From: a virus
Direction: 5' to 3' (one strand)
Virus record (IMG/VR): IMGVR_UViG_3300021425_000109
Coordinates: 1-31,899 of that record
DNA: 31,899 nt
Positions 1 through 31,899 of the stretch are shown here, piece by piece; within the stretch, counting starts at the first letter, position 1, and every line of letters starts with the position of its first letter. The position numbers and the translations under genes are program-made. A model generated the notes under the pieces. That model did no database searches, was not told the DNA's origin, and was given only the letters and a program-made list of their open reading frames with translations.

Positions 1-935
1 ATCTCATACTTCTTTTTGCCTTTTATATTCCACCCCATTCTGTATATCTCCTCTATACTTTTAGGCTCACTAGAATCTGCAAACACTTCATCTCTCCTAT
101 CAAGTCCTAGTATCTCTAACTTCTTTGCAATATCCTGATTAGTTAATCCTGTTTCATATAACAACTCTTTACAATACATGTTATCTCCATCTATATAAGT
201 AGCACATAATGATGTACTGTCTGATGCATAGCCAAAATCTAAGCCATATGAAATGAATCTAGCTGTTGCAGGTATTTCATCTACTATATGGAACTTGAAT
301 ACTAGTGATCTGTTTTGTCCTCTTAAACCTAATCCATATACTCTCCAGTATTCAGGATCTGTATCTTTAAGTCTTTCTATTTCTTGTTTAAGTGTTTCTG
401 ATAAGAAGGGATTATCCATAAATGTAGAGATGTGTAGTGAACAATCAGGTCTCTCTAGTACTTTATCATATATCCAATGAAACTGGTCATGTGGATTGTA
501 GTCTATTATGATATTACCATCTGTTCTAAACAAAAGCTGATTCCATGCTTCATAGTCTATTTCATTTGCTTCATTAACAAACAGTAAATCTCTTTTCCTA
601 CCTCTTACCCTTGATCCCATATCTAGGCTAAAGAACTCAATCAAGTTTCCATTTAACCAGTATTCATTAGATGTCTTATTATGATAGATCTCAGAATAGA
701 GATCATTATTCCTTAGGATTTCTAGAAAGTCTCTTAGAACTGATGCTTTTAAACTAGGGAGTGTCTTTCTACATATACTTATAACCTTACCTGTATTTGT
801 ATTACAGTAGCTAAATATAATCCATAAAAGTGTGTTGTATGTTTTACCTGATCTAGATCCTCCTTGTAAGCAGGTTATTTTAGATTGTGATTCTTCTAAT
901 AACTCAAATACAACATTAGTCTGTATCTGTTTCAT
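1..935 (-). CDS. terL: Terminase large subunit, N-terminal 311 codons (runs off window start)
   Basis: This is the ATP-driven DNA packaging motor and nuclease. Translating from the ATG at 935 gives a Walker A motif GGSRSGKT (residues 25-32), a Walker B LLFVNE (117-122), a coupling-type motif IIIDYNP (143-149), and two nuclease acidic sites, GLDFG (D233) and FADSSEPKS (D287). The frame is still open at base 1 and two bases of a codon remain. The missing C-terminus is found at the opposite window end (31711-31899), so the gene is intact in the circular molecule. It overlaps the end of terS by 20 bases, as expected for coupled terminase genes. Confidence 0.95.
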   Translation of the reverse strand, partial: MKQIQTNVVFELLEESQSKITCLQGGSRSGKTYNTLLWIIFSYCNTNTGKVISICRKTLPSLKASVLRDFLEILRNNDLYSEIYHNKTSNEYWLNGNLIEFFSLDMGSRVRGRKRDLLFVNEANEIDYEAWNQLLFRTDGNIIIDYNPHDQFHWIYDKVLERPDCSLHISTFMDNPFLSETLKQEIERLKDTDPEYWRVYGLGLRGQNRSLVFKFHIVDEIPATARFISYGLDFGYASDSTSLCATYIDGDNMYCKELLYETGLTNQDIAKKLEILGLDRRDEVFADSSEPKSIEEIYRMGWNIKGKKKYE

Positions 936-1254
936 TCTTCATTATCTTCACCTCAAACATCTTGTCTCCTACTGTATCTACTTCTTGTCTTTCTATATAT
1001 CCTCTTTTCTTACCTTTAGTTTTTAGATAGAATAGGATCTCAGCAGTCTTACCTTCTTTTATATTACTTAGTAATTGATGTTCTGCAAAGTCTAGTAATC
1101 CTTCTTTTACTTCATCAACCTTACCTGCAAATTCATTATCTTTCATCCAATCATAGAAAGTCTGTCTAGAGATATTAGCAGCTTCACATGCTTTACTAAC
1201 ATTCCCCATCTTACTTGCAAATACTTCTAGAAATTTACCTCTATCTTTAGCCAT
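916..1254 (-). CDS. terS: Terminase small subunit
   Basis: This 112-aa protein sits directly upstream of terL. Residues about 17-36 (GNVSKACEAANISRQTFYDW) form the helix-turn-helix typical of small terminase subunits that bind the packaging site. The remainder is charged and helical, fitting the oligomerisation and TerL-contact part of the family. The length is normal to slightly short for TerS. The stop lies inside the terL start region (20-base overlap). Function rests on the HTH and the neighbour; the packaging site itself is not identifiable by eye. Confidence 0.85.
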   Translation of the reverse strand: MAKDRGKFLEVFASKMGNVSKACEAANISRQTFYDWMKDNEFAGKVDEVKEGLLDFAEHQLLSNIKEGKTAEILFYLKTKGKKRGYIERQEVDTVGDKMFEVKIMKNETDTD

Positions 1255-1277
1255 TTTCCTTTTTTGTTCTTTTTTTG

Positions 1278-1730
1278 TCAGATTTGTACAGTTTCCTCCT
1301 CAGGATCTAAACTCATTTGTATAATAGCATCTTCATACATTTCTTTAACAATTGTTGATAACTTTAAAAGTTGCTCCTCTGATAAATACTTTAGTTTAGG
1401 TTTTATAAAGTCAATTCTTTCTGCTGCAACATCTTCTTCTAAATCTATAACAACTGCATGATACCATTCTGATAAATTCTTATTGTAATTACAGTAGACT
1501 TCAAATGCATTAAGTGCATGTATCACACTAGCATGTGTTATGTAGTATCCATGTTCTGCACATAGGTCTGTCATTTCTCTTAGAGTAAATCTATAGTATT
1601 TCTTAAGTACTGTATATAGTAAAGCTCTTACCTCTACTATCTCCCTTCTTCTAGTGTTTTGGAATATGTCATGTCCTGATAAGGCTTGTATTTCATTTAT
1701 TAGGTTTCTAATTCTACTTTTTGTTCTCAT
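1278..1730 (-). CDS. DnaA domain IV-like DNA-binding protein
   Basis: This 150-aa protein has a region (about residues 25-80) resembling the C-terminal double-strand DNA-binding domain of the replication initiator DnaA: RRREIVEVR at 27-35, a helix with FTLREMTDLC, and THASVIHAL at 65-73, comparable to the DnaA signature DHSTVIHA. There is no AAA+ ATPase part (no Walker motifs), so it is a stand-alone binding domain with a helical C-terminus. It may bind DnaA-box-like sites to recruit or block host initiation; that role is inference. It overlaps the next upstream gene by 17 bases. Confidence 0.6.
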   Translation of the reverse strand: MRTKSRIRNLINEIQALSGHDIFQNTRRREIVEVRALLYTVLKKYYRFTLREMTDLCAEHGYYITHASVIHALNAFEVYCNYNKNLSEWYHAVVIDLEEDVAAERIDFIKPKLKYLSEEQLLKLSTIVKEMYEDAIIQMSLDPEEETVQI

Positions 1731-1998
1731 CTTTTTCTAATTTAGTTTGTAATGCTGCTAAAGCTCTCCATGCTACTTTAGCTAAATGTGATACTCCATC
1801 ATCATCCATTTGTTTAGCTTGTATTAGATGTCTTGTTAGAGCATCTAGATGATCCATACTTTTACTCTTGTCCCAATGTAGAGGTTTACCTTTGTGATGT
1901 TGGTCATTTCCAATCTTGCTCACTCTAGAAACTTCCATAAGTGCATCAGGAAAATAGTTTAGGACACCTGTCCATACTGGATAATCTTTTCTATTCAT
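1714..1998 (-). CDS. dATP/dGTP diphosphohydrolase N-terminal-domain protein (DUF5664-like)
   Basis: This 94-aa protein has the conserved pattern of a phage family I recall as DUF5664 / dATP-dGTP diphosphohydrolase N-terminal domain: YPVWTGVLNYFPDAL (6-20), GNDQHHKGKPLHWD (30-43), a SMDHLDALTRHL helix (47-58), then DDDGVSHLAKVAWRALAAL (65-83). Family members are thought to hydrolyse purine deoxynucleoside triphosphates and so shape the dNTP pool. This copy is only the single domain. It overlaps the methyltransferase by 8 bases and the DnaA-like gene by 17. No PurZ-like gene is present, so a base-replacement pathway is not supported. Confidence 0.6.
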   Translation of the reverse strand: MNRKDYPVWTGVLNYFPDALMEVSRVSKIGNDQHHKGKPLHWDKSKSMDHLDALTRHLIQAKQMDDDGVSHLAKVAWRALAALQTKLEKDENKK

Positions 1999-2629
1999 AT
2001 AATCTTATTTGTGATGTATGGTTGTTAAATCTTTTCATAGTTGCTTCATAGTATTCTTTGTCTATTTCATAAGCATCTAAATCATATCCTAAATTATGAC
2101 AAGCTATTGCTATACTACCTGAACCTAAATGAGTATCTAATATCTTATCACCCTCTTTAGCATAGTTCATAAGTAGCCATTCATAAAGTTTTACAGGTTT
2201 TTGAGTTGGGTGGATTCTTATTTCTTTATTCTTCATATCTTCTTGTAACATACCATTCCAAGTCCATTTAAATATTCTTAATGATTTTGACAAACTTTGA
2301 TAAGCTATTTCACAGTCATTAAATTGACCTGTGTTATTCTTGTCCCAAACTATTCTACCAGATCCAAAATTTTTAAAATGATTACACCCCCAAACAATTT
2401 GATTTCTTGAAACTCTAAATAATTCTTCAAAATATTTTTCATCAGGTTTTCCAAAATAATTTATATTATCATAAGTTTTATTTTTTGCTAAACCTCCCAA
2501 TCTTTTTTGCATACCCATATATTCATCAATATTTTCCATATAAGGTGGATCAACAATAGCTAAGTCATATTGGTTGTCTGCCATATCTTTCATAGCTTCC
2601 ATACAGTCCATGTTATAAAGATTAATCAT
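1991..2629 (-). CDS. DNA adenine/cytosine-N4 methyltransferase, beta-type motif order
   Basis: This 212-aa protein has the catalytic motif DPPY at 27-30, followed by a middle region, RIHPTQKP, and then the AdoMet-binding motif I (ILDTHLGSGS, about 163-172). Motif IV before motif I is the beta-class order of N6-adenine/N4-cytosine methyltransferases (N6_N4_Mtase family). The protein is compact, so the target-recognition part between the motifs is small. No partner restriction enzyme is next to it, which suggests an orphan protective or regulatory methylase. It overlaps the HNH gene start region by 4 bases (ATGA-type junction). Confidence 0.85.
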   Translation of the reverse strand: MINLYNMDCMEAMKDMADNQYDLAIVDPPYMENIDEYMGMQKRLGGLAKNKTYDNINYFGKPDEKYFEELFRVSRNQIVWGCNHFKNFGSGRIVWDKNNTGQFNDCEIAYQSLSKSLRIFKWTWNGMLQEDMKNKEIRIHPTQKPVKLYEWLLMNYAKEGDKILDTHLGSGSIAIACHNLGYDLDAYEIDKEYYEATMKRFNNHTSQIRLYE

Positions 2630-3120
2630 TTTAAATGTTTTCTTCTGTTATCTTCTACAGGATATGGTCTAAGTTTAGTATAGTGATTAGCTATTGCAAA
2701 ATCATCAGGTGTTTTAACTTTATAAAGATCAAACATATGATCAAGCTCCCAATATTTACCATAATTATCCCAATTCATTTCACTAGTGAATTGTTTTTCA
2801 ATATGTATGTAAAATTCTTCTTTTGTACATCCAATTAATTGACCAATTGTTCTAGTCAGCCATCCATTCTTTCTTCTGTTAGTAGATATTCTAGATGTTA
2901 CATTTTTCCACATTCTAGCTTTAGGACAGGATCTAATCTTCCTTGTATTTAATCTATCATATTCTCTAACATGTTCTAGATTATTATTTCTCCATTGGTT
3001 ATTGTATTTTCTTTTACAGTCTTTACATCTACCATCAAGACCATCACTATTACTTCTTTTAATATGAAAATCTGTAACAGGTCTAATTAAATTACATTTT
3101 ACACAAGTCTTTGTTCTCAT
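2626..3120 (-). CDS. HNH endonuclease with N-terminal zinc-binding motif
   Basis: This 164-aa protein starts with two CxxC pairs (C6/C9 and C32/C35), likely a zinc-binding unit. The C-terminal 50 residues hold an HNH-like core: YWELDHMFDL with the D-H pair at 127-128, then ANHYTKLRPYPVEDNRRK supplying the Asn and final N/K positions. Such nucleases act as homing-type enzymes or packaging/recombination nucleases. Its place inside the DNA-metabolism operon, not as an insertion breaking a gene, suggests a resident gene. The start overlaps the preceding small membrane gene by 4 bases. Confidence 0.75.
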   Translation of the reverse strand: MRTKTCVKCNLIRPVTDFHIKRSNSDGLDGRCKDCKRKYNNQWRNNNLEHVREYDRLNTRKIRSCPKARMWKNVTSRISTNRRKNGWLTRTIGQLIGCTKEEFYIHIEKQFTSEMNWDNYGKYWELDHMFDLYKVKTPDDFAIANHYTKLRPYPVEDNRRKHLK

Positions 3121-3269
3121 CCTACTTTACCTAATAAAATGAAACATACAAAATTGGTAAACATAATCATCCAAAATACTATTGGAAAATATAACCACCA
3201 ATTTCTTTTAATACTATTTTGAAATTCTTTGTCAACTGGCATGTTGATCTCTTTTTTAGTTGCTTTCAT
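3117..3269 (-). CDS. Small single-span membrane protein, 50 aa
   Basis: This short gene reads from an ATG at 3269 to a TGA at 3117. Residues 1-20 are charged and polar; about residues 24-46 (starting WWLYFPIVFWMIM) form one hydrophobic membrane helix, so the charged N-terminus is probably cytoplasmic. Its start overlaps the stop of the exonuclease gene (ATGA at 3266-3269) and its stop overlaps the start of the HNH gene, so it is locked into the operon by translational coupling at both ends. No family is recognised. Confidence 0.65.
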   Translation of the reverse strand: MKATKKEINMPVDKEFQNSIKRNWWLYFPIVFWMIMFTNFVCFILLGKVG

Positions 3270-4039
3270 AATTCTATGTTAATATAATATTGATCTAAGT
3301 CTGTCTCCTGCATAAACCATTCCTCATAAGTTTGTAGAGCTTTCTTAACCTTCATCATACCTCTTTCATAAAACTCATCTGTTACTTGAGCATATCCTAT
3401 GTCTAGAGATCCTTTGTCTATAACAATGAATCCCATCTTACTAGGCAGTATATCAAATAACTGACAGTACAGAAAAGCCTGAACATCATATCCATATTTA
3501 TCTGCACTATATTTCCAACCCTGCAAAGATGCTGTACTTTTTAAATCATACATCTCTGAGTTGTTACTTAAAATGTCAGCTTTAGCTCTAAATGGGAATC
3601 CAAAAACTTCTCCTATCTCAGCCTGTTCAAATTCTGAATTGCCAAGTTTTTCCAACACCATCTCATTCCTAAGTAGAGCATCAGCCAACCTTTCTGCATC
3701 ATGTTTCTCTTTTAATGTAAACACCTTTCCATATTGTGCTACTGCATCTTTATATTTCTTTGTATTCTTACTCTGTACATTAACAAATATTTGACTATTG
3801 AAAACATCAGGTTCAAGCACACATGTATGAAACAACCACCCATCTCTTAGAGCTTGTGCCTCAGCTTGACCATATTCTAGTATATGTTTATATGTCTTTG
3901 GAGATGATAGTAAGTGTTTTATTGATGTAGAACTAAATGCATACTTGCCTAAGTACCCATAGTAGAAATCATCATCATTAGCTTTTGATAGGATCTCATC
4001 TCTATCCCATTCTTTGCCATCTAATAATTGTATTTTCAT
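3266..4039 (-). CDS. PD-(D/E)XK exonuclease, RecE/DUF3799-like
   Basis: This 257-aa protein matches the pattern of phage RecE-like exonucleases: a SSTSIKHLLSSPKTYKH segment (36-52), RDGWLFHTCVLEP (65-77) with the conserved His, then RAKAD (151-155) and DLKST (165-169) forming the D...DxK active site, followed by GYDVQAFLY (183-191) with the usual Gln. It would resect double-stranded DNA ends for single-strand annealing recombination. No RecT/Erf annealing partner is evident next door; the SSB-like gene at 7108 or the unknown genes just upstream may serve. Confidence 0.8.
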   Translation of the reverse strand: MKIQLLDGKEWDRDEILSKANDDDFYYGYLGKYAFSSTSIKHLLSSPKTYKHILEYGQAEAQALRDGWLFHTCVLEPDVFNSQIFVNVQSKNTKKYKDAVAQYGKVFTLKEKHDAERLADALLRNEMVLEKLGNSEFEQAEIGEVFGFPFRAKADILSNNSEMYDLKSTASLQGWKYSADKYGYDVQAFLYCQLFDILPSKMGFIVIDKGSLDIGYAQVTDEFYERGMMKVKKALQTYEEWFMQETDLDQYYINIEL

Positions 4040-4329
4040 TCTTGTAATCTTAAAGTTAAAGTTATATATAATGTGCCATTGTGATAGTGGTAAAACTTAC
4101 CATCTATTCTAGACATCAGTTCCATGTTTTGAAATGTTACTAATATTTCTTCATACATATTTGGTATTGCATCAAATTTCATAAATATAGCATTTACTTG
4201 ATCTATAATTAAGTTTTCTATATCTACTTCTGCTCCCCTGTAAATTGTATCCTCACTAAATATAACCTCTACTCCAAGTTCAATCTTCTTTGGCTTGTAG
4301 TTTGGATTCAGCTTTTCTAGCTCTGTCAA
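4036..4329 (-). CDS. Hypothetical protein, 97 aa
   Basis: I do not recognise this protein. It is mixed helix/strand, acidic in the middle (VDIENLIIDQVNAIF), and ends in a strand-rich stretch (YHYHNGTLYITLTLRL). It overlaps the exonuclease start by 4 bases (ATGA) and the upstream 110-aa gene by 50 bases, which is long but both frames are well formed. Its position directly before the exonuclease makes a recombination accessory role possible, but nothing in the sequence proves it. Confidence 0.6.
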   Translation of the reverse strand: MTELEKLNPNYKPKKIELGVEVIFSEDTIYRGAEVDIENLIIDQVNAIFMKFDAIPNMYEEILVTFQNMELMSRIDGKFYHYHNGTLYITLTLRLQE

Positions 4330-4612
4330 TTGCTCTCAGTTTGTCTTGTCTATACTCATCTATACTTAACATCAAAAGATGTCTGTCATTCTGTAATTCT
4401 TGTACATAAAAATGTACTTGTAAAACAGCATTTATTAAAGTCTCTAATTTATCATTAGTTGGATGATTCTTTTGCCATTCTAATAATATATTATTTATAA
4501 CCTCAGAGTTTGCTAAATATTGCATGTCTTTTAGATTATCTAATTTCTTGCTGACTAGCTCTCTGTCTATATCCTTTGTAGGAATACTAATATTGAAGTC
4601 TGTATTTTTCAT
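4280..4612 (-). CDS. Hypothetical helical protein, 110 aa
   Basis: The protein is almost entirely helical and charged, with a likely coiled coil over its C-terminal half (QELQNDRHLLMLSIDEYRQD onward to KAESKLQAKED). I see no catalytic motif. It lies between a PD-(D/E)XK nuclease-like gene (26-base overlap) and the 97-aa gene (50-base overlap) in the replication/recombination operon. It could be an assembly or annealing accessory, but no family is recognised. Confidence 0.55.
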   Translation of the reverse strand: MKNTDFNISIPTKDIDRELVSKKLDNLKDMQYLANSEVINNILLEWQKNHPTNDKLETLINAVLQVHFYVQELQNDRHLLMLSIDEYRQDKLRAIDRARKAESKLQAKED

Positions 4613-5063
4613 AGTCTCTTATGTCTGATTCTCTTACTTTAATAATTACATCTTTGTTACCATCTCTTGTATATAAACAATGATAGTCAGATTTGTTTAC
4701 ACATACATCTGTAAATCTTTTTATGTACTTAACTAATCCTAGTCTATCATAAAACACATAGGTATTTATATCAAGGTACTCAATTACCATATATTTTGCA
4801 AACCCAAACAGAGATCCTTTACCACCCCAAACATTTCTTTTCTCTAACCATACTGCCTCAGTATTCTTATCACCCTTTAGGTCTACAGGAGTTTTTTCTC
4901 CAACAATAAAATCTACATGATAATATTTATCAATGTCTGATGTTGTTTTATATGCCCCTATACCTATTCTGTCCATAAAGTCTTTAAACCTTTTCTCTGA
5001 TATTTCTCCTTTTTTCCAGTTACTACTATTCTGATAACTTCTTGGCTTGAACCCCATTGTCAT
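4587..5063 (-). CDS. Putative PD-(D/E)XK endonuclease (resolvase-like)
   Basis: This 158-aa protein has a compact arrangement reminiscent of archaeal-type Holliday junction resolvases and other PD-(D/E)XK enzymes: KKGEISEKRFKDFM (17-30) carrying acidic residues, then YYHVDFIV with D51, and TPVDLKGDK with D61-x-K63 as the D...DxK core. The rest is a beta/alpha domain with aromatic residues. Its neighbourhood of recombination genes supports a branch-cleaving or end-processing role. Assignment is by motif spacing only. It overlaps the 90-aa gene by 38 bases. Confidence 0.5.
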   Translation of the reverse strand: MTMGFKPRSYQNSSNWKKGEISEKRFKDFMDRIGIGAYKTTSDIDKYYHVDFIVGEKTPVDLKGDKNTEAVWLEKRNVWGGKGSLFGFAKYMVIEYLDINTYVFYDRLGLVKYIKRFTDVCVNKSDYHCLYTRDGNKDVIIKVRESDIRDYEKYRLQY

Positions 5064-5298
5064 AAACTTTTTCCAAGTCTGAAATCCACTTGTTTATTGT
5101 ATCAATCTTCTTTGCTCCTCCACACCCACAAGGTTCAATATAATTGTGTTGAAAATACTTAGAGTGTAATCTATATACAATCTTAAGATCTTCATCAGTA
5201 AATCCTTTCTCCATAGATCTTTTAAATCCTGCAAAATCTATGTAATCCTCCTCACTAAATTGCTGCTGTAGCAGTACCTTATAACTTTTTAATCCCAT
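5026..5298 (-). CDS. Hypothetical protein with CGCGG motif, 90 aa
   Basis: The protein has an N-terminal helical half and a central CGCGG (about residues 57-61) followed by a helix (KIDTINKWISDLEKVY). The Cys-Gly-Cys arrangement could ligate a metal. The neighbouring 57-aa gene, which overlaps it by 20 bases, carries a similar DCGCDKR motif, so the two may act together or be distant relatives. It lies downstream of the sigma-like gene. No known function. Confidence 0.6.
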   Translation of the reverse strand: MGLKSYKVLLQQQFSEEDYIDFAGFKRSMEKGFTDEDLKIVYRLHSKYFQHNYIEPCGCGGAKKIDTINKWISDLEKVYDNGVQAKKLSE

Positions 5299-5452
5299 CT
5301 TTTGTAAATATATATTTGTTTAACTTCTCTTGTCTCTTATCACAACCACAATCCTTATAGCCAAATAATTTAGCTACAGATTTAGCTATGCTCTTTCCAT
5401 AACCAAATGTTATTTTTCTTATTATCAATTCTACTAAATCTCCTACTTTCAT
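5279..5452 (-). CDS. Small conserved phage protein with DCGCDKRQEKLN motif, 57 aa
   Basis: This gene reads from an ATG at 5452 (overlapping the sigma-like gene stop as ATGA) to a TAA at 5279. The protein is basic, with an N-terminal helical part (LVELIIRKITFGYGKSIAKS) and a C-terminal DCGCDKRQEKLN segment. As far as I recall, this type of C-terminal motif recurs in small proteins of flavobacterial phages, often near virion or lysis genes, but their role is unknown. Coupled at both ends in the operon, it is very likely a real gene. Confidence 0.65.
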   Translation of the reverse strand: MKVGDLVELIIRKITFGYGKSIAKSVAKLFGYKDCGCDKRQEKLNKYIFTKDGIKKL

Positions 5453-5934
5453 AATCCTAACTTTTTCTTTAAGAGTTTCTTAACATTTCTATAAGTATTA
5501 TACAAACTAATGTATGTAATAGTTGTCTTTCTACTAAGCTCTGATATTTTAGTTCCTGATGCAATAATCTCAAAAACTTTCTGATCATACCAATGTAATT
5601 TTGAAAACTCATTATTAAACTTCTTTTCTATTTCTTGAAAATGTACCTGTTCAGTACCTTCAATGTTTTGTAATATTTCTTCATCAACAAAGAATACTCT
5701 GTCTCTTTTCTTTTTAAGCTGTAAAAACATTGTGTATAGTATCTTAAAAATATAATAGTAATTAAGCTCATCTTTATTGTAAGTTATATCTGTACCTTTC
5801 TCAGTTATATGGTGTAATTTAATATACATCTCTTGTGTTAAATCCTCTGCTGTTGCATGATCTAGTCCAAATGACTTGCATATGTTTACCCATGTCTTAT
5901 GTTTTTGAAATGCTTTCTCCAGTATGTTCATCAC
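5449..5934 (-). CDS. Putative phage sigma-70-family (ECF-like) factor
   Basis: This 161-aa protein has the two-domain layout of small sigma factors. Residues about 22-42 (FGLDHATAEDLTQEMYIKLH) resemble region 2, where AxDLxQExxxK contacts the RNA polymerase clamp. The C-terminal part (YDQKVFEIIASGTKISELSR, then a recognition helix and LKKKL) resembles region 4. It could redirect host RNA polymerase to phage promoters, most likely for the long virion operon. It overlaps the helicase end by 38 bases. Its cognate promoter cannot be read with certainty. Confidence 0.65.
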   Translation of the reverse strand: MMNILEKAFQKHKTWVNICKSFGLDHATAEDLTQEMYIKLHHITEKGTDITYNKDELNYYYIFKILYTMFLQLKKKRDRVFFVDEEILQNIEGTEQVHFQEIEKKFNNEFSKLHWYDQKVFEIIASGTKISELSRKTTITYISLYNTYRNVKKLLKKKLGL

Positions 5935-6820
5935 TTATCAATTCTATCATATTATCTCCTTCTATACTAAATCCTACATTGTTTATTAAACTTCTAATTC
6001 TTACTGGACTATCTAATGTTGTTGGCATCATTCCAGTATCTGTATCTTTTACTTTCCTTACATGGATATGTGTAACCATCCAATCTAGGTTATGCTGAAT
6101 ATACCTATGTAATACAATAAAATTATCACATCTGTTACTCCATTTACCACCACCTTCACAATCACTCATCATTGGTGCTATAGGATGTCCTGAATATTCA
6201 TGTTGTGCTCCATGTAATTTTCTAAGTGCATCTGTTTGTGCATGAGCTGTTAGCCATAATGCTACTCCTGTTTTATGACAGAACTGTCTCATGTCTGATG
6301 CTGCTTTGTAGTCAAACTCATGACCACCTAATGATCTATAAAGATCTCTATCTTTTTCTAGTGAGTTATAAGGATCTATAAAATATCCATGATAATCCCA
6401 ACTCTTTTTAATCTGCTCACCTAATTGTAACAGGTTCTGATAAGTATACTGTTCTTCTATACTTACTAACTTAAAGTGAGAGTCTACCCATTGACTTCCT
6501 TCTTTCAACTTTTCCTCATCAACTTTGTTAATGGGCATCCCCTCTTTATACTCTATTAATTTCTTTACTATTGAATATGGTTCATTTTCTCCTGCATACA
6601 CTAAGAATCTTAAGTTATGTTTTAGTGCATATAAGAACATAAAAAAAAGCACAGTATGAGTTTTACCTACATTACTATGCCCTAAAAAGATATTAAATGT
6701 ACCTTTTTTAAATCTAAAATATGTATCAAAAGACTTGATGCCTAGAGATAGTCCCTCCTTGATTTCACCTTTTCTTATTTTGTGGATCTTTTCAAGTTGG
6801 TCTTTAATCTCTAGTATCAT
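5897..6820 (-). CDS. RecA/DnaB-fold replicative helicase-like ATPase
   Basis: This 307-aa protein has a Walker A GHSNVGKT (47-54), the catalytic-Glu strand VYAGENEPYS, a Walker B strand GYFIDPYNSL, and ALWLTAHAQTDALRK with the sensor residues of the DnaB-like helicase C-terminal family. It lacks a primase or Toprim domain, and no primase exists in the window, so priming probably uses host DnaG. A GGGKWSNRCDNFIVLHR block fits the DNA-binding loop region. It follows the SSB-like genes with a 6-base gap, forming a replication module. Confidence 0.85.
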   Translation of the reverse strand: MILEIKDQLEKIHKIRKGEIKEGLSLGIKSFDTYFRFKKGTFNIFLGHSNVGKTHTVLFFMFLYALKHNLRFLVYAGENEPYSIVKKLIEYKEGMPINKVDEEKLKEGSQWVDSHFKLVSIEEQYTYQNLLQLGEQIKKSWDYHGYFIDPYNSLEKDRDLYRSLGGHEFDYKAASDMRQFCHKTGVALWLTAHAQTDALRKLHGAQHEYSGHPIAPMMSDCEGGGKWSNRCDNFIVLHRYIQHNLDWMVTHIHVRKVKDTDTGMMPTTLDSPVRIRSLINNVGFSIEGDNMIELISDEHTGESISKT

Positions 6821-6826
6821 AATCTA

Positions 6827-7105
6827 TTAAAATGGAACTTCATCTAGTTCCCTGTCAGGATTGTGGTCTGTTGTTGTAACTTTTTTCTCAGGTATAAATT
6901 CACTAAATGGTATGTATAATTTTCCATTCTTACTTTTAAGAATATCCATATTAATATACTCATTATTTTTCTTAGCAAAATCTTTTACATAAGAATTTTC
7001 TAAAAATTGTACAAATCTAGGTATATGTAACCTCATCTTTGCAACAACAAAATCTTTAGGAGATTCTTCTACATAGACACCTCCTACAAAATCAGGTTTA
7101 CTCAT
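6827..7105 (-). CDS. Small protein with SSB-like acidic C-terminal tip, 92 aa
   Basis: The C-terminus ends in an acidic linker and the tip DEVPF, nearly the bacterial SSB tail (DDDIPF) that docks replication and repair partners. The body (KPDFVGGVYVEES..., GKLYIPFSEF) is small and beta-containing; at 92 aa it is shorter than usual for a complete SSB. I recall similar small proteins in phages of Bacteroidota. It sits between the OB-like gene (which lacks such a tail) and the helicase, so it may recruit host replication proteins to phage ssDNA. Role is inference. Confidence 0.65.
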   Translation of the reverse strand: MSKPDFVGGVYVEESPKDFVVAKMRLHIPRFVQFLENSYVKDFAKKNNEYINMDILKSKNGKLYIPFSEFIPEKKVTTTDHNPDRELDEVPF

Positions 7106-7107
7106 AA

Positions 7108-7617
7108 TTATTTAGGTTTAGTTAATAGTTGTTTATAAATAAGATCAGCAGAAACTATTGCTTGATCTAACATTCTTATCTGTCTTTTAGATAAAATTAT
7201 ATCATTGCCATTCTTATCTTTAGCATCAGGATCATCATACTTTTGAAAATCCTCAGTAAAGATAAATTGGCTTACATTATTCCATGCAACAGATCTAGCT
7301 ATAGATTCTTGTTGTGTCATGGTAGATGATGTACTTTGTGTACTTGTGTTTGTATTTGCCATTTGCTTTATTTTTGGTTGATTAAATTCTTTTACAATCT
7401 TAGCAAAGTTTTGACCTGCCTTCTTGTATTGATAACTTACTTCATCACCAACATTTAGATTATCTATTGTTGATTGTGATTTAGCTAAAAACTCAGGCTT
7501 TTCACCATTGTTTAAATGTAACTTGTATTTGAGATAAGTGTGATCTCCATTAGACCATGTACCATCATTCTCAATAAACTTTATTGTACTTGATTTAGTA
7601 TTGGTGGATTCCATCAT
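7108..7617 (-). CDS. Putative single-stranded DNA-binding protein (OB-like N-terminus)
   Basis: In this 169-aa protein the first about 75 residues are strand-rich (YLKYKLHLNNGEKPEFLAKS, NVGDEVSYQYKK, NFAKIVKEF), with the look of a small OB fold. Then comes a low-complexity linker rich in Thr, Ser and Gln (about 86-103), and a helical C-terminus. This matches phage ssDNA-binding proteins in layout. It is next to the SSB-tail protein and the helicase. The start used here gives MM; the second ATG is equally possible. It overlaps the coiled-coil gene by 23 bases. Confidence 0.55.
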   Translation of the reverse strand: MMESTNTKSSTIKFIENDGTWSNGDHTYLKYKLHLNNGEKPEFLAKSQSTIDNLNVGDEVSYQYKKAGQNFAKIVKEFNQPKIKQMANTNTSTQSTSSTMTQQESIARSVAWNNVSQFIFTEDFQKYDDPDAKDKNGNDIILSKRQIRMLDQAIVSADLIYKQLLTKPK

Positions 7618-7849
7618 AATTAGTATTTAAGTTAAATGTTTTTTTTTCTTCCTTAGTATCAAAACTAGACAACTCTAACCTAAGCATATTTTTATCATGC
7701 ATAAGCTGTTTGTTTTCTTTAACAAGGTCTCTAATCTCTTGTAATGATTTTTGGTATTTTTCTCTGAGCTGTTTTACTTCTAAAGTGAGCTCATCTATTT
7801 TACTGTCTTTTGCAGTAGGTTCTTCACCTCTTTTTCTAAATATTGACAT
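7595..7849 (-). CDS. Coiled-coil protein, 84 aa
   Basis: After a short basic N-terminus (MSIFRKRGEE), residues about 15-65 show regular heptad-like leucine spacing (IDELTLEVKQLREKYQKSLQ onward), so this is a probable dimeric coiled coil with an unstructured tail. It is the first gene after a 49-bp AT-rich gap that contains a candidate promoter box, and it heads the SSB-helicase-sigma operon. Function unknown; an oligomerisation or regulatory role is possible. Confidence 0.65.
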   Translation of the reverse strand: MSIFRKRGEEPTAKDSKIDELTLEVKQLREKYQKSLQEIRDLVKENKQLMHDKNMLRLELSSFDTKEEKKTFNLNTNYDGIHQY

Positions 7850-7873
7850 AGTAGTTAAATAATTTTTCTACTA

Positions 7874-7881
7874 CAAATATA
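7874..7881 (-). promoter_or_regulatory. Candidate Bacteroidota-type promoter -7 box
   Basis: On the minus strand the box reads TATATTTG, matching the known Bacteroidota -7 consensus TAnnTTTG. It lies 24 bases before the ATG at 7849 in a gene-free AT-rich gap. A TTG exists upstream (7911-7913 on the plus strand as CAA) but the 29-base spacing is longer than the usual 17-23, so the -33 part is weak. It could start the replication operon. In DNA this AT-rich, chance matches are frequent. Confidence 0.3.
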
Positions 7882-7898
7882 TATAAAATTATTATATA

Positions 7899-8291
7899 TT
7901 ATAATTTTGTCAATAAATTTTTAAAAAATTCATACTTTTCTTGCAGATCTATTATGGAATACTTAGCAGATTCTCTAGATTTTATAAGTAGCTCAGTAGC
8001 TTTATCTGTTTTATACTTATCATTTAAAAATAATGCAAATTTATATTGTTCACCTCCTCTAAAAGTATTGCACCCAGAACATTGGAGATTTACATTCTCC
8101 TCATCCCATCTTGTTGAGTAATGTCTCCTACTCATAAAATGCCCTGCATGTCCTTCTTTGTAATGTATCCTTTTAGCACATGTACAACATAGTCCATAAC
8201 CTTTAGAATCAGTATCTCTTTTTCTAATATATTCACTAAATACTCTGTCTAGTTTCTTTATTAAAGTCTTTCTTGATGGTTTTTTTGGCAT
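7899..8291 (-). CDS. ninG: NinG/Rap-like recombination nuclease
   Basis: The protein resembles lambda NinG (Rap), which acts on branched recombination intermediates. A zinc-finger/HNH-like core is visible: CCTC (C35/C38), HAGHFMSRRHYSTRW (48-62), then LQCSGCNTFRGG (69-80) with C71/C74. The length (130 aa from the ATG at 8291) is shorter than lambda NinG because it is essentially the core domain. A longer reading from TTG at 8297 adds only two residues; the ATG with its A-rich context is preferred. It stands alone between two AT-rich gaps. Confidence 0.85.
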   Translation of the reverse strand: MPKKPSRKTLIKKLDRVFSEYIRKRDTDSKGYGLCCTCAKRIHYKEGHAGHFMSRRHYSTRWDEENVNLQCSGCNTFRGGEQYKFALFLNDKYKTDKATELLIKSRESAKYSIIDLQEKYEFFKNLLTKL

Positions 8292-8297
8292 ACTCAA

Positions 8298-8426
8298 AGT
8301 TATAAAAATATAAATTAATGTTAAAAATATTATTATACAGTATATTTACACTATTATAAACTAGTATATATAATAATTATATTATATTATTAATAAATAT
8401 ATATTAATTTAACTATATAATAGGAA
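8298..8426 (-). other. Extremely AT-rich intergenic segment (possible origin or control region)
   Basis: This is the largest gene-free interval of the window. It is almost pure A/T, with many short TATATAAT-type inverted repeats between about 8345 and 8420, and carries no GC-rich hairpin or convincing ORF. It separates the lysis cassette from the recombination/replication genes. Easy melting and position make it a candidate replication origin or promoter region, but no iterons or DnaA boxes could be picked out by eye. Confidence 0.35.
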
Positions 8427-8549
8427 TTATAACCAATAAGGAAAAGGTAGACTATTCATTTCAAAGAGTTGTTTAGTTTGTTTATGACTTCCATCACAAT
8501 AACCATTTCTATCTCTAGTCTTACCACATTGACATTTATTTCTCTCCAT
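8427..8549 (-). CDS. CDGSH-type iron-sulfur microprotein, 40 aa
   Basis: This gene reads from an ATG at 8549 to a TAA at 8427. Residues 6-22 are CQCGKTRDRNGYCDGSH, with the three Cys and one His that in CDGSH proteins (mitoNEET/CISD family) hold a 2Fe-2S cluster. Compared with the consensus CxCx2(S/T)x3PxCDG(S/A/T)H, there is one extra residue in the loop and the Pro is absent. The rest is a short tail ending LPFPYWL. The start overlaps the holin stop (TAATG), showing coupling to the lysis genes. It may be a redox or metal-binding peptide; role unknown. Confidence 0.75.
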   Translation of the reverse strand: MERNKCQCGKTRDRNGYCDGSHKQTKQLFEMNSLPFPYWL

Positions 8550-8968
8550 TATTTTCTTGACTTTTCAAATGACCTACCTCCAAAATATGCACCAACCATT
8601 AACATAAGTAATTGATTTACAATATCTAACTCATATTTAAAAAAGAAACCTGTAGCATACACTATTAGCATAAATATAAGTGATAATGGTCTAACATTCT
8701 GACTAAGCCATGATCCTGATTTAGCATCTGCCTCCCATCTTCTAGTTACAGCCTCCATCTCAGCCATATCCATCTCTAATAACTTTAATGCTTGTTCTTT
8801 ATCTACAGGAGGTAGAGTATTATCTTTTTGTATTATGTTCTTTACTAAACCTAGTACCCCTTTATCAGGAGCTAGATCTACTAGACTGTTTAGAATCCCT
8901 GTCTTTCCTAGTAGAAACTGACCTACCTTTGTCTCCTTTAGTTTCTTTCTTTTCTTCTCTTGGCTCAT
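8549..8968 (-). CDS. Putative holin
   Basis: This 139-aa protein has a charged, amphipathic N-terminal half, then a conserved block WEADAKSGSWLSQNVRPLSL followed by a hydrophobic segment (IFMLIVYATGFFF), a second (IVNQLLMLMVGAYFGG), and a basic end (RSFEKSRK). This 'SWLSxNVRPL...GAYFGGR' arrangement recurs in holin-like proteins of many phages. It lies directly after, and overlapping by 104 bases, the M15 endolysin, so it would form the membrane lesion that times lysis. It is followed by the coupled CDGSH microprotein. Confidence 0.7.
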   Translation of the reverse strand: MSQEKKRKKLKETKVGQFLLGKTGILNSLVDLAPDKGVLGLVKNIIQKDNTLPPVDKEQALKLLEMDMAEMEAVTRRWEADAKSGSWLSQNVRPLSLIFMLIVYATGFFFKYELDIVNQLLMLMVGAYFGGRSFEKSRK

Positions 8969-9428
8969 AAGGCTTGTATTTAGTTATTTGTGTTATAGGA
9001 TCTCTGTATGCCTCTATAACTTGTTTTCTATTCTTACCCTCTATATAGCTGACATGTACCCATTTAGGAGTATCATCTTCATTACTGAACTCCCATATTA
9101 ATGTGTCAAAGTCTAGATTATCTTTTATGTAGTCAAATACTTCTTTATTAGATATTTTAGTAAAATCCATATCTAAATCTAAAGCACAACCCTGCATATG
9201 TAAGCTAGTTTTAGCTCCTCTAATAGCTTTATTTAAATCTTCTGATCTATAACCACTAGAAACATGAACAGGACAGTTAAAATGGTCTCTAATTGGCTGA
9301 AACACTTTCTCAGCTATTGTCTTAAGATTGTCTAAATGTTCTTTTGTAGGATTATTATCTATATTTAACCTCTTTGCTGTTTCACTTCTTACTACTTCTG
9401 CTAAAGATAAATTCTTACTTAATTTCAT
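8865..9428 (-). CDS. Endolysin, peptidase M15 family (zinc D,D/L,D-peptidase)
   Basis: This 187-aa protein carries the M15 zinc signature: SLHMQGCALD (75-84; H77 and D84) and WVHVSY (123-128; H125). VSSGYRSEDLNKAI (56-69) is the typical preceding substrate-side segment. It would cut peptide cross-links in the host peptidoglycan. The last about 35 residues are Lys/Arg/Ser-rich (RKDRDSKQSSRSSS at the end) and lie in DNA shared with the holin start, so this tail may be constrained by the second frame. There is no signal peptide, so release needs a holin. Confidence 0.9.
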   Translation of the reverse strand: MKLSKNLSLAEVVRSETAKRLNIDNNPTKEHLDNLKTIAEKVFQPIRDHFNCPVHVSSGYRSEDLNKAIRGAKTSLHMQGCALDLDMDFTKISNKEVFDYIKDNLDFDTLIWEFSNEDDTPKWVHVSYIEGKNRKQVIEAYRDPITQITKYKPYEPREEKKETKGDKGRSVSTRKDRDSKQSSRSSS

Positions 9429-9432
9429 TTAA

Positions 9433-9531
9433 TTACATTTTAATTTTACTTAACCACTTATTCCAAGCAGCTGCTACTTTGTTGTTAAAGTTTTCTAATT
9501 TGTTTGCTAAGTATCTTAATATTCTAACCAT
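9433..9531 (-). CDS. Small basic amphipathic peptide, 32 aa
   Basis: This short gene reads from an ATG at 9531 to a TAA at 9433. The peptide is helical and basic with spaced hydrophobics (MVRILRYLANKLENFNNKVA, then AAWNKWLSKIKM). It begins one base after the stop of the 50-aa membrane protein and ends four bases before the endolysin start, so it is part of the lysis cassette chain. Amphipathic peptides at this site could assist membrane disruption; that is inference and no family is recognised. Confidence 0.5.
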   Translation of the reverse strand: MVRILRYLANKLENFNNKVAAAWNKWLSKIKM

Positions 9532-9532
9532 A

Positions 9533-9685
9533 TTATTTCTTTTTTTGAGTGTTTAGTAATTGATTAATTTTTATTATTGTATATATTAAAGTTGCTATAA
9601 TTAAAAGTCCTTGCAAACCTTCATTAATTTCTGCTATTGTGATTATGTATACAAATACTCCTAAAAATGTTGGTTCCCAATTCAT
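9533..9685 (-). CDS. Small membrane protein in lysis cassette, 50 aa
   Basis: This gene reads from an ATG at 9685 to a TAA at 9533. Two hydrophobic stretches (FLGVFVYIITIAEI at about 7-20 and LQGLLIIATLIYTIIKI at about 24-40) are separated by a short NEG turn, followed by a basic tail ending QKKK. This helical-hairpin topology is typical of small class II-like holins or antiholins. It lies upstream of the endolysin and 13 bases after the fibre gene. With the 139-aa holin candidate downstream of the endolysin, the phage may carry a holin/antiholin pair. Confidence 0.6.
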   Translation of the reverse strand: MNWEPTFLGVFVYIITIAEINEGLQGLLIIATLIYTIIKINQLLNTQKKK

Positions 9686-9698
9686 AATGTTTTATTTT

Positions 9699-10577
9699 TT
9701 AATTTATAAAATTCAATAAATTCATAGTATATTGCCTTGTTGTGTAACCACTTTTTGTGAAAACTAAAATATTTTCTGTTGTTGTAGGAATACTAGATTT
9801 AACTACACATAAATCACAACTTTGGTAAGCTCCTCCTGCTCCATTATAATTCCATTCAAAACTTCTTGTATATGTAGCACTTTGATAACCTTGCAAACTA
9901 CCACTATAATCTTTTCTACATTGATTAGGACATGTATTTAGATATGTTGTTGTGTATTTTTGATAATAATTATATGTTTGAGTTTGTGCAGTTGTATTAA
10001 AGTGAGTTTGTACCAAACTATTTATTATATTATTTTTACAACCATTAGCATAAGTATAAATGTTTTGATCACCACTAATTGAAATATTACTTGCAGTTAT
10101 TGGTACATATGGTGCAGGTATTGTAACAGAACCTGCATAAACATTTGTTGTACCTGCTGAATTTGTAGCATATATCCAACCATGATAAGTTGTATTATTA
10201 CTAAAACCTGTTGCATCAGGATATTTATAAGAATATATACCCCATGATGTACCATGTTGATATGTTGTAGCATTATTAATATCAGAACTTGTACCTACTT
10301 TTATCCCATAAGCTGTAACAGCTCCACCACCAGTAGAATTTAATATACCATATATTCCAATTCTTCCATCAGGATTAGCTGTGAAAAAATTAACACTACC
10401 TATTGTTGGAGGCACTACACTTGAATAAGAGTAAAATTCTGACATGCTATCAGGTTCTGAAAACCCTGCATCATTTGATAATGTGCCTAAACTAACATTA
10501 TCATCAGTATCATTACCATTTATTTCTTGGTTTATATCTGCTCTTAATCTTAACTGTCCTGAACTTGGTACTGGCAT
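9699..10577 (-). CDS. Fibre/adhesin-like virion protein, 292 aa
   Basis: The N-terminus (PVPSSGQLRLRADINQEING, then SLGTLSNDAGFSEPDSMSEF) is of a kind common at the start of flavobacterial phage tail appendage proteins. The middle (about 55-155) is beta-rich with a fibronectin-like pattern (TAYGIKVGTS, NTTYHGWIYATNSAGT). The C-terminal part contains paired cysteines (CPNQC and CDLC) and many Tyr/Thr. It is last in the fibre cluster before lysis. It is likely a receptor-binding or decoration protein, but no binding target can be inferred. Confidence 0.6.
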   Translation of the reverse strand: MPVPSSGQLRLRADINQEINGNDTDDNVSLGTLSNDAGFSEPDSMSEFYSYSSVVPPTIGSVNFFTANPDGRIGIYGILNSTGGGAVTAYGIKVGTSSDINNATTYQHGTSWGIYSYKYPDATGFSNNTTYHGWIYATNSAGTTNVYAGSVTIPAPYVPITASNISISGDQNIYTYANGCKNNIINSLVQTHFNTTAQTQTYNYYQKYTTTYLNTCPNQCRKDYSGSLQGYQSATYTRSFEWNYNGAGGAYQSCDLCVVKSSIPTTTENILVFTKSGYTTRQYTMNLLNFIN

Positions 10578-10579
10578 AA

Positions 10580-11002
10580 CTATATATCTGTTAAATTTTC
10601 AAATGTTTCTTCTTTTTTTAAATCATCATAGCATTGTTGCCATAAATTTTGATCTTTATCTACAGGCTGTAACTCTCTCACATGATGAAAAAGAAAATTT
10701 TCTTGATCTGCATTTCTTTCTTCTTTAGAGTTGTAAGCTGCTATATGGTAATGTATACCTTCATTTTTATGCTCTCCAACAAAGTTGTAAATTACATCAA
10801 TCTGTTTTACCCATAAATAAACATAATCATAAGTAGCAGATGTCATTATTTGTTTTGGTTCTTGTATAGTTTCTGTTGTTCCTGCTTTATGATAGTTTAT
10901 GTCATTTTCATCCATCTCCTCAGGATATGTTACTACTTGATCTACTAGTTCATCATCACTATAATATATATTTGTCCATGTTATTCTTCCTTCTAATGCC
11001 AT
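10580..11002 (-). CDS. Hypothetical protein between two fibre genes, 140 aa
   Basis: This acidic, mixed alpha/beta protein starts ALEGRITWTNIYYSD and has a Tyr- and His-rich middle (YDYVYLWVKQIDVIYNF, GIHYHIAAYN). It is packed 3 bases after the S74 fibre and 2 bases before the 292-aa fibre-like gene, so it probably serves tail-appendage assembly or is a small virion subunit. I do not recognise a family and see no catalytic motif. Confidence 0.6.
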   Translation of the reverse strand: MALEGRITWTNIYYSDDELVDQVVTYPEEMDENDINYHKAGTTETIQEPKQIMTSATYDYVYLWVKQIDVIYNFVGEHKNEGIHYHIAAYNSKEERNADQENFLFHHVRELQPVDKDQNLWQQCYDDLKKEETFENLTDI

Positions 11003-11005
11003 TTT

Positions 11006-13831
11006 TTATTTATTTAAACAATTACACTTATCTTTTAATTCTTTTACAGCTTCAATTAAAAGTCCAATTAATCCATTATAATCAACTGCTTTAAAACTAT
11101 TTTCATTTTTAAGGCTATCAACCTCTCTTACAAGCTCAGGCATTACTTTCTCTAGCTCTTGTGCTATAATACCACCTGATCTTTTATCATCTCTATCAAT
11201 CCAATCAAATGTTACACCTCTTAACTGGTCTAACTTTTCTAATGGATTCTCAATTACTTTTACATTTTCTTTTAATCTCTCATCAGAAGGTGTAGTAGTT
11301 GAGTATGCAATCACATCTCCATCTGCATGGAAATCTCCATCAGCTTCAAATCTAAACTCATTAGAACCATTTATGTAAAGGTCTATTTGAGTATTATCAG
11401 TAAACTCCATGTAATCTGTAGAATCAAGACCAATGTATTGTACATTTCTAAGATCTGTATCAACCTTAGCTGCTGTCACAGCTCCTGCTGCAATCATATC
11501 TGTAGCTATCTGTACCTCTGCAATAGTTCCTGCTGCTGTACCACCTAGTACTCTGTTAGCAGTTACTAAATCTTGCATCTTATCATAAGTTACTGCATCA
11601 CTAGCAATAGTTAAGGCAACTGATCCAGTAACATCTCCAGTATGTGTTTGGTTATAAAGATTAGTAGAACCTTGTGTAAGGTCATCAGATGTCTTAGTTC
11701 CTAGCTGAGTATCAAACCTTGCATTTGTGTAGTACAAGTTTGCAGCTCCTTCTGAAAGATCATCTGTATCTTTAGTAGCAAGTCTAGTATCAAAGTCAGT
11801 ATTTGCCCTTGTAGAAGTATAATATAAGTTGCTTGAGCCTTCAGTTAAATTATCAGTAGTTGAACTTGATTCATCTAATAATGTAATCCAGTTACCTGCA
11901 TGTGCAAAATACCCTTTTCCAGTACCATGTACATGAGCAAACATTCCATGATATGTACTAGCACTTGGCAAATCTCCTATTAAACTAAATACATTTGCAT
12001 AATATAACTTACCTGTTGTAGTGATGTTATATGATTGAGCATCTAAGTTTGCTGATAATTGTGGTGAAGTATCTTCTGATAATGCATTAATAGATACTGC
12101 TTGTACTCTAGCATCAGTATAGTAAAGATTGGCTGAACCCTCAGATAAATTGTCTGTATCTTTTGTTGCAAACCTTGTGTCAAAATCAGTATTACTTCTT
12201 GTGGTTGTGTAATAAAGATTTGTTGAGCCTTCACTTACTGAATCAGTATCAAAGCTAATATTAGCAGATCCATCAAATGACACACCATTTATTGTTCTAG
12301 ATGTCTCAAGAGTTGAAGCAGTACTTGCTGCAATTCCTAAACCATCTACATAAGCCTTTGTAATGTGTGCTTGTACTTCTGATGTACTAGGTCCTGTATA
12401 TGTAAATACTCCTGTTGTGTTGTTATAACTAAAACTTCCATCACCTCCTGCATCTACTGCACTAAAATCTGATAATCCAATACCACTTTGTGTAGAGGAA
12501 ATAGTTAGTGTGTTATTTACATCACTATATGTTAATCCAATTCCTGAACCTGCTACAAGTAAATTGTTTACTGCATCATCTGTTCTTTCTTGAGTAAAGT
12601 ATAAATTAGCACTCCCTTCAGGTAAGTCATCTGTATTTACTTGACCTGCTCCAGTTCCAAAGTCTATTAAGTCATCACTAATGGAATCTGCTGCTAAACT
12701 AACAGCTCCACTTGATACACTAAAGTGATCAGATGAGAAACTAGCAACACCTTTTGTAGATGTAGTTGCATCATCCCCTGCAATTGTCAAGTTTGGATAT
12801 GTGCCTCCTGAAGTCAATCCATTACTACTTGTTAAAGCTACTGTTTGATCAGGTGCTGTGTTGGCTATTGTTAAAGAATTAGCTACATCATCATATGTTG
12901 CAGAAATTCCTGTAGATGCTACTACTAAATTAGCCACTCTATCATCTACTCTCTCATCTGTAAAATAAAGGTTTGCACCTTCAGTTAAATCTGTTGTTGA
13001 TTTACTTGATAAATCTAAATTTGCTCCTGTATTCAATGCAATTCTAGCATCTGCTCTTGCATTTGTAAAATACAAATTGGCTCCCTCAGAAAGATCTGTT
13101 GTAGATTTGCCTGTAAAAGCAGAATCAAACCTTGTAGTAGTGTAATACAAATTGGCTCCTTCTGTAATATTGTCTGTTGTTAGTGAAATGTCAGAACTTC
13201 CATTAAAAGCTACACCTGCAATATTTCTACTAGTCTCTAATGTAGTTGCAGTATCTGCATTACCTGTTAATGCTCCTGTAAAAGTTGTAGCTGCTACACT
13301 TGTTAAACCACTTATGTTTGGATTAAGTGATATTGTTAGTGCATTACCTGTTGAATTTGTCTGAATTTCATTTGTAGTACCTACTATAGATAGTACTTCT
13401 GAATCTAAATCAATAGATTGCTGACCTCCTGAATCACCTTGAAAGTCTAAATCTGATGCTGTTACTTGTGCATCTACATATGCTTTAATTGATTGTTGAG
13501 TTGCTAAAGCTGTTGAACTATTAGAACTCATGTTATCTTCATCTAAGATATCAGTCATGGTTAATACACCATCTGATAATGATCCAAAAGTAAGTGTTCC
13601 TGATACTGTTGAGTTTCCTGAGATATTACCACTAAGGTCTCCTACAAAGCTATTAGCTGTTATAGTGCCTGTTGCTGTTAAATCTCCTGCATTGTTAAGG
13701 CTAATCCCTGTTTCTGTTCCCAAACCATCAGAAATCACCTTTAAACTAGCTGATAATCCATCATTATCTCCAACCTTTAGTAGTGAATCATAACTTGATG
13801 CAATAGATATTCCTGTTAAACTACTTGCCAT
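11006..13831 (-). CDS. Tail fibre with C-terminal S74 self-cleaving chaperone domain
   Basis: This 941-aa protein has a repetitive shaft with at least eight copies of a motif like EGANLYYTTTRFD (also FTNARAD, FTDERVD, FTQERTD, YTDARV), usual for trimeric beta-structured fibres. The last 93 residues are an intramolecular chaperone (peptidase S74): S849-D-E-R-L-K854 is the Ser/Lys cleavage site, followed by GGIIAQELEKVMPELV and FKAVDYNGLIGLLIEAVKEL. The chaperone trimerises the fibre and then cuts itself off. A CNC near the end is unusual but harmless. The leader AAATAAAAATG shows the Bacteroidota-type A-rich start. Confidence 0.93.
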   Translation of the reverse strand: MASSLTGISIASSYDSLLKVGDNDGLSASLKVISDGLGTETGISLNNAGDLTATGTITANSFVGDLSGNISGNSTVSGTLTFGSLSDGVLTMTDILDEDNMSSNSSTALATQQSIKAYVDAQVTASDLDFQGDSGGQQSIDLDSEVLSIVGTTNEIQTNSTGNALTISLNPNISGLTSVAATTFTGALTGNADTATTLETSRNIAGVAFNGSSDISLTTDNITEGANLYYTTTRFDSAFTGKSTTDLSEGANLYFTNARADARIALNTGANLDLSSKSTTDLTEGANLYFTDERVDDRVANLVVASTGISATYDDVANSLTIANTAPDQTVALTSSNGLTSGGTYPNLTIAGDDATTSTKGVASFSSDHFSVSSGAVSLAADSISDDLIDFGTGAGQVNTDDLPEGSANLYFTQERTDDAVNNLLVAGSGIGLTYSDVNNTLTISSTQSGIGLSDFSAVDAGGDGSFSYNNTTGVFTYTGPSTSEVQAHITKAYVDGLGIAASTASTLETSRTINGVSFDGSANISFDTDSVSEGSTNLYYTTTRSNTDFDTRFATKDTDNLSEGSANLYYTDARVQAVSINALSEDTSPQLSANLDAQSYNITTTGKLYYANVFSLIGDLPSASTYHGMFAHVHGTGKGYFAHAGNWITLLDESSSTTDNLTEGSSNLYYTSTRANTDFDTRLATKDTDDLSEGAANLYYTNARFDTQLGTKTSDDLTQGSTNLYNQTHTGDVTGSVALTIASDAVTYDKMQDLVTANRVLGGTAAGTIAEVQIATDMIAAGAVTAAKVDTDLRNVQYIGLDSTDYMEFTDNTQIDLYINGSNEFRFEADGDFHADGDVIAYSTTTPSDERLKENVKVIENPLEKLDQLRGVTFDWIDRDDKRSGGIIAQELEKVMPELVREVDSLKNENSFKAVDYNGLIGLLIEAVKELKDKCNCLNK

Positions 13832-13919
13832 TTTTATTTATTTTAAATTTGTTATTTATATATCTCATTAACTTTATAATGTTTTTTTCCTTAGGTTTAT
13901 ATATTTTCATATCAATGTT

Positions 13920-14426
13920 TTATAGTACCCAACCCTGAAATGTAGGCTCATCTCTATCAGGATATATATCATCATTTGTGTTAGATGTATATTCAGGATA
14001 GCTTTGTTGATTAAAATCCATGAATTGTATAAACCTTCTTGTGTAGTATTCAGCTAAACTTCTCTCTTTTTCAACTAAATAATCCACCTCTGCCTTTTCT
14101 ACTGTCTCTGCATTTTCAGAAACATGCTTAAATATTCCACCATTCTTAATTTGATAACTATGAAATGGTAAAAAGTCTACCATAGCATAATGAATTAACA
14201 TAGGTTGAACATAATCTACTAATAATGTCTCATATACTGTCCCAGTTATAGAACCATCATCAATCATTGTTTTTATTTTGTTATATAGATCTGTACCTAG
14301 ATAGTTCTGAATATGAATAGTTTGTGCAATATCTATGAAATGCATTAACTTATCTGCCTGAACATTACCATCAATTATAGTGTTCTTTACTAAATCATCT
14401 CTATTTATAAATAATACTTTTGCCAT
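13920..14426 (-). CDS. Head-tail connector / adaptor protein (DUF6712-like)
   Basis: This 168-aa, mostly helical protein directly follows the portal with a one-base gap. The pattern (IDIAQTIHIQNYLGTDLYNK, DYVQPMLIHYAMVDFLPFHS, then a Tyr/Phe-rich C-terminus) matches the connector proteins I know from Bacteroidota phages (DUF6712 type), which bind under the portal ring. Position next to the portal supports this. It ends 88 bases before the S74 fibre. Confidence 0.6.
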   Translation of the reverse strand: MAKVLFINRDDLVKNTIIDGNVQADKLMHFIDIAQTIHIQNYLGTDLYNKIKTMIDDGSITGTVYETLLVDYVQPMLIHYAMVDFLPFHSYQIKNGGIFKHVSENAETVEKAEVDYLVEKERSLAEYYTRRFIQFMDFNQQSYPEYTSNTNDDIYPDRDEPTFQGWVL

Positions 14427-14427
14427 C

Positions 14428-16224
14428 TTATCTAGGTGTTAAAAATCCTTTATTTTTCATATCTCTAGGTTTTTGTGCTACCTTCTTAGGATTCTTTTCA
14501 GGCTTAAAACCTATTTCTGCTGCTTCTGTTTCAGTTACTTTTTTGTCATTAGTCAAACCTTTGTTTTCCATAAAAGTACCATCAGCATTTCTTTTTCTAA
14601 AGTACACTACTCTAGTCCACTCATGTCCACAATTACCTCCACCTTTATAGAGCCATATAGAGTATGTATCAGCTCCATTAGGTCCCCATCCTGCATTTAC
14701 TGTCTCATTGTCCATAGCTAGGATATCTTCTTTTCTATATACCTTCTTTGCTCTCAACATAGCTCTACAAAACTCCCTAGAATTCTTAGCTAATCTACCT
14801 GTATATCTGTATCTAACTTTAAATAACCCTGCATCCTGATCACTTTTACTAGCAGGTTTAGCAGATCCTGTTTTAACATCTGCAAGTTTTAACATTTCAT
14901 TTTGCTTGTCATCTAATTTATAATTCACACCCTCCTCAGATATAACCTCCCAAGTGTCTAAATCTTCATCTTCACCTAAATCAATTAGTATTTTTGCTAC
15001 ATCTTTTGTTAGATGATCATTTGGTCTATATATTTTAGGTGCTTTTTTTAGACTTAATTTCTGACCTGTTTCTTCTTCTCTTGTTTCTTTGTCTGATACA
15101 TTTGTTAGATCAGTAAATTCTAAAGGCTGTAATGTTTTAAAGTATAGCTTAAGTGTAATATCATTAAAAGATAATATCTTATTAAATCCATCTATCATAA
15201 GATTTTGAAATGGTCTGATCACCATATTATCCATAAGTATAGATGCTTTTTCTAATTCATCTGCATTGTTACCTAAACCAGTATTGTTTTTTACACCTAA
15301 TAACATTGGTGATACAATTCTATGTGCAACTAATATCTTCTCCTGAGATTCTGTAGATAGAAACTGATATTGTTGGTGTGCATCTGATAGTTGTATTGGC
15401 TCTATTGTAGCTTGACTATCTGTATTGTCATTAAATGATAAAATAAATTTACCTGCATTACTAGATCCACTAAACTTTTGTGATATTTTATTTTCTATAA
15501 TAGATCTTTCTTCTTCATTAGGTATTCCATTGTTCATATTTATAATCATAGAAGGAGATAATCCATTCTTAATATTATTCATATGAAAGTTACTAATCTC
15601 ACCTTCTAGTTCTGCATACTGTAATCCACCAGTATATGCAGGAGGACTATAATAATAATAACCTGCTTTATAAGGTTTGATAAATAATATTTCTCTGCTC
15701 TCAGTAGATGTGCCAAATGCAGGTATTCTAGTTGCATTAGATGAGTTTTTATACTCACTCCAATCATGAAAGTAGTAATATGCTTCAATCTCTCCTGATT
15801 CACCTGATTTTTCAGCTCTAAGTGTCTCTACTGGTATGTGTTCTACTTGTACAATCTTCTTTCTACCCTTTCCATAGATTACTTGCATAGCAGCACCACC
15901 CATAAGATAGTAGTCATATATCACTTTTCTAACTACATCCTTTTTAAGTAAGCTAATCATTTGTGCATACTGATCAGGTTTTTTATCTGAATCTGTTGCA
16001 TCTAATCCTTTACCATATATCATCTCACTTATACCATTAATACAGGCATGGTTAGTAGGTGAAGAATTATATAGGTCAATTAGGTATTGATAATAGTTAT
16101 TATCCTCACCATACATTACAAAATCCTTTCTTGGATCTTCTATAATTTTAGGAGATGTATAAGCTGCTAACTCTACTACTCTAATATCCCCTTCATACTT
16201 TGGTCTCCTGTGTTGTCTACTCAT
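14428..16224 (-). CDS. Portal protein with Cys/His-containing C-terminal extension
   Basis: Residues about 1-380 show the phage portal pattern: YLIDLYNSSPTNHACINGIS, DVVRKVIYDYYLMGGAAMQV, HIPVETLRAEKSG, GLSPSMIINMNNGIPNEEER and SPMLLGVKNNTGLGNNADEL, the dodecameric ring through which DNA enters. The last about 130 residues are a separate domain (YRYTGRLAKNSREFCRAM, KVYRKEDI, GGGNCGHEWTRVVYF) whose FC, NC and H positions recall Mu gpF / SPP1 gp7-like minor head proteins, so two head functions may be fused. At 598 aa it is longer than a bare HK97-type portal. The fusion reading is inference. Confidence 0.8.
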   Translation of the reverse strand: MSRQHRRPKYEGDIRVVELAAYTSPKIIEDPRKDFVMYGEDNNYYQYLIDLYNSSPTNHACINGISEMIYGKGLDATDSDKKPDQYAQMISLLKKDVVRKVIYDYYLMGGAAMQVIYGKGRKKIVQVEHIPVETLRAEKSGESGEIEAYYYFHDWSEYKNSSNATRIPAFGTSTESREILFIKPYKAGYYYYSPPAYTGGLQYAELEGEISNFHMNNIKNGLSPSMIINMNNGIPNEEERSIIENKISQKFSGSSNAGKFILSFNDNTDSQATIEPIQLSDAHQQYQFLSTESQEKILVAHRIVSPMLLGVKNNTGLGNNADELEKASILMDNMVIRPFQNLMIDGFNKILSFNDITLKLYFKTLQPLEFTDLTNVSDKETREEETGQKLSLKKAPKIYRPNDHLTKDVAKILIDLGEDEDLDTWEVISEEGVNYKLDDKQNEMLKLADVKTGSAKPASKSDQDAGLFKVRYRYTGRLAKNSREFCRAMLRAKKVYRKEDILAMDNETVNAGWGPNGADTYSIWLYKGGGNCGHEWTRVVYFRKRNADGTFMENKGLTNDKKVTETEAAEIGFKPEKNPKKVAQKPRDMKNKGFLTPR

Positions 16225-16226
16225 AA

Positions 16227-16730
16227 TTATGCATTATATACTTTATATGTATTATCTCCTGATGTGCTAGTTTCATAAACATCTTTATACAGATCATAAT
16301 ACTCATTTGCACCTTGTGATAGTGTTTGATTAGTACAGAATAATCTGTCTTTATAAATCACCACCTCTTTAGGCTGTCTTACATCATCCCAATCTCCTGT
16401 TGTTTCATTCCAAGAATCAGATGCAAAATTCCATGCAGCTCCTGACCTTGTTATTCCTTCTTCCCAATTAATACTTAATAGATTCCAAAACTGGTTGACA
16501 TCTTCCCAGTTAGATCCAATAGATACTACTTTAATTTCATAGAATTTATTTTCTACTAAATCTAATGCTACATTTATAGCTCCATATCCACTTAATCTGC
16601 TTATTGGTACATTTCTTGTCTGTACAAGTCCTGTTTCTTCATCTTTTACTTCTAATCTTGCATTTATAACAAAACTTCTAGGAATAAAAGTAAAAGTTTG
16701 TGCAGATGTAGCATCACTTAAATATATCAT
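16227..16730 (-). CDS. Hypothetical virion-operon protein, 167 aa
   Basis: The protein is beta-rich, with an N-terminal strand domain (YLSDATSAQTFTFIPRSFVI, EVKDEETGLVQTRNVPIS) and a Trp-rich middle (WEDVNQFWNLLSINW, WNETTGDWDD). It sits between the tail-tube-like gene (with a terminator between them) and the portal, two bases before the latter's start. A minor head or tail structural role is likely from position; no family is recognised. Confidence 0.6.
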   Translation of the reverse strand: MIYLSDATSAQTFTFIPRSFVINARLEVKDEETGLVQTRNVPISRLSGYGAINVALDLVENKFYEIKVVSIGSNWEDVNQFWNLLSINWEEGITRSGAAWNFASDSWNETTGDWDDVRQPKEVVIYKDRLFCTNQTLSQGANEYYDLYKDVYETSTSGDNTYKVYNA

Positions 16731-16781
16731 ACTTATATAATAACTTATTTATGGTTTTTTATAAAGTGTAAAGTTTTTTGT

Positions 16782-16806
16782 AAAAAAAAAGAGGACCTTA
16801 GTCCCC
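16782..16806 (-). terminator. Rho-independent terminator after the tail tube gene
   Basis: Read on the minus strand, a 6-bp stem (GGGGAC / GTCCTC, one G-U pair) with loop TAAG is followed at once by nine T residues. It lies about 25 bases beyond the stop of the 177-aa tail-tube-like gene and about 50 bases ahead of the 167-aa gene. It would end, or partly attenuate, transcripts carrying the abundant capsid and tube products. Confidence 0.8.
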
Positions 16807-16830
16807 TTTAATTAGAAAAACACTTAACTA

Positions 16831-17364
16831 TTATGATGTAGGAAAAGTATTAATTTGAGTACCTATAGTACCACCAGTAATAACAGTACTAGTTACAAAG
16901 TCAGGTGGTGCAGTTTCTAATGCTTCAAATGTCAGATTGAATCCATTGAAATCTCCCATATTAGCTCCTACTGTAAAATTACCTGTAGTAAGCTCCCCAC
17001 CATTCACTTTACCAACTAGCAAGAAGTTGTCATCTGCATCAACTACAACAATGTGTGGTCTACCTACAGCTAATAACTTTAATTCTTCACTTGTTGCTCT
17101 ATCATAATATTGAAGTTGTAGTGTTAATGTTTGAGTGTAGAAAGTAGTACCATTTTCTCTTGATGAAGTAACAACAGTATCAAGGTTTGTTGTACCTCTT
17201 ACATCATATTGATACCATGTAGGTGTACCACCAAATGCAGATATAAGACCTGCTGATTCAGTTATTGCTCCTAGTGTACCAAAATCTGCAAAGTATACAG
17301 TTTTAATTGATCCTGATTTATTCTTACAAGGTACTATTCTACCTTTTGTTAATGCACAACTCAT
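16831..17364 (-). CDS. Putative major tail tube protein
   Basis: This 177-aa, beta-rich protein starts SCALTKGRIVPCKNKSG and continues KTVYFADFGTLGAI, with later strands TQTLTLQLQYYDRATSEELK, LAVGRPHIVVVDADDNFLLV and GDFNGFNLTFEALE, then a short Thr/Gly tail. The size, all-beta pattern and position right after the major capsid gene, within a unit bounded by hairpins on both sides, fit a very abundant structural protein such as the tail tube. A decoration protein is the alternative. Confidence 0.6.
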   Translation of the reverse strand: MSCALTKGRIVPCKNKSGSIKTVYFADFGTLGAITESAGLISAFGGTPTWYQYDVRGTTNLDTVVTSSRENGTTFYTQTLTLQLQYYDRATSEELKLLAVGRPHIVVVDADDNFLLVGKVNGGELTTGNFTVGANMGDFNGFNLTFEALETAPPDFVTSTVITGGTIGTQINTFPTS

Positions 17365-17385
17365 ATTATTTTAAATTTTTTTAAA

Positions 17386-17414
17386 GTATGGGGAGGCTTT
17401 CACCTCCCATATAC
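17386..17414 (-). terminator. Hairpin between capsid and tail tube genes (attenuator-like)
   Basis: There is a strong GC stem GGGAGG / CCTCCC, extended by TAT/ATA around one bulged base, with a 6-base loop. It stands 25-50 bases after the capsid stop. On the minus strand it is followed by CTTTAAAAAAATTT, not a clean T run, so full termination is doubtful. An RNA-stabilising or partial attenuating structure that sets capsid versus downstream expression is more likely. Confidence 0.55.
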
Positions 17415-17438
17415 TAGTTAATTATACTTATTACTCTA

Positions 17439-18347
17439 TTATGAATAGAAAACTATCTCAGCACCATATCCATACTGAATACCATATGCAAATCTTGAAA
17501 CAAATCTTGCATTTTGATCTCCTAATGTTTCTGATGTGTCAATTACTCTTACCTCATTCATATCTGATACTAAGTTAGTACCAAAGTATAGGTTAGATTT
17601 TTGTGCTAGTGCAGCAGTATCATCAGATAGACCATTTGCTAAGAATAGAGGAATACCATCAAAAGTTAATGGAGTATTCATATCATACCACATGTTCACT
17701 CTGTTTTCATAACCACCACCTTGTGCAGCTAAAGCTCTAACATATGCTTTCATAATGTTTCTAGAGACATATAGAGTTAAATCTTCTTTACCATATACTG
17801 TGTTTGGTGCAGCATCTAGGATAGCTCCTAACTGTGCAATAACATTAGATGCAGTAACTGTAGTTGCTGTAACATCTACAATATCAGAATCTGCTGCCCA
17901 TAATGTTTCAAATCCATCAATTTGACCTGCTGTTGCATTTGCACCTTGCCATATTGCATTTTCTACTGATGCAGAAATTTGGTCTGCAAAGTTTCCAATG
18001 ATGAAATCACCAAATGATGATGGCATATTCTTGAAAGTTGATGCACCTAGCTCAGCAGATTCCCATGAATCTACAAATTGCTTTGTACAGAACTTTACAT
18101 TTACTTGAAATTCTTCTAGTGTAATAACTCTCTCACTAATTGCTACTGTACCTGCATCTGTAAAATCACAAGTTGCATTTGCAATTAAGCCTGAGACATC
18201 CACTTTTTGTATAACACTTTTGTGTTTCACATTTGGCATAATAGTCATTCCACCATTTGCCAAAGTTGTACCCTCTAGCAGAGCAGCAGCAATATATTTT
18301 TTAGCTGATTCTCCTGCATAAGTAGTAGTTATTGTAGGTTTACTCAT
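17439..18347 (-). CDS. Major capsid protein (HK97-fold)
   Basis: The 302-aa sequence shows the traits of HK97-type coat proteins: an N-terminal arm (TTTYAGESAKKYIAAALLEG), a strand with KVDVSGLIANATCDF, the spine-region segment QISASVENAIWQGANATAGQ, an A-domain block (LTLYVSRNIMKAYVRALAAQ, FDGIPLFLANGLSDD) and an ending RFAYGIQYGYGAEIVF. It is preceded by an acidic scaffold gene and shares the operon with protease and portal, and downstream hairpins isolate its transcript. No cross-linking Lys/Asn pair can be assigned by eye. Confidence 0.85.
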   Translation of the reverse strand: MSKPTITTTYAGESAKKYIAAALLEGTTLANGGMTIMPNVKHKSVIQKVDVSGLIANATCDFTDAGTVAISERVITLEEFQVNVKFCTKQFVDSWESAELGASTFKNMPSSFGDFIIGNFADQISASVENAIWQGANATAGQIDGFETLWAADSDIVDVTATTVTASNVIAQLGAILDAAPNTVYGKEDLTLYVSRNIMKAYVRALAAQGGGYENRVNMWYDMNTPLTFDGIPLFLANGLSDDTAALAQKSNLYFGTNLVSDMNEVRVIDTSETLGDQNARFVSRFAYGIQYGYGAEIVFYS

Positions 18348-18372
18348 TTTCTTTGATTTTTAAAATTTATTA

Positions 18373-18978
18373 TTAACTTAATTTTCTCATGATTCTATCA
18401 AGTCTAGTCTCAGTTCTCTGAGATGCAATATGATAAAAGTCATCATTTGATTTATTATTTTCTGGAGAGTGTTTTAAAGGAGCAGCATCAGGTGTTTCTG
18501 ATAATTCTTCTTTAACTGCACTTAACTCCACTTCTTTGCTTTTCAGCACTTCACTAAGGTTTACTTTTAAATCTTCAACCATAGCTTTCAGTTCATCAAA
18601 CTGTTCTTTAGTAGCAAATTCTGTAGCTAATTCCTCAGATGTTTCTTCTTGTTTTGCCTCTACTTCTTCTTCCTCAGCAACTGGTTCTTCAGCAGCTTCA
18701 GCAATACTAGCAATAACACCTTCTTCCTCAACTACAACTGATCTACCATCTTCTAAAGTGTATTCACCTACAGGCATTGGTACTCTATCATCTTCTGTAA
18801 CAATAAATACCTCTTTACCTGCTGCAAATTCCTCAGCTTCAATGACTGTTCCATTCTCTAAGTTCATAGTAGCTAAAACAACTTCTTCTGCTTTAACTTC
18901 TACATCCTTAACCTCATCTTTTGATAATTCCATTCCTAAGATGTTTTTAATTTTACTTAATGTATCAGTTGCTTTCAT
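18373..18978 (-). CDS. Capsid scaffolding-like protein
   Basis: This 201-aa, strongly acidic protein has a Glu-rich middle (AEEPVAEEEEVEAKQEETSE), a helical coiled-coil segment (KEQFDELKAMVEDLKVNLSE, VLKSKEVELSAVKEELSE), and a basic C-terminus (QRTETRLDRIMRKLS) of the type that binds the coat protein. The gene precedes the major capsid gene by 25 bases. This is the classical scaffold layout. The N-terminal beta part (GTVIEAEEFAAGKEVFIVTE) is an additional small domain. Confidence 0.75.
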   Translation of the reverse strand: MKATDTLSKIKNILGMELSKDEVKDVEVKAEEVVLATMNLENGTVIEAEEFAAGKEVFIVTEDDRVPMPVGEYTLEDGRSVVVEEEGVIASIAEAAEEPVAEEEEVEAKQEETSEELATEFATKEQFDELKAMVEDLKVNLSEVLKSKEVELSAVKEELSETPDAAPLKHSPENNKSNDDFYHIASQRTETRLDRIMRKLS

Positions 18979-19015
18979 GTTTATATAATTATATAGGATT
19001 AAAAATTTATATATT

Positions 19016-19498
19016 CTATGCTTTTTTCTGAATTACAAACCATTCAGTTCCATCAATCCAAACAGTAATTCCCTCATACTCTTTGTTAATTTCATAGTAA
19101 TTTGATGAGCCATCTAGTGTTTGACCTGCTCTAGGTGTTAGATGAGATCTAGTAGATGTTTCATAACTTGTATCTGTTATAATTCTAAGCAATCTATTTG
19201 TGTTGTTAGTAGATGTAGCATCAGGTAATGTTAAAACCATTGATCCTGCACCTCCACTCCAACTTAACTTGAGTAACTCTACATCATCATATGTAGAATC
19301 ATTTAAATCAACATCATTTGTAGCACTACAAGTCAAACTAGTAGGAGTAATATAAGTCTTTGCAACTGCTGTTACTATTTTAGTTTGTATTGTAGACAAT
19401 GTTGTTTTCTTTGTAGTAGCACTTTGCACAACTGCAAACTCCTCTGATCCTGTTAGTGTACTAGCTGATGTTAAATCTGATATTTTCTTATTTGCCAT
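19016..19498 (-). CDS. Small head-fibre-like virion protein, 160 aa
   Basis: It begins with ANKKISDLTSASTLTGSEEF-type sequence followed by AVVQSATTKKTTLSTI, a motif commonly found at the N-terminus of phage head fibre and tail appendage proteins. The remainder is beta-rich (LLKLSWSGGAGSMVLTLPDA and a C-terminal GITVWIDGTEWFVIQK) like a small knob. It lies between the Cys-rich 75-aa gene and the scaffold. Decoration of the head is the likeliest role; this is inference from family and position. Confidence 0.6.
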   Translation of the reverse strand: MANKKISDLTSASTLTGSEEFAVVQSATTKKTTLSTIQTKIVTAVAKTYITPTSLTCSATNDVDLNDSTYDDVELLKLSWSGGAGSMVLTLPDATSTNNTNRLLRIITDTSYETSTRSHLTPRAGQTLDGSSNYYEINKEYEGITVWIDGTEWFVIQKKA

Positions 19499-19725
19499 TA
19501 CTGTTTAATTTTAAAATTGTTTTCTTGTAATAAATAATCATTGTTTTCCTGTAGTATGAAATTCTCTGCCTCTACAGTTGCCTCTGTAATACCTATGCCT
19601 TGTGCCCACATTGTACCATCACAACAATCAGGATGGTATGTATTATCATCACACAAGCATCCTCTTTGTGACCTTATAGGACTTGTATATGATGGATATG
19701 GATTTTTTCTTTTAGGTTTACTCAT
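19498..19725 (-). CDS. Small Cys-rich conserved phage protein, 75 aa
   Basis: The N-terminus is basic and Pro-rich (SKPKRKNPYPSYTSPIRSQR), then GCLCDDNTYHPDCCDGTMWA with four cysteines, then an acidic helix repeating LQENN. I recall the CLC...CC...WAQGIG pattern from small proteins next to capsid genes in Bacteroidota phages. The cysteines could bind metal or form disulfides in the virion. Start and stop overlap its neighbours (ATGA, TAATG), showing tight coupling. Confidence 0.7.
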   Translation of the reverse strand: MSKPKRKNPYPSYTSPIRSQRGCLCDDNTYHPDCCDGTMWAQGIGITEATVEAENFILQENNDYLLQENNFKIKQ

Positions 19726-19862
19726 CTTCCTTGACCTTTATAGGCTTTTTTATAGTTTTTACTAGCTTTTAACTTGCTTGTCTTAGTTTTAGCATGTACT
19801 CCTTTTCTTCTAACCTTAGGTTTCTCTACTCTTACTGTACTTACTACTCTATTTCTAGGCAT
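19722..19862 (-). CDS. Small highly basic phage protein, 46 aa
   Basis: This gene reads from an ATG at 19862 to a TGA at 19722. The protein is very rich in Lys/Arg and ends KTSKLKASKNYKKAYKGQGR, a C-terminus I recall from small proteins of flavobacterial phages. It could bind nucleic acid or the acidic scaffold. Its stop overlaps the next start (ATGA), and its start overlaps the stop of the 13-codon ORF before it. Confidence 0.7.
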   Translation of the reverse strand: MPRNRVVSTVRVEKPKVRRKGVHAKTKTSKLKASKNYKKAYKGQGR

Positions 19863-19903
19863 TACTTCTTTTTCTTCTTCTTATGTTTATATTTATTTGG
19901 CAT
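19862..19903 (-). CDS. Polylysine mini-ORF, 13 aa (tentative)
   Basis: An ATG at 19903 gives the peptide MPNKYKHKKKKKK and a TAA that overlaps the start of the 46-aa gene (TAATG). It begins two bases after the stop of the prohead protease. It may be a real micropeptide, a translation-coupling leader for the next gene, or a slow poly-Lys stretch that tunes expression. It is too short for a coding test; the only support is exact packing between genes. Confidence 0.4.
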   Translation of the reverse strand: MPNKYKHKKKKKK

Positions 19904-19905
19904 AT

Positions 19906-21099
19906 CTATGATCTTATTGGTACACAATTAGGAACTCTCTTTCCATTTTTAATTTTAAAGCCATACATCTCATATCCTGATTGACATGGCTCTTTAAGTT
20001 GGTGTTGAAAACAAGGCATAAACCACTCTTTTCCATCTAACTCATGCATGTGTACACCTTCACATCCTATATTTTTAGCCATCTCCTCAGCTTTTTCTTG
20101 AGAGGAGTATGCTAATCTATCATCAATTATTGCAAAGTCATCATCAACTACAATAGTCTCAAGCTCTAACTCTCCTAATTCTCTTAGTTTGTTTCTGCTC
20201 CATCCTAATGCTGCTAACCCACCCCACAATAGGTATGATATATTAGCACATGCCTCTGAATCATTCTCATTCTTTCTGTACTGATCTTCTGCTCTTGACA
20301 GATAGCTGTACATTCTTTTTATTGTTGCAACAGTTATATTCTTTTTTTGTGCAAGTTGTTGAGCTCTAATCTTACCAACATCAGTTGCACATCTGTTGTT
20401 TATCTTTTCATTTAGCTCTATTCCTTTTTTAGCATTATTAGCAACACCATCAGGATAGTCATTAAAGCTCTCTAAAGCCACTTCTTTTTCATTTATAGCA
20501 CTTTCTATCTCTGATAACAGAAACTCTGCCTCAGCAGCCTCTAATTGGCTTAGAAAGTCATCTATAGCTTCTTTTGGTCTTTCAGATTTGTCTGCAAAAT
20601 AACCTTCTATTGAAAAACCTTTAACAGCTCCATTTTTTACATAGTCTTGCCATACTTCATCACTATCTACTCTGATAGCACCCATCCATGTACCTAGTGG
20701 AACTTCTTTAGTATTCTCATATAGCCTACTCTTATCATGTACTGCATCTTCTACTATCCATGATTCAACAAGAGTTAATCCTTTTAGACTGTATTGGTGT
20801 TCTAGTGATGCATTACCTTGATTACCTTGTTTTAAATACATTTGACTAGCTTTCTCTACTGTATCTCTAGAGAAGTAGATATAGTAATCTTCATCATCAC
20901 CATTTCTTAGAATAGGTTTGTTAGGAATTAGAATAGGTCCAAGTAATAGTCTTTTCTCTTTAGAAACCTCTGCTAGTTTAACCTCTTGATCTTTAAGTGC
21001 TACAAAGTTGCTTTGTATTGCAGGATTCTCCACAATAGATATAGCATCTACTCCATTGAACTCTAAATCCTCATCTAATATTAATTCTACAATCTTCAT
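19906..21099 (-). CDS. Prohead maturation protease (XkdF-like) with extra domains
   Basis: This 397-aa protein has an N-terminal serine-protease domain typical of XkdF-like prohead proteases: DAISIVENPAIQSNF (18-32), NASLEHQYSLKG with H101, and VKGFSIEGYF with S163 as the catalytic pair, about residues 1-170. A middle domain (ANNAKKGIELNEKINNRC, TVATIKRMYSYLSRAEDQ, ISYLLWGGLAALGW) is shared with many phage head proteins. A short Cys-containing end (CQSGYEMYGFKI) follows. It would trim scaffold and coat during maturation. Its position ahead of scaffold and capsid fits. Confidence 0.8.
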   Translation of the reverse strand: MKIVELILDEDLEFNGVDAISIVENPAIQSNFVALKDQEVKLAEVSKEKRLLLGPILIPNKPILRNGDDEDYYIYFSRDTVEKASQMYLKQGNQGNASLEHQYSLKGLTLVESWIVEDAVHDKSRLYENTKEVPLGTWMGAIRVDSDEVWQDYVKNGAVKGFSIEGYFADKSERPKEAIDDFLSQLEAAEAEFLLSEIESAINEKEVALESFNDYPDGVANNAKKGIELNEKINNRCATDVGKIRAQQLAQKKNITVATIKRMYSYLSRAEDQYRKNENDSEACANISYLLWGGLAALGWSRNKLRELGELELETIVVDDDFAIIDDRLAYSSQEKAEEMAKNIGCEGVHMHELDGKEWFMPCFQHQLKEPCQSGYEMYGFKIKNGKRVPNCVPIRS

Positions 21100-21129
21100 A
21101 TTATTATAATTATTTATTTTTTGGTTTTT

Positions 21130-22776
21130 TTAAATTCCTGCTGTTTGTACTATGTTTCTATCTACACTTTGAGCTGTAGTTACATCATTAGAAACTACAT
21201 ATGCTCTCACAGGTTCTTGTGTTTGTCCTGCTATAGCTTCTGTTAGCTGATTTAAAGGTGATGATCCTACTACATTAAATGAAGGTGGCTGTATTTGTGG
21301 AGCAGGTGATGATCCTGCTGAACCTGTTACACCTCCAACACTTAATACTGGTATTTGTGTTTGTCTAATAGCTTTTATCTGTTGGAAACCTGTAGCTAAT
21401 ACTGTAGCAACTCCTGCAATTTTAGCACCTAATGTTGGAGCAGTTTTTAAAACATCTGCTGCACCAACATATGTAGATATTAATGCTTGTGCAATACCTA
21501 GTGCTTTAGCTGCATTGGATCCTTCTGTTAATACACCTATACCTAAAGCTGTAAATTTAAGTAATGTATCTGATTTAAACTTTTCTCCTTCTTCTACTAT
21601 GACACCTGTATCATCTTCTCCTTTTTTAGTTATTTGTGCAATAGCTCTTGTTCTTGCATCTTCTAATGCTGCTGTGTCTTTACCAAACTTCTTTGCTTGT
21701 TCTATAAGAGCATCATATCTCTCTTGTGTCTTAGTAACTTGTAATGCTGTTTTTTCTTCTTCATTAATTGCTAATGCCTCTCTTTCTGCATCTTCAAAAC
21801 TTTGTAATGCTGCCTCTTGTGCTGCTATCTCATCCTGAGCAGCTTTTGTTGCAGCTTCATTTGCTGCTTTCTCCTCATTCTTTAATGCTATGATTTGACC
21901 TGTTACTTCTTTTTGTTTAGATAATCTTGTAGTCTCTAATGTAATAAGGTCTGCTCTTAATTGTGCCTCCTCTGCTAGATCTTCCTTTGTAGATCCTGAT
22001 AATTTGTTTTCTTCAATCTTAGCATTTAATCTAATCTCAGCTAACTTAATTTCTTTATTAGTAATTTCTTCATCTAATGCACTAGCATCTTGTAAAAATG
22101 CTATTCTTTCTTCTGTGCTAAACTTTTCTCTATCAACAGCTTTTTCTAGTAACTCTGCTCTTTCTCTATCTGCCTCAGCTCTATCTACTAATAACTGTCT
22201 TTCTATTTTATCAGCTCTTGCTCTAGCATCAGCTAAATCTTCTGCTATCTTTATTTCTTTTCTAGTTTCTTCTCCAAAGTTTTTTACACCTTCAACAGTA
22301 TCATTTATGTTTTCTTTTAAATCACTAAATGCATTTTTTACTCCATCAAAATCCCTTCTTAAAAAACTGCCAAGTATTTTACCTACATTTAGTACAGCAT
22401 TACCTAAATCCTCCATTATATCAAAAACATTACCAGTTATAACTGATATTCTTGCCATACCTTTAGCAAATTTGTTTTGCCCTTCTTCTGAATTAGTAAA
22501 TGCCTTGCTAACTGATGCTACTGCTAATGCAAATGCTCCAATACCTGTAGCAATTAATACTCCTTTTAGTGTCCTTAAACCTTTTATTGCACTTGTAATT
22601 GTTTTAGTTACATTTCTAAAGTTAGATATAAGACCACCTGAAAGAGTATCAATAGATTCTAATGCATTTTCTGAGTGTTCTTCAACTTGCTCAAGTGCTT
22701 CAGCTGTAGCCTTTATCTGTTCTTCAGCTTGTTTGTTATCAACTTCTATATCTATTTTATATTTTCTTTCAGTCAT
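21130..22776 (-). CDS. Tail tape measure protein
   Basis: This 548-aa protein has the tape-measure layout: an N-terminal helical start (KIDIEVDNKQAEEQIKATAE), a hydrophobic stretch (GVLIATGIGAFALAVASVS, about 74-92), a very long charged coiled coil rich in Ala/Glu/Lys/Leu (about 165-400), a second hydrophobic region (LKFTALGIGVLTEG onward) and a C-terminal Gly/Pro-rich tail. As a rule of thumb of about 1.5 angstroms per residue, the tail would be on the order of 80 nm. Its start overlaps the 49-aa gene (TAATG). Confidence 0.8.
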   Translation of the reverse strand: MTERKYKIDIEVDNKQAEEQIKATAEALEQVEEHSENALESIDTLSGGLISNFRNVTKTITSAIKGLRTLKGVLIATGIGAFALAVASVSKAFTNSEEGQNKFAKGMARISVITGNVFDIMEDLGNAVLNVGKILGSFLRRDFDGVKNAFSDLKENINDTVEGVKNFGEETRKEIKIAEDLADARARADKIERQLLVDRAEADRERAELLEKAVDREKFSTEERIAFLQDASALDEEITNKEIKLAEIRLNAKIEENKLSGSTKEDLAEEAQLRADLITLETTRLSKQKEVTGQIIALKNEEKAANEAATKAAQDEIAAQEAALQSFEDAEREALAINEEEKTALQVTKTQERYDALIEQAKKFGKDTAALEDARTRAIAQITKKGEDDTGVIVEEGEKFKSDTLLKFTALGIGVLTEGSNAAKALGIAQALISTYVGAADVLKTAPTLGAKIAGVATVLATGFQQIKAIRQTQIPVLSVGGVTGSAGSSPAPQIQPPSFNVVGSSPLNQLTEAIAGQTQEPVRAYVVSNDVTTAQSVDRNIVQTAGI

Positions 22777-22925
22777 TAGTCTTGTTTATCAAATTTTGCT
22801 ATCTTTTTGGCTAGTTTAAAGCCATTCTTCCAGTTATCAGGTAAATAATGTGATCCCTGAGCAAACCTAATCCTCTCAGTTTCACCATTTACTACTTGCA
22901 AAAGCTCTATAATGTTCTTTAACAT
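22776..22925 (-). CDS. Hypothetical protein upstream of tape measure, 49 aa
   Basis: This gene reads from an ATG at 22925 to a TAA overlapping the tape-measure ATG (TAATG). The peptide is helical at the start (LKNIIELLQVVNGETERI) and has YLPDNWKNGFKLAKKIAKF at the end. It begins 5 bases after the stop of the oxygenase gene. A tail-assembly helper is plausible from position, but no family is recognised and no slippery sequence was seen. Confidence 0.6.
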   Translation of the reverse strand: MLKNIIELLQVVNGETERIRFAQGSHYLPDNWKNGFKLAKKIAKFDKQD

Positions 22926-22930
22926 ACTAT

Positions 22931-23548
22931 TTATATAATGCTTAATTGATTAGAATTTAATTTTTTTTGATATTCTTTATAATCATCAGATCCATTCCAG
23001 TTATTCTCTCTCCACCATGATGTTATAATGTATTTTGTACCTTGAAGCACCTCATCACCTGAGTGTAATTTGTAATGATCAGGTTTACCATTGTGTAAAT
23101 TATGCCAAACAACAGCTTTATAAGCCTCAGGTTGTATTGTTCTTCTAAGATGTTTAAAACTAGTAGTACCACCTTTAAAATCATCATTTAGATACAGCAT
23201 AAAAGTGTAAGTTCTGTTACCTGATGCTAAACAGTTCATGTCATAATGCTCACCTACAAAGTAATCAGGATGCTCATTAAAGTATTGACCTTTTTCATAT
23301 CTCTGCCCTTGCAACACTTCTCCTTTATTAACTGGCACACCTAAGTATTTAGCTATTCTTTGATGTATTCTTTTAATTGTTGGATTCTTAGAATCTAATG
23401 TTGCACTATAAGATGTCCTTGCATTGTCATATTTATTGTACTGTTTGCCATTTCCTGCTACAGTTGATTTATGTGCAAACTTATCTATTAAGTATATTAG
23501 GTGATTTGCCTCTATTTTATCTATAAAATTTCTTACTTCTTTAATCAT
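22931..23548 (-). CDS. 2-oxoglutarate/Fe(II) oxygenase, prolyl 4-hydroxylase-like
   Basis: This 205-aa enzyme retains all P4H-family ligands: RYEKGQYFNEHPDYF gives H93-x-D95, YTFMLYLNDDFKGGTTSF is the core strand, and DHYKLHSGDEVLQGTKYIIT gives H162 for iron and K172 for 2-oxoglutarate. It would hydroxylate a protein (or other) substrate. The start at 23548 is preferred: it lies 7 bases after the stop of the 1557-aa tail gene, whereas an upstream ATG at 23653 would run 98 bases into that gene and add an unrelated hydrophobic leader. Its placement inside the tail operon hints at a virion substrate. Confidence 0.85.
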   Translation of the reverse strand: MIKEVRNFIDKIEANHLIYLIDKFAHKSTVAGNGKQYNKYDNARTSYSATLDSKNPTIKRIHQRIAKYLGVPVNKGEVLQGQRYEKGQYFNEHPDYFVGEHYDMNCLASGNRTYTFMLYLNDDFKGGTTSFKHLRRTIQPEAYKAVVWHNLHNGKPDHYKLHSGDEVLQGTKYIITSWWRENNWNGSDDYKEYQKKLNSNQLSII

Positions 23549-23555
23549 TCTCTTT

Positions 23556-26500
23556 TTATTGTGTTTGACAGCTATTAGTATAAGGTCCTTGTAAATTAGT
23601 TGTAGACCAGTAGTAATAATCTCCTGTAGGAGTATCAGTAAAGTATCTAGCAACTGACAATGGAGTAGTACAAGATGAATCTGTATAGATAGTAGTTGCT
23701 TGATCTATTGTATTTGCATCCATATATACAGTTCTTGTACTTACTTGATTACATAAATCAGGAGCTGTTGATGCATAGTACAATGATTGACTTCCACAAA
23801 TTGGTGTTGGTGGTGGAGTAGGAGGTGTTGGTGGTGTTGGTGCATTTTCATTACACTCAATACAGTTTTCACCTGCTGTAGTTGCTGTTGAAAATATTGT
23901 AAAATTAGTTATATCTTGTGGATTAACAGCACTTTCAACATTAGTAACCCATCTATAACAAGAATATCCTGTTGAACTTCCACTTTGTAATACCCACCAT
24001 GTAGATATTTGTTGTGTTTGACTAACAACATAAACTACTTCACCTGCTGGATCATCACAACTTATAAATTGTGCATAATATGGTCCACTTGGAGTAGGAG
24101 GTGGAGGAGGTGGAGGAGAAGTTGGACAACTTGTAAATGAAGTTGCACTCATAACTCCTGCATTAAGTCCTGATGTTACTAAACCTACAACCTCATATGT
24201 TGTACCTGCTACATCCTCAACTATATCTCCAGTTTGAAATGTGATTTGTGTGTTATCCTGTTGTGATATATATCCTGTAGTACCATCATCACACTTTTGT
24301 AGTGAATAATAGTTTACAACTGGAGGTGGTGTTGGACATCCAGTAGAACCTGTATCTGTTACAGTACCAATATTAGCTCCTGTTTCAACTTGACCTACTA
24401 CTATATAAAACACTCCATTTGAATCTTGTACTCTAGTACCATTAGGATCATTCTCTACTAGATTTGGAAGTTGCAAAGTTGTGTTTCCACTTCTATAACC
24501 ACCTTGAAGTGTACCACATTGTTTTAAAGACCAGTATACTGGACATGCTGTTAGTGTAGACTTTGTAACACTTCCAACAGTTGTACCTGATTGTGATGTA
24601 CCAATAACTTCAAAAATTTGACTAGGTGTTGCTGTTTCAAAGACATAATCTCCAACTGCTAATGTGTTTAATTGATCTGTTGTTTGAGCTGATATATAAC
24701 CACTATTGTTTGTTGAACATTGTCTCAATTCCCAATAATATGGTGCAGTAGGTGGAATAGTTGTAGGACATCCAGTTGCATTTAAACTAACTACTGATAT
24801 AATACCACCAGTATATTGTGTTGGATCTGATGTTTGACCTACAACAATATAAACAACACCATCAGGACCTTGTACTCTTGATCCATTTGTAGGATCTTCT
24901 GTCATACCTGTTAATTCAGCAGTTGTTTGTTCTGAAACAAAACCACCTTGTGAAGTAGTACATTTATATAACAACCAATAAAATGTAGTAGGAGTTACAG
25001 GTGCAGATGGACATCCTGTACTTCCTAAATCAACTAGTGCTGCTACTATAGCATTTGTGTTTGTTGTTGTGCCAATTACTGTATAAATGAAACCATTGGC
25101 ATCTTGAACTCTAGATCCATTTACACCATTAGAATCTATTGTTAATTCTATTTGATCTGTAGTTTCAGGTGATATATATCCCTCTTGATTGTTTTCACAA
25201 AGTTTTAATAAATATCTTTCAGGTTCAGGAGTTGAGCCTCCACATGTACAGCTTGACAAAGCACCTATGTTTATTGTACCTGATGTGTTACTTGTAGATG
25301 CTACATAATAACATGTTGAGTTGTATGTTCTTTCTGTTCCTGCTAAGTTAGATTGACTTGCATATCCATAATGTTGAATTGAACTTGTATTTGAACAATC
25401 ATTTAAAGTATAATAATATACAGGACAATTACATGTAGATAAACTGCTTACATCAATAGTTCCAGTTTGATTTGATGATGCTATATTGTAACATGTATTA
25501 TTATATGTTCTGCTACCAGTTAGTCCTTGAGTACCACTATATCCATAAAGTACAGTTCCTGTTCCATCACATTTTGTCAAACTATAGTAGTAAGTAGTTG
25601 GACCTGATGTACAGTTATAAGCTGTTGGAGTTACTGCTGTAACACTTACTGCTGTAACAGTTGTACCACCTACTTGTGTACTAGCTGTTGTATTACTATT
25701 TGTAACTACATATGTTACATTACTTCCATCTTCTACCTTTTGTGTAATAGCATATGTTGGATTCCCTACATCTGATGATGTTCTAAATGTTTGAAGATTG
25801 TCTGAACACCTTTTTAAACCATAATAATTAGTTGGAGGTGTAGTTGTTTGTGGACACCCTGTAAATCCTGTATCAGATACTGCTACTTGTGTGTATGTGT
25901 TTGGCACAACATTACCAACAACAATATAATATGTGCTAGATGCATCTACAACCCTCCTATTGTTTGATAAATTTAAAGTTGCAAGAGTTGCAGTTGATTC
26001 AAAATTGTTTGAATTTACACAATCTTGCAGATGCAGTACATTAGTTTGTACTGGATTACCTGTTTGACCTTCTTCTTCTCCTCCTGTATCTGTAGATGTG
26101 CTTGGAGATAAGTCTACTGTTTGATTTAATAGTTCTAAATTACTAACACCTGATAGTAAGTTTGTTGTAATACTGTTTATTTTGTATTCTTCACTATTAA
26201 TTATAATTGTGTCTGCAAGAGTAAAGTTGTGAATAAACTTTTTAGGCAGTCTTGCATCTACTTTTGTAAGTCTTTTTGATCTGTTAAATATAGATTGTAT
26301 GTAAAATCTATAGTATTTTTCAAATAATGTATCTGTAAAACCTATTGTGTTAGTAAACTCATTTATTTCTGCATTAAAATGTATGTTTTCTTTGTTTATT
26401 GTTGAATCAATACTAACAGAATTACTAGGCATCCAAAAATCAGCAATATCATTAATACCACCTGTACCTGTTTTCTGTTCTAAGAACCTTATTGTGTTTG

Positions 26501-28229
26501 ATGATTCTTGGAATATTGGAATAAATACAACAGCACTTTTAAAATATGGTTCTCTATTTTCATTTGCCATAAATCCAACCTGAACTTCTGAGTTACCTAA
26601 TTTCTCAAACTTCATATGTTCAAATGGAACTTCTACATTAAACACTTCATTGTTACTTGTTAAATCTTCATTATTATTGTACTTAACAGATCCCCAGTCT
26701 GTACCACTTAATTGTTTATGTTGTTTTGCTAATATTGAATCTGTACTTGTGTATTTAAACTGTATTTCTTCATATGGTAAAGCCTTATCAATTTGCATTG
26801 TGCTAGGATCTATGTATTCTGTAATATCTCTACTTGATCCTGAGTTGTAAAATGCTTCTAATGTTTTTACATGAATAATTCCATCTTGCTCATATGCAGT
26901 TAAATTGAACATCTTAAATAAACCTGTTAAAAAGTCTATTGTTTTAAGTGCAGGTAAATGATCTTTAATAATAAACTCTTTTGACAATGGTATTGTTACA
27001 TTATTAAGCTGATGTGTAGACTGATTACCACTTGGATCTGATGCTTGAAATGTAAAATTAGATATATCAAATGCAGTATCAGTTTCTACTTCAATAGTAT
27101 ACCCTGCTGATGAGTTGTACATGTATACTACAAATTGACCAGTTGTATTATTACCTCCTGTAAATGTTTTTTCATAAACTTCTGATGTACCTCCTCTTTT
27201 AACCCTGATTGTGAAAGTAGGATAAGCAGATGGTGTTTGAAAACTAAATGTTCCATAAAGAAATTGGTTTTGCTGTAATCCTTGAACATAGATTGCATTA
27301 AAAGTAACTATTAGTTTGTTATTTAAAGCCTGTGCTGTACTAAATCCTGAAATCTGTTTTAGTGCAATTCCCATATCCTCAAACTGTCTACCTTCTGTAT
27401 TTTGACAAAGCACATATAGGTTTTTGTAAGCCTCAGGACCATTTACTAAATCAAAGAAGTCATCACTAAATTTAATGTTAGTATATTGATTCTGTATTGC
27501 TCTTATAAGCAAATGAGCTTGAACTGCATAAGTTAAATCTTCAAAATAAAGACCATGAACATCATTTGTGGTAAATGGAGATGTTCCAGTAGGATATAAG
27601 TTACCACCTAATTCTAGGTTTTCTGTTCCATCTGCATTTTCATATGGTACTGTAATTGTAGAATCATAATAAGGTCTAGCTGAGTTAGATATTAAAGGAC
27701 AGATTACAGATTTATAATAAGTAACATTAGATCCTAAGTCATCTACAGTAATACCACTAGTTCCTCCTAATCCATCTTCATCTGTTAATAATGCTAAAAC
27801 ATCAGATGCACTATAAGTAGTGTTGAAGTTATCTAACCAGTTTAATGAGTTAATCTCATCTTCTTTAAGTGTGTCTTTTAGAGTTACTGTATTACCAAAG
27901 AAGGTTACTCTATATGATACAGGTGTGTTGTTTTTTAAATCTACTCCTTCTAATCTTAGTTTTCCTTCTTTAAATGGTATTGAGTTTAATTCAATCCTAG
28001 CATTTACTTTCTTTCTAGCATCAAAGGATGTACCTGTTCCTAGATTAAATCTGTAGTAGTGTTTAAATATCTTGTTGTTTTCTTTAGATGCAGGAAGTGT
28101 AAATGGTTTAGAGAAGTCTGTAAAGACTTTTGACACATCCTTGATGTCTTGTATTGTTTGTGTTAAACTTACACTTTCATCATCAAATAACTCAACTCTT
28201 TGATTATCTATATATAATTGATACTTCAT
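23556..28229 (-). CDS. Giant tail-tip / host-recognition protein with tandem Cys modules
   Basis: In this 1557-aa protein, residues 1 to about 700 form a baseplate-type domain seen in flavobacterial phages: YQLYIDNQRVELFDDESVSL, VSKVFTDFSKPFTLPASKEN, FKEGKLRLEGVDLKN, and a region ending TLADTIIINSEEYKINSI. After that, about ten repeated modules of 50-80 residues begin with YY-x-L-x-x-C and end near TGCP, separated by Pro/Thr linkers (PPPPPPPTPSGP, APTPPTPPTPPPTP). The last module (LYYASTAPDLCNQVSTRT onward) has another fibre-like fold. It is probably the receptor-contacting tip, followed by the hydroxylase gene. Confidence 0.75.
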   Translation of the reverse strand: MKYQLYIDNQRVELFDDESVSLTQTIQDIKDVSKVFTDFSKPFTLPASKENNKIFKHYYRFNLGTGTSFDARKKVNARIELNSIPFKEGKLRLEGVDLKNNTPVSYRVTFFGNTVTLKDTLKEDEINSLNWLDNFNTTYSASDVLALLTDEDGLGGTSGITVDDLGSNVTYYKSVICPLISNSARPYYDSTITVPYENADGTENLELGGNLYPTGTSPFTTNDVHGLYFEDLTYAVQAHLLIRAIQNQYTNIKFSDDFFDLVNGPEAYKNLYVLCQNTEGRQFEDMGIALKQISGFSTAQALNNKLIVTFNAIYVQGLQQNQFLYGTFSFQTPSAYPTFTIRVKRGGTSEVYEKTFTGGNNTTGQFVVYMYNSSAGYTIEVETDTAFDISNFTFQASDPSGNQSTHQLNNVTIPLSKEFIIKDHLPALKTIDFLTGLFKMFNLTAYEQDGIIHVKTLEAFYNSGSSRDITEYIDPSTMQIDKALPYEEIQFKYTSTDSILAKQHKQLSGTDWGSVKYNNNEDLTSNNEVFNVEVPFEHMKFEKLGNSEVQVGFMANENREPYFKSAVVFIPIFQESSNTIRFLEQKTGTGGINDIADFWMPSNSVSIDSTINKENIHFNAEINEFTNTIGFTDTLFEKYYRFYIQSIFNRSKRLTKVDARLPKKFIHNFTLADTIIINSEEYKINSITTNLLSGVSNLELLNQTVDLSPSTSTDTGGEEEGQTGNPVQTNVLHLQDCVNSNNFESTATLATLNLSNNRRVVDASSTYYIVVGNVVPNTYTQVAVSDTGFTGCPQTTTPPTNYYGLKRCSDNLQTFRTSSDVGNPTYAITQKVEDGSNVTYVVTNSNTTASTQVGGTTVTAVSVTAVTPTAYNCTSGPTTYYYSLTKCDGTGTVLYGYSGTQGLTGSRTYNNTCYNIASSNQTGTIDVSSLSTCNCPVYYYTLNDCSNTSSIQHYGYASQSNLAGTERTYNSTCYYVASTSNTSGTINIGALSSCTCGGSTPEPERYLLKLCENNQEGYISPETTDQIELTIDSNGVNGSRVQDANGFIYTVIGTTTNTNAIVAALVDLGSTGCPSAPVTPTTFYWLLYKCTTSQGGFVSEQTTAELTGMTEDPTNGSRVQGPDGVVYIVVGQTSDPTQYTGGIISVVSLNATGCPTTIPPTAPYYWELRQCSTNNSGYISAQTTDQLNTLAVGDYVFETATPSQIFEVIGTSQSGTTVGSVTKSTLTACPVYWSLKQCGTLQGGYRSGNTTLQLPNLVENDPNGTRVQDSNGVFYIVVGQVETGANIGTVTDTGSTGCPTPPPVVNYYSLQKCDDGTTGYISQQDNTQITFQTGDIVEDVAGTTYEVVGLVTSGLNAGVMSATSFTSCPTSPPPPPPPTPSGPYYAQFISCDDPAGEVVYVVSQTQQISTWWVLQSGSSTGYSCYRWVTNVESAVNPQDITNFTIFSTATTAGENCIECNENAPTPPTPPTPPPTPICGSQSLYYASTAPDLCNQVSTRTVYMDANTIDQATTIYTDSSCTTPLSVARYFTDTPTGDYYYWSTTNLQGPYTNSCQTQ
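23559..26042 (-). repeat. Tandem two-cysteine module array (protein-level repeats)
   Basis: Within the giant tail protein, residues about 729-1557 contain repeated units whose openings are LHLQDC, YYGLKRC, YYYSLTKC, YYYTLNDC, YLLKLC, YWLLYKC, YYWELRQC, YWSLKQC, YYSLQKC and YYAQFISC. Most have a second Cys at or near the end (TGCP, TACP, TSCP, CNC). Many include GSRVQD or GTRVQD and YIVVGQ strands. Spacing is about 50-80 residues. The DNA copies are diverged, so the array is ancient or under diversifying selection. Confidence 0.85.
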
Positions 28230-29197
28230 TATCTAACATTATTTACTACATCATATGCAAACTCAAAATCTAATGAATAATTGACTAATCTGTCATTGAT
28301 CCTAGTTTTCTTCTCAAGTGAACTAGAAATCACATTAACAGGATATACTGTTTGTCCTATCTCTGCCCATACCTTTTCTGATAACATCATTTGTTGAATA
28401 GCTTGGAACTGTCCTTCATCTACATACCCAGTATTCATTGTTATTTTTTGACTAGCTTGTTTATTGTATTGATATTTTTGATGCTCAAATGTAGAATAAC
28501 TAGATCCTGAAATTAATGTTGATTTATAGCTTTCTTGACTTACATTGAGTGATTGTATATTTTTCTTATTAAAGTAAAACTCTTGTAATGCTCCAAATTT
28601 GTTTACAAAGATAACTCTTAGAATATTGTAGATTGGTTCACATATCCTTCTTATTGTAATTGTAATACCTCCTACTGTTACTGTTTGTTTATCTAAGACT
28701 GTATCTGCTACTGTTGAATATGCTACACCATTAGATGATTCATAAGGTACATAAGCATCACCAGTTTCAGGTAAATACATTGTAGTGTTAGTTTGTAATA
28801 ATTGACCTGATGTTATTGCCTTATTTGTACCTTCTTTAAATTCTGAATATGCATCAAAACCATAAATTATATGAGATACTGTTTGATTTGCACTTTGTGG
28901 TGTTACTGCTCTTACCTCTTTAGTTCCTGTAAAAAACTCTATAGTTATGTTAGCTGTTACAACAAGACTGTTTAGTGTTGATGATCCATATGGTCTTACT
29001 CCATCCCATGTTACTTCTAAAAAGTCTCTTATTAATTCTGATACTTCAAAGATAACATTATTACCACTTGTGTTTTTTGTTATTACATATTGATCTACAT
29101 TATTAATCTGAATAGTTATATCTGCTGATCCTGATGTTGCAGAGGATGTTTCATTTATAAAAAAAGGTGATCTAAGTCTTGCTAAATAATTTGCCAT
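28229..29197 (-). CDS. Tail-tip associated structural protein, 322 aa
   Basis: This beta-rich protein starts ANYLARLRSPFFINETSS and contains ITIRRICEPIYNILRVIFVN and KFGALQEFYFNKKN, a block recurring in tail proteins of flavobacterial phages, then YKYNKQASQKIT-like and DEGQFQAIQQMMLSEKVW segments. It directly precedes the giant tip gene (one-base overlap) and follows the gp10-like tail completion gene, so it probably forms the distal tail or baseplate ring. No enzyme motif is present. Confidence 0.65.
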   Translation of the reverse strand: MANYLARLRSPFFINETSSATSGSADITIQINNVDQYVITKNTSGNNVIFEVSELIRDFLEVTWDGVRPYGSSTLNSLVVTANITIEFFTGTKEVRAVTPQSANQTVSHIIYGFDAYSEFKEGTNKAITSGQLLQTNTTMYLPETGDAYVPYESSNGVAYSTVADTVLDKQTVTVGGITITIRRICEPIYNILRVIFVNKFGALQEFYFNKKNIQSLNVSQESYKSTLISGSSYSTFEHQKYQYNKQASQKITMNTGYVDEGQFQAIQQMMLSEKVWAEIGQTVYPVNVISSSLEKKTRINDRLVNYSLDFEFAYDVVNNVR

Positions 29198-29718
29198 TAT
29201 GTTGTTGTAAATTTTAAAAAGTTGTCAATGTCTAATTCATACTTGTCTATAAATTCTTTTGGTAGCTTTTTGTAAGCTGCTTCAAATGCATCTGTAAAGA
29301 AGTAAGTAGGTTCTAAACCTTTCATAAAGATAGATCTAGCAATTAGAAATGTAAGTGATTGTCTTTTTACAAATCTACCTCTTTGGTCTCTTATCCCTTT
29401 TAATCCTTTTTTAACTACCCATTTATCTAATGATTTAGGAGGTGGCATTTTATTAGTATACCTATATGTAGGTAAACCTGCTTTTCTTTTACCATACTTT
29501 GTTTTCTTTCCATCTACACCTGCATCTACATAAGCTCCATATGGCTCCATTTCAAATGTCATTTCAAAAGAATTTGGATTTACTTTAGCTTCTCCTTTTA
29601 CTGATCTTTGCAGTTTACCTGATGCTTTCTTTTTTCTAAGATTAGATTTTGCTGCTCTTACAACATCATCAACAAAGTCATTCAATACCTTTTGTGTTTC
29701 TTTAAAAGTCATTAGCAA
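29197..29718 (-). CDS. Tail completion protein, HK97 gp10-like
   Basis: This 173-aa basic protein has an N-terminal helix (FVDDVVRAAKSNLRKKKASG), then EMEPYGAYVDAGVDGKKT, the recognisable core of HK97 gp10-like head-tail/tail completion proteins, a Lys-rich loop (KYGKRKAGLPTYRYTNK), and C-terminal helices (RSIFMKGLEPTYFFTDAFEA). It overlaps the following terminator-like gene by 7 bases. The pair likely cap and close the tail at the head interface. Confidence 0.7.
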   Translation of the reverse strand: MLMTFKETQKVLNDFVDDVVRAAKSNLRKKKASGKLQRSVKGEAKVNPNSFEMTFEMEPYGAYVDAGVDGKKTKYGKRKAGLPTYRYTNKMPPPKSLDKWVVKKGLKGIRDQRGRFVKRQSLTFLIARSIFMKGLEPTYFFTDAFEAAYKKLPKEFIDKYELDIDNFLKFTTT

Positions 29719-30185
29719 TAATCTAAGTCATTAAATATTTCTACTGTAAATGTTGTTGCCCATCCTGCTAGTACATTCTCAAATCTATCAAAGAAAGGTT
29801 CACATGTTGCATCTCCTACAAGTTGATAACCATCTTCATAAAGCTGTCCTTTTCTAAGTCTAGTAACTAGTCTGTTAGAAACTGCTAATTGTGTGTTTAG
29901 AATATCATGAGTATTATTGTTTCCTAAAAACAAGTCATCAACATATTCCTTTGTAGTGTCTATCTGATCCATTGTTAGAATAGTAAAACTAAACTGCATT
30001 GTTTTTTCTGCATGTGTTACACTATCTACTATCATGTGTGCAAGAGGAAACATAGTCTGTTTCTGTAAATCAATATCTGACAAATCACCAAATGTCATTG
30101 TCTTTATACTTTGATTATTTATCAGTTCATTTTTAACTGCATCAACTACTAAATAAAACCCTCTCTGTGTATTACTTGTTGCCAT
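29712..30185 (-). CDS. Putative tail terminator protein
   Basis: This 157-aa alpha/beta protein contains FYLVVDAVKNELINNQSI, PLAHMIVDSVTHAEKTMQFS, LTMDQIDTTKEYVDD and a C-terminal TFTVEIFNDLDYC. The size, fold pattern and position next to the gp10-like gene fit a tail terminator, although sequence similarity in this family is low. Its ATG lies inside the end of a small upstream ORF (overlap 14 bases). Confidence 0.5.
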   Translation of the reverse strand: MATSNTQRGFYLVVDAVKNELINNQSIKTMTFGDLSDIDLQKQTMFPLAHMIVDSVTHAEKTMQFSFTILTMDQIDTTKEYVDDLFLGNNNTHDILNTQLAVSNRLVTRLRKGQLYEDGYQLVGDATCEPFFDRFENVLAGWATTFTVEIFNDLDYC

Positions 30186-30246
30186 ACTTTCTTTTTATTC
30201 TCTGATTCTCTAATGTTTGTTTTTCATTTACAAATTCTAAATACAT
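30172..30246 (-). CDS. Mini-ORF between tail genes, 24 aa (tentative)
   Basis: An ATG at 30246 overlaps the TGA of the 223-aa gene (TGATG) and gives a charged 24-residue peptide (YLEFVNEKQTLENQRIKRK, then YGNK), stopping inside the start of the terminator-like gene. It is exactly packed and helical, so it may be a real coupling peptide or small assembly factor. It is too short for firm assignment. Confidence 0.45.
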   Translation of the reverse strand: MYLEFVNEKQTLENQRIKRKYGNK

Positions 30247-30917
30247 CAATACTTTATGGATCCCAAGTTTGGTGATATGTTCAAATCTTTCAAGATTCCC
30301 CTGACTTGCTGTAAAAACTGATGTGTACCAACCCCATTTTCTATTGAACCCTCCTTCAGAGGTGTATGCTCCTTCAGAACTCCCCTCTGCAAATAATCCA
30401 TCATAGTTTGTGATAACTCTTTCCCTAAATTCAATAAAAAAAAAACTGCACCTAATGCATAAGCAAGAGGCATCTCTTTCATAGTGTCATCAACTATAGC
30501 TTTATATTCTGTTATATTGTATCTACCTCTTACATTTATATCAACAGGTCTGTATAGGACTTGCATAGCTTTATGCATCTGATCCCAGTCTGATAGATAT
30601 GTGTCTAGGTCTATAAACTCTCCAAATGATATTTCATCTAGATTAGGTATAAAACCATAATTAGTACCATTTAATGTAATCTGTTTCTGTAGTTTCTGAT
30701 CTTCTTCAAACATTACTCCTAGATCTGTAACTATTTCATTTACATCTCTCCATCTCATTTTCATAACATAGTCTAGCCTAGTGTTACAAAATATCTCAAT
30801 CATCTTTTGAGCAATAAAGGTTTCATCCTCATTTTCCTTCTGCATTTTTAAATACTTCTGATATTGCCCTAGTGTGATTTCTCTAAGGTTTTCAGGTATT
30901 TTTAGTGTTACTTCCAT
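30246..30917 (-). CDS. Tail assembly chaperone-like protein
   Basis: This 223-aa helical protein begins EVTLKIPENLREITLGQYQK and contains YGFIPNLDEISFGEFIDLDT, the WDQMHKAMQVLYRPVDI block and MPLAYALGAVFFLLNLGKEL. I recall this arrangement from tail-region proteins of Bacteroidota phages, thought to act as tail assembly chaperones. It is the first leftward gene, 92 bases from the divergent rightward operon, so it likely heads the long virion transcript. No frameshift extension was found. Confidence 0.55.
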   Translation of the reverse strand: MEVTLKIPENLREITLGQYQKYLKMQKENEDETFIAQKMIEIFCNTRLDYVMKMRWRDVNEIVTDLGVMFEEDQKLQKQITLNGTNYGFIPNLDEISFGEFIDLDTYLSDWDQMHKAMQVLYRPVDINVRGRYNITEYKAIVDDTMKEMPLAYALGAVFFLLNLGKELSQTMMDYLQRGVLKEHTPLKEGSIENGVGTHQFLQQVRGILKDLNISPNLGSIKY

Positions 30918-30968
30918 ACCTATATAATACTAGATTTGAAAAAATTTAAAAAAAAGTTATTAAAAAAC

Positions 30969-30999
30969 TTGCATAGTATTATAATAATGTATAATATTG
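30969..30999 (+). promoter_or_regulatory. Candidate promoter for the rightward small-gene operon
   Basis: TTG at 30969-30971 and TAATATTG at 30992-30999 are separated by 20 bases, close to the Bacteroidota pattern TTG-N17-23-TAnnTTTG with one mismatch in the -7 box. Transcription would start only a few bases before the first ATG (31010), which would favour the second in-frame ATG at 31022 as the true start. Another full TAnnTTTG match (TAGATTTG) lies at 30931-30938 but lacks a -33 TTG. Confidence 0.3.
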
Positions 31000-31007
31000 T
31001 AGTATAA

Positions 31008-31028
31008 ATATGAAAAACACTATGAAAA
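31008..31028 (+). repeat. Direct repeat copy 1 (start region of 82-aa gene)
   Basis: A 21-base sequence starting ATATGAAAAACACTATGAAA spans the start of the 82-aa gene and is repeated exactly at 31261-31281 at the start of the next gene. It encodes MKNTMK with two possible starts. Confidence 0.9.
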
Positions 31029-31258
31029 ACAAGACAAAAACAAGATACAGAGTTTACTCCTTAGGACAAGGAATAAAAGAATCTAATGATTATTTTACAT
31101 CTCTTGCAGATGCTAAAAAGTTCATGAAATCTCATTATAACTTTATGATTGAAATGAGTGCAAGTTTATTTACTCTTTCTAAAGAGGAAAGTGATAATGA
31201 TTTTGAGGACATTGATACAACTGGAATTAACACAAGAACAACAATAATTAATTTATAA
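31010..31258 (+). CDS. Hypothetical protein, 82 aa (rightward operon)
   Basis: This is the first gene of the only plus-strand operon. The protein starts MKNTMKNKTKTRYRVYSLGQ, is basic at the front, has DAKKFMKSHYNFMIEMSASL in the middle and an acidic Asp/Glu and Thr-rich tail. No family or DNA-binding motif is evident. Either ATG (31010 or 31022) could be used. Opposite orientation to all virion genes suggests separate timing, perhaps early host take-over or regulation; that is inference. Confidence 0.6.
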   Translation: MKNTMKNKTKTRYRVYSLGQGIKESNDYFTSLADAKKFMKSHYNFMIEMSASLFTLSKEESDNDFEDIDTTGINTRTTIINL

Positions 31259-31260
31259 TA

Positions 31261-31281
31261 ATATGAAAAACACTATGAAAA
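31261..31281 (+). repeat. Direct repeat copy 2 (start region of 83-aa gene)
   Basis: This is identical over 21 bases to 31008-31028. It again covers the ATG AAA AAC ACT ATG AAA start region, so the two genes share a translation-initiation cassette although the proteins diverge right after it. Confidence 0.9.
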
Positions 31282-31514
31282 CAATATATAATATAAACAT
31301 AAGTAAAAATAAAAATGGCACAAGTTATTCTATTACTTGTCCTGAATTAAGAATTGGTGTAACAATGCATCACCATAATTTAGAATCTTATTTAAAAGAA
31401 TTAAAAAAATCTATAAGAATAAGTTTAAGAGATTGTGAATATAAAGCTATCTTTTCAAGTTATATAGATTTCTTTGGATATAAAAGAAATTCTTTTAGTA
31501 TGACTAATAAATAA
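31263..31514 (+). CDS. Hypothetical protein, 83 aa (rightward operon)
   Basis: This is the second plus-strand gene, 4 bases after the first. The protein is basic with a beta-like N-terminal half (YNINISKNKNGTSYSITCPE, LRIGVTMHHHN) followed by a helix (LESYLKELKKSIRISLRD). The strand-strand-helix order is loosely like small HicB-type or partner domains, but similarity is too weak to name. The in-frame ATG at 31275 is an alternative start. Function unknown. Confidence 0.6.
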   Translation: MKNTMKTIYNINISKNKNGTSYSITCPELRIGVTMHHHNLESYLKELKKSIRISLRDCEYKAIFSSYIDFFGYKRNSFSMTNK

Positions 31515-31531
31515 AACAAACATTTAATATA

Positions 31532-31651
31532 ATGAAAGATTTAAAAGACTTAGAAAAATACTTCAACCTACCAGTTTGGTTGATCACCTTATTACTTTGG
31601 ATTGGAGCTGTAGGACTAGTCATCCTTATGGCACTTACTGATTCATTGTAA
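31532..31651 (+). CDS. Small single-span membrane protein, 39 aa
   Basis: This gene reads from an ATG at 31532 to a TAA at 31651. A charged N-terminus (KDLKDLEKYFNL) is followed by one hydrophobic helix (VWLITLLLWIGAVGLVILMA) and a short polar end, a typical 39-aa tail-anchored peptide. It is the last gene of the rightward operon, 29 bases before the terminator. It could modify the host envelope (for example superinfection exclusion), but there is no direct evidence. Confidence 0.6.
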   Translation: MKDLKDLEKYFNLPVWLITLLLWIGAVGLVILMALTDSL

Positions 31652-31679
31652 GTTTTTTTCATATTAATTGTTTATTTAC

Positions 31680-31712
31680 AGGAGAGGAGATTTAGGTCTC
31701 CCTCCTTTTTTT
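31680..31712 (+). terminator. Rho-independent terminator closing the rightward operon
   Basis: A 10-bp stem (AGGAG-GGAGA pairing with TCTCC-CTCCT, one bulged A at 31685, loop TTTAGG) is followed by seven T residues. It stands between the end of the plus-strand operon and the oppositely oriented terL stop at 31711-31713, which lies in the T tract. On the minus strand the hairpin is not followed by a T run, so it serves mainly rightward transcripts. Confidence 0.88.
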
Positions 31713-31899
31713 ATTTTATAGCATACCTTCCATAGTTAGGATAGGATAGTTTATGTACTACACTATATCTTAGGCTATCACAAAAGTGATTGTTTATGTC
31801 TAATGGTTTATTAGTAGGATTGCCATTTCTATCTTCTACATACTTGTAGCTTTCTAATTCTCTTATTGCATTAATGCTATCTTTTGTTACATGTAGTTT
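31711..31899 (-). CDS. terL: Terminase large subunit, C-terminal 62 codons (enters at window end)
   Basis: Reading leftward from base 31899 gives an open frame beginning KLHVTKDSINAIRELESYKY, then a DxxGNPTNKPLD stretch and NHFCDSLRYS, whose Asp is the third nuclease acidic residue of large terminases. It stops at 31711. This completes the N-terminal part at 1-935. The frames at the two ends do not join directly (a direct join gives a stop after four codons), so a short stretch is missing between them. Confidence 0.92.
   Translation of the reverse strand, partial: KLHVTKDSINAIRELESYKYVEDRNGNPTNKPLDINNHFCDSLRYSVVHKLSYPNYGRYAIK

Follow-up and report, generated by a model that had tools for sequence, protein, structure and literature searches.

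The DNA considered here, referred to as the window, is the whole 31,899-nucleotide stretch of the IMG/VR virus record IMGVR_UViG_3300021425_000109. On its minus strand lie, in order of transcription, an M15_3 endolysin, a holin, a microprotein with a CDGSH-type motif and then a NinG-like gene (Table 1), the latter being the next gene downstream of the microprotein in an order repeated at locus L121. The endolysin and holin genes overlap by 104 nt, and the A of the microprotein ATG, at 8549, doubles as the final base of the holin's stop (a 1-nt overlap, TAATG), so that the 40-codon gene overlapping the holin stop, as described in an earlier sequence-only reading, is indeed present. The same reading had noted CxC...CDGSH with all four cluster-ligand positions, and these are found at C6, C8, C18 and H22. 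That reading had named no strand; the plus-strand frame across 8427-8549 is non-coding. Neither a terminator nor a convincing promoter was found around the microprotein gene, and neither a transmembrane segment nor a lipobox is evident in its product. Two further minus-strand ORFs before the endolysin, one at 9433-9531 for a basic, amphipathic-looking peptide of 32 aa and one at 9533-9685 for 50 aa with a hydrophobic segment, are possible lysis-region genes. Nonlabens phages P12024S/L are relatives of the window phage, with 40% identity in the portal, and from this kinship its host is probably a marine flavobacterium. Phage P12024S has the endolysin-holin pair and no CDGSH gene.

Table 1. The microprotein gene, its parts and its neighbours in the window
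Feature	Coordinates	Strand	Details
9-loop CDGSH microprotein, 40 aa, CxCx9CDGSH + LPFPYWL tail	8427..8549	minus	MERNKCQCGKTRDRNGYCDGSHKQTKQLFEMNSLPFPYWL
17-codon metal motif (putative), C-Q-C-G-K-T-R-D-R-N-G-Y-C-D-G-S-H	8484..8534	minus	within the window ORF
C-terminal extension ending LPFPYWL	8427..8469	minus	confined to the window subfamily
Holin, 139 aa	8549..8968	minus	phrog_3427 holin, E 6.6e-15; 38% identity to the annotated holin of Nonlabens phage P12024S
Endolysin, Peptidase_M15_3, 187 aa	8865..9428	minus	PF08291, E 2.9e-16; phrog_894 endolysin, E 5.4e-34
NinG-like HNH nuclease	7899..8297	minus	PF05766, E 6.7e-13; phrog_5034, E 1.7e-24

When IMG/VR loci were collected through the holin alone, with the motif playing no part, 11 of 35 holin relatives had the same small gene after the holin with its ligands intact; looking for the gene after holins in related phages was a check suggested with the sequence-only reading. 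A second set of 16 contigs, collected with a DNA pattern that covered nothing but the C-terminal tail, has intact CxC...CDGSH in all 16. Altogether 18 distinct phage homologues, some of them from near-duplicate contigs, occupy the same genomic position and retain every Cys/His ligand together with an LPFP(Y/H/F) tail; the earlier proposal had been made to hang on Cys/His conservation in homologues, and it survives that test. The three Cys, the His, G9, G16, D19, G20, S21 and F29 are invariant in 15 aligned homologues, as are L34, P35, F36 and P37 of the tail, and pN/pS over the motif codons of the 18 is 0.35. In most of the 18 the start overlaps the holin stop (TAATG or TGATG), while a group beginning MKEETKK has a short gap and no overlap. 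Searches of INPHARED by tblastn with the peptides gave marginal or no matches, queries this short being nearly blind there. The ORF is a real conserved gene with a Cys3His site under selection, and not a chance occurrence.

The published CDGSH consensus is PhiCXCXX(S/T)XXXP-Phi-CDG(S/T/A)H, with an 8-residue loop (PMC3174974). The window ORF has the four ligands, C-x-C...C-x3-H within CDG(S/T/A)H, and, as had been pointed out, it has one extra loop residue (9 rather than 8 between C8 and C18) with Gly16 at the position of the consensus Pro. The hydrophobic residue that opens the CISD pattern is K5 in the window ORF (it is hydrophobic in about 10% of 9-loop proteins), and the N-strand for the CISD beta-sandwich is missing from the 9-loop family. 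The profile check suggested with the sequence-only reading did not place the window ORF in the Pfam family, PF09360 scoring it at 13.3 bits where the curated cut-off is 29.5; the nearest PDB sequences are CDGSH proteins (3tbn/3tbm/6avj). For the lid-proline P motif (GP-Phi-X-Phi) there is no room upstream of the window motif, and the LPFPY downstream is without the Gly. LPFPY as a mitoNEET-like lid-proline motif found no support in the AlphaFold2 (AF2) model built with 54 relatives, which has no strand there. That model is of low confidence (pLDDT 65, and 76 over residues 11-20), with a helix right after CDGSH; one from 15 homologues was uninformative. Foldseek with the low-confidence model gave as its only PDB matches 7yvz, 7p0p and 6avj, all NEET proteins, at E 6-9, and VIA-align gave Z < 2. 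Together these results are a hint of a CDGSH-like loop and not a proof of one.

Strict CISD membership is not claimed, since the window ORF departs from the CISD pattern in its loop spacing, in the Pro and in the hydrophobic residue of the N-strand, and scores below the Pfam threshold. With the CISD/NEET proteins (PF09360; mitoNEET, MiNT and bacterial types 3-7) the 9-loop proteins have in common the CxC...CDGSH ligand set, the Ser/Thr after the second Cys and, in most cases, a third Cys preceded by an aromatic or hydrophobic residue. They differ in the longer loop and its Gly, in having neither N-strand nor clear P motif, in being mostly 22-45 aa long and below the Pfam cut-off, and in that their cluster is putative. 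Of the proposed minimal phage version of a PF09360 protein, the CDGSH-type site stands, while the family assignment gives way to a separate 9-loop/Gly family in which most CISD dimer-building residues are missing. The window protein probably binds metal.

The extent of this family was gauged with a pattern scan for the 9-residue loop, which gave at least 119 viral matches, mostly to proteins of 22-45 aa, with a median of 6 residues before the motif and, in most members, about 4 after it. A few of the listed viral matches look like chance, and in some the motif is fused to another phage protein, such as an XkdF-type protease or, in one case, WYL_2. With loop length left free in the pattern and distinct viral motifs counted, Gly occupies position -2 in 79 of 85 9-loop motifs and none of the 85 has Pro there, whereas all 72 distinct 8-loop motifs do. 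Ser/Thr at the third position after the second Cys, T11 in the window ORF, is present in 82 of the 85. As judged by these motifs, loop length separates the two groups cleanly. The 9-loop members do not reach the PF09360 cut-off and had no significant match in NCBIfam or PHROGs, while one 8-loop example passes PF09360 at 31.9 bits. On this sequence comparison the window protein is a member of a separate 9-loop/Gly family, found in phages and cells, that Pfam, NCBIfam and PHROGs do not recognise. Long phage proteins may also carry the 9-loop motif at their C-terminus (L089, L105, L112, L115, L169 and L174, L numbers denoting loci); those of L089 and L105 were verified as XkdF-type serine proteases, and the window's own XkdF protein (19906-21099) is without the motif. 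In other viruses (L303, L313, L329, L335, L098 and L066) a CDGSH motif stands behind a similar N-terminal domain, which in L098 is WYL_2 (Sm-like SH3).

A coupling of the CDGSH-type site to holin and endolysin genes had been proposed for the window, and it turns out to be broader, recurring in several types of lysis module. Linkage was counted at 83 viral loci, taken from the matches listed, whose 9-loop gene is short, and M15 was located there by six-frame HMM search; the counts that follow are of loci and not of independent events, because contigs are related and the scans list only some matches. M15 is present in 48 of the 83, within 500 bp in 44 of those (median 173 bp), and a phrog_3427-type holin likewise in 48, no more than 1 kb away in 43. 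At 62 of the 83 loci some lysis or lysis-associated gene lies within 1 kb, a count that takes in B2 and C1, two unannotated small membrane proteins regarded as lysis genes by position only; at 19 of the 83, no lysis gene of the kinds tested was found within 1.5 kb. Arrangements vary (B2-CDGSH-C1-M15-holin, M15-holin-CDGSH, holin-CDGSH, CDGSH-M15 and others), and at six loci the gene follows a holin with no M15 detected nearby (L065, L077, L096, L106, L151, L164). In a dereplicated test, with the gene placed randomly within each locus and one locus taken per M15 cluster, 13 of 17 M15 clusters had it within 500 bp (2.87 expected). Enrichment by cluster was not seen for a membrane-bound upstream gene (6/21 versus 25%).

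Searches that made no use of the motif agree. Starting from B2, 44 of 61 loci carry the CDGSH gene, with ligands intact in all 44 and a loop that is always 9; starting from M15, 23 of 66 carry it, each time on the same strand and within 1 kb, and no CDGSH gene farther than 1 kb from M15 was found in those 66. The gene is absent from 17 of the 61 and 43 of the 66, and since close relatives do without it, it is accessory. The tested lysis genes were found beside viral 8-loop genes at 0 of 88 loci, an imperfect control in that the 8-loop viruses probably infect other hosts, and beside cellular 9-loop genes at 0 of 108 loci among the matches listed. The viral 8-loop microproteins are likewise short and virus-encoded, with the opposite features: loop 8, Pro and neither M15 nor holin genes of the kinds tested beside them. 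The 9-loop gene recurs as a same-strand accessory in phage lysis modules of several types. A small gene adjoining or overlapping the holin is familiar from holin-endolysin cassettes with antiholins or spanins; unlike these, the CDGSH microprotein has a (putative) metal site and no membrane or lipoprotein signal is evident in it. As to the two membrane proteins, B2 (L070:1458-1868 and relatives; 134-142 aa, hydrophobic N-terminal segments, a charged coiled-coil-like C-terminus, no Pfam match) lies, in many marine phages, ahead of the CDGSH gene and the M15 endolysin and is possibly holin-like, and C1 (L074, L075, L114, L117, L167; about 55-65 aa, with DKDGIPD after a single hydrophobic segment) recurs in the same modules. 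Two B2 loci (in the range L426-L505) have CDSSH in place of CDGSH with ligands intact.

Cells also have the gene. A genome scan gave at least 120 cellular 9-loop matches, those listed including near-identical proteins of 25-35 aa in marine Flavobacteriaceae/Polaribacter and in Paenibacillus/Brevibacillus; in a sample of one family, 7 of 149 genomes matched. Opitutae/Verrucomicrobiota have tandem 9-loop CDGSH proteins (L195, L207, L232, L233, L235, L248, L252, L263), and 3 of 5 searched genomes carrying 9-loop genes have separate canonical PF09360 proteins as well. Among the matches listed, 59 of 118 cellular loci have a YceI gene directly upstream on the same strand (marine Flavobacteriia), 16 of 118 a flavin reductase downstream, and nearby regulators are of MarR (19) or HxlR (11) type, with representative neighbours verified by Pfam; one Bacillales locus reads MarR-CDGSH-Flavodoxin_2. 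These surroundings suggest a redox role for the cellular microprotein. With mitoNEET and flavin reductase, electrons pass from FMNH2 to O2 or ubiquinone (PMC9490426), a precedent that would make such a role coherent. The Flavobacteriia microproteins have the motif, spacing and typical length of the phage ones; they differ from the window type in being chromosomal, in their YceI/flavin-reductase/MarR-HxlR surroundings and in that no LPFPY tail was seen. The phage gene likely derives from cells, although the sequences are too short for a tree to resolve this.

These strands are best drawn together, with a confidence falling a little short of even, by a host-derived, metal-binding 9-loop redox microprotein, probably of [2Fe-2S] type and from a family common to marine Flavobacteriia and some Bacillales, that was recruited as a lysis accessory. 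Its three Cys and one His would ligate a metal centre. The likeliest is a labile [2Fe-2S] cluster, which might sit in a dimer or on a partner. The cellular protein may transfer electrons as a small partner of flavin reductase and of quinone/isoprenoid chemistry. In phage, with its synthesis tied to that of the holin, it would work late in infection, at the inner membrane or close to it, and shift the redox or energy state of the membrane or cell and with it the time or completeness of lysis; it would be helpful yet dispensable. Against this reading weigh the CISD dimer features missing from the family, the low-confidence structural match and the 19 viral loci where no tested lysis gene was found nearby. 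The cellular neighbours, YceI and flavin reductase, favour redox chemistry; they do not prove the phage role. A sensor of redox state at lysis, as once proposed, is possible. The fuller version is quite doubtful: that marine Bacteroidota phages have repeatedly placed a host-type redox microprotein in lysis modules, where redox or energy state feeds into holin triggering, giving a lysis clock gated by redox, with a minimal CDGSH site of structurally new type at its core.

A rather unlikely alternative, still to be taken seriously, is that the protein helps the infected cell to maintain its flavin/quinone or iron/ROS balance during late infection and owes its place in the lysis operon only to the late expression of that operon, with no action on lysis. 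The YceI, flavin reductase and stress-type regulators beside cellular copies would suit it, as would the coming and going of the gene among close relatives; however, the repeated tight linkage to holin or M15 in differing arrangements exceeds the needs of late expression, and the start-stop overlap in the window subfamily also tells against it. Improbable is a holin partner, antiholin or adaptor, in which the metal would serve for folding only and the holin would be bound by the LPFPY tail or by residues flanking the motif. Though the 1-nt overlap in most window-type relatives and the invariant LPFP are what such a partner might show, most family members have only about 4 residues after the motif and adjoin unrelated small membrane proteins. 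A peptide of 25-40 aa with Cys3His could hold Zn and might supply metal to the M15 endolysin or restrain it, M15_3 enzymes being zinc peptidases and M15 the gene most often found beside the microprotein; the six holin loci where M15 went undetected and the cellular copies with no M15 neighbour make this improbable too. That the ORF is chance or decaying can hardly be credited, short as it is and missing from many B2 and M15 loci, given the ligands retained in all motif-independent homologues, the purifying selection and the same-strand linkage.

The comparison delimits a family of CDGSH-type microproteins overlooked by profile databases and sets it in two contexts, YceI and flavin reductase in cells and lysis modules in phages. 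It raises the testable possibility that in some phages lysis is linked to the redox chemistry of the host. In the open-access literature searched, no CDGSH protein in phages was reported. To our knowledge, a 9-loop protein of about 25 residues would rank with the smallest natural Fe-S proteins, provided that it binds a cluster. Elsewhere in the window, the minus-strand ORF at 22931-23653 resembles, by eye, a 2OG-Fe(II) oxygenase of prolyl-hydroxylase type.
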